Of a DNA stretch of 64,000 nt, positions 1 to 64,000 are shown one piece after another (positions within the stretch are counted from its first letter, which is position 1; each line of letters starts with the position of its first letter). Source of the DNA: Mesorhizobium sp. CAU 1732 (GTDB lineage: Bacteria; Pseudomonadota; Alphaproteobacteria; Rhizobiales; Rhizobiaceae); NCBI RefSeq assembly GCF_039888675.1, contig NZ_JBDQQR010000001.1:1-64000 (forward strand), given 5' to 3'. A model generated the notes under the pieces. That model made no database searches, was not told the origin of the DNA, and worked only from the letters and a program-made list of their open reading frames with translations. The translations under genes were made by a program, and so were the position numbers.

Positions 1-15
1 CCGAGGTAGGCTTTC

Positions 16-34
16 GCAGAGACAAACTCTCTGC
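16..34 (-). other. Leader hairpin (boxB-like)
   Basis: A perfect 7-bp stem (gcagaga/tctctgc) encloses a 5-nt loop, about 35-50 nt downstream of the predicted transcription start. A short stable hairpin in this place resembles the boxB part of rRNA antitermination leaders. There is no U-tract, so it does not look like a terminator. Confidence 0.4.
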
Positions 35-68
35 CCGCCAGCGGCGCACCGCCCTCGTTGTTGAGGCG

Positions 69-98
69 TATATAGGCCCCAACATCACAACCTGTCAA
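69..98 (-). promoter_or_regulatory. Probable rRNA-operon promoter reading left
   Basis: On the minus strand there is a TTGACA -35 (98-93) and a CTATAT/TATATA -10 (75-69), separated by 17 bp if CTATAT is used. This is the strongest sigma70-type promoter seen in the window. The downstream leader carries a hairpin and no reading frame. A near-consensus promoter, GC-rich discriminator and untranslated leader with a hairpin are usual for rRNA operons in this group. The rRNA itself would lie beyond the left edge, so this is an inference. Confidence 0.55.
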
Positions 99-104
99 CA
101 ACAA

Positions 105-389
105 CTATGACGATTTTTGAACTGAAACGCATATCTTCATGACGACCATACGTCAGGTAGCGTTCCGCGTGTGGATTACGGCCCGGGGAAGGCCTGATCG
201 CCCCCTCTCTATAAGAAGGAGGCCGGATGCGGTGCGTTCCGGGGCACAGATCGTCAGTTGGCCCGCCTTGAACACCGTGCACAACCGGCCATCGCTGCAG
301 GCGGCAGATATAATGGGCATGGAACCGCGGCCTGCGCCGACCCCGGGGGCGGGGCCGGCCTGCGAATCATCTTCGCATGGAGAGACCGC
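105..389. other. Non-coding gap between promoter and first gene
   Basis: This stretch lies between the leftward promoter and the 3' end of the dimethylformamidase-like gene. Short open frames cross it, but none has protein-like composition or a ribosome-binding site. A GC-rich, partly self-complementary stretch near 330-362 could fold at the end of the upstream transcript, but it has no U-tract. Nothing else recognisable is seen. Confidence 0.4.
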
Positions 390-2054
390 TCAGGCGCGGG
401 TGAAGCGGTCGAGCGCGTTGCGCGTGATCTGTTCGGTGAACGGGTCACTGCGCGTCAGCCCCATGATCCACTCGCACGAACCTGCCGTCAGGACCTCGCC
501 CTTTCCGCGCTTCATGCCCACGACCATGCCCGACCCATACTGGAACTTGCGCCGTGCGACGGGTGTTTCTTCGGGCGCGAGTTCCGCCAGGCCGTTGAGA
601 TCGCCGTCGCGGACATAGTAGCGTACGCCCTCCCCCTCATGTTCGTATTCGAACAGCACGGCGGGGCTCATCGCCAAGATGTCGATGGTGTCCGGCACGC
701 CGGATGCCTCGACCGGGTAGGGCAGTCCCTGATTGAAGGTGTAGTCGAGGCCGTCGACCTCGTAGCCGAAAATCCCGGCCTCGGCGCCGAAGACATCCGC
801 GTAGCGCAGGTCGGTCCCCTCGAAGGCCCAGTGTTCGGGACGGTAGACCGTGAACCCGCGCGAGCCGCGCGGGGCGAAGCCGCCCCAGCTCGCATACATG
901 CCGTGGCAGCCATTGACGCCCACGGTCGATGCGCCCGGCCAGTTCACGCCGGCGCTTTCCCACGATGCGGTCAACAGATGGCGCTTGTCCGGGTCGTCTC
1001 GAACCGGGTCCATCGTCGGAGCCTTGAACTTCCAGCAATGCTGCTGGCGCCCCTCGTCCTCGAGCCGGATCTGCCAGAGGAAGTTGCCGCCGAAACGCGA
1101 GAATCCGCCGCCGCGCTCGACAAAGGCTTCGACGCTCTTGCGCATCTCCCACGACCAGTATTCGTCATGTCCGACCGTGACGAGACAGGAGTAGTCGTCC
1201 AGGATTTCGGGGCGCAGATGCAGATCGGTCTGCGTGATGATGTCGATCGCATAGCCCTCGCGCTCGGCCCAGACCGCGAAATGCCGATCGAACTGCGCCC
1301 AGCCGGCCGCGGCATAATACTGGCCCCAGCCGCCCGAATATCCCCACTCCTTCGACGGGAAGCGCGGCGCGTCGTTCATGTCCGGCAACGGCGCGACGGT
1401 GATGCGCGCGGCACCCTTCGGCAACCAGATCATGCCGCGCGTCCATGGACGCTTCAGGCTGAGGATCGGCGAGCCCTCATTCTTGTTGGGGCCCCAGGTT
1501 CCGAAATAATGGTTGGCCCCGCCCCAGTCGTTGTAAGCCGTCCAGGTTCCCGTCGCGAGCATGAAGAGGATGCGCCCCTGCCGGGTTTCGGCCGTCGGCC
1601 GCACCACGACGAAATGATGCTGGACGAACCGCTCGCCATCCTTGCGCTGGCAGGTCGATACGACCCGGTAGAAGCCTGAGCGCATATCCTTCGGAATGTC
1701 CCAGCGATGCAGGACAGGCCAATCGCAGCCGTCGCTGTAGGCCGTCTCGGATGTCCTGGTGAAACTGCCGGGAAGCCCGAAGGTCTCGTGCACCATGACG
1801 GGGCGATGGCCGTCGCGGTAAATCTGGATCGACCATTCGTCGGCGGTCGTGGATCCGTGGAATTCGACCGTCTCGCCCGGATCGTAGGACATGCGATCGG
1901 TGTAGACGAACACCTCCGCGAGTTCCCTGTCCTCGCGCGGAAACTGGAACCGGTAGTCCGAGAGGAAATGTTCGTCGGCATATCCCTTGCGCACCGCCCA
2001 CGGCTTGACGGCGTGCGGACCTGTTTCGGGGAAGCGGAAGGGATCGTTCGCCAT
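390..2054 (-). CDS. N,N-dimethylformamidase large-subunit-like protein
   Basis: This 554-aa protein resembles the catalytic large subunit of N,N-dimethylformamidase, an iron amidohydrolase that splits dimethylformamide into formate and dimethylamine. The visible hallmark is the segment around VGHDEYWSWEM (about residues 290-300), followed by a glycine-rich FVERGGGFSRFGGN stretch. In the family this region supplies tyrosine ligands to the iron. The N-terminus (VFVYTDRMSYDPGETVEF) looks like a beta-sandwich domain. It is clearly shorter than the roughly 760-residue classical subunit, and no small subunit gene is adjacent, so the true substrate is unknown. It lies 16 nt behind a GntR regulator gene and is probably co-transcribed with it. 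I am sure of the family and unsure of the substrate. Confidence 0.75.
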   Translation of the reverse strand: MANDPFRFPETGPHAVKPWAVRKGYADEHFLSDYRFQFPREDRELAEVFVYTDRMSYDPGETVEFHGSTTADEWSIQIYRDGHRPVMVHETFGLPGSFTRTSETAYSDGCDWPVLHRWDIPKDMRSGFYRVVSTCQRKDGERFVQHHFVVVRPTAETRQGRILFMLATGTWTAYNDWGGANHYFGTWGPNKNEGSPILSLKRPWTRGMIWLPKGAARITVAPLPDMNDAPRFPSKEWGYSGGWGQYYAAAGWAQFDRHFAVWAEREGYAIDIITQTDLHLRPEILDDYSCLVTVGHDEYWSWEMRKSVEAFVERGGGFSRFGGNFLWQIRLEDEGRQQHCWKFKAPTMDPVRDDPDKRHLLTASWESAGVNWPGASTVGVNGCHGMYASWGGFAPRGSRGFTVYRPEHWAFEGTDLRYADVFGAEAGIFGYEVDGLDYTFNQGLPYPVEASGVPDTIDILAMSPAVLFEYEHEGEGVRYYVRDGDLNGLAELAPEETPVARRKFQYGSGMVVGMKRGKGEVLTAGSCEWIMGLTRSDPFTEQITRNALDRFTRA

Positions 2055-2070
2055 TGTTTTCTCGTGGCTC

Positions 2071-2853
2071 CTAGTTGATGGAAAGAGCGCCGTGGGACAT
2101 CGGGGCGCTCAAGGCGTCGGTGGCGTCTTGCGCTTCCTGTTCCGCGATACGGCGCAACAGGCCGCGACCGCCCTCGATCAGGTCGAGGCGGATGGCCATG
2201 CGCAGCCCGTAGGGATCGCGGCGCCGCAGCGCATCGAGAATCGCGAGGTGCTGGTGACCATCGCCGTAGGTGGGTGGCGCCGCCGGATAGAGTTGCGAGA
2301 GCATGGGCCCGACGCGCGTCCATAGCCCTTCCAGCACATGCACCAGAGCCGGCATGCCGGCGCGGTCGAACATGCCGAAATGAAAGTCCCGGTTCGCCTC
2401 CAGCGCGGTTCGCCAGTCGCGGCGGCGCTCGGCGTCGATCAATCGCAGATGAACGGCGTGGAGCCGCTCGATATCGGCCGGCGCCAAGCGGGACATGGCG
2501 CGTTCGGCCGCCATGGGTTCGAGCTCGAGGCGAATATCGCGAATGTCCTTGTAGTCCGCCAGCGTCAGGCGCGGGACGCGAATGAAGAATCGCGGCCGGA
2601 CCTCGACCGCGCCTTCGCGCGCGAGCTGCAGCAGCGCTTCGCGAACAGGCGTCTCCGACGTTCCCATCTGCTTGGCGAGGTCGCGCACCTTGAGGCGCTG
2701 ATGCGGCACGAGTTCGGCCCTCATCATGGACAGTCTCAGCCGGCCGTAAACGGAATCAGCGAGCACGATCCACAAATCCTCCAGTTGCGTGCTGCGCCGG
2801 ATGCGGCGCATCGAGGGTATGCAACCTGTCGGCGAAATCCCGACCGATGGCAT
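2071..2853 (-). CDS. GntR-family regulator, FCD type
   Basis: Winged-helix repressor with an N-terminal GntR DNA-binding domain (VRDLAKQMGTSETPVREALL) and an all-helical C-terminal FCD ligand domain (ELEPMAAERA, NRDFHFGMFDRAG, HQHLAILDAL). FCD regulators bind small organic acids, often through a metal site. It is closely related along its whole length to the GntR protein at 19801-20478: both have GTSETPVREALLQL, a pattern like DFHF..(F/Y)(D/R)R, and PTY.G.HQH. The start is uncertain because no good ribosome-binding site precedes any Met; starts near 2811 or a GTG closer to the domain are possible. The gene leads into the dimethylformamidase-like gene and probably controls it. Confidence 0.8.
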   Translation of the reverse strand: MPSVGISPTGCIPSMRRIRRSTQLEDLWIVLADSVYGRLRLSMMRAELVPHQRLKVRDLAKQMGTSETPVREALLQLAREGAVEVRPRFFIRVPRLTLADYKDIRDIRLELEPMAAERAMSRLAPADIERLHAVHLRLIDAERRRDWRTALEANRDFHFGMFDRAGMPALVHVLEGLWTRVGPMLSQLYPAAPPTYGDGHQHLAILDALRRRDPYGLRMAIRLDLIEGGRGLLRRIAEQEAQDATDALSAPMSHGALSIN

Positions 2854-3096
2854 CAAGCTGTTATATCAGGAGGTCATGCGCAGGAGCCTGTCAAGCACTT
2901 GCGGTGAAAATTAATGATACGAAATTCGATCAACTAATTCTCCGCAGAAAAACGGAAGGGTCGCGCCACAGCGATGAATCTCGGGCATTGGCGGGGATCG
3001 CATGGGTGACTTCGGTCGATCGTCGAAACAGGATGCCACGGCATATCGGCCGGAAAATACCCAGCGCCAATCCGATTAGTCAAATTACTTGAGCTT
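2854..3096. other. Intergenic region between GntR gene and ABC operon
   Basis: Divergent promoter region between the leftward GntR gene and the rightward ABC operon. It is more AT-rich than its surroundings near 2905-2950 and 3060-3100. A weak copy of the ATATA-centred operator (about four mismatches to CATGATATATCATG) lies near 2858-2871. No convincing gene is seen. Confidence 0.4.
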
Positions 3097-3110
3097 TCTG
3101 ATATATCGTG
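3097..3110 (+). promoter_or_regulatory. Putative GntR operator, copy 1
   Basis: TCTGATATATCGTG matches the perfect palindrome CATGATATATCATG (at 19639) at 11 of 14 positions, and the match runs on as TGTA. It lies 37-50 nt before the chosen start of the ABC ATPase gene, where a repressor could block transcription. Assignment to the GntR proteins of this window is inferred. Confidence 0.5.
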
Positions 3111-3146
3111 TAGCGTCGCGCGATGACGATTGCACGGAGTATGCGA

Positions 3147-4241
3147 ATGGCGGATGCGGCAATGCCTGAATCCAGGGGCGCCTCGATCGAGATACGCGCG
3201 CTCGAGAAGCAATTCGGCAATGTGCGCGCCGTTGACGACGTGTCCCTGACGATCGAGGCAGGCGAATTCATCGCGCTGCTCGGCCCGAGCGGATCGGGCA
3301 AATCCACCGTTCTCATGAGCCTGGCCGGCTTCGAGCGCCCGTCTTCCGGCACCATCCACATCGGCGGCGAGGACTGCACGCGGCTGCCGCCGCACAAGCG
3401 CAACATCGGCATGGTCTTCCAGCACTACACGCTCTTTCCGCATTTGAGCGTCATCGACAACGTCGCCTTTCCGCTGAAGATGCGCGGAATCGCGAAGGCC
3501 GAGCGCCGCAAGCAGGCCGAGGCCGCGCTCGAAACGGTCAGGCTCGGCGGTTACGGCGCGCGCATGCCCAAGCAACTGTCGGGCGGGCAGCAGCAGCGCG
3601 TGGCACTGGCACGCGCCATCGTCTACCGGCCCCGCGTGCTGCTGATGGACGAGCCGCTTTCGGCGCTGGACAAGAATCTGCGCGAGGAAATGCAGCTTGA
3701 GATCAAGCGGCTGCATTCCGAGCTCGGTCTGACGGTCGTCTTCGTGACGCACGACCAGAGCGAGGCCCTGACCATGGCCGATCGCATCGCGATCCTGGAA
3801 TCGGGGCGCCTGCAACAGGTTTCGCCTGCCCGCGAACTCTACGAGCGGCCGTCGAACCAGTTCGCCGCGAGCTTCATCGGCGAGATGAACATGCTCCCGA
3901 TCGCATGGGACGGGTCGCGCGGCCGGCTGCCCGACGGAAGCGAAGTCGTCCCGCCGGCGACGGCGCTGGTCGAGGCGATAGCACCCGGCAATGCCGTTTT
4001 GGGAATGCGGCCTGAACGGCTGACATTCGGCCCGGCCGGCGAACCCGGAAGCTGGCCCGCAAAGGTGCGCGACGTGGTCTATGCCGGCGCGGGCACGCTG
4101 GTCATCGCCCATATGACGGACGGCACGGAAATCCGCATCCGGGTTCCCAGCGCCACCCATGCGCCCGTGAACGCGGGCGACATGATCGGCCTGCATTGCC
4201 CGCCCGAGGCGATGCTGATCTATCCCGGTGCCGCGGCATGA
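3147..4241 (+). CDS. ABC transporter ATP-binding protein, polyamine/Fe3+ type (PotA-like)
   Basis: ATPase subunit that powers an importer of the spermidine/putrescine-type family. It shows Walker A GPSGSGKST (about residues 46-54), a Q-loop in VFQHYTLFPH, the signature LSGGQQQR, Walker B VLLMDEP with a D-loop, and an H-loop in VFVTHD. A C-terminal TOBE-type domain follows. The start at 3147 is chosen because GGAG (3136-3139) sits 7 nt upstream; the ATGs at 3123 and 3141 are less well placed. It is the first gene of a four-gene operon with two permeases and a binding protein, the next gene overlapping by ATGA. The substrate cannot be read from sequence; polyamine, Fe3+ and organosulfonate importers share this architecture. 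Confidence 0.88.
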   Translation: MADAAMPESRGASIEIRALEKQFGNVRAVDDVSLTIEAGEFIALLGPSGSGKSTVLMSLAGFERPSSGTIHIGGEDCTRLPPHKRNIGMVFQHYTLFPHLSVIDNVAFPLKMRGIAKAERRKQAEAALETVRLGGYGARMPKQLSGGQQQRVALARAIVYRPRVLLMDEPLSALDKNLREEMQLEIKRLHSELGLTVVFVTHDQSEALTMADRIAILESGRLQQVSPARELYERPSNQFAASFIGEMNMLPIAWDGSRGRLPDGSEVVPPATALVEAIAPGNAVLGMRPERLTFGPAGEPGSWPAKVRDVVYAGAGTLVIAHMTDGTEIRIRVPSATHAPVNAGDMIGLHCPPEAMLIYPGAAA

Positions 4242-5107
4242 CGCTGTCCGGCTTCTTCGAGGCGGATGGGCGGCAGCTTTCGCGCGCGGGCATCGTGCTG
4301 CTGATGGCGCCGTTCTTCGTGCTCATCGCCTTCGCGTTCCTCTATCCGCTGGTGAACCTGCTCTCGATTTCGGTTCTCGAGCCTGCGCCGACGCTGGCCA
4401 ATTACGAGCGGGTCTTCGACAATCCCGTCTATGCGCGCGTCCTGTTCAGGACGTTGCGGATCGCGCTGCTGGTCAGCCTCCTGTCCCTTCTGCTGTCGTT
4501 TCCGGTCGCTCTTCTGATGGCCAATTCGACGGGACCGAAGGCGGTGTTCCTGACCGCGTGCGTGCTCCTGCCCTTCTGGTCGTCGGTGCTGGTGCGGACG
4601 GCCGCGTGGGCCGTGCTTCTCCAGCGCAACGGCCTCGTCAACCAGACGCTGCAGGCCGTGGGCCTCACCAGCGAACCCGTGACGCTGCTCTACACGCAAG
4701 GGGCGGTCGTGGTCGCGATGACCCATGTCCTGATGCCCTTCATGGTCCTGCCGATCTATGGCGCCTTGCGCAACATTCCGTCCGACTATGCGCGCGCCGC
4801 GGCCATCTCCGGTGCCGGCCCCGTGCGCACCTTCTGGGAAGTCACGCTGCCGCTCGCCATGCCGGGCGTGATCGGTGGCGTCATCCTCGTCTTCCTGAGC
4901 GCGCTCGGCTACTTCATCACGCCGGCCCTTCTGGGCTCGCCGCAGGAGATGATGATCGCCACGCTGATTTCGCAGCAGATGCGCGAGAATCTGGACTGGC
5001 CCTTCGCCGCCGCGCTCGTCGGGGTGCTCACGCTCTTCGTCACCATCATTACGATCGCCTTCTCGAAAGTGTTCCGGTTCGACCGGATGATGGGAGGCCG
5101 CACATGA
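4238..5107 (+). CDS. ABC transporter permease, PotB-like
   Basis: Inner-membrane permease of the polyamine-type importer. It has about six transmembrane helices, beginning with a hydrophobic segment at residues 17-43, and the EAA loop that contacts the ATPase (YARAAAISGAGPVRTFWEVTLPLAMPGV). The start at 4238 overlaps the ATPase stop as ATGA, which favours it over an upstream in-frame ATG at 4196. The 289-residue length is usual for the family. It pairs with the next permease to form the channel. Confidence 0.87.
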   Translation: MTLSGFFEADGRQLSRAGIVLLMAPFFVLIAFAFLYPLVNLLSISVLEPAPTLANYERVFDNPVYARVLFRTLRIALLVSLLSLLLSFPVALLMANSTGPKAVFLTACVLLPFWSSVLVRTAAWAVLLQRNGLVNQTLQAVGLTSEPVTLLYTQGAVVVAMTHVLMPFMVLPIYGALRNIPSDYARAAAISGAGPVRTFWEVTLPLAMPGVIGGVILVFLSALGYFITPALLGSPQEMMIATLISQQMRENLDWPFAAALVGVLTLFVTIITIAFSKVFRFDRMMGGRT

Positions 5108-5907
5108 ACCCGCGCACGCTCCTGCTGAACGCCTACGTCTATGCCGTTCTCGCCTTCATCCTGGTGCCGATCCTGATCATCCTGCCGATGGCGTTCAGCG
5201 AGACGCAATATCTAGCCTTTCCGCCACAGGGTTTCACGCTGCGCTGGTTCGCGGACTTCTTCGCCGACCGGCGCTGGATGGATGCCATGTGGTTCAGTGT
5301 GAAGATCGCGACGCTGACCGCCATCACCACCGCAATCATCGGCACCATGGCAACCTATGCGCTGGTGCGCGGCGCGGGTTCGCTCGGAACGGTGTTCCAG
5401 GCACTGCTGATCGGACCGATCGTGGTGCCGCACATCGCGCTGGCGGTCGCGCTCTACCTGTTCTTCCAGACGACCGGCCTGTCCGGCACGGTCACGGGCT
5501 ACGTGCTCGCCCATTGCGTGATCGCGATGCCGTTCACGGTGTTCACAGTCGCCGCCGCCCTCTCCAGCGTCGACCCGGCGCTCGAGGACGCGGCGATGAG
5601 TTGCGGTGCGTCGCGCTTCACCGCCTTCCGCCTGATCACGCTGCCCATCATCCTGCCGAACGTGATCGCGGGTGCGCTGTTCGCGTTCATCATCTCGTTC
5701 GACGAACCCGTCGTGGCGTTCTTCCTCGCCGGCATTCGCGACAAGACCCTGCCGCGCATGATGTTCGACGACATCGAGCAGAACCTCACGCCCATCATTC
5801 CGGCGATTGCGGTGCTTCTCACGGTTCTGTCGATCGCGGTGCTTATCGGTGCAGCACTTCTCAGGCGCATGTCGGAGAGAAACGCCGCCGCACCCAAGGA
5901 AACCTGA
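5104..5907 (+). CDS. ABC transporter permease, PotC-like
   Basis: Second permease of the same importer, about 267 residues with roughly six membrane helices. Its EAA motif reads EDAAMSCGASRFTAFRLI followed by TLPIILPNV. The start overlaps the preceding stop as ATGA (5104-5107), the same coupling as at the ATPase-permease junction. A much longer open frame begins upstream in this frame, but that extension is out-of-frame reading of the first permease gene. Confidence 0.87.
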   Translation: MNPRTLLLNAYVYAVLAFILVPILIILPMAFSETQYLAFPPQGFTLRWFADFFADRRWMDAMWFSVKIATLTAITTAIIGTMATYALVRGAGSLGTVFQALLIGPIVVPHIALAVALYLFFQTTGLSGTVTGYVLAHCVIAMPFTVFTVAAALSSVDPALEDAAMSCGASRFTAFRLITLPIILPNVIAGALFAFIISFDEPVVAFFLAGIRDKTLPRMMFDDIEQNLTPIIPAIAVLLTVLSIAVLIGAALLRRMSERNAAAPKET

Positions 5908-5943
5908 CAAGAAACAGGGGAACTCAGCAAAAAGGAGGCTGAT

Positions 5944-6993
5944 ATGAAGAGACGACAGCATATTCCGGCTTTGATAGGCGCCACGCTCGTGCTCGGCTCC
6001 TGCCTGCCGGCGATGGCCGACGAAGTCGTGATCGCGACGACCGGCGGCCTGATGCGCAACACGCTTGAAGAACATATGTACCTGCCGTTCCAGGAAGCGA
6101 CCGGAACGGAGATCATTCCCTTCGACATCGAAGTGCCGGACCAGTGGGCGCGCGCCGAAGGCATGGTCCGCAGCGGCAATGTCGAATTCGACATCGTGAC
6201 GGCGACCGGGCCGGACCTCGTCGACAAGGCGGACATGCTGCTCGACATTCCCTGCGCCGATCTGGCGAATATCACCGAGCAGGGCCTCGACGGCGCATGC
6301 ACGACAAAGGGCGTGGCACGCACCACCGGCGGCATGATCCTCACCTACAACAGCGAGGTCTTCGCCGACGCGGCGCCGCAGAACTGGGCCGACTTCTGGG
6401 ATCTCGAGCGCTTCCCCGGACCACGCGGCCTTCCCGACACCGGAGACCGCGACTGGTGGCTGCCGGCCGTCGCCCTTCTGGCGGATGGCGTCGCCAAGGA
6501 AGACCTCTTCCCGCTGGATCTCGACCGCGCCTATGCGAAGCTCGACGAGATCCGCCCGCATGTCGCGGTGTGGTGGAAGACCGGCAACCAGGTGCAGCAG
6601 ATCATGCGCGACAATGAAGTCGTCATGACGATGTCCTATTCGGGACGCTCGCTTGCGGTGATCAATGACGGCTCGCCCTATGCGATGGCATGGGACGGGG
6701 CGCTGCGCGACACCGGCTATTTCGCCATCCTGAAGGACTCGCCGAACCCCGAGGGCGCGCTGTCGTTCATCGACTACTTCTACGGCAATGCCGAGGGCCA
6801 CCCGGCCTTCATGCGCGCCGTCGGCTATGCGACGTCGTCGAAAGCGGGCCTCGCCCAGCTTCCCGAGGAAGAACAGCGCCTGTTCGCGACCTACCCGGAA
6901 AACTACGCAGGCCTGGTCGATCCGGATTTCGAGTGGATCGGCGCCAATCGCGACATGCTGCGTGAACGCTGGACGAGCTGGCTCGCCCAGTAA
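5944..6993 (+). CDS. Periplasmic binding protein of polyamine-type ABC transporter
   Basis: 349-residue solute-binding protein with a cleavable signal peptide (MKRRQH, then a hydrophobic core ending near PAMADE). The mature part has the fold of the PotD/spermidine-binding group (EVVIATTGGLM, GMILTYNSEVF, WADFWDLERFPG). A strong ribosome-binding site AAAGGAGG stands just ahead of the ATG. It is the last gene of the ABC operon and is followed by a clear terminator. The ligand is not evident; polyamines are only one possibility for this broad family. Confidence 0.85.
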   Translation: MKRRQHIPALIGATLVLGSCLPAMADEVVIATTGGLMRNTLEEHMYLPFQEATGTEIIPFDIEVPDQWARAEGMVRSGNVEFDIVTATGPDLVDKADMLLDIPCADLANITEQGLDGACTTKGVARTTGGMILTYNSEVFADAAPQNWADFWDLERFPGPRGLPDTGDRDWWLPAVALLADGVAKEDLFPLDLDRAYAKLDEIRPHVAVWWKTGNQVQQIMRDNEVVMTMSYSGRSLAVINDGSPYAMAWDGALRDTGYFAILKDSPNPEGALSFIDYFYGNAEGHPAFMRAVGYATSSKAGLAQLPEEEQRLFATYPENYAGLVDPDFEWIGANRDMLRERWTSWLAQ

Positions 6994-7013
6994 ACCACCC
7001 CGCCACATCGATC

Positions 7014-7043
7014 GGCCGGACCTTCGGGTCCGGCCTTTCTTTT
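7014..7043 (+). terminator. Rho-independent terminator with UUCG tetraloop
   Basis: GGCCGGACC-TTCG-GGTCCGGCC forms a 9-bp perfect stem with the very stable UUCG loop, followed by TTTCTTTT. It lies 20 nt after the binding-protein stop and ends the ABC operon. Confidence 0.9.
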
Positions 7044-7063
7044 GCGCGTAATCGAGGCTCCGT

Positions 7064-7870
7064 TCAGCCGGAGAGACCGAGGAACTGGGCGACGAGAAGC
7101 GGCTGGGGCCGCATCATGGCCGCGCCCGCAACCACGCGGCAACCGCGATCTTCCGCCTCGCGCAGCAAAGGCGTGACCGCCGGGCTCATGATCACTTCGG
7201 CGACCGTCGCGGACGGGACCAGGAAACGAAGCGGCACCGGCAAAGGGTCTGTGCCGTGCATTCCGAGCGAGGTCGCGTTGACCACGATGTCGAACGCGCC
7301 GCCATCGACATCCTCCGCGTTGCTCCTCACCCGAACCGTCACGTCCGGCGCGGCCCGGCTGATCGCATCGCAAAGCGCCGTTGCGCGCGCCGCATCACGG
7401 TTGACGAGATCGATGGACCGGACGCCGGATTGCGCCAGCGCGAAGGCGATCGCCTTGCCCACGCCGCCGGCTCCGATCTGCAGAACACGCGCGCCCGTCA
7501 CGTCGACGCCGTTCTGCACGAGGCCCTGCAGGAACCCTTCCCCGTCGATGTTGTGACCGACCAGCCGGCCATCGGCTTCGCGCTTGACGAAGTTCACGGC
7601 GCCGACACGTCCGGCCGCATCGGTCACATCGTCCATCAGAGACAGTGCGGCGATCTTGTGCGGGATCGTGACGCCGAACCCGACGACATTCTGGAGCCGC
7701 CGGATCGTGGCGAGCGCGGTTTCGAGATCGTCGGGCGCAATCGACAGCGGCGAGACGGCGACATCGAGCCCCATGCGTTCGAATGTCTGGTTGAGCACGT
7801 CCGATCCCACGATGTGGTCGACCGAATCGGCCAGGATGAACATGATCCGGGTCTTGCCGGTGATGCGCAT
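7064..7870 (-). CDS. Shikimate dehydrogenase-like oxidoreductase (AroE family)
   Basis: 268-residue NAD(P)-dependent dehydrogenase of the AroE fold. The catalytic lysine in VTIPHK, the asparagine in GAVNF and the aspartate in HNIDGEG are kept, and the nucleotide-binding loop is GAGGVGKA. However, the N-terminal substrate-binding motif HSxSP, whose serines hold the shikimate carboxylate, is changed to a sequence like IVGSD. That argues for a different acid substrate than shikimate. The start at 7870 is chosen because GAGG stands 7 nt upstream, overlapping the aldolase stop. It shares an operon with the OtnC-like gene and faces the OtnK-like kinase gene, which suggests a role in acid-sugar catabolism. 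Confidence 0.8.
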   Translation of the reverse strand: MRITGKTRIMFILADSVDHIVGSDVLNQTFERMGLDVAVSPLSIAPDDLETALATIRRLQNVVGFGVTIPHKIAALSLMDDVTDAAGRVGAVNFVKREADGRLVGHNIDGEGFLQGLVQNGVDVTGARVLQIGAGGVGKAIAFALAQSGVRSIDLVNRDAARATALCDAISRAAPDVTVRVRSNAEDVDGGAFDIVVNATSLGMHGTDPLPVPLRFLVPSATVAEVIMSPAVTPLLREAEDRGCRVVAGAAMMRPQPLLVAQFLGLSG

Positions 7871-7879
7871 CGCCATACC

Positions 7880-8527
7880 TCAGCCCGGCAACGCCGCGGT
7901 TCCATAGGTTTTGTAGCGCCCATGAACCACCGTCATTTCCGCCCCGTCGAGCAGGACGGGCGTCCCGGCCTGACACGCAAGGATGTACTGCCGGGCGAGC
8001 GTTTCGAGCTTGAACGCAAGGTCGAGCGCATGACGCAGATCGCGGCCCATGACGATCATGCCGTGATTGGCGAGCAGGCAGGCGAAATGGCCCTCGATCG
8101 CGTCCAGCGCAGCCTCTGCAAGCGCGTTCGATCCGAACGGCTCATAGCGCGAACAGGGGATTTCGTTGCCGCCGAAACTTGCGATCATATAGTGGAAAGC
8201 GGGAATGGGCTTGCGAAGGCAGCTCAGCGCCACACAGGCGTCCGCATGCGTATGGACGACCGCATTGGCCTCCGGGCGGCTCCGCAGAATGTCGGTGTGA
8301 AAGCGCCATTCGCTGGACGGCGTTCCGGCTCCGCGCACCTTCCCATCAAGCGAGAGATCGACGATCGTCTCCGGCGTCAGCCAGCTCGAACGTCCGCCTG
8401 TCGGCGTGATCAGAAGCCCGTCGCCATGGCGGACGCTGACATTGCCGGACGATCCGTGGTTGAGCCCTTTTTCCTCTAGGAATCCGACGGCATTCACGAT
8501 CGACTGGCGCGCGGCTGTTTCGTCCAC
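7880..8527 (-). CDS. Class II aldolase/adducin protein, OtnC-like
   Basis: Zinc-dependent class II aldolase family member of about 215 residues. The family zinc site is visible in VVHTHADACVALS, with a further conserved region in LLANHGMIVMG; the substrate loop is near NHGSSGNVSVR. In this family OtnC decarboxylates 3-oxo-tetronate 4-phosphate to dihydroxyacetone phosphate. The divergent neighbour at 8672 is the matching kinase type, so the OtnC role is a fair inference. The start is taken as GTG at 8527 with GGGAGAGG just upstream; longer forms from ATG 8593 or 8578 add residues with no counterpart in the family. Confidence 0.78.
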   Translation of the reverse strand: MDETAARQSIVNAVGFLEEKGLNHGSSGNVSVRHGDGLLITPTGGRSSWLTPETIVDLSLDGKVRGAGTPSSEWRFHTDILRSRPEANAVVHTHADACVALSCLRKPIPAFHYMIASFGGNEIPCSRYEPFGSNALAEAALDAIEGHFACLLANHGMIVMGRDLRHALDLAFKLETLARQYILACQAGTPVLLDGAEMTVVHGRYKTYGTAALPG

Positions 8528-8671
8528 TTTGCCTCTCCCTTTTCGGCTATCGAGGCCAAAGATATTCGAAATTTTCATCACCCACAACGCCATAAAGGGC
8601 TGGATCTGGCCCTGATGCGCTGATTATAGTCCTTAAATAATCGAGTGGTTTATCGTTATTGCGGAGATGCT

Positions 8672-9928
8672 GTGACCAAGCTTGGTATCGTTGCGGACGA
8701 TTTCACCGGCGGGCTGATGATCGCCGGCTACATCGAGGGTGCCGGCATCGCCTGCCCTGTCCTGTTCGACGGGGCCGAGCTGGACACGGCCGAGAAAGCA
8801 CCCGTGGTCGTCGTCGCCACGCGAACCCGGCTGATTCCCGCCGACGAGGCGACACGGCATGTCTCGGAGCTCGCAGATCGCTTCGATGCGGCCGGCTTCG
8901 AACAGCTCGCCTACAAGGTCTGCGCGAGCTTCGATTCCACCGACGAGGGCAATATCGGACCTGTCGCCGACCTGCTCGCGGAGCGCTATGGCCAGACGCC
9001 GCTCTTGCTGAGCGCAGGCTTTCCGCGCTTCGGCACGACCATGCATCAGGGCTACCTCTTCTATCGCGGCAGGCTCGTTTCGGAATCGATCAAGCGCTTC
9101 GACCCGCTGACGCCGATGACCGATCCCGACATGGTGCGCGCGCTGTCCCGGCAGACGAAGGCGAACGTCGGCCTTCTGCCGCATGCCGTGTTGCGCGCCG
9201 GCGCGGAGGCTTCGCGGTCCGCCATCGATACGCTGGTGGCCTCGGGCACTCGCTATATCATGATGGATTGCTCCGACGAGGGCGATGCCGACGCCGGGGC
9301 CGCGCTCGCCGCGTCGACCCGAGCAACGATCGGCAGCGATGCGCACATCATCGCGCTGGCGAAGGTGCGCGCGGGCGGGGAAGGCGCTCAGCGCCGTGAA
9401 CCGGTCGTGCATGGCGACGGGCCGGCTGCGGTTCTCGTCGGCAGCGTCGGCCCCGTCGCGACGGCGCAACTGGAGAGTTTCGGGCAGGCGTATCCCGTGC
9501 GCACGATCGACCTTCTCGATCAGCGAACCGACGCGGCGATCGTCGAGGAGGCGCTGGTCTGGGCCGAAGGACATATCGGCAGCCAGCCCTTCGCCATCAC
9601 GACCGCCGCCAGCGCCGAGGATGTCGAACGCGCCCAGCGTGCGCATGGTGCGTTGCAGGCGGCGCGCAAGGCGGAGCGCATTCTGGCCGGCATCGCCAAG
9701 GGGATCGTCGATCGCGGCATCCGCAGGCTGGCCGTCGCGGGCGGCGAGACCTCGGGCTCGATCGTCGAGACGCTCGGCATCAAGCGCGTGCGCGCGCTTC
9801 CCGAATCCGAGCTCGGCACGGGCTTTTGCGTCACCGACGTTCCGCACCGCATGTCGCTCTACCTGAAACCGGGAAAGCTCGGCGCCGACGACATCCTGCT
9901 GCGCGCGATCGACGCGATGCGGAGCTGA
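8672..9928 (+). CDS. Four-carbon acid-sugar kinase (DUF1537), OtnK-like
   Basis: 418-residue kinase of the DUF1537 family, which phosphorylates four-carbon acid sugars such as 3-oxo-tetronate, threonate or erythronate. The N-terminal domain has the diagnostic KLGIVADDFTGG, and the C-terminal nucleotide domain has VAGGETSGSIV. The GTG start at 8672 has GGAG five nt upstream and begins directly before the conserved motif. It is divergent from the OtnC-like and AroE-like genes, giving a compact threonate/erythronate-type module. Exact substrate is not readable. Confidence 0.85.
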   Translation: MTKLGIVADDFTGGLMIAGYIEGAGIACPVLFDGAELDTAEKAPVVVVATRTRLIPADEATRHVSELADRFDAAGFEQLAYKVCASFDSTDEGNIGPVADLLAERYGQTPLLLSAGFPRFGTTMHQGYLFYRGRLVSESIKRFDPLTPMTDPDMVRALSRQTKANVGLLPHAVLRAGAEASRSAIDTLVASGTRYIMMDCSDEGDADAGAALAASTRATIGSDAHIIALAKVRAGGEGAQRREPVVHGDGPAAVLVGSVGPVATAQLESFGQAYPVRTIDLLDQRTDAAIVEEALVWAEGHIGSQPFAITTAASAEDVERAQRAHGALQAARKAERILAGIAKGIVDRGIRRLAVAGGETSGSIVETLGIKRVRALPESELGTGFCVTDVPHRMSLYLKPGKLGADDILLRAIDAMRS

Positions 9929-9982
9929 ATTGCAGCGCCACGGTCCATCGCCTAGTTTGCCGACCTGACCAAGGAGTGAGCC

Positions 9983-10705
9983 ATGTCGGGAGACCCGCTA
10001 TCGAGACTGGAAATCGCCGCAAGCCGGCCGATGCGGCGGCGCGGCGTGGAACGGCACAATCTCCTGCTCGATGCGACCGAACGGCTCCTGTCCGAAAACA
10101 GCAACGAGGATGTCAGCCTGGCGCAGATCGCCGAGGCCGCAGACGTCCCGCTGGCGTCCGTCTACCATTTCTTCCCCAATCGGAATGCCGCCTTCGTCGC
10201 GCTTGCGATGCGCTTCAACGAGGAAATCTATCGGCTGTCGATCACGCCGCTGACCGACCCCGTACCGCAGACATGGCAGGAGCTGCTGGACATGAAGCAT
10301 ACCCGCGCGGCCGCGTTCCAGAACAGCAGGCCGGCCGCGCTGCGCCTGTTCCTGGGAGCGGGCGTGAGCGTTGCCGTGAGGAATGCCGATCTCTCTGGAA
10401 ATACGCGCATCGCGCGCAGCCGCGAGCGACTGTTCGACGCCTATTTCCACATGCCCTATATCCCGGAATTCATCGAACGGCTGGAAATCGCGGGCGCGAG
10501 CATGGATGGCATCTGGGCCCTGTCATACGGTCGGCACGGGCGTATCACCGACGAATACAGGCGCGAGGCGACCGCCTCGGCCATCGACTATCTGCGCCGT
10601 TTCCTGCCTGAATTCCTGCCGCGCAAGCAGGTCACGCAACGGGCGCTCGACCGGATCTACATCCCGCTGGACGAGTTGAGCGACAATCCCTTCGCCACCG
10701 AGTGA
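9983..10705 (+). CDS. TetR-family transcriptional regulator
   Basis: 240-residue regulator with an N-terminal helix-turn-helix (VSLAQIAEAADVPLASVYHFFPNRNAAF, residues about 43-70) typical of TetR/AcrR proteins, followed by a helical ligand and dimerisation domain. It lies 54 nt after the OtnK-like kinase gene on the same strand with its own ribosome-binding site (AAGGAG) ahead of the ATG, so it may be co-transcribed with the kinase and regulate the acid-sugar module. Ligand unknown. Confidence 0.85.
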   Translation: MSGDPLSRLEIAASRPMRRRGVERHNLLLDATERLLSENSNEDVSLAQIAEAADVPLASVYHFFPNRNAAFVALAMRFNEEIYRLSITPLTDPVPQTWQELLDMKHTRAAAFQNSRPAALRLFLGAGVSVAVRNADLSGNTRIARSRERLFDAYFHMPYIPEFIERLEIAGASMDGIWALSYGRHGRITDEYRREATASAIDYLRRFLPEFLPRKQVTQRALDRIYIPLDELSDNPFATE

Positions 10706-10723
10706 CCCGCCGGTCAGTGCGCG

Positions 10724-11758
10724 TCAGGCGATATGATCGGCCCCGAGCGGGAAGTGGCACGCATAGCTCTGCCCCGGCAGCCCGTCACGCAGGACGGGTT
10801 CGACCTCCGCGCATCTGGCCTGCGCACGCGGGCAGCGCGTGCGAAACCGGCAGCCCGAGGGCGGGTTGGCCGGGCTCGGCACATCTCCGGTGAGAAGAAT
10901 GCGCCGACGCCGGCGCTCCTTGACAGGGTCGGGCAGCGGCACGGCCGACAAAAGCGCCTCGGTATAGGGATGGCGCGGATTGGCGTAGAGCTGTTCACGA
11001 TCCGCGAGTTCCACGATCTTGCCGAGATACATCACCGCGACCCGGTCGCACAGATGATGGATCACCGACAGGTCATGCGCGATGAACAGGTAGGACAGGC
11101 CGAACATCTCCTGCAAATCCTTGAGGAGATTGAGCACCCCGGCCTGGATCGAGACGTCGAGTGCGGAAACGGGTTCATCGAGGATGATGAGGTCGGGCTT
11201 GACCGCAAGAGCGCGCGCAATGCCGATGCGCTGGCGCTGACCGCCTGAAAACTCGTGCGGATAGCGCGACGCGTGCTGCGGATCGAGGCTGACCAGCTTC
11301 AGAAGTTCATCGACGCGGTCGTTTCGCTCGGCCTTCGACATGGCGGTGAGCCGCAGCGGCTCGGCGATGATGTCCCGCGTCGTCATGCGCGGGTGAAGCG
11401 AGGCATGCGGATCTTGGAAGACGAATTGCAGGCGGCGGCGTACCGGCCGCATCGCGCTCTGGTCGAGCGTCGCGAGATCGGTTCCGTCGAACAGAACGCG
11501 GCCGCCGGTCGGCCGCATCAGCCGCGCGACGCAGCGCGCCAGCGTCGATTTTCCGCAGCCGGATTCGCCGACGAGCCCCAGCGTCTCTCCCCGCGCCACG
11601 TCGAACGAGACGCCGGACACCGCCCGGACGCTGCCCGCAGCGCGGCCGAAGAGACCGTTACCGACCGGAAACTCCTTGACCAGTCCCTGCACCGAGAGAA
11701 GCGGCGCGGCGTTTCCGCCAAGACTGTCCGTGGCTGTGATGCGGTCAGGGCTGAGCAT
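10724..11758 (-). CDS. Dipeptide/oligopeptide-type ABC transporter ATPase, DppF-like
   Basis: 344-residue ATPase subunit. Walker A is GESGCGKST, the signature [12 protein letters not shown], Walker B LIILDEP, and the H-loop is in FIAHDLS. The C-terminal oligo/dipeptide extension includes cysteines ([14 protein letters not shown]) that in this subfamily bind an iron-sulphur cluster. The ATG at 11758 overlaps the upstream DppD-like gene by 14 nt; the long upstream extension in this frame is a shadow of that gene. It is the last gene of a five-gene leftward operon and converges on the TetR gene with an 18-nt gap. Confidence 0.87.
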
Positions 11759-12764
11759 GCGGCGCCTCGCTGGGAAGAGCAGTGGCGAGCGGGCCGAATT
11801 CCTCGGCGCGGTGGCACGCTGCTTCCGTGGCCCCGATGCGGCGCAGCGCCGGCATCTCCGTCCGGCAGCGGTCGACCGCGAACGTGCAGCGCGGATGAAA
11901 GCTGCAACCTGCGGGCCGATTGCCGATCGGCGGCGGAGACCCCGGAATTGCGGTGAGCCGCGCAAGGCGCCTCTCGAGTTGCGGCAGGCTGGCCAGGAGA
12001 CCGCGCGTATAGGGATGGCGAGGCCACGCGAACACCTCGTCGACATGACCGCGCTCGACCACGCGCCCCGAATACATGATCGAGACGGCGCTTGCGGCAC
12101 CTGCGACGACGCCCAGGTCATGCGTCACGAGCACGAGACCGACGCCCTTTTCCGCACGCAATCGTTCGAGCAGGTCCATGATCTGCGCCTGGATCGTCAC
12201 GTCGAGGGCCGTCGTCGGTTCGTCGGCGATCAGCAGAGCGGGCTCGTTGGCCATTGCCATCGCGATCACCGCGCGCTGACGCATGCCGCCTGAGAATTCG
12301 TGCGGATATTGCGTGGCGCGGCGCTCGGGGATCGGGATCGAGACGAGGCGCAGCAGATCGACCGCGCGCGCATCGGCGCTGCGCCGCGTGATCTTGCGGT
12401 CATGGATGCGGATCGCTTCGGAAATCTGGTTGCCGACGGTGAGCAGCGGGTTCAGCGCGGTCATCGGATCCTGGAAGATGTAGCCGATGCGCGCACCGCG
12501 CACCCGGCGCATGAAGCGCTGCGAGCGGCCGATCAGTTCTTCGCCCTGCAGTTTCACCGAACCGGTAACCCGCGCGCCGGAGGAGAGCAGACCCATCACG
12601 GCCATCATGGTGACGCTCTTGCCCGACCCGCTTTCGCCGACGATGCCGTGAAGCTGTCCGGCCTCGACCACGAGATCGACGCCGCAAACAGCCTGAAGCT
12701 CGGCGCGATGGCGCGCCGAAAACGTGACGGCCAGGTCGCGGACCTCAAGAAGCGGCGCGCTCAT
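11745..12764 (-). CDS. Dipeptide/oligopeptide-type ABC transporter ATPase, DppD-like
   Basis: 339-residue ATPase with Walker [10 protein letters not shown], signature [12 protein letters not shown], Walker B LLIADEP and the cysteine-containing C-terminal extension ([14 protein letters not shown]). It would pair with the DppF-like ATPase as a heterodimer. The start at 12764 overlaps the permease stop as ATGA. The upstream extension of this frame overlaps the permease gene and is not coding. Confidence 0.87.
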
Positions 12765-13603
12765 TTGGTCCTCGGATCGAGGAGATCGCGCAGGCCGTCT
12801 CCGAGGAAGTTGAAGCCGAGAACGATCGAGAGGATCGCGAGGCCGGGACCGGCCGCGATCCACCAGCGATAGAAATGCAGCGCGCCGTCGGAAATCATCT
12901 GGCCCCATTCGGGCGTCGGCGGAACCGCTCCCAGACCGATGAACGACAGGCTCGCGGCGAGCAGGATCACCTGCCCGAAATCCATCGTCGCGTTGACGAT
13001 GATCGGGCTCCAGCACAGCGGGAGGATATGCTTGAAAAGCACCCTCCCCGGCCGCGCACCCGATGCGACCGCCGCCTCGACATGCTCGCGCTCGCGCACC
13101 GCAAGCACCTGCGCGCGCATCAGCCGCGCATAGATCGGCCACCAGACGATGACCATCGCGATCGCTGCATTGCCGAGACCGGGGCCCAATGCGGCAGTGA
13201 CCGCCATCGCAAGCAGGATCGGCGGGAAGGACAAGGTGACGTCGACGAGACGCATGATCGCCTCGTCGAGGAGCCCGCCCACGAAGCCCGCTATCGCGCC
13301 GAGCGTGCAGCCGATGATCACCGCGGCGGCGATGACGGAGGCGGCGATGGGGAGCGAATGACGCACGCCGTAGAGTGTGCGGGTGAAGACGTCGCGGCCG
13401 AGCGCATCCGTGCCCAGCCAATGCTCCGCGCCGGGCGGCAGGAAGCGCATGCCGGCGAGCATGGTCGGATCGTAGGGCGCCCACAGCGGAACCGTGAAGC
13501 CGATGACGATCCAGGCGAGAACGATGACGCCGCCGACGATCACCGGCAAGGTCGCCCAGTGCGGCAGCGAAAAATGGCGTTGCGTGCCGGCCAGATCGCT
13601 CAT
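12761..13603 (-). CDS. Dipeptide-type ABC transporter permease, DppC-like
   Basis: 280-residue inner-membrane permease with about six helices. It has the DppC N-terminal signature HWLGTDALGRDVFTRTLYG, and the EAA loop VEAAVASGARPGRVLFKHILP. The start at 13603 overlaps the DppB-like stop as ATGA, which selects it over the longer frame starting at 13774. Confidence 0.88.
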   Translation of the reverse strand: MSDLAGTQRHFSLPHWATLPVIVGGVIVLAWIVIGFTVPLWAPYDPTMLAGMRFLPPGAEHWLGTDALGRDVFTRTLYGVRHSLPIAASVIAAAVIIGCTLGAIAGFVGGLLDEAIMRLVDVTLSFPPILLAMAVTAALGPGLGNAAIAMVIVWWPIYARLMRAQVLAVREREHVEAAVASGARPGRVLFKHILPLCWSPIIVNATMDFGQVILLAASLSFIGLGAVPPTPEWGQMISDGALHFYRWWIAAGPGLAILSIVLGFNFLGDGLRDLLDPRTK

Positions 13604-14628
13604 GACGATGCCTTGGCGCCGATTTTCATGCGCGGATCGACCAGTGCGTAGGCGATGTCGGTCAGGAGGTTGGTGATGAGGAAGGCCGCGCCGCCGACGA
13701 TCGTCACGCCGATGATCGCCGGATGGTCGAGGCCACGCGCGGCGGCAACGGCGTAGGAACCGATGCCGGGCCACGAGAAGATCGTCTCGGTGAGGATCGC
13801 GCCGGTGATCAGATAGGCGAAGGAAAAGCCGAGGATCGTCAGCGTCGGCAGCATCGCATTGCGCAGGGCGTGGTTGAGCAGGATGCGCATCTGGCTCGCC
13901 CCCTTGGCACGCGCGGCGAGGATGTATTCCTGGTTGAGCACGTCGAGCATCGAGGCACGCACCATGCGCGAGACGATGCCCGTGACGGTCCAGCCGAGCA
14001 CGCTTGCCGGCAGGATCATATGGGCGAGAACGCTTCGGAAACCGGTGAAGTCGCCCGCCACGAGCGTGTCGATCGTGTAGAAGCCCGTGATGAATTCGGG
14101 CGCGGTCGCCCGCGATCCGATCCGGCCCGGTCCCGGCAGCCAGCCGAGCTGGACCGAGAAGATGAACAGCACGACGAGCCCCGACCAGAAGACGGGCACG
14201 GAGGCCCCGAACAGCGCGAAGAGCCGGGCCAGATTGTCCGGAATGCCATTCTGGAAACGCGCGGCGACGACGCCGAGCGCGATACCGAACACGGTGCCGA
14301 GGATCATCGCCGCGATGACGAGTTCGAGCGTCGCGGGAAGCCGCACGAGAAGGTCCTGGGCGACCGGCTGGCGCGTGCGGAACGAGGTGCCGAAATCGCC
14401 GGTCAAAAGGTTCTTGAGATAGACGACATATTGCTCGGGCAGCGAGCGGTCGAGACCCCAGCGGGCGCGGGCGGCCTCCACGACGGCCGGATTGTTCATC
14501 TGCCGCTCGCCGATGATCGAGGTGAGCGGATCGGCCGACGTGAAATGCGACAGCAGGAACGCGACCGTGATGACGCCCAGAAGCAGCAGCGGCATCGCGA
14601 TCAATCGTCTGGCGATATAGATCAGCAT
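13600..14628 (-). CDS. Dipeptide-type ABC transporter permease, DppB-like
   Basis: 342-residue permease with the usual DppB beginning MLIYIARRLIAMPLLLLGV, a large periplasmic loop and an EAA-type loop (LAARAKGASQMRILLNHALRNAMLP). Length and topology fit the family. It lies 34 nt after the binding-protein gene and overlaps the DppC-like gene by 4 nt. Confidence 0.88.
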   Translation of the reverse strand: MLIYIARRLIAMPLLLLGVITVAFLLSHFTSADPLTSIIGERQMNNPAVVEAARARWGLDRSLPEQYVVYLKNLLTGDFGTSFRTRQPVAQDLLVRLPATLELVIAAMILGTVFGIALGVVAARFQNGIPDNLARLFALFGASVPVFWSGLVVLFIFSVQLGWLPGPGRIGSRATAPEFITGFYTIDTLVAGDFTGFRSVLAHMILPASVLGWTVTGIVSRMVRASMLDVLNQEYILAARAKGASQMRILLNHALRNAMLPTLTILGFSFAYLITGAILTETIFSWPGIGSYAVAAARGLDHPAIIGVTIVGGAAFLITNLLTDIAYALVDPRMKIGAKASS

Positions 14629-14662
14629 CGCGATGCCTTCTGCTCTGGGTTACCCACGCCGC

Positions 14663-16258
14663 CTATTTGCGGCTCAGTTCCGCCAGCGGAAGATTGCAGC
14701 ATGCGCTGTAGCGTACACCCTCGATCTCGTTGCGATAGGCAAGAACGAGATTGGGGCTGACCACGGGCACGATGATGCGGTCTTTGATCATCTCGAGCGC
14801 GATTTCGCGGTAGAGACGATTCATCTCGTCGCCGGAGGCGGCAAGCGCCTGCTGGAGCAACTCGGCTTCCTTCGGATTGACGAGATCGACCTTGCCCTTC
14901 TGGCTCGCATTGCGCTCCCACCATGTATCCTGGAGCATGCCGAAGAACTGCACGTACTGCGCCGACCCGTAATAATCCGGCGCGTAGAAGCGGGCGGAGA
15001 ACGGAATGCCCGGGCTCGTGATCTGCTCGCGCCACACGGCGGACGCCACCGGCTGGATGTTGAGCGTGACGTTGATGCGGGCGAGATCCTGCTGGATCTT
15101 CTGCATGAGCAGCGTCAGGTCGACGCCATAAACGTTCATCGACGCGACCGTGACGTCGATCGCAAAGCCGCCTTCGAGCCCCTTCGCGGCGAGAAGTTCA
15201 CGCGCCTTGTCGAGGTTTTCTTCCGGCATCGGAAGATCGTCGGTGCCGGGGAAGCCGTTCGGGATCGGCGACGCCTGCATCGCGCCTTCGCCGCCGACGG
15301 TGAAGTCGATGGCGCCCCGATAGTCGATCGCATAGGCCAGCGCCTGCCTCACCTCCAGGTCGAGCGGCACCTGATTGCCTTCCGCACCCGGCGAGAACAT
15401 CACATAGATGAAGTTGTAGGACGGCACCGTCTTGATGGTGATGTCGGGCGAACTGACCGTCTCGGCCGTGTCCGGGTCGATCTGCATCGCGATGTCGGCC
15501 GACCCGCTCTGCAAGGCCTGCGCCTGCGATACGGCATCGGCGGTCTGGTCGATCACGATCTCGCCGATCGGGGCCGCCTCGCCCCAGTAGTTTTCGTTGC
15601 GCTTGAAGCGCAGTTCGTCGTCGGGCCGATAGGTATCGAGGATGTAGGGACCGCTGCCGGCGGAATTGGCCAGGAACCACGTCTCCGCCTGATCCGCGCT
15701 CGCGGCGTCCTCGGCTGCGGACGCACCGTTTTCCATGGCGACGTCGCTGTTGATGATCCCGACATAGGGCGCGGCCAGGATGCCGATGAACTCGGAATTC
15801 GGGCTTTCCATGTTGACGATGACGGTCTTGTCGTCGGGCGTCTCGATGGAGGTGAGGCCGTTCATCATGAAGGACGGATCGGCCTGGATATTCTTCAGCC
15901 GCTCGAACGTCCATTTGACGTCCTTGGCCTCGACCGGGCTGCCGTCCGAGAACACGGCGTCAGGCGCGAGCTTGAAGGTGAACTGGGTCTGGTTTTCGTT
16001 CGCCGTCCATTCGGTGGCCAGCGACGGCACGACGGACTTCTCGTCGGGCCCGAGCTTCACGAGCCCCTGATAGGTCGAGCTCAGATAAATCTGGCATGTG
16101 TCGCAAAACGCGCGGTGCGGATCGAGCGAGTTGATTTCGAGGTTGCGCGCGATGACCAACGGCTGGTCCTGCGCCTGCGCCGGTGCCATGAACGCGCCGC
16201 CCAGAAAGACGGCCGCGCCCGAAAGCCCCGCGACGAATGATGGCCAATGCGATTTCAT
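14663..16258 (-). CDS. Extracellular solute-binding protein family 5 (DppA-like)
   Basis: 531-residue periplasmic binding protein with a signal peptide ending near APAQAQ and the SBP_bac_5 pattern: NSLDPHRAF near the N-terminus, VEAKDVKWTFERL and a C-terminal VVSPNLVLAYR. It is the first gene of the operon with two permeases and two ATPases. Family members carry peptides but also sugars, opines, nickel chelates and other compounds, so the cargo is open. The 135 nt before it should contain the operon promoter. Confidence 0.87.
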   Translation of the reverse strand: MKSHWPSFVAGLSGAAVFLGGAFMAPAQAQDQPLVIARNLEINSLDPHRAFCDTCQIYLSSTYQGLVKLGPDEKSVVPSLATEWTANENQTQFTFKLAPDAVFSDGSPVEAKDVKWTFERLKNIQADPSFMMNGLTSIETPDDKTVIVNMESPNSEFIGILAAPYVGIINSDVAMENGASAAEDAASADQAETWFLANSAGSGPYILDTYRPDDELRFKRNENYWGEAAPIGEIVIDQTADAVSQAQALQSGSADIAMQIDPDTAETVSSPDITIKTVPSYNFIYVMFSPGAEGNQVPLDLEVRQALAYAIDYRGAIDFTVGGEGAMQASPIPNGFPGTDDLPMPEENLDKARELLAAKGLEGGFAIDVTVASMNVYGVDLTLLMQKIQQDLARINVTLNIQPVASAVWREQITSPGIPFSARFYAPDYYGSAQYVQFFGMLQDTWWERNASQKGKVDLVNPKEAELLQQALAASGDEMNRLYREIALEMIKDRIIVPVVSPNLVLAYRNEIEGVRYSACCNLPLAELSRK

Positions 16259-16393
16259 CTCAATCTCCCATTGATAGTTGCAAGAGTGAAAAGGCTTCGG
16301 TGCAGTTCCGTTTTTTATCGTTCCGAAGCCCCGATCGCCCCGCCTCCTTCCGGAAGCGCAAAGACGACCCCTTTCGTCTGAAAGGACCTGCCG

Positions 16394-17437
16394 TCAGCTC
16401 CTTACGTCGAGAAGTTCGCGTGCGACCGCCGTCACCCCGTCGGCATCGAGCCGATAGTGTGCATAAAGCGCGGCCGGCGGACCGATCAGCGAAAATTCGT
16501 CCATGACGCCATGGCGCCTGAACGGAATGCGCGCCTCCTCGACCAGCACTTCGGCCACGGCCGAGCCGAGGCCGCCGATGATGTTGTGTTCCTCGACCGT
16601 GAGGATCGCTTTGGTTTCACGCGCGGCGGTACGGATCACATCGACATCGAGCGGCTTGATCGTGTGCATGTCGATGACGCGCACCGTGATCCCCTCGCCG
16701 GCCAGCCGATCGGCGGCGGCAAGCGAGGCATGAACCTGCGAGCCCGTCGCGATGATGGTCAGGTCCGTGCCCTCGCGAAGCGTCGATGCCTTGCCCAACG
16801 CGAAGTCCGACGGCACCTCGCTGTAGACCTCCGCGTCGCGCCCGCGGCCGAGACGGATATACATCGCACCGGGATGGTCGACAGAAGCGCGCAGGATCGC
16901 GCGCAACTGGTTTGCGTCGGCGGCACAGACGATCGTCAGGTCAGCGATCGTGCGCATCATGCCGATGTCTTCGGTCGAGTGATGGCTGGTGCCGTAAAAA
17001 CCCATCGAGATGCCGGAATGGTGCCCGAGCACCCGCACCTTCATGCGCGGATAGGCGCAGTCCGTCTTGATCGCCTCCGCCGCCAGAATGCCGGCGAAGG
17101 AGGCAAAGGTCGCGACATAGGGAACGAGGCCGCAGGATGCCATGCCGGCGGCAGCCGTGATCATGTTGCGCTCGGCGATGCCGAAATCGATGAAGCGGTC
17201 GGGATGGCGGTTGGCGAAATCGCGGGTTCGGCTCGAATTGGCGAGATCGGCCGTCGCCACGACGATGCGCGGGTCGCTTTCCGCGAGGTCGGCGAGTTCT
17301 TCGCCGAGGATGAAAGCCGGCATCGACTTGGCCGGCGTGCCGCGTACGGACTTTTCGTCCTTCAGGCGAAGCTCGGTCTCGTTGCCCCGGAAGAGCGTGC
17401 TCTGGTCCTGTCCGATGTTGTCGACGGCACCCATCAT
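16394..17437 (-). CDS. Transketolase-like subunit, C-terminal half
   Basis: 347-residue protein matching the pyrimidine-binding and C-terminal domains of transketolase. Seen are the cofactor-contact region DFGIAERNMITAAAGMA with the conserved glutamate, and the C-terminal domain with VIDMHTIKPLD and VEEHNIIGGLGSAV. It needs the N-terminal half encoded just upstream to bind thiamine diphosphate. The ATG at 17437 overlaps the upstream stop as ATGA; the further upstream extension is not coding. Split transketolases in accessory loci often act on unusual sugar phosphates, so this need not be the central pentose-phosphate enzyme. Confidence 0.87.
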   Translation of the reverse strand: MMGAVDNIGQDQSTLFRGNETELRLKDEKSVRGTPAKSMPAFILGEELADLAESDPRIVVATADLANSSRTRDFANRHPDRFIDFGIAERNMITAAAGMASCGLVPYVATFASFAGILAAEAIKTDCAYPRMKVRVLGHHSGISMGFYGTSHHSTEDIGMMRTIADLTIVCAADANQLRAILRASVDHPGAMYIRLGRGRDAEVYSEVPSDFALGKASTLREGTDLTIIATGSQVHASLAAADRLAGEGITVRVIDMHTIKPLDVDVIRTAARETKAILTVEEHNIIGGLGSAVAEVLVEEARIPFRRHGVMDEFSLIGPPAALYAHYRLDADGVTAVARELLDVRS

Positions 17438-18309
17438 GCGTTCTCCTCGACACGCGGCTGCAACCCGGCCTCGATCTCGGACCACGCATCGTCGTAGTCC
17501 GCACCGACGAGGTTGCCGACATGCCAGTCGAGCGACAGCTCCATATATTTGACGCCCTTGCCCTTGATCGTGTCGGCGATGATCATCTGCGGCTTGCCTT
17601 CGCCGGCCGGCTTCAAGCCCGAGAACGTCTCCATGACAGCCGCCAGATCGTGTCCGTCGATGCGATGGACCTCCCAGCCGAAGGCGCGAAAGCGGTCTTC
17701 CAAAGGCTCGACGGACATGACCTTCTCGGTCGGGCCATCGATGGACAACTGGTTGCGGTCGACGATGCCGACGAGCCCCTGCAGCTTATAGTGGCCGGCG
17801 GCCATCGCGGCTTCCCAGACCTGGCCTTCGTTGAGCTCGCCGTCGCCCAGCATGCAGTAGACGCGGTAGTCGCGCTTGGCGACGCGGCCGGCCAGCGCCA
17901 TACCGAGCGCCACCGACAGGCCGTGCCCGAGTGAGCCCGACGAGAAGTCGATGCCGGGGATTTTCTTCATGTCCGGATGATCGCCGAACGCGCTGCCGAG
18001 CCGCGTGAAATCGTCGAGCTTGGATGGGGGGTAGAAGCCGAGATCAGCCAGAACCGGATAGAGCCCTATCGCGGCATGTCCCTTGGACAGCACGAACCGG
18101 TCGCGGTCGGGCCATTGCGGGTTGGCCGGGTCGATCCGCAGATGCGCATAGTAGAGAACGGCGAGGAGTTCGGCACAGGAAAACGTGCTCGAATAGTGCC
18201 CGGCCCCGGCAATGCGGGTGAGACGCAAGGTTTCCAGACGCACGAACTTGGCGCGGTCGGCCAGGTAGGATTGCGACATGTTGCGACGGTCGTCCAACTT
18301 GTCTGTCAC
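17434..18309 (-). CDS. Transketolase-like subunit, N-terminal half
   Basis: 291-residue protein matching the thiamine-diphosphate-binding domain of transketolase. It has LSKGHAAIGLYPVLADLG, SGSLGHGLSVALGMALA and the cofactor motif GDGELNEGQVWEAAMAAGHYKL, with the metal-binding D and N. The start is GTG at 18309, with GGAGG six nt upstream. It overlaps the C-terminal half by ATGA. An ATATA-centred operator lies 20-35 nt upstream, linking its control to the GntR genes of this window. Confidence 0.87.
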   Translation of the reverse strand: MTDKLDDRRNMSQSYLADRAKFVRLETLRLTRIAGAGHYSSTFSCAELLAVLYYAHLRIDPANPQWPDRDRFVLSKGHAAIGLYPVLADLGFYPPSKLDDFTRLGSAFGDHPDMKKIPGIDFSSGSLGHGLSVALGMALAGRVAKRDYRVYCMLGDGELNEGQVWEAAMAAGHYKLQGLVGIVDRNQLSIDGPTEKVMSVEPLEDRFRAFGWEVHRIDGHDLAAVMETFSGLKPAGEGKPQMIIADTIKGKGVKYMELSLDWHVGNLVGADYDDAWSEIEAGLQPRVEENA

Positions 18310-18329
18310 GAGGCACCTCCGGTTCGATA

Positions 18330-18343
18330 CATGATATATTGTG
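18330..18343 (-). promoter_or_regulatory. Putative GntR operator, copy 2
   Basis: CATGATATATTGTG on the plus strand differs from the palindrome CATGATATATCATG at two positions. On the minus strand the extended match ATATATCATGTATC is shared with the copy at 19639. It lies just upstream of the transketolase start, between it and the end of the aminotransferase gene. Confidence 0.6.
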
Positions 18344-18354
18344 GATCGATGAGG

Positions 18355-19608
18355 TCAAGCATCGGCCGCAGCCGGCGCGCCGACCTTGCCGGCCACTGCC
18401 CGGAAGACCTCGTCCGTGATCTGCAGCGTTTCCTCGATGATCGGCAGCGTGTGTGCCGCCGAAAGGAACATCGTATGGGTCGGATGGAAGTAGACGCCGC
18501 GAGCCAGCGCCTCCAGGCAGAAGCGGTTGCCGATCCGCCTGTCGTCGTCATTCTCGAACAGCATCACAGGCATCTGGACCGGTCCGCTCTGCTGCAGCTT
18601 GAGTCCGTATTTATCCGCCTGCGCCTGAAGCCCAGCCCGCAGGCGCTCGCCCGATACGCGCATCGTCTCGACGGCGTTCGTGTCGCGCAGCTTGGTGATC
18701 GTCGCAATGGAAGCCGCCATCGATACGCCTGCGGTCCAGAACGAGCCGGTCGTGAAAATCTGCGTCGCGGCCTGCCGAAAGCGGTCATTGCCCGTGACGG
18801 CGGCAAGCGCGCGGCCATTGGCAATCGCCTTGCTCCAGGCCGAGAGATCGGGCTGCACGCCGACGAGTTCCCAACTGCCGCCCATGTCGAGCCGGAACCC
18901 GGCCCGCACGTCGTCCACGATGAGTGCGGCGTCGGCAGCACTTGCAAGCTCGCGCGCCCGCTTGGCGAATTCCCGCGTGGGCAGCCGATGCTCCTTGCCC
19001 AGATCGTGCTTGAACGCCGATACGAGGATGGCGGCGAGATCGCCCTTCGCCTGCTCGACGGCAGCCTCGAGGCTCTGGATGTCGTTGAAGTCGTAGATGA
19101 TCAGATGCGCGCGGTCCTCTTCCGTCACGCCTGCAACGGACGGGCTGCACCATGGAATCGCACCGTGATAGGCGCCGCGCGCGACGAGAACCTTCCGCCG
19201 GCCGGTGCCGGCACGGGCAATGGTGACGCAGGCCGTGGTCGCATCCGTGCCGTTCTTCGAAAACAGCGCCCAATCGGCGTGCGGCACCGTGTCGACGACG
19301 AGTTCGGCCAGATCGACCAGCAGCGGCGTGGGGCCGTTCAGGCCGTCGCCCATCGCGCGCTGCCGTGCGGCGGCGGCTTCGACATCAGGATCGTTGTAGC
19401 CGAGGATCATCGGCCCCCAGGCGCAGAGATAGTCGATATAGGCGCGGCCGTTCGCGTCCCAGGTCCTGCAACCCTCGCCCCGCGTGAAATACTGAGGATA
19501 GCCCTCCGGCAGGCGCTGGGCGTGCTGATGGCCCCACATTCCGCCTGGTATGACCGCCTGGGCTCGCTGGCGAAGCCGTGTGTCCAAATCGTCCTGCTGG
19601 CGATCCAT
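18355..19608 (-). CDS. Class III aminotransferase, glutamate-1-semialdehyde aminomutase-like
   Basis: About 417 residues of the PLP-dependent class III aminotransferase fold, with the pattern of the HemL-like branch: GYNDPDVEAAAARQ, FSKNGTDATTACVTIARAGTGR, an acidic VDDVRAGFRLD, and the PLP-lysine motif SAWSKAIANGR. The context (two ABC transporters, a transketolase and a GntR gene) argues for a catabolic aminotransferase rather than haem synthesis. The first in-frame ATGs (19641, 19638) overlap a palindromic operator; the ATG at 19608 has AGGGA at good spacing and is preferred. The amino donor and acceptor are unknown. Confidence 0.82.
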   Translation of the reverse strand: MDRQQDDLDTRLRQRAQAVIPGGMWGHQHAQRLPEGYPQYFTRGEGCRTWDANGRAYIDYLCAWGPMILGYNDPDVEAAAARQRAMGDGLNGPTPLLVDLAELVVDTVPHADWALFSKNGTDATTACVTIARAGTGRRKVLVARGAYHGAIPWCSPSVAGVTEEDRAHLIIYDFNDIQSLEAAVEQAKGDLAAILVSAFKHDLGKEHRLPTREFAKRARELASAADAALIVDDVRAGFRLDMGGSWELVGVQPDLSAWSKAIANGRALAAVTGNDRFRQAATQIFTTGSFWTAGVSMAASIATITKLRDTNAVETMRVSGERLRAGLQAQADKYGLKLQQSGPVQMPVMLFENDDDRRIGNRFCLEALARGVYFHPTHTMFLSAAHTLPIIEETLQITDEVFRAVAGKVGAPAAADA

Positions 19609-19638
19609 CTTCCGCATCCCTGTCCGAAACAACGCCAT

Positions 19639-19652
19639 CATGATATATCATG
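19639..19652. promoter_or_regulatory. Putative GntR operator, copy 3 (perfect palindrome)
   Basis: CATGATATATCATG is a perfect 14-bp palindrome between the divergent aminotransferase (leftward) and GntR (rightward) genes. A repressor bound here could control both. It is the best of the three copies, and the flanking TATC is shared with copy 2. Confidence 0.65.
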
Positions 19653-19800
19653 TATCCGACGAGTGCAACATCGCGGGATGCGTTCCTGGCGCGCCGGGAT
19701 GAACCTGCTGGACCGGCTCGGAAAGGCAATGGTAGGAAGCGTGACGAGCGGAACCGAGCTTTAGGCTCAAGCAAGGCAGGGATGGGAGCAGAGAGACCCG

Positions 19801-20478
19801 ATGAAAGGACCGATCGACATCCAGTCCCAAAGCCTGTCCGCCCAGATCTATATGAGGTTGAAGCATCAACTCATGGCCGCCCGGCTGCGGCCCGGCGACC
19901 GCCTCAAGATCCGTGAATTGGCTCAAAGCCTCGGAACGAGCGAAACGCCGGTTCGCGAGGCGCTGCTCCAGCTCGTGCAGGATCGCGCCCTCGAGATGAA
20001 GCCGGGTTACTACATTCGTGTCAGGCGGCTGACGCTGCGCGAATATATGGAGCTACGCGAGATCAGGCTTCTGCTCGAACCCTACGCGGCCACCAAGGCG
20101 CTGGCGAATGTGGACGATGCATTCATCGCCGAACTCGAGCAGTTGCATGAAACCCTCGTCACCGCGGAGCGCGAAAAGGATTATCCCGCAGCTCTGTTGG
20201 CGAACTACGACTTTCATTTCTCCGTCTATCGCCGATCCGACATGCCGCAACTGATCGAGATGCTGGAAAAGCTCTGGGTCCAGATCGGTCCGCTGCTGAA
20301 CCTGCTCTACCCCTACGGCCATCCCACCTATGACGGCCTGCACCAGCACATGCATGTTCTCCAGGCACTTCGCGACAAGAACCCCGAAGCCCTCGGCCAG
20401 GCCTTCAAGGACGACCTGCTGGAGGGCGGTCGGAGCTTTGTGAAGTATCTCGAAACCGTCGAGGCGGAAAACGCGTAA
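19801..20478 (+). CDS. GntR-family regulator, FCD type
   Basis: 225-residue repressor with a GntR winged helix (IRELAQSLGTSETPVREALLQL, about residues 37-58) and an FCD ligand domain (EIRLLLEPYAATKAL, NYDFHFSVYRRSDM, PTYDGLHQHMHVLQAL). It is a close paralogue of the GntR protein at 2071-2853. It is divergent from the aminotransferase gene with a perfect palindromic operator between them, so autoregulation and control of the aminotransferase and transketolase are likely. The effector is unknown. Confidence 0.86.
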   Translation: MKGPIDIQSQSLSAQIYMRLKHQLMAARLRPGDRLKIRELAQSLGTSETPVREALLQLVQDRALEMKPGYYIRVRRLTLREYMELREIRLLLEPYAATKALANVDDAFIAELEQLHETLVTAEREKDYPAALLANYDFHFSVYRRSDMPQLIEMLEKLWVQIGPLLNLLYPYGHPTYDGLHQHMHVLQALRDKNPEALGQAFKDDLLEGGRSFVKYLETVEAENA

Positions 20479-20570
20479 CCGCAGGCGGCTGCAAGTCTTG
20501 AATTTCCAGCGTATCGGCGGTTGGCTGCGCCGGCCGCGCTGTTGGCGGAATCCTTGAAAAGCGCGGCGCT

Positions 20571-21467
20571 TTAGCCTCCCAGCCAGCCGGCCGCGGTCTG
20601 GCGCTGATGTGCGACGAGGGCGTTGCGCATCAGGATTGCCACCGTCACCGGACCCACGCCACCTGGAACCGGGGTGATCCAGCCCGCCACCTCGCGAACC
20701 GCATCCGTATCCACGTCGCCGACGATCCGCACGGTTCCGTCGGCGTCGGTCACCTGGTTGATTCCGATGTCGATAACGGCCGCTCCGGGCTTGATCATGT
20801 CCGGGCCGATGAGATGCGGTTTGCCCACCGCGACGACCACCACATCGGCGCGGCGCGAATGCATCGCAACCGAACGGGTCATATGATGACAGACGGTCAC
20901 CGTCGCGCCTTCGGCCATGAGGAGAAAGGCCGCGGGCTTGCCCACGATCTCGGAGTGGCCGATCATGACCACCTCCAGCCCCTTCAGCTCCAGACCGGTT
21001 TCCCGGATCAGTTCGACCGAGGCTGCGGCGGTACATGGCGCCAGCGCGACATCGCTGTAGACGATATTGCCGATGGAGGCCGGGTTCATGCCCTCCACAT
21101 CCTTGAGCGGATGGATCGCGGATTGAAGCGATCGGACGTGGATATGCGGGGGGACCGGGCGCTGAAGAATGATGCCGAGCACGCCGGCATCGTCATTGAG
21201 CGCCACGATTCTGCGCTTGCATTCCTCTTGCGAGATATCCGCCGGCCAGTCCTGCTGTTCGAACGGTATCCCGGCCTTGCCCGCGCCGCGCTCCTGATTG
21301 CGGATATAGACCCCAATCTCAGGCGAACCGCCGATGACGATCGAAACCAGACGCCCCAGCGGGCGGGTCGCTTGCGCCACGTCGACTGCGGCGCGCACCT
21401 CGGCAAGAATGCGGGACTGCACCGCGCGGCCGTCGATAAGGCGATGATCGCGCGGCGTCGTGATCAT
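20571..21467 (-). CDS. folD: FolD-like methylenetetrahydrofolate dehydrogenase with altered active site
   Basis: 298 residues spanning the full FolD fold, which normally interconverts 5,10-methylene- and 10-formyl-tetrahydrofolate. Recognisable elements are LQRPVPPHI (conserved glutamine), [24 protein letters not shown] (nucleotide loop), VDVAVGKP-like [11 protein letters not shown], and [13 protein letters not shown]. Two catalytic positions differ from the usual enzyme. The lysine four residues after the active-site tyrosine is Gln (GVYIRNQ), and the DVDG aspartate is Glu (DVEG). In the human enzyme Lys-to-Gln at this position is reported, as I recall, to abolish cyclohydrolase but keep dehydrogenase activity. 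So this may be a specialised paralogue of the island, not the housekeeping FolD. Its ATG overlaps the stop of a folD-like fragment. Confidence 0.82.
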
Positions 21468-21646
21468 TGGGTGAAGCCTTCCGGTTCGGCAAGCCCGTTG
21501 GCGCGATCGATGACGGTCGTGCCCAGATTGATCCGGTTGCCCTTGACCATCCCGGCACGTCCCATCGCTGCAACGACGATTTCGGTCTGGCGGACGATAC
21601 CGGGCAGACCCTGTGTCCGACTATGTGCAACCGTCACTGTACAACT
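21464..21646 (-). pseudogene. folD fragment, degenerate
   Basis: The reading frame upstream of folD encodes [27 protein letters not shown] and LGTTVID, which match the C-terminal nucleotide-binding half of ordinary FolD (TVT.(C/A)HS.T, IVV.A.G.PG.(V/I)KG, G..VIDVG). The N-terminal half is absent, and the frame ends in a non-homologous sequence after VID. It is closer to housekeeping FolD than to the neighbouring paralogue in these motifs. Its stop overlaps the folD start as ATGA. It looks like the remnant of a second folD copy. Confidence 0.65.
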
Positions 21647-21697
21647 CCCCCGAACAGCAATTGAGCCATCCGTTTTCCAGGATGTTGGACCGGCCTG

Positions 21698-21800
21698 GAG
21701 CATCGGACCGAAACGTGGAATCCGATTTTCGGATTATTCCGGTGCTCGAACAAGGAGATAGATCGCCTTTGCGCATCCTTGAGGATGCACGGCGATCTAG
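21698..21800. repeat. REP-like double-hairpin element, copy A
   Basis: GAGCATCGGACCGAAA...TTTTCGG...CCGGTGCTC forms an outer and an inner stem. A second nested hairpin follows (AGATCGCC, then GCATCC-TTGA-GGATGC, then GGCGATCT, 21760-21798). The first part is nearly the same as 54261-54310, and both copies end in GGCGATCTAG. Such elements are dispersed in rhizobial intergenic DNA. It lies between the folD remnant and the GntR gene. Confidence 0.75.
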
Positions 21801-21907
21801 CACCACTACGTTCACTCCTGCAAGGCCGCCATGACAATTGCGCAGCATCATCGGGCAACCGAGCCGCGTCGGACTCCATGCCGTGACGGTCGATCTGATT
21901 GCGACCC

Positions 21908-22666
21908 TTACCGGGCCGGAACCGCTTGATCCGGATCGCCGTTCAGAATGTCCATGACGGAATTGACATGCGCATGCATCAGTTCCGCTGCGCGTTCGGC
22001 GTCGCCGGCCTTGATCGCCTCGACGATCAGCAGGTGCTCGCGATAGGCCTTGGCCGCGCGGCCGGGGATAGCGCTTTGCAGTTGCAGCCGGGCGCGATCG
22101 ACGTGGGTCTTGCTTGAAATGATCAGCCGCCATGCCTCGGGAACGCCCGCGATCTCGGCCAGCAGGGCATGGAACGCCTCATCGACCTCGAAGAAGCTGA
22201 TATAGTCGTCGCGCGAGGTGCAGTCCGCCTGGATCGCCAGAACCCGCGACAGGCGATCCATCTCGGATGCGTCGAGCGTCGCCAGCCGACGCACGATGGC
22301 AGTCTCGATCGCGCTGCGGCAGAAAATGGCCGAAAAGATCTTCTGCCTGTCGATCGAGGTGACGACGGACCCGACCTGCGGCCGGGTTTCGACCAGCTCC
22401 TCCTTCGCGAGTTGCTGCAAGGCGGCGCGGAACGGGGTGCGGCTCACACCGAGCACTTCGGCGAATTTGGATTCGTAGATCGGCGTGCCCGACGGGATCC
22501 TGTTCTGGATGATCGCCTGACGCAGAGCCATGTAGATCTGCGGCGACATCTGCTCCGAGAACTCGATCTTCACGCCGCTCACGGCTTGCCGGTAGATGTC
22601 CTCGACGCCGGCCTTCTTGCTTATGACAGCGTCCATGATCCCGTCCCTGTTGTCGTCCTGACTCAT
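21908..22666 (-). CDS. GntR-family regulator, FCD type (uronate locus)
   Basis: About 252 residues. The N-terminal GntR helix-turn-helix (YESKFAEVLGVSRTPFRAALQQL) and the C-terminal FCD domain (FRSAIETAIVRRL-like FCRSAIETAI, FFEVDEAFHALL, AYREHLLIVEAIKAGDAERAAELMHAH) are clear, the latter carrying the Asp/His metal-site pattern. The start at 22666 is preferred because the operator at 22683-22694 then lies just upstream. It is divergent from the tctCBA operon. CTAG-N4-CTAG operators before it, before tctC and before uxuA make it the probable regulator of the uronate locus. Confidence 0.85.
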   Translation of the reverse strand: MSQDDNRDGIMDAVISKKAGVEDIYRQAVSGVKIEFSEQMSPQIYMALRQAIIQNRIPSGTPIYESKFAEVLGVSRTPFRAALQQLAKEELVETRPQVGSVVTSIDRQKIFSAIFCRSAIETAIVRRLATLDASEMDRLSRVLAIQADCTSRDDYISFFEVDEAFHALLAEIAGVPEAWRLIISSKTHVDRARLQLQSAIPGRAAKAYREHLLIVEAIKAGDAERAAELMHAHVNSVMDILNGDPDQAVPAR

Positions 22667-22682
22667 ATTCGACTTCACAAAC

Positions 22683-22702
22683 CTAGTATACCAGATTGGT
22701 AT
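22683..22702. promoter_or_regulatory. Putative GntR operator before the regulator gene
   Basis: CTAGTATACCAG (22683-22694) matches CTAG-N4-CTAG with one mismatch in the second half. It overlaps a further inverted repeat ATACCA-GAT-TGGTAT (22688-22702), a form typical of FCD-GntR sites. It suggests autoregulation. Confidence 0.55.
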
Positions 22703-22776
22703 GCGCCGCAAACTGGCGTCGATGACTGAAATTGCCCCGCTTCCCTCAGGGTTGCGCCGGCTTCAAACTTATGTAT

Positions 22777-22790
22777 GCTAGTATTCTAGC
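22777..22790. promoter_or_regulatory. Putative GntR operator before tctC
   Basis: GCTAGTATTCTAGC is an inverted repeat with two CTAG half-sites four bases apart. Extended to ATGTAT.CTAGTAT.CTAG, it is nearly the same as the minus strand at 27305-27325. It lies 57-70 nt before the tctC start, in the promoter zone. Confidence 0.65.
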
Positions 22791-22846
22791 TTGGAGGGCT
22801 ATTCCAGCCGGATCAGGCGGGAGAGTTTCTTGAGTGGGAGGAAATC

Positions 22847-23884
22847 ATGAAACATTTGCCTAACTGCATGCGTGCCGCTGTCTTCGCGACGGCATTGTTT
22901 CCGGCCGCAGCAATGGCCCAGGAGTGGACGCCCGACCGTCCGATCAACATCATCGTCCCGTGGGGCGCGGGCGGCGCCACCGACCAGGTGACCCGCGTGA
23001 CCGCGCCGCTCCTGGCGGAGGCGCTTGGCGTCGAGGTCGTGGTGGTCAACCAGCCCGGCGCATCGGGCGCCATCGGCACGCAGGAAGTGCTCAATTCGGC
23101 GCGTGACGGCTACACGCTTCTGGCCACCGGTATCGCCGACGCGGCGACCTACGGCGTCACGGGTCTCATCGAAGGCACGACGATCGACGACTGGCATCTC
23201 TATCTCAGCGTCGCCAACGTGGCGCTGGTCAGCGTCCCGGCCGACAGTCCCTACGACGATTTCGGCGCGTTGCTCGAAGCGCTTCGGTCCGACGAAGGCA
23301 GCAAGATCACCGTCGCGACGGCGGGTATCAGCTCGGCCGGCGGCACCGCGATCGCCAATCTCGCCGAAATCGGCGGCTTCAACTACAACCTCGTCTCCTA
23401 TGAAGGCGGCGGCCCGGCCACGATCGCGACCGCGTCGGGAGAGGCCATGGTCACGACCCAGCTTGCCGGCGAACAGTCCGAGCTGATCCGGGGCAAGCGC
23501 CTCAAGCCGCTCGCCGTTCTCGCCGAAGAGCCGTTGATCATCGACGGCGTCGAACCGATCCCGTCGGTTCTGAAATGGCTGCCCGATCTCAAGATCGCAT
23601 ACAACTATTTCGGCGTGCTCGCCCCGAAAGGACTCCCCGCCGAGGTCGTGAACCGGCTCGACACGGTCTGGCAGGAGAACGTCGCGACCGCACCGTCGCT
23701 GCGCAACTACGCCGAAACAGCCGGCGCGGTCTATTCGCCGGCATGGGGTGACGAGGCACGCAGCATGGTCTCGGCCACCGTCGTCGCCCAGGCCTGCGCG
23801 GCCGTCGAGCGCGGCAATGCCGTCAACGACCCCTCGACCATCGGCGTCGACTGCGAAGCGCGCACCGAAACGCCGGTGCAATAG
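22847..23884 (+). CDS. Tripartite tricarboxylate transporter binding protein, TctC family
   Basis: 345-residue periplasmic receptor with a signal peptide (cleavage after AAAMAQ) and the TctC/Bug fold: RPINIIVPWGAGGATDQVTR, VVVNQPGASGAIG near the N-terminus and GVLAPKGLPAEVV near the C-terminus. In the family the first two loops hold the carboxylate ligand. The start has GGAGG five nt upstream. It leads the tctCBA set. The neighbouring uxuA suggests that a sugar acid is carried. Confidence 0.87.
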   Translation: MKHLPNCMRAAVFATALFPAAAMAQEWTPDRPINIIVPWGAGGATDQVTRVTAPLLAEALGVEVVVVNQPGASGAIGTQEVLNSARDGYTLLATGIADAATYGVTGLIEGTTIDDWHLYLSVANVALVSVPADSPYDDFGALLEALRSDEGSKITVATAGISSAGGTAIANLAEIGGFNYNLVSYEGGGPATIATASGEAMVTTQLAGEQSELIRGKRLKPLAVLAEEPLIIDGVEPIPSVLKWLPDLKIAYNYFGVLAPKGLPAEVVNRLDTVWQENVATAPSLRNYAETAGAVYSPAWGDEARSMVSATVVAQACAAVERGNAVNDPSTIGVDCEARTETPVQ

Positions 23885-23960
23885 GCATCGACGCATATCG
23901 TTCAGGCGGCGGGGACTTTGTCTCCGCCGCTTTTCCAGATGACGGGGCAGGGACATCGCC

Positions 23961-24482
23961 ATGCAGACCGACGAACAGGATCGCGCCCTGCGGGTAAAGG
24001 CCGATCTTCTGACGGGCATCGTCCTGGCTTTGCTGGGCCTGTTCGTGTTCTACGAGGCCTACACGATGTCGCGCCTCGAGGCACGGCGCATCCACCCCGC
24101 GACGATCCCCGGCCTTGTGCCCATGATGCTCGGTGCCGGGCTTGCGTTCCTGGGCGCGCTTCTCGCCTCCCGGTCGTGGCGCATGGAGGCGGATGGAGGC
24201 TGGCGCGCGTTTGGCGCACTGTTCGGTTCCATGACCGCCGTGCGCGTCATGGCCGGCATGTTTCTGTTCTTCGTCTTCACGCTGGGGCTGATCGGATGGC
24301 TGCCGTTCTGGGCCGCTTCGATGCTCTTCATCGCGGCGTTCATCCTCACCTTCGAGATGGTGCTGACGGACGCGCCCGTGCCGGCTGCGACGTCGCTGTT
24401 CTGGGCGGCCGCGACGGCGCTCGTGTGCGGCGGCGGCATCTACTATCTCTTCGCCACCGTCTTCCTCGTTCGTCTGCCGTGA
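23961..24482 (+). CDS. Tripartite tricarboxylate transporter small membrane subunit, TctB
   Basis: 173-residue membrane protein with four predicted helices (about residues 15-32, 50-68, 90-115 and 130-165), the usual layout of TctB. It has no strong sequence signature of its own; the assignment rests on length, topology and its place between TctC and TctA. The large membrane subunit follows after a 9-nt gap. Confidence 0.82.
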   Translation: MQTDEQDRALRVKADLLTGIVLALLGLFVFYEAYTMSRLEARRIHPATIPGLVPMMLGAGLAFLGALLASRSWRMEADGGWRAFGALFGSMTAVRVMAGMFLFFVFTLGLIGWLPFWAASMLFIAAFILTFEMVLTDAPVPAATSLFWAAATALVCGGGIYYLFATVFLVRLP

Positions 24483-24491
24483 GGAGCTACG

Positions 24492-26024
24492 ATGTTTGAC
24501 GGCCTGTTGATGCTCGGCCAAGGCATTGGCTTCTTCCTCAATCCCGAATCGCTGTTCAACGTGGTCTGGGCCACGCTGCTGGGCCTGGCGATCGGGCTGC
24601 TGCCCGGCCTGACGGCGACCATGGGCGTCGCGCTGATGGTGACCGTCACCTACAAGATGGCCCCCGAACAGGCGATCCTGACGCTCGTCTGTGTCTATCT
24701 CGGCGCGATCTATGGCGGCAGCCGCACGGCCATCCTGCTCAACATCCCCGGAACACCGGCCGCCGCCGCGACCACGCTCGACGGCTATCCGCTCGCCCGG
24801 CAGGGCAAGGCCGGGCTGGCGATGGGCCTGTCGACGACATCGTCCACCCTCGGCACGCTGGTGGGCATCTTTTTCCTCGCGGTGATCGCGCCGGTGCTGG
24901 CCGAGGCGGCGATGCGCTTCGGCTCCTACGAGTTCTTCTGGCTGGCGTTGTTCGGGGTCATCATCTCGGGCCAGATGACCGGCAGCGACACGCCCATCAA
25001 GGGATACATCGCCGGTATTCTCGGCCTGCTCGCGGCCATGGTCGGCATGGAGAGCCTCCACGCCTACCAGCGCTTCACCTTCGGCATCCCGCAATTGGGC
25101 GCGGGCATCGACCTGATCCCGGCGATGGTCGGCGCGTTCGGGCTGGCGGAAATCCTGAGCACGATGAAGCGCCGCAACGACGCCCGCATCGTCTCGGTCA
25201 ACGACCGCGTGATCCCGCGTCTCAAGGAAATCTTCCAGCACTGGCGCACGATCATCCGGTCCGGCCTGATCGGGACCTTCGTCGGGATCATCCCCGGCGT
25301 TGGCGAAGACGTCGGCTCGTGGACCTCCTATGCGGCCGCGAAACGGTTCTCGAAAAACCCCGAGGCGTTCGGACATGGCAGCCAGGAAGGGCTGATCGCC
25401 GCCGAGACGGGCGACAACGCGGTCGTTTCGGCGGCGATGATCCCGACGCTCACGCTCGCACTGCCCGGCTCGGCCGCCGCCGCCGTGCTGATCGCGGCGA
25501 TGTATCTCCACGGCATCCGGCCGGGACCGATGCTGATGATCGAGAACCCGGCGTTTCTCTACAAGGTCATCGCCATGCTGCTGCTGGCGACCTTTGCCAA
25601 TTTGATCTTCGGCCTGTCGCTGACCAAGCTGTTCATCAAGATCCTGTCGGTGCCGCGCGAGCGCCTGATGGCGGTGATCGCCGTCCTGTGCGTGGTCGGC
25701 TCCTTCGCCGTGACCCAGCGCATGTTCGACGTCTATGTCATGCTCGGCTTCGGCATCGTCGGCTTCCTGCTGCGGGAAATGAAGTATCCGATGGCCCCGC
25801 TGGTGCTGGGCATCGTGCTCGGCGACCTGCTCGACATCAATTTGCGGCGCGGCCTGTCGCTGAGCAATGGCGACGTCATGCCCTTCCTCACCCGGCCGAT
25901 CAGCGCGGTGCTCTGCATGATCGTCGTGATCACCATCCTGATGAGCATCCCGGCGATCGGCAATCGCGTGACGGCGGCATTCAGGAAGCTGACGGGCTTT
26001 ACCCGGAGCGTCGTGAAGCCGTAG
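24492..26024 (+). CDS. Tripartite tricarboxylate transporter large membrane subunit, TctA
   Basis: 510-residue integral membrane protein with about 10-12 helices and the TctA hallmarks IGLLPGLTATMGVALMVTVTYKM (about residues 34-56) and GGSRTAILLNIPGTPAAAATTLDGYPL. A second internal motif GIIPGVGEDVGSW echoes the first, reflecting the internal duplication of the family. The start has GAGGAG just upstream. It converges on uxuA with a 20-nt gap. Confidence 0.9.
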   Translation: MFDGLLMLGQGIGFFLNPESLFNVVWATLLGLAIGLLPGLTATMGVALMVTVTYKMAPEQAILTLVCVYLGAIYGGSRTAILLNIPGTPAAAATTLDGYPLARQGKAGLAMGLSTTSSTLGTLVGIFFLAVIAPVLAEAAMRFGSYEFFWLALFGVIISGQMTGSDTPIKGYIAGILGLLAAMVGMESLHAYQRFTFGIPQLGAGIDLIPAMVGAFGLAEILSTMKRRNDARIVSVNDRVIPRLKEIFQHWRTIIRSGLIGTFVGIIPGVGEDVGSWTSYAAAKRFSKNPEAFGHGSQEGLIAAETGDNAVVSAAMIPTLTLALPGSAAAAVLIAAMYLHGIRPGPMLMIENPAFLYKVIAMLLLATFANLIFGLSLTKLFIKILSVPRERLMAVIAVLCVVGSFAVTQRMFDVYVMLGFGIVGFLLREMKYPMAPLVLGIVLGDLLDINLRRGLSLSNGDVMPFLTRPISAVLCMIVVITILMSIPAIGNRVTAAFRKLTGFTRSVVKP

Positions 26025-26044
26025 GCAGGATCACGACGACATGG

Positions 26045-27250
26045 TTACGCCAGCGCGTGCATGACGCCGCGGATTTCCGCCAGCCCCTTGAGCCTGCCGA
26101 TCGCCGGATAGCCGGCGCGGGCGCCACGATGCAGATCGTCGAGCAAGTCCTGGCCATGATCCGGGCGGAAGGGGATTTGCCAGTCCGAACGGCCGGACGC
26201 CACCCGCCTCTCCTGCTCGCGCAAGAGCGCGCCGACGACGGCCACCATGTCCACGTCGCCGCCCAGATGGTCGTCCTCGAGGAAGCCGGTGGGAACGCCC
26301 CTATGGTGCAGGGTGACGTTGCGCAGATGCGCGAAGGCGATCTTCGGGCCCAGACGATCCACGAAGCCGGGCAGGTCGACATCGTCGCGCGACCCGAGCG
26401 AGCCGGTGCAGAAGGTGATGCCGTTGGCGGGACTGTCAACCGCCTCGACCATGCGCCGGTAGTCATCCTCCGTCGACATGACCTTCGGCAGGCCCATCAG
26501 CGAAAACGGCGGGTCGTCGGGATGGCAGCAAAGGCGCAGGCCGAGCTTTTCGGCATGAGGAACGACCTCCTCCAGAAAGTCGTAATGGTGCCGCCGCAGC
26601 ATCTCGGTGTCGATGGATGCATAGCGTTCGAGCTGCGCCCGCAGCGTCTCCACCGTCCAGCTTTCCACCGCGCCGGCAAGTCCCGCCACGATCGCGTCGG
26701 CCAGCGCGCTCTTCTCCGCATCGGACATGGCAGCCGCCCGCCGGTTGGCCTCTTCGACGATCTCGGCTGGAAATGCCGCGCCGGCTCCGGCCCGCCGCAG
26801 GATGTGGATGTCGAACACGGCAAAATTGACGAGATCGAACACCATCGCCGTGCCGCCATGCGGCAGCACATGGCGATGATCGGTCCGCGTCCAGTCAAGG
26901 ATCGGCATAAAGTTATAACAAACGACTTCAAGCCCGCAGGCCGCGATGTTGTCGAGACTGGCCTTCCAGTTGGCGACGTGGCCGGACCAGTCGCCGCTCT
27001 GCGTCTTGATCGCCTCCGAGACGGGCAGGCTTTCGATGACATCCCACACAAGGCCCGTGGACCGGCTGTCGGGACCGGTCCCGACTTCCGCCTGTCGTTT
27101 CGCGATCTCGTCGCGCGACCAGACCTCGCCCGGCGGGACGTGATAGAGCGAACACACGATGCCTTGCGCACCCGCCTGACGCGCGTCGTTGACGCTTACC
27201 TTGTCGCCGGGGCCGAACCAGCGCCACGTTTCCCGCATCAACCGCTTCAC
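26045..27250 (-). CDS. uxuA: D-mannonate dehydratase
   Basis: 401-residue enzyme that dehydrates D-mannonate to 2-keto-3-deoxygluconate in D-glucuronate breakdown. It has the UxuA start TWRWFGPGDKVSV, the metal-site region LGLRLCCHPDDPPF, GLPKVMSTEDDYRRMV, CTGSLGSRDD and AFAHLRNVTLHHRG. The start is taken as GTG at 27250, with GGAGG five nt upstream. It is divergent from two oxidoreductase genes with a CTAG-N4-CTAG operator between them. It supplies the best clue that the TctCBA transporter and the oxidoreductases serve uronate or aldonate catabolism. Confidence 0.9.
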   Translation of the reverse strand: MKRLMRETWRWFGPGDKVSVNDARQAGAQGIVCSLYHVPPGEVWSRDEIAKRQAEVGTGPDSRSTGLVWDVIESLPVSEAIKTQSGDWSGHVANWKASLDNIAACGLEVVCYNFMPILDWTRTDHRHVLPHGGTAMVFDLVNFAVFDIHILRRAGAGAAFPAEIVEEANRRAAAMSDAEKSALADAIVAGLAGAVESWTVETLRAQLERYASIDTEMLRRHHYDFLEEVVPHAEKLGLRLCCHPDDPPFSLMGLPKVMSTEDDYRRMVEAVDSPANGITFCTGSLGSRDDVDLPGFVDRLGPKIAFAHLRNVTLHHRGVPTGFLEDDHLGGDVDMVAVVGALLREQERRVASGRSDWQIPFRPDHGQDLLDDLHRGARAGYPAIGRLKGLAEIRGVMHALA

Positions 27251-27304
27251 CCGAACCTCCGCATGACCGCCACACCGCGCGTCCAAAACTTGTCATGCGC
27301 AGCT

Positions 27305-27320
27305 TTCTAGGATACTAGAA
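27305..27320. promoter_or_regulatory. Putative GntR operator between uxuA and oxidoreductases
   Basis: TTCTAGGATACTAGAA is an inverted repeat with CTAG-N4-CTAG at its core. Its minus strand, extended, is nearly the same as the site before tctC. It sits in the divergent promoter region of uxuA and the first Gfo/Idh/MocA gene. Confidence 0.65.
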
Positions 27321-27383
27321 TACATATGCTATAAGTTGACGACTGGCAAGCCGACCGGCATGCAGTGGGCAAGGGAGAGAGAC

Positions 27384-28421
27384 GTGATCGGTGTCGGAAT
27401 AGTGGGCGCAGGGATGGTCGCCGGAACCCATGTGCGCGCGCTGCAGGATCTCCGCGACATCGCGAAGGTCGAAGGCGTCTACAGCCGCAACGGCGACCGG
27501 CTTGCCCGGTTTTGCGAGGAATGGTCCGTCCCGCCCGCCAGAGACATCGACGATCTCTTGGCAAATCCGGCTGTCGATGTGCTGATCATCCTCACCCCGC
27601 CCAACGCCCGGCTCGACATCGTCAAAAAAGCGGCCGCCGCCGGCAAGCATATCCTTCTCGAAAAGCCCGTGGAGCGAACCCTGGCTGCCGCATCGGCGCT
27701 GGTGGATATCGCCCGGGACGCCGGCGTGGTCATGGGCGTGGTCTTCCAGCACCGTTTTCGCGACGTCTCGATCAAGCTGGCCGAACTGGTGGGCTCAGGC
27801 ACGTTCGGCGCGCTCGGCTTCGCGCAGGTCAATGTGCCATGGTGGCGTCCGCAGAGCTATTATGACGAGCCGGGGCGCGGCACCTATGAGCGCGACGGCG
27901 GCGGCGTCCTCATCAATCAGGCCATCCACACGCTCGACCTTCTGCTAACCTATACGGGACCCGTCGCCGAGGTAACGGCCATGACCGCGACAACGCGCCT
28001 GCACCGGATGGAGGCCGAGGATTTCGCGACAGCCGGCGTCACCTTCGGCGCGGGCGCAGTCGGAGCGATCGTCGCGACAACGGCGTCCTATCCGGGAAGC
28101 CCGGAATCGATCGAGCTACACTTCGAGCGCGCCTCGACGCTGCTGCGGGCGGGTACGCTCACGGTCTCCTGGCGTGACGGCAGGATCGAAACCTTCGGCG
28201 AGGTTTCGGCCACGGGCGGCGGCGCCGACCCGATGGCATTCACCCATGACTGGCACGCTGCGGCGCAGCGCGATTTCATCGAGGCGCTGCGCGACGGGCG
28301 CCCGCCCGCGGTCACCGGCGAGGAGGCGCTCAAGGTGCACGCGCTGATCGACGCAATGAGCCTGTCCTCCAGGGAACGCCGCCCGGTTTCGGTCAGCGAA
28401 GTACAGGAAAGAGCACGATGA
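27384..28421 (+). CDS. Gfo/Idh/MocA-family oxidoreductase
   Basis: 345-residue NAD(P)-dependent sugar or sugar-acid dehydrogenase. The Rossmann motif GIVGAGMVAGTHVRAL opens the protein, the EKPVERT loop carries the conserved lysine (ILLEKPVE), and GGGVLINQAIHTLDLLL contains the active-site region. The GTG start at 27384 has AAGGGAGAGA upstream and places the nucleotide motif at the N-terminus, as usual. It overlaps the next oxidoreductase gene by ATGA. Substrate not evident; uronate context favours a sugar acid. Confidence 0.87.
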   Translation: MIGVGIVGAGMVAGTHVRALQDLRDIAKVEGVYSRNGDRLARFCEEWSVPPARDIDDLLANPAVDVLIILTPPNARLDIVKKAAAAGKHILLEKPVERTLAAASALVDIARDAGVVMGVVFQHRFRDVSIKLAELVGSGTFGALGFAQVNVPWWRPQSYYDEPGRGTYERDGGGVLINQAIHTLDLLLTYTGPVAEVTAMTATTRLHRMEAEDFATAGVTFGAGAVGAIVATTASYPGSPESIELHFERASTLLRAGTLTVSWRDGRIETFGEVSATGGGADPMAFTHDWHAAAQRDFIEALRDGRPPAVTGEEALKVHALIDAMSLSSRERRPVSVSEVQERAR

Positions 28422-29434
28422 GCCGACCTGACGTCGTCGTCGCCGTGGTCGGTATCGACCATCGGCACATCTATGGCATGCTCCAGGGCATGGTCGATGC
28501 CGGGGCGACCTGCAAGGGCTGGTGGACGGAAGGGGAGCTGCAGACGATCGCCGGTTTCGTCAAGCGCTTTCCCGAGGTGCCGCGCGTCGCGGATCGGCGG
28601 ACACTGCTCGACGATCCCGATATCGACCTCGTGCTCATCGCATCCGCGCCCCATCACCGCGCCAATCACGCCATCGAGGCCATGGAAAGCGGCAAGGACG
28701 TGATGCTCGACAAGCCGGGCTGCATCTCGCTCGATGAGCTCGACCGGGTCAAGAAAGCGGTGGACAGAACGGGGCGCATCTGGTCGTTGGACTTTTCGGA
28801 GCGCTTCGAGGTTCCGTCCGCGCTGAAGGCGCTGGAACTGGTGCGCGGTGGCGCGATCGGCACGGTCGTGCAGACCTTGTCGATGGGACCGCACCGCCTC
28901 AACCGGGCGACCCGGCCCGCCTGGTTCTTCGACAAGAGCCTCTATGGCGGAATCCTGGGCGACATCGGCACGCACCAGATCGACCAGTTCCTCACCTTCA
29001 CGGGATCGAAGACCGCCCGCATCGTCACCGCGACGGCGCGCAATGTCGGCAATCCCCGTGATCCGGCCTTTCAGGATTTCGGCGAGATCATGCTCGAAAG
29101 CGAGACGGCGCGCGGCTATGCGCGGCTCGACTGGTTCACGCCGGACGCCCTGCCAGCATGGGGCGACGGGCGGCTGACCGTGCTCGGCACGGAGGGCTAT
29201 ATCGAGCTCAGGAAGTATGTCGATATCGAGGGGCGAGCGGGATCCGATCACCTCTTTCTCGTCAACAACGCCGAGTCCCGCTACATCGACTGCGCAAATA
29301 TCCCGCTCACCTATTTCCGCGACCTCGCCGCCGACGTCGCGAACCGGACGCAGACCGCCATGACATTCGACCATGCGGCGGAAGTCACGCGGCTGGCACT
29401 CGAGGCGCAGATGATGGCCGACGGTCAGCGATAG
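28418..29434 (+). CDS. Gfo/Idh/MocA-family oxidoreductase
   Basis: 338-residue member of the same family, with a variant N-terminal nucleotide motif (VVAVVGIDHRHIYGML), a conserved lysine in DVMLDKPGCISLDEL, and GGILGDIGTHQIDQFLTF. The divergence of the first glycine-rich loop from GxGxxG suggests altered cofactor binding. It is translationally coupled to the preceding oxidoreductase gene, so the two probably act in the same pathway or as partners. Confidence 0.85.
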   Translation: MSRPDVVVAVVGIDHRHIYGMLQGMVDAGATCKGWWTEGELQTIAGFVKRFPEVPRVADRRTLLDDPDIDLVLIASAPHHRANHAIEAMESGKDVMLDKPGCISLDELDRVKKAVDRTGRIWSLDFSERFEVPSALKALELVRGGAIGTVVQTLSMGPHRLNRATRPAWFFDKSLYGGILGDIGTHQIDQFLTFTGSKTARIVTATARNVGNPRDPAFQDFGEIMLESETARGYARLDWFTPDALPAWGDGRLTVLGTEGYIELRKYVDIEGRAGSDHLFLVNNAESRYIDCANIPLTYFRDLAADVANRTQTAMTFDHAAEVTRLALEAQMMADGQR

Positions 29435-29461
29435 GCGGCGTATCTCGCGGCCTAAGGCGTG

Positions 29462-30508
29462 TCACGCCGTCCATTCGATCCAGCGGCCGTGGAAATCGCA
29501 TTTTGCGAGGCGCCGGGTTTCGCCCCCAGGCCATGTGGTCAGGCTCAGCGTCGCCCAGCCGCCCTTCGGGTCGCGCGGTTCCATGCGCAATCGTGCGATC
29601 GGCGCGTCCCGCGTCGCGGAGGACCCTGCCTCGTCGAGCGTGGCGAGGATGGATGCCTTCGTTTCCGCCGGCATGTACTGCCACATGATCGAATGGAACA
29701 GCACGAAGGCTGAAGCCTTGGGCCGGTTGGCGATCTGCGCTTTCACGAAATCGGCCGCGTCGGCCTTTTCCAGCCGGTACGGGTTCTGCCCGGCCAGCGC
29801 GATTGCACCGTCGAGCCGTTCGAGCCGCGCGGGCTGGTCCGGCCAGATATAGGAACGCAGGCGCAACTGCCCGTCGCGCTGTGCGACGTCGACCGGCGCG
29901 ATATCGCAGCCATGTCGCGACACGATGTCGAGACCGCCGGCGAGCGGCAGGGTGCTGGATCGCAACTCGGACGTGATCTTCACCGGTGACGCGGCGTCGC
30001 CCCAGCTCGCGTCGCCATAGCGATAGAAAAAGCGGTTGAAGAGCAGGTTCAGCCCACCGCTTGAACCGATTTCGCACAGCGCCAATGGCAATCCGGTTTC
30101 GCGCGCGATCGCCAGGAAGCCCGGCAGCAGCATCGCCGACCGGGCGATCTCGTTCGTCTGAGGGGCCGAATCGAGTCCCGCGAAGAGTACGGCATCGTGC
30201 CGGCGAAACGCGTCGGCCACGGCCGTGGATAATGTGGCGTCGTCGGAGTTGCGGGGCGGGTAAGCGGCAACCAGAGCCGCGTCCGCCTTTTCGATCACCA
30301 GACGATGCAGACCGCCGCAAATGCGCAGCGCAAGCGCATCGGCCCTCGGATTGCCGGGCCATTCGCTGATCCGGCGGCCGGTCTGCGTGGTGTTTTCGAC
30401 GATGCCGACGAGAAGCCGGCACAGTCTGGCGGTGAACGGCGAGCCTAGCTTCGCGCAGGCAACAGCCTGGTGTTCGAAATGCGCAGCGATGTCTCCGCCG
30501 AGCGCCAT
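29462..30508 (-). CDS. DUF2332 family protein
   Basis: 348-residue protein of the DUF2332 family, whose function is not established. Visible features are a glycine-rich CEIGSSGGLNLLFNRFFYRYG (about residues 145-165), RHGCDIAPVDVAQRDGQLRLRSYIWPDQ, and LFHSIMWQYM. The glycine motif followed by acidic residues and the layout recall a methyltransferase-like nucleotide-binding fold, but this is only an impression. It lies 11 nt before sdhB on the same strand (upstream is sdh), so it may be read from the sdh transcript. Confidence 0.75.
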   Translation of the reverse strand: MALGGDIAAHFEHQAVACAKLGSPFTARLCRLLVGIVENTTQTGRRISEWPGNPRADALALRICGGLHRLVIEKADAALVAAYPPRNSDDATLSTAVADAFRRHDAVLFAGLDSAPQTNEIARSAMLLPGFLAIARETGLPLALCEIGSSGGLNLLFNRFFYRYGDASWGDAASPVKITSELRSSTLPLAGGLDIVSRHGCDIAPVDVAQRDGQLRLRSYIWPDQPARLERLDGAIALAGQNPYRLEKADAADFVKAQIANRPKASAFVLFHSIMWQYMPAETKASILATLDEAGSSATRDAPIARLRMEPRDPKGGWATLSLTTWPGGETRRLAKCDFHGRWIEWTA

Positions 30509-30519
30509 AGGAGCCGGGC

Positions 30520-31299
30520 CTAGACCCGACGCTCCACCATCATCTTCTTGATTTCCGCAATCGCCTTGGCCGGGTTGAGCCCCTTGGGGCAGGCCTGCGT
30601 GCAGTTCATGATGGTGTGGCAGCGATAGAGCCGGAAGGGGTCTTCCAGATTGTCGAGACGGTCGCCGGTCGCTTCGTCTCTGCTATCGATCAGCCAGCGA
30701 TAGGCCTGAAGCAGCACGGCGGGGCCGAGATAGCGTTCGCCGTTCCACCAGTAGCTCGGGCACGAGGTCTGGCAGCAGAAGCACAGGATGCACTCGTAGA
30801 GACCGTCGAGCTTGGCGCGGTCCTCATGGCTCTGCTTCCACTCCTTGGCCGGTTCCGGCGACACGGTCTGCAACCAGGGCTGGATCGAGGAAAGCTGTGC
30901 GTAGGGCACGGTCAGGTCGGGCACGAGGTCCTTGACCACCGGCATGTGCGGAAGCGGGTAGACCTTGACGACCCCTGAGACCTCGTCCGCGCCCTTGGTG
31001 CAGGCAAGCGTGTTGGTGCCGTCGATGTTCATCGCGCAGGAGCCGCAGATGCCTTCGCGGCAGGAGCGGCGCAGCGTCAGTGTCGGATCGACCTTGTTCT
31101 TGATCCACAGGAGCGCGTCGAGGACCATCGGCCCGCAATCGTCCATGTCGACATAGTAGGTGTCGGTGCGCGGGTTCTCGTCGTCGTCGGGTGACCAGCG
31201 ATAAATCTTGTACTCGCGCAGATTGGTGGCGCCGTCCGGCTTCGGCCAGACCTTGCCCTGCTGGACACGCGAGTTCTTGGGAAGCGTGATTTCAACCAT
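30520..31299 (-). CDS. sdhB: Succinate dehydrogenase iron-sulphur subunit
   Basis: 259-residue electron-transfer subunit of respiratory complex II. The [2Fe-2S] cluster motif is [21 protein letters not shown]; the [4Fe-4S] and [3Fe-4S] motifs are [16 protein letters not shown] and [17 protein letters not shown]. It passes electrons from the flavoprotein to ubiquinone. It is last in the order sdhC-sdhD-sdhA-sdhB, 15 nt after sdhA. Confidence 0.97.
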
Positions 31300-31314
31300 T
31301 GTCTGTCCCCGCGA

Positions 31315-33159
31315 TCAGTAGACGCGCGCCTTGGGCGCGATCTTGTCCAGGTTGATGCCACCCTGGGCTTCCGGCAGCATCGTCTCGGTGTGGACGGCGC
31401 GGTAGTCGAGCGTCACCTTGCCCGCCTCATCCACCCACGACAGCGTGTGCTTGCGCCAGTTGACGTCGTCGCGCTTGTCGAAGTCCTCGCGGGCATGCGC
31501 GCCGCGGCTCTCCTTGCGCGCTTCCGCGCCGTAGACCGTCGTGATGGCGCAGGCCATCAGATTGTCCAGCTCGAGCGTCTCGACCAGATCCGAGTTCCAG
31601 ATCATCGAGCGGTCGTAGACCTTCACGTCCGGCAGTTCGCTCCAGATTTCCGAGATGCGCTTGCAACCCTGTTCCAGCGTTTCCTGCGTGCGGAACACGG
31701 CGGCGTCTTCCTGCATGGCCTTCTGCATCTTCTCGCGCAGTTCCGCGGTCGGCTTCGAGCCGTTGGCGTGGCGGATGCGGTCGAAGCGCTCCATGATCTT
31801 GTCGCAGGCGGCTTCGTTGATCGACGGGATCGCGGCTTCGCGGTCGATCACCTGACCGGCACGGATGGCGGCGGCGCGGCCGAACACCACGAGATCGATC
31901 AGCGAGTTGGAGCCGAGACGGTTGGCACCGTGTACCGATGCGCAGCCGGCTTCGCCGACAGCCATCAGGCCCGGCTGGATACGCTCCGGGTTGGCGGCGT
32001 CGGCGTTCAGCACCTCGCCCCAGTAATTGGTCGGGATGCCGCCCATATTGTAGTGCACGGTCGGCAAAACCGGGATCGGCTCGCGGGTGACGTCGACGCC
32101 CGCAAAAATCTTCGCGCTCTCGGAAATGCCCGGCAGGCGCTCATGCAGAACGGCCGGGTCGAGATGGTCGAGGTGAAGGAAGATGTGGTCCTTCCCCTTG
32201 CCGACGCCGCGGCCTTCGCGGATTTCCATCGTCATGCAGCGCGAGACCACGTCTCGGCTTGCAAGGTCCTTGGCGGACGGGGCGTAGCGTTCCATGAAGC
32301 GCTCGCCTTCGGAGTTGACGAGATAGCCGCCTTCGCCGCGCGCACCCTCGGTGATGAGGCAGCCCGCGCCGTAGATGCCGGTCGGATGGAACTGCACGAA
32401 CTCCATATCCTGCAAGGGCAGGCCGGCGCGTGCGACCATGCCGTTGCCGTCGCCGGTGCAGGTATGGGCCGAGGTGGCCGAGAAGTAGGAGCGTCCATAA
32501 CCGCCGGTCGCGAGAACGACCATCTTGGCCGAAAAGCGGTGGATGGTGCCGTCATCGAGGTTCCAGGCCACGACGCCGGTGCAGACACCGTCGGTCATGA
32601 TCAGGTCGAGCGCGAAATACTCGATGAAGAACTGCGCGTTGTGCTTGACCGACTGGCCGTAGAGCGTGTGCAGGATGGCGTGGCCGGTGCGATCGGCTGC
32701 GGCACAAGTACGTTGAACCGGCGGACCGTCGCCGAAATTCTGCATGTGGCCGCCGAACGGGCGCTGGTAGATGCGACCATCCTCGGTGCGCGAGAACGGC
32801 ACGCCGTAATGCTCGAGCTCATAGACGGCTGCGGGCGCTTCACGCGCCAGATATTCCATCGCATCGACGTCGCCGAGCCAGTCCGAGCCCTTGACGGTGT
32901 CGTAGAGGTGCCACTGCCAGCTATCCGGACCCATGTTCTGCAGCGAGGCGGCGATGCCGCCCTGTGCCGCGACGGTGTGTGAGCGGGTGGGGAACACCTT
33001 GGTGATGCAGGCGGTCTTGAGACCCTGTTCGGCCATGCCCAGCGTAGCACGAAGACCCGCGCCACCGGCGCCGACGACGACGACGTCGAACTTGTGGTCG
33101 ACATACTGGTAAGCGCCCGAGGACGCAGGCCTGCTGGCGTTGTTTCTCGTATCGGCCAC
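31315..33159 (-). CDS. sdhA: Succinate dehydrogenase flavoprotein subunit
   Basis: 614-residue catalytic subunit that oxidises succinate to fumarate. It shows the FAD dinucleotide motif [12 protein letters not shown], the histidine that bonds FAD in [14 protein letters not shown], the active-site [21 protein letters not shown], and the capping-domain RHANGSKPT region. Length is standard for the alphaproteobacterial enzyme. Gap to sdhD is 3 nt. Confidence 0.97.
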
Positions 33160-33162
33160 GCG

Positions 33163-33546
33163 TCAGCCTCCGAAAGCTATTCTGAGCAGCGCGAAGATCG
33201 AGACCGCGCCGACGATGAGTGTGAAGAAGATGTTGAGCATCAGCGAAATGAGCTTGCTCAGCTCATCGGTGACGTAGTCCTCGATGACCATCTGCATGCC
33301 GAGCTTCATGTGATAGAGCACCGACAGCAGCGCCAGCGTCAGCGTGACCGCCACGAATGGATTGGCGAGCGTCGCGCGCACATCCACGTAGGACGCATCG
33401 CTCAGCGCGATGATCAGGCCGATGAAGAACAGCGTCAGCGGAATATTGGCGACGGCGGTGACGCGCTGATACCAGAAATGGCCGGTGCCTTCGCGGGCCG
33501 CGCCCAGGCCACGAACGCGGGAGAGGGGCGTACGGAAATCGCTCAT
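33163..33546 (-). CDS. sdhD: Succinate dehydrogenase membrane anchor subunit
   Basis: 127-residue hydrophobic anchor with three helices. It has [13 protein letters not shown] and [15 protein letters not shown], the latter holding a conserved histidine that ligates haem b. The ATG at 33546 lies 2 nt after the sdhC stop; the longer frame upstream is a shadow. With SdhC it forms the quinone site. Confidence 0.93.
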
Positions 33547-33548
33547 GC

Positions 33549-33953
33549 TCAAGCTCCCCGCGCGAAGTAGCCGACGACCCACAGCAGAAGCGTCAGGCCG
33601 ATCGAGACGAACGGCATCGCCGTTGCGACTGTTGTCGAGGACTGCTTTCCGAGCGCCTTGCCGGTATCCATGACAAGGTGCCGGATGCCGCCCAGCATGT
33701 GATGGATCAGCGCCCAGGTGTAGGCGAACAGGATCAGCCTGCCGATCCACGATCCGTAGATCGCGCTCACCGTGTTGAACCAGTCTTCGGATGTCGCGGC
33801 GGCGAGCAGCCACGCGGCGACGAGGAGGATGCCGAAATACAGCCCCACACCCGTGATGCGGTGCACGATAGACATCACCATCGTCGGTATGGGCTTATAG
33901 ATTTGCAGATGCGGAGACAGTGGTCTTGCGCGGGTGGCTGCGGATTTGCTCAT
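33549..33953 (-). CDS. sdhC: Succinate dehydrogenase cytochrome b556 subunit
   Basis: 134-residue anchor with three helices and the family signatures [12 protein letters not shown] (N-terminus), [14 protein letters not shown] and [16 protein letters not shown], containing the haem histidine. It is the first gene of sdhCDAB. The promoter should lie in the 260 nt to its right, where a 24-bp palindrome is also found. Confidence 0.95.
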
Positions 33954-34135
33954 GGCTCCCCCAATCTGGCGGTCGCGCGGGAGCCTTGCCTTGAAGCGTG
34001 ATGCGGCAATGCCCGGTCCGTTTTGCGACCCTTGGCTGCCGGTCTTCTAGTGCGGTTTTTGCACTGCGTCAAAGCCGGAAAACCATGCGTGGCCGCTGAT
34101 TTAGCAGCCATCCATGAACAGTCTGGAAACGGAAC

Positions 34136-34159
34136 GCGGGTTCAATCGATTGAACCCGC
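34136..34159. other. Perfect 24-bp palindrome upstream of sdhC
   Basis: A perfect inverted repeat with 12-bp arms (left arm GCGGGTTCAATC) and no loop, 183 nt upstream of the sdhC start and 53 nt after the MliC-like gene stop. As RNA it would fold into a strong hairpin, but no U-tract follows on either strand. It could be a terminator-like end for the MliC gene, or a dimeric regulator's operator for sdh. Confidence 0.6.
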
Positions 34160-34212
34160 CGCGTCGCATCAGAGGTGCCCCTGCGTAAACCTGGAATTTG
34201 CCGGTAAGCGAA

Positions 34213-34575
34213 TCAGCGCATGCAGGTCTGGGGTTCGCTGCCGGCCTTCATCCAGAGCGCCTCACGTCCCTCGACGACGAGCGCAAGTCCGCCTTCGCCG
34301 TATCGGCTCGCCTGAGTCGGCGGCGAGGCAGGCAGGTCGTAGCTTTCGCCATGCGTATCGGTGAGTCGCACGGCCGTGCGGGCATTTTCGACGGTGATGC
34401 TGCCGTCGCTCCCGCAATTGTAGACGGCCCGCCTTGGCTGAACCGACGACGTGGACGACATGTCCTGGCCTTGCGACTGCTGCGGATCGGCCACGCAGGC
34501 GGTGAGAATGATCGTCACCAGGCAGGCCAGCCCAACGCGAAGGGCTGTCTGCCCGCTTTTGTTTTTGGTTTTCAT
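34213..34575 (-). CDS. MliC-family lysozyme-inhibitor lipoprotein
   Basis: 120-residue predicted lipoprotein. The signal peptide ends in a lipobox LTAC, and the C-terminal 70 residues match the MliC domain: VYNCGSDGSITV, LPASPPTQASRYGEGGLALVVEGREALW and a final cysteine in QTCM. Family members sit in the periplasm or outer membrane and inhibit C-type lysozymes. The ATG at 34575 is preferred over a TTG at 34596 that opens the same frame, because it places a charged N-region (MKTKNKSG) before the hydrophobic core. Confidence 0.8.
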   Translation of the reverse strand: MKTKNKSGQTALRVGLACLVTIILTACVADPQQSQGQDMSSTSSVQPRRAVYNCGSDGSITVENARTAVRLTDTHGESYDLPASPPTQASRYGEGGLALVVEGREALWMKAGSEPQTCMR

Positions 34576-34653
34576 CGGGCGGAGACTTATCGCCAATCGT
34601 GGCGAAAGATCAACGCCGCGCTGACAGGCGTGGCGCGTATGCGCGACGGACAG

Positions 34654-35115
34654 CTACTGATCCTCGAAACGGATGACGTGCGCGGTCCAGTCGGCAGGAG
34701 AGGCGATGCGCTCGTAGAGTTTGCGGCCGTCTTCCGGCTGGCGCGGCGCATTGAGCACCAGTCTGGACCATCCCCGCTCCTCGGCCTGATCGGCGAGAAG
34801 GTCGATCAGCGCCTTGGCGATGCCCTTCTTGCGATGCTCGTGATGCACGTAAAGGTGATCGACCTGTCCACAGCGCAGGCCCGAAATCGGATCGGGCAGA
34901 TCGGTGAAGATGGAAAAACCGACGAGCGTTCCATCGATTCGCGCGCCCATCACTTCGGCCGTGCGATCCTGCAGCAGCATTTCGGCATAGAACGCGTCGG
35001 GGCGGCGCGGCGCTCCGCGCTTCAGTGCCTGCGTGTATGCCGCAAGCAGGGGCGCGAGATCATGCGCATCGTTGAGCCGCAGCAACGATATGTCGATCTG
35101 GTGGTTCAACGTCAT
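34654..35115 (-). CDS. GNAT-family N-acetyltransferase
   Basis: 153-residue acetyl-CoA-dependent acetyltransferase with the fold's motif A: LYVHHEHRKKGIAKALIDLLADQAEERG, in which the R..G.A loop binds the acetyl-CoA pyrophosphate. The C-terminal part (LVLNAPRQPEDGRKLYERI) fits the family. The start at 35115 has GGAGG seven nt upstream. The substrate is unknown. It is not clearly in an operon with the MliC-like gene, since 78 nt separate them. Confidence 0.82.
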   Translation of the reverse strand: MTLNHQIDISLLRLNDAHDLAPLLAAYTQALKRGAPRRPDAFYAEMLLQDRTAEVMGARIDGTLVGFSIFTDLPDPISGLRCGQVDHLYVHHEHRKKGIAKALIDLLADQAEERGWSRLVLNAPRQPEDGRKLYERIASPADWTAHVIRFEDQ

Positions 35116-35197
35116 GGCGCATCCTCCGTGTCTCCATGTCCGAATTTCCCGCGAGCCTGTCAATCGGCCCGCCCGGCGCGGAATTTCGCCTCGCGAA

Positions 35198-35267
35198 TTA
35201 ACCATGTTTGATGGAGAGGCAGAATCACGACGGGGCGGGGTCTTAACAATGATTAAGAAAGCGTTAA
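35198..35267 (+). promoter_or_regulatory. CtrA-like binding sites upstream of small secreted protein
   Basis: TTAACCAT (35198-35205) is the half-site preferred by the cell-cycle regulator CtrA, and TTAA-GAAAGCG-TTAA (35253-35267) is an exact TTAA-N7-TTAA full site. A GAATC methylation site lies between (35222-35226). The full site ends 47 nt before the gene at 35315. Control by CtrA is inferred from motif only. Confidence 0.5.
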
Positions 35268-35314
35268 GTTTCAGGCTGAGGAGGCTTCGATTCCTCAGGG
35301 TCGGGAGCGATGCC

Positions 35315-35665
35315 ATGAACATCAGCAAGCTTGCAGCACTAGCCTCGGTTTTCGGTGCATTGACGATCGCCCCGGCTGCGGCCGGTGGGCTTTATCAGGA
35401 GAGCGTCCACGCGGATTCCTTCGGCAATCTGGTGATCCAGAGCCCTGCCGGGTACAAGCGCATCATCGTCGGCCAGGGCTATGCGGCCGAATCCTACAAC
35501 CTCACCGGCTCGTATTACGAACCGGAAGTGGTCTACCTCGACGAGCCGCGCGCGGTTCGTGACGTGCGCCGGTGCAGCCGGCCGCCCTATCTCTGGAAAG
35601 GCCGCAGTTACATGTACGGCCTGCCGGATCATGTCGTTCCGCAAGCCCCGATCGTCTGCGAGTGA
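35315..35665 (+). CDS. Small secreted protein of unknown function
   Basis: 116-residue protein with a clear signal peptide (MNISKLAALASVFGALTIAP, cleavage near AAAGG). The mature part is rich in Tyr, Gly and Val, with two cysteines (RRCSRPPYLWKG and the C-terminal IVCE) that could form a disulphide in the periplasm. The segment SFGNLVIQSPAGYKRIIVGQG looks beta-rich. The ATG at 35315 has GGGAG upstream; the frame is open further upstream but without signal-peptide-like sequence. I do not recognise a named family. Putative CtrA sites lie just upstream. Confidence 0.65.
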   Translation: MNISKLAALASVFGALTIAPAAAGGLYQESVHADSFGNLVIQSPAGYKRIIVGQGYAAESYNLTGSYYEPEVVYLDEPRAVRDVRRCSRPPYLWKGRSYMYGLPDHVVPQAPIVCE

Positions 35666-35762
35666 TATCGCCACGCGATTGTGATCGCCGCGCCGGGCAT
35701 CGACCCGGACGGGCCGTCATTTCGTCACCTTTCCTGCTCCAATGGCGCAAAAAGGAGCGTCG

Positions 35763-37103
35763 ATGAGCCAGGTCCAGACCGCAACCCGCCTGAGGCAGCA
35801 CATCGCCTCGCTCGAAACGATGACGCGGTTCGTTCTCGCCACGCTGGCACTGGCGAGCGGCGTCTACACCTATCTGGGCGTGCGCAGCCTGCTCGACGGC
35901 GACGCCGCGCTCGTCTTTTTCGCGGCGATCGTCTATTCGGTCGCCGTTTCGGTCGGCATCTACGGCTTCTGGGTCTACCTGATCCGCTTCCTGCCCGAGC
36001 TCCGCGACGGCGCTTCACGCATGGCGCTCGTCGGCATCATGGCCATCGGCTCGCTGATGATCATCGCCATGTCGTCATGGCTGAACGCGGCCGCGCTGGC
36101 TGGCTCGGCCGCCGTCGAGCAGCATCTCGCCGTCACCCAGGAAGGCTACACGGCCGATCTCGACCAGGCCCATTCCAATGCGATCGGGGCGCTGTCGCTG
36201 CTGCCGGACATCCAGCGCGCCGCGGAGCGCTTCGCGAGACTGGCGGACGACGAACGCCAATCCGGCGCGCTCACCGGCACCTCCGGCTCCGGTTCGGTCG
36301 TCCAGCTCCTGACCCAGATGTCGGCCCAGATGCGCGAGCTCGAAAGGACGATCGAAGCGTCGCGCGGGACGGTAACGACGGCGTTCGAGCAAGGGCAGGC
36401 CCATCTCGCGACGATGCGCGGCCTCGTCTCCGCTCCGGGCTCGGTCGGGCCGAGGTCTGATGCATTCGCGCAGGAAACGGTCGCGCTCGCAGGCGTGATC
36501 GCATCGCTGGAACAGACCTCGATCGCGCCGTCGGTGGCGCGCGCGGCCTCGGACCTGTCGGTCGGTTTCATCGCCCCTGTCGCAGGCGGCGGCACGAACG
36601 ACCTCGCCGGGCGCCAGACCCAGGTCATGGACACGATCCGCACATCCGTGGCCGCGCAGTCGGAAGCCCTGTCGAACGCCGCGGCCGAAATCATGGCCCA
36701 GCCAAAGGTCGCCGAGCGCCGTTTCGTGCCGCTTTCGTCCGCCGAGGCGGTTCTGCTCTACTGGTCGAGTTTCATGCCGAGCTGGGCCGGCGCGATTTCG
36801 ATCGATCTGCTGCCGGGCGTGCTGGTCGGCATTCTTGCCGTCGCCCACGGAGCCATGCGCCGCAGCGAGGAGAACATGTCCGACGCCGAGCGCATCAGCG
36901 CGGCCGACATGCTGCGCTCGCTCGAGATTCACGAGACCCTCATAGCGCGTCGGCAGGCGGCCGCGCTCCGCGAGAAGGCGTTGCGCGACGACGCGATCGG
37001 GACGCCGGCCAAGGCGGAGCCCGACGACCCGGCAGCGCCACCTTCCTCGACGGAAAACGTCACCAAACTGTCGATGGCCGAAAGGAAGCGACACGAACCA
37101 TGA
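35763..37103 (+). CDS. Membrane protein with long periplasmic helical domain, unknown
   Basis: 446-residue protein. Three hydrophobic segments occur in the first 125 residues (about 25-45, 50-80 and 88-118). A long polar, alanine- and glutamate-rich region follows, probably helical (QLLTQMSAQMRELERTIEAS, AQSEALSNAAAEIMAQ). A last membrane segment is near residue 355 (IDLLPGVLVGILAVAHGAM), then a charged cytosolic tail. The ATG at 35763 has AAGGAG six nt upstream. It overlaps the next gene, a ClpP-like predicted protease, by ATGA, so the two products probably work together. No named family recognised. Confidence 0.7.
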   Translation: MSQVQTATRLRQHIASLETMTRFVLATLALASGVYTYLGVRSLLDGDAALVFFAAIVYSVAVSVGIYGFWVYLIRFLPELRDGASRMALVGIMAIGSLMIIAMSSWLNAAALAGSAAVEQHLAVTQEGYTADLDQAHSNAIGALSLLPDIQRAAERFARLADDERQSGALTGTSGSGSVVQLLTQMSAQMRELERTIEASRGTVTTAFEQGQAHLATMRGLVSAPGSVGPRSDAFAQETVALAGVIASLEQTSIAPSVARAASDLSVGFIAPVAGGGTNDLAGRQTQVMDTIRTSVAAQSEALSNAAAEIMAQPKVAERRFVPLSSAEAVLLYWSSFMPSWAGAISIDLLPGVLVGILAVAHGAMRRSEENMSDAERISAADMLRSLEIHETLIARRQAAALREKALRDDAIGTPAKAEPDDPAAPPSSTENVTKLSMAERKRHEP

Positions 37104-37930
37104 GCAATCAGCAGGCACTTTTCGGCAGCGCGACGCAGCCCGGTCTCTTCAAGCGCTACGTCACCCGCTTCGACGACGGCGAGATCATGCGGTGCGCGTT
37201 CTACGGCCTGTTGATCGGCGCGGCGATGGTGATCGGCCTTGATATCAAGGCGCTCTACGACGAGCGCGCCGCGCTCGACCCGCTGCCGACCGGCGGCACC
37301 GTCTATGTCGAGCCTGTGCTGCCTCCCGCCGTCCGGACCGGAACCACGCAGGCGCCGAGCGTCGATCCGCGCGAGAACGTCACGCTCGATGGAGACGCGC
37401 TGCGCACGCCGATGACATTCGAGCTTCGGCCCGGCGGCGTGCTGGCCGCCGAAGGCAGCATCGATCTCGGCGCCGCGGACCGGTTCGCGAGCGAGATCGA
37501 AGCGCGCGGCGAATACGTCAGGACGCTGTCGCTGAACTCGCCCGGCGGTTCACTCGAGGATGCGATGGCGATCGCGCGGCTGGCGCGCGACAAGGGATTG
37601 TCGACGCAGGTTCCGGACGGTGCGCTCTGCGCCTCGTCATGCCCGCTCGTCATGGCGGGTGGCGTGGTTCGTACAGCCGGCGAGAAGGCGGCGATCGGCC
37701 TGCACCAGTTTTACGCGGCGACGAACGCCGTCAGCGCCCCGGCGCAGGCGATGTCCGATGCGCAGGCGACGGCGGCGCGCATCTCGCGCTATCTCATGGA
37801 AATGGACGTCGATCCCACACTGTGGCTGCATGCGCTCGATACGCCGCCCCAGTCGCTCTACTATCTCTCGCCGGACGAACTTGCCAAATACCGGCTTGTG
37901 ACCAGCGGTACGCCTGTCGCCAGCCGATAG
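37100..37930 (+). CDS. Membrane-anchored ClpP/SppA-like predicted serine protease
   Basis: 276-residue protein with one N-terminal membrane segment (about residues 32-50) and a periplasmic domain like the ClpP/crotonase fold (COG3904-type). The match rests on SLNSPGGSLEDAMAIARLA (the NSPGG turn of ClpP), on CASSCPLVMAGG, which would supply the nucleophilic serine, and on GLHQFY, where ClpP has its catalytic histidine. The acidic third residue is not obvious. It overlaps the upstream membrane-protein gene by ATGA. Proteolytic activity is inferred, not shown. Confidence 0.68.
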   Translation: MSNQQALFGSATQPGLFKRYVTRFDDGEIMRCAFYGLLIGAAMVIGLDIKALYDERAALDPLPTGGTVYVEPVLPPAVRTGTTQAPSVDPRENVTLDGDALRTPMTFELRPGGVLAAEGSIDLGAADRFASEIEARGEYVRTLSLNSPGGSLEDAMAIARLARDKGLSTQVPDGALCASSCPLVMAGGVVRTAGEKAAIGLHQFYAATNAVSAPAQAMSDAQATAARISRYLMEMDVDPTLWLHALDTPPQSLYYLSPDELAKYRLVTSGTPVASR

Positions 37931-37932
37931 CC

Positions 37933-39126
37933 TCACTTCGTCGCGAATGTCCTTCCGCCTTCGATGATGTGCTCCATGCGCGAGACGCGCACGCAATCAC
38001 GGCCGGTCCGCTTCGCCTGGTAGAGTGCCGCATCTGCGCGCGCCATGAAGGACGCGGGCGTTTCGTTCAGCGACAGTTCCGCGACGCCGAAGCTTGCCGT
38101 GAACCGCGCTTCCGGAATGTCTTCGAGCGCAATGCCCGAAAAATTCCCGCGCACGCTCTCGGCCAGAAGCCGTGCCGCCGCGAGATTGCTCCCCGGCAGC
38201 ACGACGGCGAACTCCTCGCCACCGACACGGCCCAGCACGTGATGCGACGCGCAACTGTCGCGCAATGTCCGCGCAAACAGCGTGATCAGCCTGTCGCCGA
38301 CGCCATGGCCGTAAGTGTCGTTGACGTCCTTGAAGTGATCGAGATCGCAGATGACGAGCGATAGAGGAAGGCCGTTGAGCGGGTATCGCCGGACGAGGCC
38401 TTCCATCCGCTCCTCGAAGCCGCGCCGGTTCAGGAGCCCGGACAGAAGGTCGGTTTCCGACTTGGCGGTCATGTCCTTCATGATGTCCATCATGAGCGCG
38501 AGCAGGAGAAGAAGACCCGTCGCGACGATGAGCACCGCGCCCAGCGACTGGGACAGCATGGCGTAGGTCGTACCGAGATAGTCCTGAGGACTTGCGCCCG
38601 ACCCGCCGACCAAACCCGCCAGAAGCGGCTTCGACAGGAAGTGCAGGGAGCTGACGATAAGAAACCCGCCGAGAAGATTGTCGATCACGCGGCGGGTATG
38701 CACACGGAAGACGATCCACGCGCCGATGGCCTGCATCATGCTGAACGGCGTCTGGTAGAGATACATGCGCAGGAGCGAATCGCGAGGCATGTCCAGGGTC
38801 AAGGTAATCGCCGCCATGGAGAGCGCGAACGCTGCCGTCAGAAGCGCGCGTGGCACGGGCACGCCGAAGCGCCGCGCGATGCCGATGTTGAGGAGCAGAA
38901 GCGTCAGCAGAAACGCGGTATGCCCGAGAAACACCGCCAGTCCGACATTCGAAAACGTCGAGATCGACACTTCGAGCACGGCATAGAGCATTCCTGTCGC
39001 ATAAGCGGCCGCAAACCAGCGTGCAGATCGGTACTTGCTGTCGTAGATCGCGATCACGACGAAGGACGTGCAGAAAAGCCCTGCTATCAGAAGGTTTATC
39101 GCGAGGATAAAGGAAGCGCCGCTCAT
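37933..39126 (-). CDS. Membrane-bound diguanylate cyclase (GGDEF)
   Basis: 397 residues: about six to seven membrane helices in the first 210, then a GGDEF domain that makes cyclic di-GMP from GTP. The active-site motif is GGEEF (LGRVGGEEFAVVLPG), preceded by CDLDHFKDVNDTYGHGVGD. The product-inhibition site RxxD, expected just before the active site, is replaced (ASHH), so feedback inhibition is probably missing. The MASE-like sensor part has no named ligand. A paralogue with the same layout follows at 39216. Confidence 0.88.
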   Translation of the reverse strand: MSGASFILAINLLIAGLFCTSFVVIAIYDSKYRSARWFAAAYATGMLYAVLEVSISTFSNVGLAVFLGHTAFLLTLLLLNIGIARRFGVPVPRALLTAAFALSMAAITLTLDMPRDSLLRMYLYQTPFSMMQAIGAWIVFRVHTRRVIDNLLGGFLIVSSLHFLSKPLLAGLVGGSGASPQDYLGTTYAMLSQSLGAVLIVATGLLLLLALMMDIMKDMTAKSETDLLSGLLNRRGFEERMEGLVRRYPLNGLPLSLVICDLDHFKDVNDTYGHGVGDRLITLFARTLRDSCASHHVLGRVGGEEFAVVLPGSNLAAARLLAESVRGNFSGIALEDIPEARFTASFGVAELSLNETPASFMARADAALYQAKRTGRDCVRVSRMEHIIEGGRTFATK

Positions 39127-39215
39127 ATCTGAATCCGATTATGACGGCATTGTCGGAGCAGTCGCCGAATATCCCGTTAACGGTGAGGCTGACATCGGAA
39201 ATACCGGGCAGCCAC

Positions 39216-40424
39216 TCAGATGCCGCCCGTGATATCCGCCAGGAAACGCTTTTTGCGGCGCGGCGTGACCGAGGGCGCAGACGCCACACGCACGCAATCG
39301 CGGCCTGCCTTCTTGGCATCGTAGAGCGCGAGGTCCGCGCGGGCGACGAGTTCCGTCACGCCTTCACCTTCGACCCACTCGGCCACGCCGAAGCTCGCCG
39401 TGAAACGCGTCGATTCGGGCAGGCCCGGGATAGCCAGGGTGCTGAAGGACGTCCGGACGCCCTCCGCGAAAAGCCGGCCGGTGCCGAGATTGGCTCCGGG
39501 CAGGAGAACGGCGAACTCCTCGCCCCCGATGCGGCCAGCCGCATGCCGTGTTCCGATGCATGTGCTGAGGCACTGCGCGAAGGTCGCGATGACGCTGTCG
39601 CCACACGCATGGCCATAGGTGTCGTTGATCGCCTTGAAGCGATCGAGGTCGCAGACGATCAGCGCGACCGGCATGCCCATGCGGCGTGCGGACCGAAGCA
39701 ACATGTCCGCGTCTTCCTCGAACCCCCGGCGATTGAGCAGACCGGACAGAACGTCCGTATTCGATTCACGCTTCAGATCGTCCATTACGTCGAGTGCGAC
39801 GGCGCTGATCAGGATCAGAGCGAATATCAGCAGGAAGATCGCCGCCAGGAATATGAGCGTGATCCAGTAGAGCGATTCATATAAATTGACGTGATTCTCC
39901 GACAGGGGGTCGATCGAAAGAACCACGATGGGCCGAAGGAACAGGCTCAATCCCCATATGCAGGCCGTCCACAGCAGCACGTTGTCGACCATCCTGCGCC
40001 GCGCCACATGGTGAAGTTCCGCGGCCAGCACCAGCGAGATCGCGCCGAAGGTGAAGTTGATCGCATAAACCCGCCAGGTAAGACTCGGCTGGACGATCTC
40101 GAACCAGCCATAGGCCGTCAACCCCGCACACGCTATGGCGATGAGCGGTTTTAGCGGAACGGTCCTGCCGTAGCGCGACAGCGCGCCCAGCGTCAGGGAA
40201 ATCCCGCCGCCGATCACCAGCACGTTGGAAATCAGCTTCGAGATCGGCAGGCCGAACGGAAGAAAATACTGGAAGAGAAAGCCGCCCCCGAAGGCGACAT
40301 AGGCGAAGCCCAGCGCGAGAATATAGCGGCGGTTGCGCTGGTGCAGCCAAAGCAGGAAGAATGCCGCCGACAGGATCAGCGCCATTCCCGGATTGATGAG
40401 CGCGATGAAAAGATCCCTGCTCAA
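39216..40424 (-). CDS. Membrane-bound diguanylate cyclase (GGDEF), paralogue
   Basis: About 402 residues with the same plan as its neighbour at 37933: multiple N-terminal helices, then a GGDEF domain (CDLDRFKAINDTYGHACGD and AAGRIGGEEFAVLLPG). The inhibition site is also absent (GTRH in place of RxxD). The beginning LSRDLFIALINPG aligns with the first residues of the paralogue if a TTG at 40424, preceded by AGG, is used; a TTG at 40445 opens the frame slightly earlier. The tandem suggests duplication. Confidence 0.86.
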   Translation of the reverse strand: MSRDLFIALINPGMALILSAAFFLLWLHQRNRRYILALGFAYVAFGGGFLFQYFLPFGLPISKLISNVLVIGGGISLTLGALSRYGRTVPLKPLIAIACAGLTAYGWFEIVQPSLTWRVYAINFTFGAISLVLAAELHHVARRRMVDNVLLWTACIWGLSLFLRPIVVLSIDPLSENHVNLYESLYWITLIFLAAIFLLIFALILISAVALDVMDDLKRESNTDVLSGLLNRRGFEEDADMLLRSARRMGMPVALIVCDLDRFKAINDTYGHACGDSVIATFAQCLSTCIGTRHAAGRIGGEEFAVLLPGANLGTGRLFAEGVRTSFSTLAIPGLPESTRFTASFGVAEWVEGEGVTELVARADLALYDAKKAGRDCVRVASAPSVTPRRKKRFLADITGGI

Positions 40425-40490
40425 GCCACCTACCCATTGCCGCAAGGCAGGAAGGCTATCGCGCAGGCACCAACAACTCGTTAAGAATTC

Positions 40491-40520
40491 GTACCCGCTC
40501 CGCGAATGCGAGGCGGGTAC
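40491..40520 (-). terminator. Hairpin after leuC
   Basis: GTACCCGC and GCGGGTAC (8 bp) enclose an inner CGC-gaat-GCG stem, 15-44 nt past the leuC stop on the minus strand. The following minus-strand sequence is moderately T-rich (GAATTCTTAA). It probably ends the leuC transcript. Confidence 0.5.
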
Positions 40521-40534
40521 CGGTCTTCATCAGA

Positions 40535-41944
40535 CTACTGCCAGTCGCGGATGTCGACGAACTTGCCGGCGATCGCGGCTGCTGCGGCCATGGCCGGCGA
40601 CACGAGATGCGTGCGGCCCTTGAAGCCCTGGCGTCCCTCGAAATTGCGGTTCGAGGTCGATGCGCAGCGTTCGTGCGGCTTGAGGCGATCGTCGTTCATG
40701 GCCAGGCACATCGAGCAACCCGGTTCGCGCCAGTCGAAACCCGCCGCGATGAAGATCTTGTCGAGGCCTTCTTCTTCGGCCTGCGCCTTCACGAGGCCCG
40801 ATCCGGGCACGATCATCGCATCGACCGTCGAGGCGACGGTCTTGCCTTCGACGACCTTGGCGACGGCGCGCAGATCCTCGATGCGGCCATTGGTGCACGA
40901 GCCGATGAACACGCGGTCGATCGCAATGTCGGTCATCTTGGTACCGGCGGCCAGCCCCATATAGTCGAGCGCGCGCTTCTTGGAGTTGCGCTTGTTTTCG
41001 TCTGTGATCTCGTCCGGGTTCGGCACGACGCCGGTGATCGACACGACGTCCTCGGGCGACGAGCCCCAGGTGACGATGGGCGGCAGCTTGGCCGCATCGA
41101 GCACGATGACCTTGTCGAAATGGGCGCCCTCGTCGGTATTCAGGGTACGCCAATAGTCGAGCGCCATGTCCCACGCCGCGCCCTTCGGCGCGCGCGGCTT
41201 GCCCTTGACGTAGGCGAAGGTCGTCTCGTCCGGCGCGATCAGTCCGGCGCGCGCGCCGCCTTCGATCGACATGTTGCAGATCGTCATGCGGCCTTCCATC
41301 GACAGTGCGCGGATCGCCTCGCCGGCATATTCGATGACGTAGCCAGTGCCGCCGGCCGTGCCGATCTCGCCGATGATCGCCAGGACGATGTCCTTGGCGG
41401 TCACGCCCTGGGGCAACTGCCCATCGACGCGCACCAGCATGTTCTTGGCCTTCTTCTGGATCAGCGTCTGGGTCGCGAGCACATGCTCGACCTCCGACGT
41501 GCCGATGCCATGGGCGAGCGCGCCGAAGGCGCCATGCGTCGAGGTATGGCTGTCGCCGCAGACGATCGTCATGCCGGGCAGGGTGAAGCCCTGTTCGGGG
41601 CCGACGATATGCACGATGCCCTGGCGGACGTCGTTCTCGGAATAATACTCGACACCGAAGTCGGCGGCGTTCTTCGCCAGCGCCTCGACCTGGATGCGGC
41701 TCTCCTCGTTCTTGATGCCGTTCTTGCGGTCCGGCGAGGTCGGAACGTTGTGGTCGACGACGGCCAGCGTGCGTTCCGGCTGGCGAACCGTGCGTCCGGT
41801 CATGCGCAGGCCCTCGAAGGCCTGCGGGCTGGTGACCTCATGGACGAGATGGCGGTCGATATAGAGCAGGCAGGTGCCGTCGTCCTGGCGGTCGACGACG
41901 TGGTCGTCGAAAATCTTGTCGTAAAGCGTGCGCGGTGCGGTCAT
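40535..41944 (-). CDS. leuC: 3-isopropylmalate dehydratase large subunit
   Basis: 469-residue aconitase-family enzyme of leucine synthesis that isomerises 2- to 3-isopropylmalate with the small subunit LeuD. The [4Fe-4S] cysteines are in [14 protein letters not shown] and CSMCLAMN; other hallmarks are [20 protein letters not shown] and [10 protein letters not shown]. The ATG at 41944 gives the family's normal length and the typical start [17 protein letters not shown]. The leuD gene is not in the window. Confidence 0.96.
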
Positions 41945-42005
41945 ATGCGTAAATCCGTCGATGGCGAAACTGGGGAAATGGCCGGCATCAGCCGGCAGGC
42001 GCAGC

Positions 42006-42134
42006 TCAGCCCGCGCGGGCGAGAAGCGCGCCGGACACCCACGCAAAGAACCGCGACGGCAGGCGCTTATGGTCCTGCAGCACGAAGCTCTTGTAAGCCG
42101 GATGTCCGAAGAGTTCTTCCATGACGCCGCTCAT
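42006..42134 (-). CDS. Small hypothetical protein (42 aa)
   Basis: A 42-codon frame between leuC and the MgtC-like gene. It begins [20 protein letters not shown] and ends with a basic, hydrophobic stretch ([17 protein letters not shown]). The codons are GC-rich at third positions like the neighbours, and it sits in the same direction as leuC. The ribosome-binding site is weak (AAAGGCTGG). No family recognised. Confidence 0.4.
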
Positions 42135-42179
42135 ACCAGCCTTTCGGGCGGGCGGCAATCTTCCGCCGTTCGTACTCGG

Positions 42180-42704
42180 CTACCGCCCGGTCGGCGCGTC
42201 ATCGTCCTTCTGGGCTTCGTCGCGGGCTTTGTGCGCTGTAACGGCCTTCTCAAGCGGATGCATAAGCCCGAGGATGACGATGGCGAGCAGGGTCGCATAG
42301 CCCGCGATCTGCCAGAAACCGAGACCGGCGGCGAGACCGATCGCGCCGGCGAGCCACAGGCCGGCGCCGGTCGTCAGGCCCTTGATCTCGCCACGCGCGA
42401 AGATGATCGTGCCTGCGGCGAGAAATGCCACGCCGGCCGTCACGGCTTCGATCAGGCGCAATGGATCGAGGCGCGAGGCGTCGGCGTCGAACTGCGCGCT
42501 GTGGACGATCTCGATGCCGAGGATAGCAAAGGCAGCGGCGGCCAGCGCCACCAATATATGCGTGCGCAGGCCCGCCGGGTGATTGCGCCATTCACGCTCA
42601 AAACCGATCACCGCGCCAAGAAGAGCCGCGATCGCCAGCCGGGCCGCGATGACAGAGAACGGCAGCCAGGTCGGATGGCCGATATCGTCGAGAATCTCTT
42701 GCAC
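42180..42704 (-). CDS. MgtC/SapB family membrane protein
   Basis: About 174 residues with four to five membrane helices and the MgtC signature: AARLAIAALLGAVIGFEREWRNHPAGLRTHILVALAAA (note GxERE and AGLRTH), plus AVTAGVAFLAAGTIIFARGEIKGLTTGAGLW. Family members act in magnesium limitation and virulence, partly by affecting the membrane ATP synthase. A GTG at 42704 with AGGGGGGA seven nt upstream is the likely start; a TTG/ATG pair at 42737/42734 has no ribosome-binding site. Confidence 0.85.
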   Translation of the reverse strand: MQEILDDIGHPTWLPFSVIAARLAIAALLGAVIGFEREWRNHPAGLRTHILVALAAAAFAILGIEIVHSAQFDADASRLDPLRLIEAVTAGVAFLAAGTIIFARGEIKGLTTGAGLWLAGAIGLAAGLGFWQIAGYATLLAIVILGLMHPLEKAVTAHKARDEAQKDDDAPTGR

Positions 42705-43306
42705 ACGCGTTCCCCCCTCGGACGTCGATGCCATCAAACGCCGTGGCGTGACGCAGGTTCCGCTGTCGATTCACCGGTATGAACGATTGCGCGGCTAAAG
42801 AATCTCGAAGACGAACGCCTTCACGAGAACCTCCGGCTCGGCACATCGTATGTCAACATGTGCATATGTAAATTAGATAATGATCTCATGATCTTACGCG
42901 CACACAAGATCGATTCGCTCTTGTGCACCGCACAAACTGGACGACGGGACTGGAATTAGAGTAATTTGATTATCAGTTCACTACACCACTACGCGGCAAG
43001 GGCTTACGGGAGGAGCTGTAAGCAACTGAAATATCTGAATATTCTGAATATTCTGAATATTCTGAATCAGTTCGGGATACGTTCCAAACTGTAACGTTAC
43101 GGCATTGACTCAAAGTTCGGCAGTCGCTCATAACATTCGTGTCTACGAACGAAGAAACCGCCACTAACTCCCCCAGTAAGCGACGGTTCTCCAAGTTCAC
43201 ATCCCGCTCAATCTGGTCGATGGGCGCGGGACACGGCTATGTTGCATGCTGGTTTTGAGTCAAAAACCGGCCGTGGTCAAGCCCATCGTCTTCACATTAG
43301 GAGACA
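42705..43306. other. AT-rich intergenic island
   Basis: About 600 nt, much more AT-rich than the rest of the window from about 42840 to 43320. It holds a 9-bp tandem repeat, an inverted repeat CACAAGA/TCTTGTG (42903-42925), and a short frame with no codon-use support. The right end leads into the small HTH gene. The base composition points to acquired DNA. Confidence 0.55.
43035..43070. repeat. 9-bp tandem repeat (CTGAATATT)
   Basis: Three perfect copies of CTGAATATT (43035-43061) are followed by a partial fourth (CTGAATCAG). It lies in the AT-rich island about 240 nt before the HTH gene. The run could be an iteron-like binding site or slippage product. Confidence 0.8.
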
Positions 43307-43522
43307 ATGGCTATGGCCAATCTTCCGGATTATCCGAGCTATACACTCACATTTGACGATGCAGTCGAGGTTCACCGCATGTTGTGGGAAGGCTGGTTTC
43401 AGAACCGAATCGCAGCCAATTTCGACGTGAACCCCGGCCGTATTTCAGAGGTTAAGCACGGTACGTTACACGTTGGCAGTTATGATGTAGCTCGCCAGCG
43501 TTACGGTGATCGCGCGGCCTAA
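43307..43522 (+). CDS. Small helix-turn-helix protein
   Basis: 71-residue protein whose middle, NRIAANFDVNPGRISEVKHG (about residues 33-52), matches the short recognition helix-turn-helix seen in small rhizobial and phage proteins of the form A..F.VN.GRISEV..G. The ATG has TAGGAGA just upstream. It sits in AT-rich DNA that has replaced the 3' part of a methyltransferase gene, so it may be a phage or plasmid-derived regulator. A hairpin with a T-rich tail follows. Confidence 0.65.
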   Translation: MAMANLPDYPSYTLTFDDAVEVHRMLWEGWFQNRIAANFDVNPGRISEVKHGTLHVGSYDVARQRYGDRAA

Positions 43523-43669
43523 TAGCAGGGAGCCCGTCACTCGTCGGCGGGCTTCTCTCTTTGTCTCGCGATCATAGTCGGCCGCCCATCCCGCATAGGC
43601 GCGGCCAAGCTCTTCCGGCGTCTGCGCGGCATAGACCGCATCGAGGGCCGCTATGGGCTCGTCACGCAT
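43466..43669 (-). pseudogene. Truncated class I methyltransferase gene (5' end only)
   Basis: The frame starts [35 protein letters not shown], the typical N-terminus of a SAM-dependent methyltransferase (here residues 1-35, with the conserved YxxWAxxYD). After that the homology stops at about 43565, and the frame runs through the HTH gene's terminator and 3' end on the opposite strand. The SAM-binding GxGxG core is missing. Its ATG overlaps the amino-acid permease stop (43662-43669), so the intact ancestor was the third gene of that operon. Confidence 0.65.
43531..43560 (+). terminator. Terminator after HTH gene
   Basis: AGCCCG (43531-43536) pairs with CGGGCT (43548-43553) across an 11-nt loop, followed by TCTCTCTTTG. 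It lies 9 nt after the HTH gene stop and marks the edge of the foreign segment against the methyltransferase remnant. Confidence 0.6.
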
Positions 43670-44474
43670 TCTTCGCTCCCTTTCGCATGCGCCGTTCCAG
43701 CCCGCGCAATGCCAGCGACAGGCTGACGGTCAGCAGGAGGTAGATATAGGCGACGATGGAGTAGGTCTCGAAGAAGCGGAAGGAACCGGACGCGTAGACC
43801 TTACCCATCTGGGTGATGTCGGCGACGCCGAGCACGGAAACGAGCGACGAATCCTTCACCATCGCGATGAAGTCGTTGCCCAGCGGCGGCAGGATGGTGC
43901 GCAGCGCCTGCGGCATCACGATCAGCCGAAACCGTTGGAACCGCGACAGGCCCAGCGCCTTGGCAGCCTCGACCTGACCGCCGTCGACAGACTGGATTCC
44001 CGCCCGAAACACCTCCGAGATGAAGGCTGAATAGCCGATCGTCAACGCCAGGATCGCGCGCCACAACAGCGAGATATCGCGAACCAGAAGCTCCCCGACG
44101 ATCCCCGCCTCCCGGAGAGGGCCGGTCGCCCAGTTCCAGCCCGCGACGAAGGCCGGGACGCCGGCAAAAGCGATCCAGAACAGGAGAACGAGGATCGGCA
44201 CGCCCCGGATGATCTCGACATAGAAGCGCGCGGTCTGGCGAAGCGGTTTCGAGCCCGACAGCGCCATCAGCGCGATGCCCAGCCCAAGCATTGTGGCGAG
44301 CGCGAACCCGACGATCGTCACGAAGATCGTGATGCCGATGCCGCGCGAGACGATCGTGAAGACCTGCGAATAGAGAGCGCTGTTCGCGATCGCCAGAGCC
44401 GTAGCGACCGCAAGCGCGACAGCCGCGACCAGCCAGTAGGGGAAATCCTCCTGAGACGATGAGGACGGCTTCAC
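43662..44474 (-). CDS. Polar amino-acid ABC transporter permease
   Basis: 270-residue permease of the His/Gln/Arg family, with about five helices and the EAA loop [24 protein letters not shown]. The repeated [23 protein letters not shown] before it is diagnostic. The GTG at 44474 overlaps the binding-protein stop as GTGA. No second permease or ATPase gene is in the cluster, so it must use a homodimer and an ATPase encoded elsewhere. Confidence 0.88.
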
Positions 44475-45262
44475 TCGCCCAACGTGTAGTCGAGGAACCA
44501 CTTCTTGTTCAGCGCGTCGAGCGTGCCGTCCGCCCGCAGCGATGCGATCGCGGCATTCATCGGTGCGACGAGGTCCGAACCCTTGGGAAAGATGAAGCCG
44601 AAATCCTCGGACCCGAGCGGCCCGCCGATCACCTTCAGCTTGCCCCCGGACGATTCGACATAGCCGTTGGCCGCGACGCCATCGGTCAGCACCAGATCGA
44701 CATCGCCCGTCAGCAGCGCCTGTACGGTCGCGCCGAACGTCTCGAAGAGCTTGATGCGCGGGTTCTGCTCGTTGCCGTCGAGAATGTCGTAGACCGAGAC
44801 GTAGAACGGCGTGGTGCCGGGCTGGGCCGCGATCAGCCCGCTCTCGAGCCCGGCGAACTCCTTCTCATCGTTGAAGCGATCTTCGCCTGCACGCACCAGC
44901 ATGCGCATCTCGGAATGCATGTAGGGGTCGGAGAAATCGACCTTGTCCTTGCGGTCATCGCGGATCGTGATGCCGGTCATGCCCATGTCGTACTGGCCGC
45001 CGGACACCGACTGGATCATCGCGTCCCAGCTCGTGTTCTGGTACTCGACCTTGAGATTGAGCCGCTTCGAGATTTCGGCCAGCGCATCATACTCCCAGCC
45101 GATCGGGTCGCCTGTCTTGGGATCGATGAATTGCAGCGGCGGATAGGCATTCTCCGTCACGATCACGATCGACTTGCCGCCGAGGTCCGGCAAATCCTGA
45201 GCGAGCGCCGGTGCCGTGAAGAGTGTTGCAAGCGCCGCAATCGAAGCGAAAAGGCGGATCAT
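44471..45262 (-). CDS. Polar amino-acid ABC transporter binding protein
   Basis: 263-residue family-3 solute-binding protein with a signal peptide ending APALAQ. It has [49 protein letters not shown] and [16 protein letters not shown]. The conserved aspartate and arginine that hold the amino-acid backbone are visible in DDRK and the later DLVLTDG region. GAGGAA lies upstream of the ATG. It is the first gene of the operon with the permease and the broken methyltransferase gene. Confidence 0.88.
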
Positions 45263-45354
45263 CGGGGGTTCCTCAACTGGTGTCTGCGGGAAACTAGCCG
45301 CCCGACGATGCTTTTGCCAAGCACCGTCGGGCGGGTCGGTTCTTGCCGGACAGT

Positions 45355-46719
45355 TCAGGCAGCGCTCGGCTGCGCGCCGACGTCGAGAATGTCGATCGTA
45401 CCCGCGCCGTCGTAGCGGTCCTGGTCGAGGATGCCCTGGCGCTTGGCGACGATCGTCGGCACCAGTGCCTGCCCCGCGACGTTGACCGCGGTACGGCCCA
45501 TATCGAGGATCGGGTCGATGGCGAGCAGCAGGCCCACGCCGGCGAGCGGCAGGCCGAGCGTCGACAGCGTCAGCGTCAGCATCACGGTCGCCCCGGTGAG
45601 GCCGGCCGTCGCCGCCGAGCCGATGACCGAGACGAAGACGATCAGGATATAGTCTTCGATGCCGAGCTGAAGCTGGAAGAACTGGGCGACGAAGATCGCG
45701 GAAATCGCCGGATAGATCGCCGCGCAACCATCCATCTTGGTGGTCGCGCCGAGCGGCACGGCGAATGCCGCGTATTCGCGCGGCACGCCAAGCGCCCGTT
45801 CCGTGACCGCTTCCGTCACCGGCATCGTGCCCACCGATGAGCGCGACACGAAACCGAGCTGGATCGCCGGCCAGGCACCCGCGAAGAAGCGCACGGGATT
45901 GAGGCCGTGCAGGATGAGCAGGATCGGATAGACGCCGAAGACGACGAGGGCGAGGCCGATATAGATCGCGATCGCGTACCAGCCGAGCTGCGCGAGCGTA
46001 TTCCAGCCATATTGCGCCACGGCGTTTCCGAGCAGGCCGATCGTGCCGATCGGCGTCAGCCGGATCACCCACCACAGCACCTTGCGCACGATCGCCAGCA
46101 GCGAACGGTTGAACTCCAGGAACGGCTCGGCCGCCGCCCCGACGCGCAGCGCCGACGCGCCGATGACGATCGAGATCACCAGGATCTGCAGCACATTGAA
46201 GTTGAGCGCCGTGGTGGCTCCTTCATCGGCGAGCCGGGTCGAGGCCTGCAAACCGAGGATATTGGCCGGGATCAGCCCCTTGAGGAAGTCGAGCCAGGAG
46301 CCGGTGGTCGAGGGCTCGCGGGCGGCGTCCGCCAGAACCTGCGTGTGGACGCCCGGCTGGATGATCAGGCCGAGCGCGATGCCGATCATGACGGCGATCA
46401 GCGCCGTGATCGCGAACCACAGGAGCGTCTGCCAGACCAGCGCAGCCGCGTTGGACAGGTCCTTCAGATTGCCGATCGACGCGACGATCGCCGTGAAGAT
46501 CAGCGGCGGCACCAGCGCGCGCAGGAGCTGGACGAAGATCGAGCCGACGGTGGAGAGCGTGGTGGCCAGCCAGTTGGGATCACCGGCCGCGTCGGGTCCC
46601 ATCGACCGGGCGACGAAACCGAGGGCGAGGCCGATCACCATGGCCGCAAGCACCTGGAATCCGAACGAATAGTAGAACGGCCGGGGAGCGGCCGCGGTGG
46701 TCTGGGAAGAAAGGGGCAT
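45355..46719 (-). CDS. Dicarboxylate/amino acid:cation symporter (DAACS family)
   Basis: 454-residue transporter of the DctA/GltP fold, with eight helices and two re-entrant loops. The loop regions [16 protein letters not shown] (serine-rich HP1) and [21 protein letters not shown] (with the M-D-G of the NMDGT motif) are clear, and [44 protein letters not shown] completes the binding site. The ATG at 46719 is preferred to an upstream TTG. Substrates of the family are C4-dicarboxylates, glutamate or neutral amino acids. Confidence 0.9.
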
Positions 46720-46863
46720 CGCAGTTAGCCTTGAAACAGGGAACGGCAACCGACCATCAACGGTGGAGGCCGCATTTTGTTTCCATATAGGCCTGAAAAC
46801 GCCGAGCAGGGAGAAATGAAATTCCAGCGGCCGGCGATTTGGCAGAAATTTCTAGCGGCGGAA

Positions 46864-47385
46864 TCACCGCAGATCGATCGCCAGAAGCTCTTCGTCGATG
46901 AAATGTCCATCCACTTGGAGTGCATTCTTCTCCAGCCCGTACGGCTCGAAGCCGAGTGCGTGGTAAAGCATTCGGGCGGCCTCGTTATGCGCGGCCACGG
47001 TGCACTGGAGGATGACCCTCTGCATACGTGCATGGGCGATGATAGCCTCGACCAGCGCACGCCCGACACGGGCACCGCGCATTTCCGGCGCTACGAAGAC
47101 GGCGACCATCATCGCCTTGTGGCGCATCTTCAGGCGCGGATTGGGCACATAGGCGGCCATGCCGACGAGCGTATCGCTGGCGAAGGCGCCAAGGCTGAGT
47201 TCGGGCGTCTCGGGCACCACGCGGCGCGCCATCTCCGCGTCCGACATCAGCGCATCTTCCTGCTCGCTCGCGCCGAAGGCGTCGGGGTTCGAGCGAAGCG
47301 CGGTCAGCCGCAACGCCCGATAGGCGTCGAGATCGGTGAGCGAGAGGGCGCGGATGGACACGCTGCGCTTTGCGGAACCTGTCAT
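46864..47385 (-). CDS. GNAT-family N-acetyltransferase
   Basis: 173-residue acetyltransferase. The acetyl-CoA motif is VFVAPEMRGARVGRALVEAIIAHAR, followed by VAAHNEAARMLYHALGFEPYGLEKNALQ with the catalytic-type tyrosine region. The ATG at 47385 has AAAGG six nt upstream and lies 2 nt after the methyltransferase stop, so the two genes are co-transcribed. Substrate unknown. Confidence 0.84.
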   Translation of the reverse strand: MTGSAKRSVSIRALSLTDLDAYRALRLTALRSNPDAFGASEQEDALMSDAEMARRVVPETPELSLGAFASDTLVGMAAYVPNPRLKMRHKAMMVAVFVAPEMRGARVGRALVEAIIAHARMQRVILQCTVAAHNEAARMLYHALGFEPYGLEKNALQVDGHFIDEELLAIDLR

Positions 47386-47387
47386 AC

Positions 47388-48206
47388 TCAGCCTTTCTTG
47401 GTCGCGCCGATCGAATACGACATCGGAATGCGCGGCAGGCCTGGCGGCAATTCGAACTGATCCAAACCGGTCTCGATCATCCCCGGAAAGGCGCGCCAGA
47501 CGATGATTTCGTGCTCGCGCAGGAAATCGATCGCCAATCCGGCCCCGATCAGCGCGCCGATGACGTCGCTGATCGGATGAATCCATTCGTAATTGCGCGT
47601 GTTGGTCAGCGGCCGCTCGTCGCCGGTGTAAGTCTGCGTATCGTCATAGGTCAGCGGCTTGGCGGATGGCGTGCGCCAGTCGGCCGTCAGTTCGAGTTTC
47701 CCGTCGCGCAGTTCGTATTGATAGAGCTGCGGATGGCCTTCGAGCAGATAAAGCGTGCCGCCCGGCTTCAACACGTCCGCCACCACCTGCGCCCAGGCCC
47801 GGATATCCGAAAGCCAGTTGATCGCGCCCCAGGTGACGAATGCCATGTCGTAGGTCGCGCCGAGCGCCTTGGGCGCATCGTAGATCGAAGCCTCGACGAA
47901 GCGCGCCTCGGTGCCGGCCTGTCTGGCGAAATCGCGGGCAGCAGCAATGGCGCGCGGCGAAAAGTCGAGACCCGTCACGCTTGCCGCGCCGAGATGCTTC
48001 AGGCTCAGCGTGTCGAGACCGATGTGGCATTGCAGATGCACGATGTTTTTGCCGGACAGGTCTCCGATCTCGCCCGCCTCGAGGTCGTGCAGCGCGGAGC
48101 CACCTTCGAGGACGCTGGCGATCCGGTAGAGCCCGGTCGTGTCGGTCGCATGCAGGTCGGCGCGGTCGTTCCAGTTCGCCAGGTTCGCTTCCGTGAAATG
48201 ATCCAT
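47388..48206 (-). CDS. Class I SAM-dependent methyltransferase
   Basis: 272-residue methyltransferase. The SAM-binding region reads GKNIVHLQCHIGLDTLSLKHLGAASVTGLDFS (a variant of the usual glycine loop, with LQCHIG), followed by FVTWGAINWLSDIRAWAQVVADVLKPGGTLYLLEGHP. The start at 48206 has GGAGAG upstream and begins MDHFTEANLANWNDRA, the usual beginning of this subfamily. It precedes the GNAT gene by 2 nt. Substrate unknown. Confidence 0.85.
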   Translation of the reverse strand: MDHFTEANLANWNDRADLHATDTTGLYRIASVLEGGSALHDLEAGEIGDLSGKNIVHLQCHIGLDTLSLKHLGAASVTGLDFSPRAIAAARDFARQAGTEARFVEASIYDAPKALGATYDMAFVTWGAINWLSDIRAWAQVVADVLKPGGTLYLLEGHPQLYQYELRDGKLELTADWRTPSAKPLTYDDTQTYTGDERPLTNTRNYEWIHPISDVIGALIGAGLAIDFLREHEIIVWRAFPGMIETGLDQFELPPGLPRIPMSYSIGATKKG

Positions 48207-48302
48207 CCGTCGCTCTCCTCCCGTTGGTGCCGTCGGTCGCAGCGGCACATATGAAAATGGCGGCCAACGGCCGCCATGTTCGAAACCGATCTGTGCGGAA
48301 GA

Positions 48303-48836
48303 CTATTCCGAAGCAGCGGCTTCCTTTTCCGCCTCGGCAGATGCGGCCTTCTCGGCGGCTTCCGCTGCAGCCTTCTCGGCTGCCAGAGCCTGCGCGGCGG
48401 CAACCTTCTCGGCTTCGATGCGGGCCTTCTCGGCGTTCAGCGCATCGCGCTCGCCATCGTTGAGCTTGCGGGCGCGAACGCCGGTGTTCTCGACGATACG
48501 AGCCGACTTGCCGCGACGATCGCGCAGATAATAGAGCTTGGCGCGACGAACCTTGCCGCGGCGAACCATCTCGACGGCCTCGACCATCGGGGAATAGACG
48601 GGGAATACGCGCTCGACGCCTTCGCCGTAGGAAATCTTGCGAACCGTGAAGCTTTCCTGGAAGCCCGCGCCCGAACGCGCGATGCACACGCCTTCATAGG
48701 CCTGCACACGCGTACGCGTGCCTTCGGTGACGCGCACCTGAACGCGGATCGTATCGCCGGGCTGGAATTCGGGGAGCTTGCGCTTTTCTTCGATCTTCGC
48801 GGCCTGTTCGGCCTCGAGCTGACGGATGATGTCCAT
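48303..48836 (-). CDS. rplS: 50S ribosomal protein L19
   Basis: 177-residue ribosomal protein at the 30S-50S interface. The conserved core is [30 protein letters not shown] through [24 protein letters not shown]. The core ends near residue 130, after which comes a 45-residue tail rich in Ala, Glu and Lys, probably helical, as found in several Hyphomicrobiales. It follows trmD after a 187-nt gap on the same strand. Confidence 0.96.
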
Positions 48837-49022
48837 CGCCTTACCTCTTCTTGTTCTTCGAACAGCCAGAGCGCTCGACCCTCGCCATGCAGCAGCTTTG
48901 GCCGCCTGGCTATGTCTCCCGACCACAAAGGCCGAACGACAGGAGCGAATTCACCGTAATTGTTGACGGGCCGGGACCATCCCGGATCGGTGGCGGGCTA
49001 ATACAGCGTTTCAAGCCGCTTG

Positions 49023-49748
49023 TCACGCGTCTCCACTGCGTTTTTTGGTAGGTGGCGGTTCAAGACACGCGCTCGCCAAATCCGGCCGGCGCTCCATCGT
49101 CAGACCCTCAGCCTGCGCACGGCGCCACTCGGCGATCTTCCTGTGGTTGCCCGATAGAAGCACCTCAGGGATCGCGCGGCCCTCAAAATCCTGCGGGCGT
49201 GTGTAATGCGGGTGCTCCAGCAGCCCGCCCTCGAAACTCTCCTCGGTCCCGGATGCTTCGTTGCCCATGACGCCGGGCAGCAGCCGCACGACCGCATCGA
49301 GCAGAACGAGCGCTGCCGGCTCGCCGCCCGACAGGATATAGTCGCCGATCGAGACCTCCTCGAGACCGCGCGCATCGATCACGCGCTGGTCGACGCCTTC
49401 GAAGCGGCCGCACAGGATCACGACGCCGGGACCGGCCGCCAGATCGCGCACGCGCGCCTGGGTCAGCGGCTTGCCGCGCGGGCTCATCAACAGGCGCGGG
49501 CGATCGTCGTCAGCGGGCGAGGCGGCATCCACCGCCTTGGCGACGATGTCCGCGCGCATCACCATGCCCGCGCCGCCGCCCGCCGGCGTGTCGTCCACCG
49601 TCCGATGCTTGTCCGAGGCAAAGTCGCGGATCTGCACGGCATCGAGCGACCATGTGCCGGCCTCCAGCGCGCGGCCCGCGAGCGACACGCCGAGCGCGCC
49701 TGGAAACATCTCGGGATAAAGCGTCAGCACGGTGGCGCGAAACGTCAC
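49023..49748 (-). CDS. trmD: tRNA (guanine-N1-)-methyltransferase
   Basis: 241-residue SPOUT methyltransferase that makes m1G37 in tRNAs and so guards the reading frame. The knot and SAM site are visible in [39 protein letters not shown] and [11 protein letters not shown]. It starts with GTG, overlapping the rimM stop as GTGA. Confidence 0.96.
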
Positions 49749-50341
49749 CGGTTGCCTCCCGCCGATGTCGGGCCGCGCGGGCGATCGTCGGGCGCGCCCT
49801 CGCCGGCGTCTGCGTCCTCGTCGTCGTCATCCAGCAGACCGGCAGCCGCGCTGTCGATCTGGATCAGCCCATCGGCGATCGACACTTTGGGGATGGCGGC
49901 AAGGGTGAACGGGATCAGCACCGAGCGCCTGCCTCCGAGCGTTACCTCGACGATGTCGCCGCCGCCGAAATTGTGCACGGCATTGACCGTGCCGATCGGC
50001 TGGTCGTTTTCGTCGCGAACCGACAGGCCGACGAGATCGGTCTGGTAGAATTCGTCGTCATCGAGGTCGTCGGGCAGGGCGGCGCGATCCACGAAGAGCT
50101 CGAGCCCGGTCGCAGCCTCCGCCGCGTTGCGATCGGCAATCTCCTTGAAGCGCGCGACGACGACGGTCTTCGCCGGGCGCAACTGGCCGAGCGTGAGTTT
50201 CCGCCCATCGGCGGCGTAGAGCGGGCCGTAGTCGCCGAGCGCCATCGGGTCTCCGGTGAAGGTCTTGACCCTGACCTCGCCCTTGATGCCATGCGGCGCG
50301 CCGATGATGGCCATCAGGACTGGATTTTGCGGCTTTGCCAT
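49745..50341 (-). CDS. rimM: 16S rRNA processing protein RimM
   Basis: 198-residue ribosome maturation factor that assists assembly of the 30S head by binding S19. The N-terminal domain begins [25 protein letters not shown], and the PRC-barrel part has [24 protein letters not shown]. The C-terminal 30 residues are an acidic tail ([12 protein letters not shown]). It is upstream of trmD and rplS in the usual order, though rpsP is not adjacent here. Confidence 0.93.
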
Positions 50342-50467
50342 TCTTGTCTCTCAAGCTTGATCTACGCGCTTTAGCCCCGCGCGGGCGCGGTTTCAATTGC
50401 GTTGCCTTCATCTGTCGCTAACCCAAACCCCGCAGGATGCCTCCAACGTCAGCGAAGTGATGCCCAG

Positions 50468-51406
<939 letters not shown>

Positions 51407-51475
51407 TCGCGCGTGCCGCGACTTTTCACGACCGGTTTAACCGTTTTGCTGCCAATCGACGCTAGAAAAGTTGCC

Positions 51476-52546
51476 ATGACACAGCAATCCACCATGGCGG
51501 ATCGCGCCTCCAGCCTTGCCCTGGGGGTGCTCGCAGCGATCAACATATTGTTTTTATTAGCCTTTATGGCGACGCTGATGTTTGGCAGCGGACAGGCGTA
51601 CGCGCAGGATACCGTCCAGTGTACCGGCAGCGACATGCTGGCGGAAATGGAGCGGGACGATCCGGATCGTCTGGCCCTCATCAGGGCCGAGGCATCGAAC
51701 ATTCTGAACGGCGAAGCGGTGCTCTGGAAAGTCGAAAAGGATGGCATCGCCGCCTCGTGGCTGTTCGGCACGATGCACATGTCAGATCCGCGCGTCCTCA
51801 CGCTCGGCGCAGGCGCCCAGGCCGCGTTCGACGCGTCGAGCACGGTGGTGATCGAGACGACCGACGTTCTCGATCAATCGAAAATGATGGCCGCGATGAT
51901 GGCCCAGCCGGAACTCATGATGTTCACGGACGACACGACGCTCATGTCTCTGTTCTCCCAAGACGACCGTGAGACCGTGGAAGATGCGCTTTCGAAGCGC
52001 GGCATTCCGCCGGCGAGCGTCGCCAAGATGAAGCCCTGGATGCTGGGGGCCATGGTGTCGCTGCCGGCCTGCGAACTCGCCCGTAAGGCCGCCGGCGCAC
52101 CCGTGCTCGACACCAAGCTGGCAGCCGATGCAAAGGACGCAGGGAAAGCGCTGAAGGGGCTGGAGACCGTGACGGACCAGCTCGGCGCGATGGCGTCTCT
52201 TCCCATGGAGTTTCACATTCAGGGGCTGGTCGACACGCTGAAACTCGGCGACCGCATGGATGACGTCATCGAAACGATGATCGTGCTCTATCTGGAGGGA
52301 GAAACCGGCACGTTCTGGCCGTTCTTTCGCGCCGCCCTGCCGTCTGACGGCAACACCGAGGAGGGCTTCGCTGCCTTCGAGGAAGCGATGATCACCGCGC
52401 GAAACAAGACGATGGCTGAACGTGCCGAGCCGATCCTGAACGAGGGCGGCGCCTTCGTCGCGGTGGGCGCCTTGCACCTTCCCGGCGATGACGGGCTCGT
52501 CGCTCTCCTGCGCGCCGACGGCTATCGCCTCACGCCTGAGCGCTGA
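51476..52546 (+). CDS. TraB/GumN family protein
   Basis: 356-residue protein of the TraB/GumN family (metal-dependent Tiki-like proteases by distant similarity). An N-terminal hydrophobic segment (about residues 13-40) serves as signal or anchor. Family motifs are WKVEKDGIAASWLFGTMHMSDPRV, with the GTxH motif, and the C-terminal NEGGAFVAVGALHLPGDDGLVALLRADGY, with the second GxxH motif. The biological role in this group is unknown. A strong terminator follows. Confidence 0.85.
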   Translation: MTQQSTMADRASSLALGVLAAINILFLLAFMATLMFGSGQAYAQDTVQCTGSDMLAEMERDDPDRLALIRAEASNILNGEAVLWKVEKDGIAASWLFGTMHMSDPRVLTLGAGAQAAFDASSTVVIETTDVLDQSKMMAAMMAQPELMMFTDDTTLMSLFSQDDRETVEDALSKRGIPPASVAKMKPWMLGAMVSLPACELARKAAGAPVLDTKLAADAKDAGKALKGLETVTDQLGAMASLPMEFHIQGLVDTLKLGDRMDDVIETMIVLYLEGETGTFWPFFRAALPSDGNTEEGFAAFEEAMITARNKTMAERAEPILNEGGAFVAVGALHLPGDDGLVALLRADGYRLTPER

Positions 52547-52568
52547 CCACCGACGCATAGTCTCGAAC

Positions 52569-52600
52569 AAAAAGGGCGAGCCACGCGGCTCGCCCTTTTT
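52569..52600. terminator. Bidirectional terminator
   Basis: AAAAAGGGCGAGCC-acgc-GGCTCGCCCTTTTT is a 14-bp perfect stem with A- and T-tracts on both sides. It lies between the convergent TraB/GumN gene and the gene at 52622, and should stop transcription from both. Confidence 0.92.
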
Positions 52601-52621
52601 GTTCGGCATGCCAAGTCCAGC

Positions 52622-52996
52622 TTACTGGTTGGCCGCAGGCGCATCACCAGCCGGAGGCGTGGTCGGAGCCTGCTCCGTCGGGGCCGGCGCGGTAGCGTCC
52701 GGAGCCGGGGCCGTATCGACCGGAGGCGCAGCCGACGGTGCAGCGGGCTCAGGCGTCGTCTGCTCGGGAATGACAGCCGTCGTACCCGGATCAGTCGATG
52801 GGCCGGTGCTGAATGCAATCAGCGCGATCACCAGAAGTGCCGCAATGACGCCGGCAGCGATAAGTCCACCGCGTCCGCCACTCGGCTGAACGACAGTCTG
52901 GTTCGCGATCCGGGGATCAGCGGCCGGATCGCTGTAAGGCGAACGAGGCGCTGCGGGATCGGTATGGTGCGGATCAGGAATTCTAGGGTCGGCCAT
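52622..52996 (-). CDS. Single-pass membrane protein, Pro/Ala-rich, unknown
   Basis: 124-residue protein of three parts: a polar proline-rich N-terminus (MADPRIPDPHHTDPAAPR), one membrane helix (GLIAAGVIAALLVIALIAF, about residues 45-63), and a low-complexity Pro/Ala/Thr tail likely outside the membrane. GGAGA precedes the ATG. Similar small proteins are common in Hyphomicrobiales but have no named function. Confidence 0.7.
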   Translation of the reverse strand: MADPRIPDPHHTDPAAPRSPYSDPAADPRIANQTVVQPSGGRGGLIAAGVIAALLVIALIAFSTGPSTDPGTTAVIPEQTTPEPAAPSAAPPVDTAPAPDATAPAPTEQAPTTPPAGDAPAANQ

Positions 52997-53221
52997 GATC
53001 ATTCTCCACATTTTGTGTTGCTCGGTCAGTGCCTATCAACGTGATCGCCCTCCCAGAGTTCCAAAGCCGGCTTTTGCCATGAAGACCAGGGCGCGGCCCG
53101 ACGACGCGAACATCCCACAAAACGCCGGAAAACTTAAGATAATCAAATAGTTGAGAAATGCGCAGGCTTTTGTACCCAGAATTCCCCTTCCCTTCGTCCG
53201 CGACTGTGATAGCCAGTCCCA

Positions 53222-54262
53222 ATGGCTCAGAAGAAGGCTCATGAGGTCGAATCCTGGTTGCGGCGTCCCGATCCGGCGATCCGCGTGGTGCTCTTTTATG
53301 GACCGGATCGCGGCCTTGTTTCCGAACGCGCGAAAGCCTTGGTCAAGCAGTCGGGTCTCGATGCGGACGATCCGTTTTCCTCGGTTCGTCTCGATGCGTC
53401 CGAGGTCGAAGCCTCACCTGGCAGGCTGACCGACGAGGCCGGCACGATGCCGATGTTTGCGGCGCGACGTCTTGTCTGGGTACGGGGCGCAGGTGCCCAG
53501 AAGCAGCTTGCCGACGAGGTCAAGGCGCTCGCCGCCGCCCCGCCGCCGGATGCGCTGATCGTGATCGAGGCCGGTGATCTGAAGAAGGGCGCGGCTCTGC
53601 GCAGCGCCATCGAGGCGGCGTTCGGCGCGATGGCGCTGCCCTGCTATGCCGACGAGGGTCGGACCATCGACGGCGTCATAGACGAGGTTCTCGCGCGCGA
53701 AAATCTGACGATCGCGCTCGATGCGCGTCATGCCTTGCGCGCCAATCTCGGCGGCGACCGGCTGGCGACCCGCAGCGAGATCGACAAGCTTGCGCTCTAT
53801 TGCCTCGGCACAGGCGAGATCACGCTGGCCGACGTTCGCGCCACCGTCGGCGACGTGTCGGGCTCCGGCGTCGATGACGCGATCGATGCCGTGCTCACCG
53901 GGCAACCGGTAGAGTTCGACACCGCCTTCACCCGCCTCGTGTCCTCGGGCACGAATCCGTTCCTGCTTCTGGCTGCCGCGCTTCGGCAGTTCCAGCTACT
54001 CAACCTGATGCGCGGGGAAATGGACGGAGCCGGCAAGCCCGCCGGAGCCGTCGTGGCTTCGGCGCGGCCTCCGGTTTTCTTCGCGCGCAAGAAACTGGTT
54101 GAAGGAGCACTTCAGCGATGGCAGGCGCCGGCTTTAGGGCGGGCACTTGAACGGCTCCAGGCCGCGATCCTGCTGACCCGCCAGAGGCCTGACCTCGCAA
54201 CCGCGACCGCGCGACAGGCGCTCATCGCGCTGCTGGTCGAATCCGCGCGCGCCCGCCGTTAG
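53222..54262 (+). CDS. holA: DNA polymerase III delta subunit
   Basis: 346-residue clamp-loader subunit that opens the sliding clamp. It has the family's N-terminal pattern VVLFYGPDRGLVSERAKAL, SVRLDASEVEASPGRLTDEAGTMPMFAARRLVWVRGAG and a C-terminal AATRQRPDLA-like helix bundle (LLTRQRPDLATATARQALIAL). There is no Walker A lysine motif that would suggest an ATPase, as expected for delta. It precedes the parAB block. Confidence 0.9.
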   Translation: MAQKKAHEVESWLRRPDPAIRVVLFYGPDRGLVSERAKALVKQSGLDADDPFSSVRLDASEVEASPGRLTDEAGTMPMFAARRLVWVRGAGAQKQLADEVKALAAAPPPDALIVIEAGDLKKGAALRSAIEAAFGAMALPCYADEGRTIDGVIDEVLARENLTIALDARHALRANLGGDRLATRSEIDKLALYCLGTGEITLADVRATVGDVSGSGVDDAIDAVLTGQPVEFDTAFTRLVSSGTNPFLLLAAALRQFQLLNLMRGEMDGAGKPAGAVVASARPPVFFARKKLVEGALQRWQAPALGRALERLQAAILLTRQRPDLATATARQALIALLVESARARR

Positions 54263-54330
54263 AGCATCGGACCGAAAAGTGGAATCCGGTTTTCGGATGA
54301 TTCCGATGCTCAAACCGAGGGCGATCTAGA
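54261..54330. repeat. REP-like double-hairpin element, copy B
   Basis: AGCATCGG pairs with CCGATGCT (54263-54270 with 54303-54310), and inside it CCGAAAA pairs with TTTTCGG (54272-54278 with 54290-54296). It is followed by GGCGATCTAGA. It is nearly the same as the element at 21698 and starts at the holA stop. It may also serve to end the holA transcript. Confidence 0.8.
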
Positions 54331-54364
54331 TTGTAAGACAGCGGCGCGAAGGCGCGACTGCCCA

Positions 54365-55252
<888 letters not shown>

Positions 55253-55286
55253 ATCGAAACCGTATCGTTCAGCATCGGACAGAGGA

Positions 55287-56084
55287 TCAGGCAGCACGCA
55301 GCCTGCGCTCGCGTCGAATGACTTCCGAAGCAAGCTGCAAATAGGCCTGGCTGCCGCTGCATTTCAAATCGTAGAGGATGGCCGGCTTGCCGTAGGACGG
55401 CGCTTCGGAAACCCGGACATTGCGCGGGATCACGGTTTCATAGACCTTGTCGCCCATATGGGCGCGCACGTCCTCGACCACCTGATTGGCAAGATTGTTA
55501 CGACCATCGAACATCGTCAGCACGATGCCCTGGATCGTCAGTTCCGGATTGATCGAATTCCGGATCTGTTCGACGGTCTGGAGCAACTGGCTGAGCCCTT
55601 CGAGCGCGAAGAACTCGCATTGCAAGGGGACGAGCACCGAATCGGCCGCCGCCATCGAATTCAGCGTCAGAAGGTTGAGAGACGGCGGACAGTCGATCAG
55701 CACGTAACCGAAATCGACCCCTTCTCCGGCAGCGCGCCGCAACGCGTTCCTCAGCCGCAGCACACGATCGGGCGCGGCCGCGATCTCCATCTCGATACCG
55801 AGCAAATCGAGAGTTGACGGAATGATATATAAGCCGGGCACGGCGGTCGGCATGGCCGACTCGGCAACGCCGGCCTCACCCGTCAAAAGATCGTATGACG
55901 ATACCGACCGGTCCTGGCGATCGATGCCGAGTCCAGTGCTGGCATTGCCTTGCGGGTCCAGATCCACGATCAGCACCCGTTCGCCGATCGCGGCGAGCGC
56001 GGTGGCGAGGTTGATGGCCGTTGTGGTCTTGCCGACGCCGCCCTTCTGGTTGGCGACTGTGATGATGCGGGGTCGCGATGTCAT
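55287..56084 (-). CDS. parA: Chromosome partitioning ATPase ParA
   Basis: 265-residue deviant Walker ATPase that drives origin segregation. It has ITVANQKGGVGKTTTAINLATALA (deviant Walker A), LIVDLDPQGNASTGLG and YVLIDCPPSLNLLTLNSMAAADSVLVPLQ. It overlaps rsmG by ATGA upstream and is followed by parB after 34 nt. Confidence 0.97.
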   Translation of the reverse strand: MTSRPRIITVANQKGGVGKTTTAINLATALAAIGERVLIVDLDPQGNASTGLGIDRQDRSVSSYDLLTGEAGVAESAMPTAVPGLYIIPSTLDLLGIEMEIAAAPDRVLRLRNALRRAAGEGVDFGYVLIDCPPSLNLLTLNSMAAADSVLVPLQCEFFALEGLSQLLQTVEQIRNSINPELTIQGIVLTMFDGRNNLANQVVEDVRAHMGDKVYETVIPRNVRVSEAPSYGKPAILYDLKCSGSQAYLQLASEVIRRERRLRAA

Positions 56085-56746
56085 GGCGCGTTCGTTCTAT
56101 CGCTCGCTTCGTTGTCCCGGCGGCGTTCAAGCCTGGATATCTCCAGGATGCGGCTCTCCGGATCGATCTTGCTGACATGTTCTACCAGATCGAATCGCCA
56201 GGCGTCATGACTTTCGACAATCTCCGACGCGTAATCCCGGCCTTTGTGAAAGAGCGCGGTTGCGGTCTTCGTCAACCATGGAGCGGACAGATTCAACAAG
56301 AGGGGCAGGGGCGCAAGGGCCCGCGCCGTCACCACTTCAGGCACGGCGACGCGGTCTGCGGCATCCTCTATCCTGCAAATATGCACCTTGGCAGGCGCCC
56401 GCAGGCTTCCCAGAACAGTGCGAAGGAACGCCGCCTTCTTGTTGTTGCTCTCGACCAATTCGATCGACGCGCCGGGTCTGTCCATCAGCAGAATGGCCAT
56501 GATGGCGCCGGGAAACCCGCCACCGGATCCGAGATCGAGCCACTTCGATGCAGTTGGCTGCAGCGCCGCGAGTTGCGCGCTATCCAGGATATGCCTGCGC
56601 CATAGGCTGTCGAGCGTCGAGGGGGCTGCGAGATTGATGCTGGCCGACCATCTCCGGAATTCCCGTTCGAACGTGACAAGCCGTTCAAATGTTTCACGTG
56701 AAACCGGTCCAGCGACATTTTGGAGTTCGTCGTAGCGATCGCTCAC
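56081..56746 (-). CDS. rsmG: 16S rRNA (guanine-N7)-methyltransferase RsmG
   Basis: 221-residue methyltransferase that modifies G527 of 16S rRNA. The SAM site is in [19 protein letters not shown], with the family's HILDSAQL. It starts with GTG, overlapping the mnmG stop as GTGA. Codons for the N-terminal VSRET contain a perfect parS core (56691-56704), the usual dual-use arrangement. Confidence 0.95.
56690..56705. promoter_or_regulatory. parS site 1
   Basis: TGTTTCACGTGAAACC contains the perfect parS core GTTTCACGTGAAAC (56691-56704), inside the 5' end of rsmG. Confidence 0.9.
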
Positions 56747-58611
56747 GCTGCGCCCTGTCGTGCTAGATCCTGGCGAAGGCTCGAAAGCAAAATAGCCAGG
56801 GCGGCCGGCGTCATACCCTCTATGCGCTGCGCCTCGGCTATTGACCGCGGTTTCCGCGCAGCCAGCTTCTGCTTCAATTCGTTGGAAAGACCGGGAAGGT
56901 GGCTGAAATCCAAATCCTCTGGAATCGCGCGAGCCTCTTCGCGTCGCAGGACGGCGACGTCCGCCTCCTGCCGATCGAGGTAGACGGCATAGCGCGCCTC
57001 GGTTTCGAGCCGCTCTACGACGGACCCGTGAAAGCCTCCCAACTCGGGCCAGATCGCCGTGAGCCGCGCCATGTCGATATCCGGATAGGCGAGGAGCTCG
57101 TAAGCAGTGCGGCGTTGTCCGTCCTGATTGAGGTTCAAACCGCTTCGCACAGCCATGTTCGGCGTGACCGACAGGCTTTTGGTAAGCGCGCGTGCGCGGG
57201 TCAACGCCGCGCTGCGCTCGGTGAATCGGTCCACCCGCGCGGCGCTGGCGATACCGAGCTCGACGGCTTTTGGCGTAAGCCTGTCATCCGCGTTGTCGGC
57301 ACGCAGCGACAGCCGAAACTCCGCCCGCGACGTAAACATCCGGTAGGGCTCGCTGACGCCGCGCTGCACAAGGTCGTCGATCAGAACGCCGATATAGGCA
57401 TCGCCGCGTCCGAATGTGACAGCGTCGAGCCCTTGCGCGGCGCGGGCCGCATTCAATCCTGCCACGAGTCCCTGCGCGGCAGCCTCTTCATACCCGGTGG
57501 TGCCATTGATCTGGCCTGCGAGAAACAGGCCCCCGACCTTGCGCGTCTCGAGCGAATGCCGGAGCTCGCGCGGATCGATGTGATCATATTCGATCGCATA
57601 GCCGGGTTGAAGGATTCCCGCGCGCTCCAGACCAGGGATCGTGGCTACCAGCGCCTCCTGCGCATCACGCGGCAGCGAGGTTGATATACCATTAGGATAA
57701 ACCGTATCGTCGTCCAGCCCTTCGGGCTCAAGGAAGATCTGATGGCCGTCGCGGTCGCCGAACTTGACAATCTTGTCCTCGATCGACGGGCAGTAACGGG
57801 GGCCGACCCCCTCGATCGAGCCGGAATACATGGCCGAGCGATGCAAATTGGCACGGATCACCTCATGCGACTTGTCGGTCGTGCGCGTGATGCCGCACGC
57901 AATCTGCGGGGTGCTGATCACATCCGTCATGAGCGAGAACGGAACCGGATCAATGTCGGCCAATTGCTTGTCGAGACCGTCCCAATCGATGGTTCGTCCA
58001 TCAAGCCGCGGCGGGGTTCCGGTCTTCAGCCGGCCCAGCGAAAACCCGAGTCTCGCCATGGTCGCGGACAGGCCGATCGATGCGTTCTCGTTCATTCGGC
58101 CGGCGGGAAATTGTTCTTCTCCAATATGGATCAAGCCGCGCAGGAAGGTGCCGGTCGTCAGGACGACACTTGAACATGCGAGATGATCGCCGTTTGCAAG
58201 GACGACGCCGTCTACCGCGCCGCCATCCATGCGGATATCCAGGACCTCGCCTTCGACGATATGGAGATTCTCCTGAGCGTCGATCGCCTCCTGCATTGCG
58301 AGCCGGTAGAGCTTGCGATCCGCCTGTGTACGGGGGCCGCGGACCGCCGGGCCCTTGCGTCTGTTGAGCAAGCGAAACTGAATTCCAGCGCGATCGGCAA
58401 CCCGGCCCATCAATCCATCCAGCGCGTCGATCTCGCGAACGAGATGTCCCTTACCCAGCCCGCCTATGGCCGGATTACAAGACATGACACCGATATTGTC
58501 GCGCTTCATGGTGACCAGCGCAGTCCGCGCGCCGGCGCGCGCGGAAGCCGACGCGGCTTCGCAGCCGGCGTGACCTCCACCTATGACGATGACATCATAT
58601 GTCGTTGGCAT
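56743..58611 (-). CDS. mnmG: tRNA uridine 5-carboxymethylaminomethyl modification enzyme MnmG
   Basis: About 622 residues. FAD-dependent partner of MnmE in wobble-uridine modification. The FAD loop is [21 protein letters not shown] at the N-terminus, followed by [24 protein letters not shown], and later [17 protein letters not shown]. The ATG at 58611 has GGAG six nt upstream and starts MPTTYDV; a frame start at 58623 adds four residues. Three parS-like sites lie just upstream, between it and mnmE. Confidence 0.96.
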
Positions 58612-58676
58612 GACTCGCTCCATGGAAGGTACGGTGCATGATCCCGGAGCGATAGACTGTCAAGAGCCGGCGTCAC

Positions 58677-58690
58677 GTTTCACGTGAAAC
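58677..58690. promoter_or_regulatory. parS site 2
   Basis: GTTTCACGTGAAAC, a perfect 14-bp parS core, in the intergenic region between mnmE and mnmG. Confidence 0.9.
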
Positions 58691-58714
58691 AACACACCGA
58701 CGGGCACCCTCACT

Positions 58715-58728
58715 GTTTCACGTGAGTC
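58715..58728. promoter_or_regulatory. parS-like site 3
   Basis: GTTTCACGTGAGTC differs from the parS core at one position in the right arm. It is 24 nt from parS site 2. Confidence 0.7.
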
Positions 58729-58752
58729 AGCGACGCTGCCAGCGTTTCGCGT

Positions 58753-58766
58753 GTTTCACGTGAATC
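58753..58766. promoter_or_regulatory. parS-like site 4
   Basis: GTTTCACGTGAATC differs from the parS core at one position, and overlaps the stop codon of mnmE (58765-58767). A weaker similar stretch (GTTTCGCGTG) adjoins it on the left. Confidence 0.7.
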
Positions 58767-60081
58767 ACTTCCCGATGCAGAATTGCGAGAAGATGACGCC
58801 GAGCAACTCCTCGACATCCACGGCTCCGGTGATCCGACCAAGCGCGTCACCCGCCAAGCGAAGCTCCTCGGCGCGTAACTCCAGATCGGCTGCCGGCTCC
58901 CCGGCAGCGTTCGCAACGTGCCCTGCGCACATTGTCAAAAGCTCTACATGACGAGCCCGAAACGGAACGATGCTCGTGACGGAACCAGCGTCGGCGGCTT
59001 TTGAAGCGATAGCGTCCAGCAGGCCGTTGAGACCTTCTCCGGTATGACTGGATACGAGGTGGTCGAATTCCTCACGTGCATCCGCTGTCTGCAGATCACG
59101 CTTTGTCCCGATCCTCCATACGGTATTCTGAGGCACCGATAGCGGGGAGGGTAAATTCCTATCAGACGAATCGATCAGCTCAAGAATCAGATCCGCATTT
59201 GCCGCTGCGGCCAGCGCCCGTTGGACCCCGATCACCTCGACGATATCGGTCGTGTCCCGCAGGCCGGCCGTATCCGTAACGATGATTTTGTAGCCCGACA
59301 GATCAAGGACGACGTCGATCGTATCGCGTGTGGTACCCGGTACGTCCGTGACGATCGCCACGTCCCGGCGCGCCAATGCATTGAGAAGGCTTGATTTTCC
59401 CGCATTGGGGGCGCCGATCAGCGCGACGCGGAAACCCTCGCGCACGATTTCCGCTGCGTGATAGCCCGTCAGATGCTGCTCGATCTGCGAATGCAGCGAG
59501 CGCATGGACTGCCAGACTTGATCCGATACCGAACCCGGAACATCGGCCTCGTCCGCAAAGTCCAGCTCAGCCTCGATCATGGCGCGCGCATGAAGAAGTT
59601 GATTGCGCCAACCCGCGTAGAGCTTTGCCTGGCCGCCGTCCGCGTGTGTGACGGCGAGCCGACGCTGTGCCTCGGTCTCTGAAGCGATCAGATCCCCCAA
59701 TGCTTCAGCGCCTGTGAGATCGACCTTTCCATTGATAAAGGCCCTGCGGGTAAATTCCCCGGCTTCCGCGTGGCGAAGCCCCTCAAAAGTCGTCAGAAAT
59801 GACAACATAGCCTGGACAACCGCCTTGCCGCCATGCAGATGGAACTCGACGCATTCCTCGCCGGTGAAGCTGTGTGGCGCGGGGAAGTAGACCACGAGCC
59901 CGCGATCCAGGACGGTTCCATCCTGCTGCCTGATTGTACAAAGTTCCGCTTTGCGAGATGCAGGGATGCGTCCAATTGCGCCGCGAAGAACCGGCTCGAC
60001 GTCGGGTCCCGAGACGCGAATAACCGCCACGCCGGACGGCAAGCCTCCGCTGGACAGGGCGAAAATCGTATCCCGGAACAT
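58765..60081 (-). CDS. mnmE: tRNA modification GTPase MnmE
   Basis: 438-residue GTPase that acts with MnmG on wobble uridines. The N-terminal tetrahydrofolate-binding domain has VIRVSGPD and FTGEECVEFHLHGGKAV. The GTPase motifs are GAPNAGKSSLLNAL (G1) and DTAGLRDT (G3). The base-specificity motif, normally NKxD, reads TKRD here. The C-terminus is CIGK, with the conserved cysteine. It lies 99 nt downstream of rho on the same strand. Confidence 0.95.
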   Translation of the reverse strand: MFRDTIFALSSGGLPSGVAVIRVSGPDVEPVLRGAIGRIPASRKAELCTIRQQDGTVLDRGLVVYFPAPHSFTGEECVEFHLHGGKAVVQAMLSFLTTFEGLRHAEAGEFTRRAFINGKVDLTGAEALGDLIASETEAQRRLAVTHADGGQAKLYAGWRNQLLHARAMIEAELDFADEADVPGSVSDQVWQSMRSLHSQIEQHLTGYHAAEIVREGFRVALIGAPNAGKSSLLNALARRDVAIVTDVPGTTRDTIDVVLDLSGYKIIVTDTAGLRDTTDIVEVIGVQRALAAAANADLILELIDSSDRNLPSPLSVPQNTVWRIGTKRDLQTADAREEFDHLVSSHTGEGLNGLLDAIASKAADAGSVTSIVPFRARHVELLTMCAGHVANAAGEPAADLELRAEELRLAGDALGRITGAVDVEELLGVIFSQFCIGK

Positions 60082-60112
60082 GAACCTCGCTCCCAGAATT
60101 GTTTCGGAAACG

Positions 60113-60139
60113 AATCGGAGGCCGCGAGGGCCTCCGATT
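60113..60139 (-). terminator. Hairpin after rho
   Basis: AATCGGAGGCC and GGCCTCCGATT form an 11-bp perfect stem with a 5-nt loop, 42 nt past the rho stop. The tail on the minus strand is only mildly T-rich (CGTTTCC), so it may be a partial terminator between rho and mnmE. Confidence 0.6.
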
Positions 60140-60180
60140 GAACTTTGTTACGTGTGCGAATCGATTGTCTCGACCCGCGC

Positions 60181-61446
60181 CTACGTGTTCATGGAATCGA
60201 AGAAGTCCGCGTTCGACTTGGTCTGCTTCAGTTTGTCGATCAGGAACTCGATCGCGTCCGTCGTTCCCATCGGCGCCAGGATGCGGCGAAGCACGAAGAT
60301 CTTCTGGAGATCCTGACGCGCGACCAGCAGGTCTTCTTTGCGCGTTCCAGACTTCAGGATGTCCATGGACGGGAAGATGCGCTTGTCCGCGACCTTGCGG
60401 TCCAGCACGATTTCCGAATTGCCGGTACCCTTGAACTCCTCGAAGATCACTTCGTCCATGCGGCTGCCGGTATCGATCAGCGCGGTTGCGATGATGGTGA
60501 GCGAGCCACCTTCTTCGATGTTGCGGGCAGCGCCGAAGAAGCGCTTCGGCCGCTGGAGCGCGTTGGCGTCGACACCGCCGGTCAGGACCTTGCCGGATGA
60601 CGGCACGACCGTGTTGTAGGCGCGGCCGAGGCGCGTGATGGAATCGAGCAGGATGACGACGTCGCGGCCATGCTCCACCAGGCGCTTGGCCTTCTCGATC
60701 ACCATCTCGGCGACCTGAACGTGACGAACCGCCGGCTCGTCGAAGGTCGAGGAGACGACCTCGCCCTTCACCGAGCGCTGCATGTCGGTCACTTCTTCCG
60801 GGCGCTCGTCGATCAGAAGAACGATGAGATAAGCCTCGGGATGGTTGGTGGCGACCGAATGCGCGATGTTCTGCAGCAGGACCGTCTTGCCGGTACGCGG
60901 CGGCGCGACGATCAGACCACGCTGGCCCTTGCCGAGCGGAGCGACCAGATCGATGACACGCGCGGAGAGGTCCTTGGTGGTCGGAGCCTCCGTTTCCATG
61001 CGCAGACGCTCGTTCGGATAGAGCGGCGTCAGATTGTCGAAATGGATCTTGTGGCGGATCTTTTCGGGATCCTCGAAATTGATCGTGTTGACCTTTAGCA
61101 GCGCAAAATAGCGCTCGCCTTCCTTCGGTCCACGGATAGGGCCTTCGACCGTATCGCCGGTCTTGAGCGAAAAGCGCCTGATCTGTGACGGCGAGATGTA
61201 GATATCGTCGGGACCCGGCAGATAGTTGGCATTGGCCGAGCGCAGGAAGCCGAATCCGTCCTGCAGAACCTCGACGACGCCTTCGCCGATGATCTCGATG
61301 TCCTGTGCCGCGAGCTTCTTGAGAATGGCGAACATCAGCTCCTGCTTGCGCAGAACGCTGGCGTTCTCGACCTCGAGCGATTCGGCGAACGCAATGAGGT
61401 CCGTGGGGCCTTTGCTCTTGAGCTCTTGTAGTTTCATTTCCTGCAT
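60181..61446 (-). CDS. rho: Transcription termination factor Rho
   Basis: 421-residue hexameric RNA helicase that ends transcription. The RNA-binding N-domain has [29 protein letters not shown]. The ATPase core has [16 protein letters not shown] (Walker A), [15 protein letters not shown] (Walker B), and the Q- and R-loops with [15 protein letters not shown]. The start at 61446 ([12 protein letters not shown]) matches the known form in relatives; the longer frame is not supported. Confidence 0.96.
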
Positions 61447-61608
61447 GTTGCGGAACCTGGATAGGCAAGAAAGGGAGGGAATGCGGGGCGGCAGTGTGTG
61501 CGCCGGGGGCGCCCGCTGAAGAACAGTATGCACTACGCCATGCGGGGAGAGAGGTCAGACTCTTAAACGCCAACCTTCCAAAGCGCAAGGTAGGATTTCC
61601 AAGCCGTT

Positions 61609-62142
61609 CTACAAGGGTTTAACCACCACGAGGATCACGATCACCACCATCAGAACGGTCGGGATCTCGTTGACGATGCGCCAGTGTCGTGTCGGTTTTG
61701 TGTTGCTATCCCCGGCAAACCTGCGCACCGATGCCGAGAGGTAGCCGTGAACGCCGGACAGCAGCAAGACGGCCGCGATCTTGGCATGCAGCCAGCCCCC
61801 TGAAAAACCGAAGCCCCGCCAGGCCAGCCAGAGCCCCAGGACCCAGGTGACGACCATCGCCGGATTGATGATCGCCCGCAAAAGCCTGCGCTCCATCACC
61901 TTGAAGGTCTCGGACGTGTCGGAACCCGGTTCGGCCTGCGCATGATAGACGAAAAGGCGCGGCAGGTAGAGCATCCCGGCCATCCAGGAGATTACCGCGA
62001 TCACATGGAATGCCTTGATCCAGTCGTACCACGACACCGGCGCAGCCAGAAACAATGCGGCCGTCAGTCCGGCGACGATCAGCAGCGACACGAGCGCCCG
62101 CATCATCGGAGTGCCGGATTTCGATGCGGTAGCACCACTCAT
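61609..62142 (-). CDS. hemJ: Protoporphyrinogen IX oxidase HemJ
   Basis: 177-residue membrane protein with four to five helices that carries out the oxygen-independent-type protoporphyrinogen oxidation in many alphaproteobacteria. Conserved residues are in [27 protein letters not shown] and [15 protein letters not shown], containing the histidines thought to bind haem, and the final [15 protein letters not shown]. It overlaps hemE by ATGA. The two genes give consecutive late steps of haem synthesis. Confidence 0.88.
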
Positions 62143-63173
62143 GTCGTCGCCTCACGAACCCGCGCCACCATGCGTTCCACATGGGCGATGGGAGCCTCGG
62201 GCGTGATGCCGTGACCAAGGTTGAACACCAGAGGGCCGGAACCGAGTTCGCGCAGGATGGCGTCGACACCCTCATCGAGCGCCTTGCCGCCGGCAACCAG
62301 TCGCAGCGGGTCGAGATTGCCCTGTACCGCACCGTGCCCCTGGAGCGTCTTTGCCTGGCTCAGCGGCACGGACCAATCGATGCCCAGCGCAGTGATGCCA
62401 GTGGCCGCCCTGTAGCCGTCGTAGAGCGATCCAGCACCCTTCGGAAAGCCGATGATCGGCGTGTCGGGATGAACAGCGCGGACCCGTCGCACGATCTCGG
62501 CCACCGGACGCATGCAATAGTCCTGAAAACACGCTTCATCGAGGACACCGGACCAGGAATCGAAAATCTGGACTGCGTCCGCGCCGGCATCGATCTGGCG
62601 AATGAGATAGTCGGCGGATTGACGGGCAAGCAGGTCGAGCAGATCGCGCATGGCCTCGGGATGCCGATAACCGAAGAGCCGCGCTGGTGCCTGGTCGGGC
62701 GTTCCATGCCCCGCGATCATGTAGGTCGCGACCGTCCAGGGCGCGCCGCAGAAACCGAGCAGCGTGGTTTCCTCAGGCAGCTCTTTGCGCAACCGCCGGA
62801 CCGTCTCGTAGACCGGCGCCAAAACCTCGTGGAAAGCCTCGGTAGACAGCGTGGCAATGTCTTCCATCGCGATCGGCGTCATCACAGGCCCACGTCCTTC
62901 CTCAAAGCGCAGGTCACGGCCAAGCGCATGGGGAACGACCAGGATATCGGAAAACAGGATCGAGGCGTCGAAGCCGAACCGCTTGATCGGCTGCAGGGTC
63001 ACTTCAACGGCGAAATCCGGATTGTAGCAGAGGTCGAGGAAACCACCTGCTCGCTTGCGCGTTTCACGGTACTCGGGAAGGTAGCGTCCCGCTTGTCGCA
63101 TCATCCAGATCGGTGGCGGGAAAACGGTCTCTCCCCTGAGCACATCAAGGACGATTCGCTTCTTCTCAGCCAT
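62139..63173 (-). CDS. hemE: Uroporphyrinogen decarboxylase
   Basis: 344-residue enzyme that decarboxylates uroporphyrinogen III to coproporphyrinogen III. Signatures are [20 protein letters not shown] (with the catalytic arginines), [27 protein letters not shown] and [12 protein letters not shown]. It is the last gene before the probable origin and is transcribed away from it. Confidence 0.97.
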
Positions 63174-63583
63174 TCTTACCCTTCGAGGACCAAGCGCCCT
63201 AAAACTAAAAAGACTCTTTTAATGGAATCTTTTGATTCTACGACTCTGTTGGTAACGGCAATTGTCGGTTCTGCACGATCAGGCCGCGAGAAAGACGCTG
63301 TAAGCGTTTCCGGTATCGTCAGGATACCCGTGGAACAACTTCGGGGATAACCCTGAAAAAGAGATGAGAATCAGTCTCTTACGGATCGACGAAAAATGCC
63401 GGGTTTGGCGCTCGGCGGGACGAAGCGACGCAGCCCCCATTTTCATTCACAGCCCCCTTTCGTTTTCGACGGCAGGGCGAATTGTGGACAAACCGGCCTC
63501 TGATACAGTCCGGTCGGAATGCCGGGGAAAACTGTCTCCGTTATCCACACGCACCAACAGGGTACGGGACGGCCTGTGAACAA
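63174..63583. other. Probable chromosomal replication origin (oriC)
   Basis: The 402-nt gap between hemE and the ppsR-type gene holds a perfect DnaA box TTATCCACA (63541-63549) and two more matches to TTNTNCACA on the other strand (63483-63491 and 63575-63583). A weaker match (TTATCCCCG, minus strand) ends at 63350. Five GANTC methylation sites lie at 63212, 63225, 63234, 63242 and 63368, four of them in an AT-rich stretch at 63200-63240. In Caulobacter and Rickettsia, as I recall, oriC lies between hemE and the homologue of this same right-hand gene (RP001). Four parS sites are 5-7 kb away, as expected. Confidence 0.72.
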
Positions 63584-64000
63584 ACAGCAAAGCTTCTTTC
63601 ATCTCCACATGATCTCCGACGCGACGGGCGAAACGCTGCTCTCGGCGGGCCGCGCGGCTGCGGCCCAGTACAAGGATGCGCGTGCGATCGAGCACATTTA
63701 TCCGCTAATCCGGACCGAGCGGCAGCTCATCAAGGTGCTCGAGGAAATCGATGAGTCGCCCGGCATCGTCCTCTACACGGTCGTCGATCAGGACCTTGGC
63801 CGCCTCATCGACAGCCGCTGCGCCACGATGGGTCTTCCTTGCGTCTCCGTGCTCGAGCCGGTCCTGACGGTCTTCCAGTCCTATCTCGGGGCACCTGCCG
63901 GCAGACGGGTGGGCGCGCAGCACGTTCTCGATGCGCAATATTTCCGCCGTATCGACGCGCTGAATTACACGATGGAGCACGATGACGGTCAGCTCTCGAA
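63576..64000 (+). CDS. PPDK/PEP-synthase regulatory protein (DUF299), partial
   Basis: The first 141 codons of a kinase/pyrophosphorylase that controls pyruvate phosphate dikinase or PEP synthase by reversible phosphorylation. The frame opens with GTG (63576) as [21 protein letters not shown], and [13 protein letters not shown] is the diagnostic start of the family; [24 protein letters not shown] is its next conserved block. The gene runs past the right edge, so the P-loop and C-terminus are not seen. A DnaA-box match overlaps the start codon. Confidence 0.88.

Follow-up and report, generated by a model that had tools for sequence, protein, structure and literature searches.

A probable chromosomal replication origin between hemE and a COG1806-type gene in Mesorhizobium sp. 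CAU 1732, with a conserved block of GANTC sites

The window analysed here, that is the whole stretch of DNA under study, covers the initial 64 kb of contig C1 (3,622,300 bp) in the 5.44-Mb, six-contig genome of Mesorhizobium sp. CAU 1732. Near its right end two divergent genes enclose a gap of 402 bp (63174..63575), which we propose as the chromosomal oriC in view of its boxes, its GANTC sites, its AT-rich end, and a gene pair and gap that 89 of 101 loci of relatives share. The left flank is the minus-strand hemE gene (62139..63173), encoding uroporphyrinogen decarboxylase, which scored 415.8 bits with TIGR01464 (cut-off 302.95) and was the sole URO-D match in a genome-wide profile search. The right flank is a plus-strand DUF299/COG1806 PPDK-PEPS regulator gene (63576..64000, continuing past the window to C1:64397; NF003742, 329.1 bits, cut-off 225), which starts with GTG at 63576-63578. 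The GC content of the gap is 0.52 versus 0.64 for the window. A sequence-only reading of this DNA had given the feature a span of 63174-63583; the gap itself is real, but it ends at 63575, and 63583 is the last position of the third DnaA box. We take the ORF at 61609-62142 to be hemJ, and we infer that the leftward hemE-hemJ-rho transcript is an operon. Of the 80 best hemE loci retained from named genomes, a set from which the source genome itself was possibly excluded, the closest was that of Aquamicrobium sp. LC103 (81% protein identity), followed by those of Chelativorans, Mesorhizobium, Phyllobacterium and Aminobacter.

The three matches to TTNTNCACA noticed earlier in the gap were confirmed by motif count, and all of them sit at its right, DUF299 end. 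Box 1 (TTGTCCACA, 63483..63491, minus strand) is matched by TTNTNCACA at the corresponding alignment position in 56 of 80 relatives. Box 2 (TTATCCACA, 63541..63549, plus strand) is one of 7 copies of this sequence genome-wide, and its aligned place carries TTNTNCACA in 42 of the 80 relatives and TTATCCACA itself in 23. Box 3 (TTGTTCACA, 63575..63583, minus strand) extends into the DUF299 gene and overlaps its GTG start; of the 80 aligned relatives, 45 retain the box and 77 the GTG. From this overlap it had been suggested that DnaA may also control the gene. The overlap is indeed there, and judging from the sequence such control is possible, but the conservation of the box and of the start codon does not make it general. 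The 64-kb window holds six TTNTNCACA, three of them the boxes of the gap. In 20,000 dinucleotide shuffles of 63174-63597, at least three TTNTNCACA boxes were obtained by chance with P 5e-5, and a cluster of at least three within 424 bp was found in the gap only, in a scan that covered 2.56 Mb of the 3.62-Mb C1 (64 boxes in all) and very little of C2-C6. The exact weak box TCCCCA does not occur in the gap of the window; such boxes, arranged as in Caulobacter, are common in relatives, at 1.36 per gap versus 0.09 in controls.

The end of the gap beside hemE is AT-rich, as had been claimed for 63200..63240. The weakest 40 bp of the gap start at 63200 and have 22.5% GC, and their duplex stability falls within the weakest 0.007% of the C1 positions examined; 8 positions of the window are weaker still. 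Among 89 relatives, 73 likewise have the least stable 40 bp of their gap starting at most 40 bp from hemE. This low-stability stretch is a candidate unwinding element or, alternatively, a hemE leader or promoter.

Five GANTC sites within 161 bp (at 63212, 63225, 63234, 63242 and 63368) had also been reported, and these we recovered. Site 1 (GACTC, 63212..63216) is matched by an aligned GANTC in only 4 of 80 relatives. Sites 2, 3 and 4, followed by TGTT, form a block (63225..63250) located 52-77 bp upstream of the hemE start codon, and their GANTC is kept in 48, 57 and 77 of the 80 relatives, respectively, compared with 32 for site 5 (GAATC, 63368..63372). At least five GANTC were obtained by chance with P 0.048 in 20,000 dinucleotide shuffles of 63174-63597, so that the number by itself is weak evidence. 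For four GANTC within 35 bp such shuffles gave a P of 1e-4, and this knot, near the left end of the gap, is unique on the 2.56 Mb of C1, where the density of GANTC is 1.42 per kb versus 3.35 expected from base composition. The same 2.56 Mb have five GANTC in 161 bp at four other places (from 528186, 1100121, 1624840 and 3280610). Each of these lies ahead of the longest ORF of a gene or runs across its start, the genes being dnaA, gcrA, a DivJ/PdhS-like histidine kinase and ddl. The kinase scores below curated cut-offs; in dnaA about 150 residues of the longest ORF precede the conserved part of the protein, so the GANTC cluster there may lie several hundred bases away from the actual start. This distribution suggests that GANTC clusters mark cell-cycle genes in this genome.

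The comparison with relatives comprised 101 loci, 80 from named genomes and 21 others; loci L034-L041 were excluded, being left-hand matches in genomes that had been counted once. These relatives are not independent of one another, and L025 and L100 are apparently the same contig (both 112,272 bases). The divergent hemE/DUF299 pair is kept in 89 loci, with a gap of 374-451 bp in 86 of them and of 490, 515 and 754 bp in the other three. Across the 89 gaps there are 2.34 TTNTNCACA boxes per gap versus 0.028 in 1549 control windows of the same loci, and 4.97 GANTC versus 0.96. As the control windows are mostly coding and GC-richer, shuffled gaps are the fairer control; with these, the 80 relatives that could be aligned (nine of the 89 gaps were excluded as too long) have 2.39 boxes per gap versus 0.06, and 4.89 GANTC versus 2.0. 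At least three boxes are present in 48 of the 89 gaps, and no TTNTNCACA in 4. One locus of this kind, L113, is titled Bacillus subtilis SK6B4; its hemE is 72% identical to that of the window and its hemE-DUF299 gap is similar (3 boxes, 5 GANTC), so that the title or the assembly looks mislabelled.

In the alignment of 80 relatives, 63225-63250 is the most conserved part of the left half of the gap. All three sites of the block are kept in 41 relatives and none in 3. The middle letter of site 3 is always T, and that of the other two varies (site 2: 19 A, 15 T, 14 G; site 4: 56 G, 20 C, 1 A) while GA and TC are constant, as would be expected if the methylation site itself were selected. We considered whether the enrichment might be a mere consequence of low GC, and rejected this idea: relatives' gaps hold 4.9 GANTC versus 2.0 after shuffling, and at 4.93 per gap GANTC is more frequent than any of seven other gapped palindromes composed of these letters, which occur 0.75-2.42 times. 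Gaps of the Rhizobium/Agrobacterium type are more variable, with 1-8 GANTC in 10 gaps, 4 of which have only 1-2. The pattern GATTCTNNGANTCTGT, sought across the order, matched in 10 of 199 genomes, the source genome included. Since it occurs in so few genomes, this form is not general in the order. Six of the ten matches lie between hemE and DUF299, namely in the source genome, three others of its family and two of another family; three further genomes of the source family in the 199-genome sample gave no match. The other four have neither hemE nor DUF299 within the 2.1-3.0 kb examined and are likely to be chance matches, a reversed control pattern having given 3. The literature searched, whose coverage leaves out the key origin papers, gave no description of this conserved block, and we do not claim the block as unreported.

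The 12 of 101 loci that have no DUF299 match beside hemE were analysed separately, and in none of them is there a cluster of consensus boxes upstream of hemE. In the genomes of two (L075 and L104), the hemE that was found sits elsewhere, with neither block nor boxes; there the DUF299 gene keeps 2-3 boxes as well as GANTC sites 3 and 4 at the usual distance, site 2 is lost, and a gene like the window's ORF 61609-62142 is now the left flank of the gap. In two metagenome-assembled genomes (L098 and L114) the locus is a second hemE copy, the block-bearing copy adjoining DUF299; these may be mixed assemblies. The remote hemE copies of these four genomes thus have neither the box cluster nor the three-site block, the one in L114 having a lone ACAGATTC at -189. 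Eight genomes of the Aurantimonas/Aureimonas type (L119, L120, L121, L123, L125, L126, L127 and L139), of unstated completeness, gave no DUF299/COG1806 match; by eye, a GA(C/G)TC..AGAA version of the block is present upstream of hemE in all eight, with consensus boxes absent or single. The block therefore largely follows the origin rather than hemE, and it may be an operon promoter that survives the loss of hemE. The idea of a hemE-specific promoter element was rejected, as the four remote hemE copies do not carry the three-site block. In Pseudaminobacter soli HC19 and Mesorhizobium ephedrae 6GN-30 (L298 and L299 compared with L075 and L104), hemE has gone from the origin's side and a hemJ-like gene flanks the gap.

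Partition genes lie close to the gap. A parB gene (54365-55333) and a parA gene (55287-56084) occupy 54365..56084 on the minus strand; the ParB domain scored 188 bits with TIGR00180 (cut-off 58.45), and parA, which gave no NCBIfam match at E 1e-40, is presumably what its sequence indicates. With TGTTNCACGTGNAACA, which we take to be the parS motif, one-mismatch sites were found at 56690..56705 and, as a pair (58676-58691 and 58752-58767), within 58676..58767. Such parS-like 16-mers with at most one mismatch occur only at these three places in the whole genome (C1 56.7-58.8 kb), beside parAB and 4.4-6.5 kb from the gap. One source names the parAB genes as well suited to anchor the curation of alphaproteobacterial ori (PMC8116508).

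Strand composition, which had been put forward as a check, placed the origin less precisely. When the first 1.22 Mb of C1 are taken as linear, cumulative GC skew stands at -143 at 10,827, -117 at 64,313 and -87 at 63,380; when C1 is closed into a circle, the minimum of the gap-free stretch falls at 3,584,542. Skewed 8-mers trained away from the region stay near zero over 0-130 kb, with their lowest value at about 20 kb. With 60% of C1 read and the rest interpolated, GC skew is mostly positive from about 65 kb to 2.82 Mb and negative from 2.82 to 3.62 Mb, so that C1 alone has lopsided arms and a turn of polarity at about 2.82 Mb. GC skew, AT skew and skewed 8-mers all reverse their polarity between the two parts of the contig, but within about 100 kb of the gap their signal is too faint to single out a base. 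In short, a broad flat zone at the start of the contig includes the gap and is not centred on it; there is neither a sharp minimum nor one clearly elsewhere.

C1 is probably not the whole chromosome. This view rests on a 902-residue class-I tRNA synthetase frame on C2 (by inference of the leucyl type), on the failure to find any 16S match in the whole assembly, which is rated 99.9% complete, on a 123-bp identical stretch shared by C2 and C3 near their starts, and on the two ends of C1, between which no overlap was found. Contigs may break at rRNA operons; five contig-end stretches, where rRNA was sought, and the window gave no Rfam match. A RepC (RP-C) match of a repABC replicon was observed inside the chromosomal contig, at C1:2426105-2426617 (L237); further matches are on C4 (one) and C5 (two). 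The copy on C1 may stem from plasmid integration, replicon fusion or an assembly join.

The motifs used for parS, CtrA, IHF and the weak TCCCCA box are consensus forms from general background. Unlike the Caulobacter crescentus origin, Cori, the gap has neither the CtrA site TTAA-N7-TTAA nor the IHF consensus WATCAANNNNTTR; among 89 relatives, TTAA-N6/7-TTAA is present in 6 and WATCAANNNNTTR in 7. The chromosomal oriC of Sinorhizobium meliloti, a related rhizobium whose origin was mapped in Sibley 2006, is also among the closest known systems. Cori shares other features with the gap: the published comparison (PMC1914354) gives it the same two flanking genes, a length of >400 bp, an AT-rich 40 bp and DnaA boxes, and another source adds GANTC sites (PMC3973325). 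Its DnaA-binding sites are described as moderate G-boxes and very weak W-boxes (PMC4468827), whereas the boxes of the gap are near the E. coli consensus. The order hemE - gap - DUF299 had been given as that of the Caulobacter and Rickettsia origins, and this is borne out by publication, in that both lie between hemE and the same COG1806-type gene (PMC1914354). The predicted origins of Rickettsia prowazekii and Wolbachia share the hemE flank, DnaA-type boxes and above-average AT, and that of Wolbachia differs in its reported CtrA and IHF sites and its other neighbour gene, COG1253 (PMC1914354).

Taken together, we consider it very probable (about 0.93), judging by sequence comparison, that the gap is an oriC of the hemE-COG1806 kind, that is the DnaA-dependent main-chromosome origin of a Rhizobiaceae-type alphaproteobacterium, without the CtrA and IHF sites of Caulobacter. 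The call had been made before from the letters alone, and it now finds support in a box cluster that is unique on the DNA examined, with a shuffle P of 5e-5, in the conserved gene pair, gap length, boxes and AT-rich end (89 of 101 loci), in parS and parAB close by, in a single DnaA match in the genome, in published origins between the same genes, and in the boxes and two of the block's GANTC sites that remain beside DUF299 in the two genomes where hemE has left. It is weakened by the lack of a sharp GC-skew minimum, the lopsided arms of C1, the number of consensus boxes (three only), the lack of an exact TCCCCA and the 4 of 89 gaps that are boxless. One may ask whether the gap is instead only a divergent hemE/DUF299 promoter region, regulated by DnaA and CcrM, with the origin elsewhere. 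The box over the DUF299 start codon, the GANTC clusters also found upstream of dnaA and gcrA, and a GC skew that is not sharply at the gap would all fit such an arrangement. Nevertheless, a mere promoter region accounts poorly for a box cluster found nowhere else on the DNA examined, for parS and parAB nearby, for a gap that persists in both genomes from which hemE moved away, and for four remote hemE copies that have no box cluster, and we regard it as very improbable.

If the gap is the oriC, its anatomy and general knowledge of bacterial origins suggest how it might work. DnaA would assemble on the three boxes at the DUF299 end, helped by weaker sites, and the assembled protein would open the AT-rich end beside hemE, where the helicase would be loaded; ParB on the nearby parS sites would then separate the duplicated origins. 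The conserved GANTC block at the AT-rich end would be a target of CcrM methylation and would be hemimethylated right after initiation, and this state might be read by initiation or by transcription through the origin. In most respects the gap is an ordinary, well-formed alphaproteobacterial oriC, and its one less ordinary trait is the conserved GANTC knot.

What the block does may be explained in two ways, both of which accept the oriC. On one hand, it might couple initiation to CcrM, as had been suggested from the sequence, with hemimethylation blocking or delaying re-initiation as GATC/SeqA does in E. coli. The enrichment and conservation of GANTC are real: GANTC outnumbers all seven same-letter palindromes in relatives' gaps, the N of sites 2 and 4 varies while GA and TC stay, sites 3 and 4 remain at the origin in both genomes that hemE left, and a block-like element lies beside hemE in the eight genomes with no DUF299 match. 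As in a SeqA/Dam-like gated origin, methylation sites are enriched at this one, in a knot unique on the C1 examined and a conserved block. The genome also has a methylase resembling CcrM (RAMA domain present; 637 bits, short of the 830 required for the Caulobacter equivalog) and a gcrA gene whose product is above the Pfam cut-off and, on a partial frame, below that of NCBIfam. In Caulobacter, overexpression of CcrM is reported to raise the chromosome number (PMC3973325). However, the same paper reports that Caulobacter without CcrM has, in minimal medium, a DNA-content profile like that of the wild type, and its authors conclude that initiation control does not require CcrM. In Agrobacterium, either depleting or overexpressing CcrM altered ori2 and left ori1 unchanged (PMC11514494); that paper also mentions abnormally high DNA content in Brucella abortus. 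With Caulobacter and Agrobacterium ori1 both pointing against the coupling, 4 of 10 Rhizobium/Agrobacterium-type gaps holding only 1-2 GANTC, and no protein assigned as reader, we consider it unlikely.

On the other hand, the block might serve the leftward hemE-hemJ-rho transcript as a promoter element of the CcrM/GcrA type, perhaps also aiding the opening of the origin. Its distance from the hemE start codon is evidence in favour, as are the other four GANTC clusters at or upstream of the ORF starts of dnaA, gcrA, the DivJ/PdhS-like kinase and ddl, and the hemJ-like gene that adjoins the block where hemE is gone. The four remote hemE copies speak against an element specific to hemE. On this sequence evidence we hold the promoter element only tentatively, at somewhat below an even chance. 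As GANTC clusters seem to mark cell-cycle genes in this genome, the block is at least as likely to act in a promoter as in initiation.

It is also conceivable, though doubtful, that the triple-GANTC block is a methylation switch owned by the origin in this branch of the Rhizobiaceae, which late CcrM methylation would reset and through which GcrA or another reader of hemimethylation would time either origin opening or leftward transcription. If true, the switch would be a GANTC counterpart of GATC/SeqA, of a kind on which Caulobacter and Agrobacterium do not depend. The analysis locates the likely replication start in a multi-replicon alphaproteobacterium and provides a compact, conserved map of this class of origin, in which the GANTC block offers a precise target for asking whether CcrM methylation touches DnaA-dependent initiation in any alphaproteobacterium.
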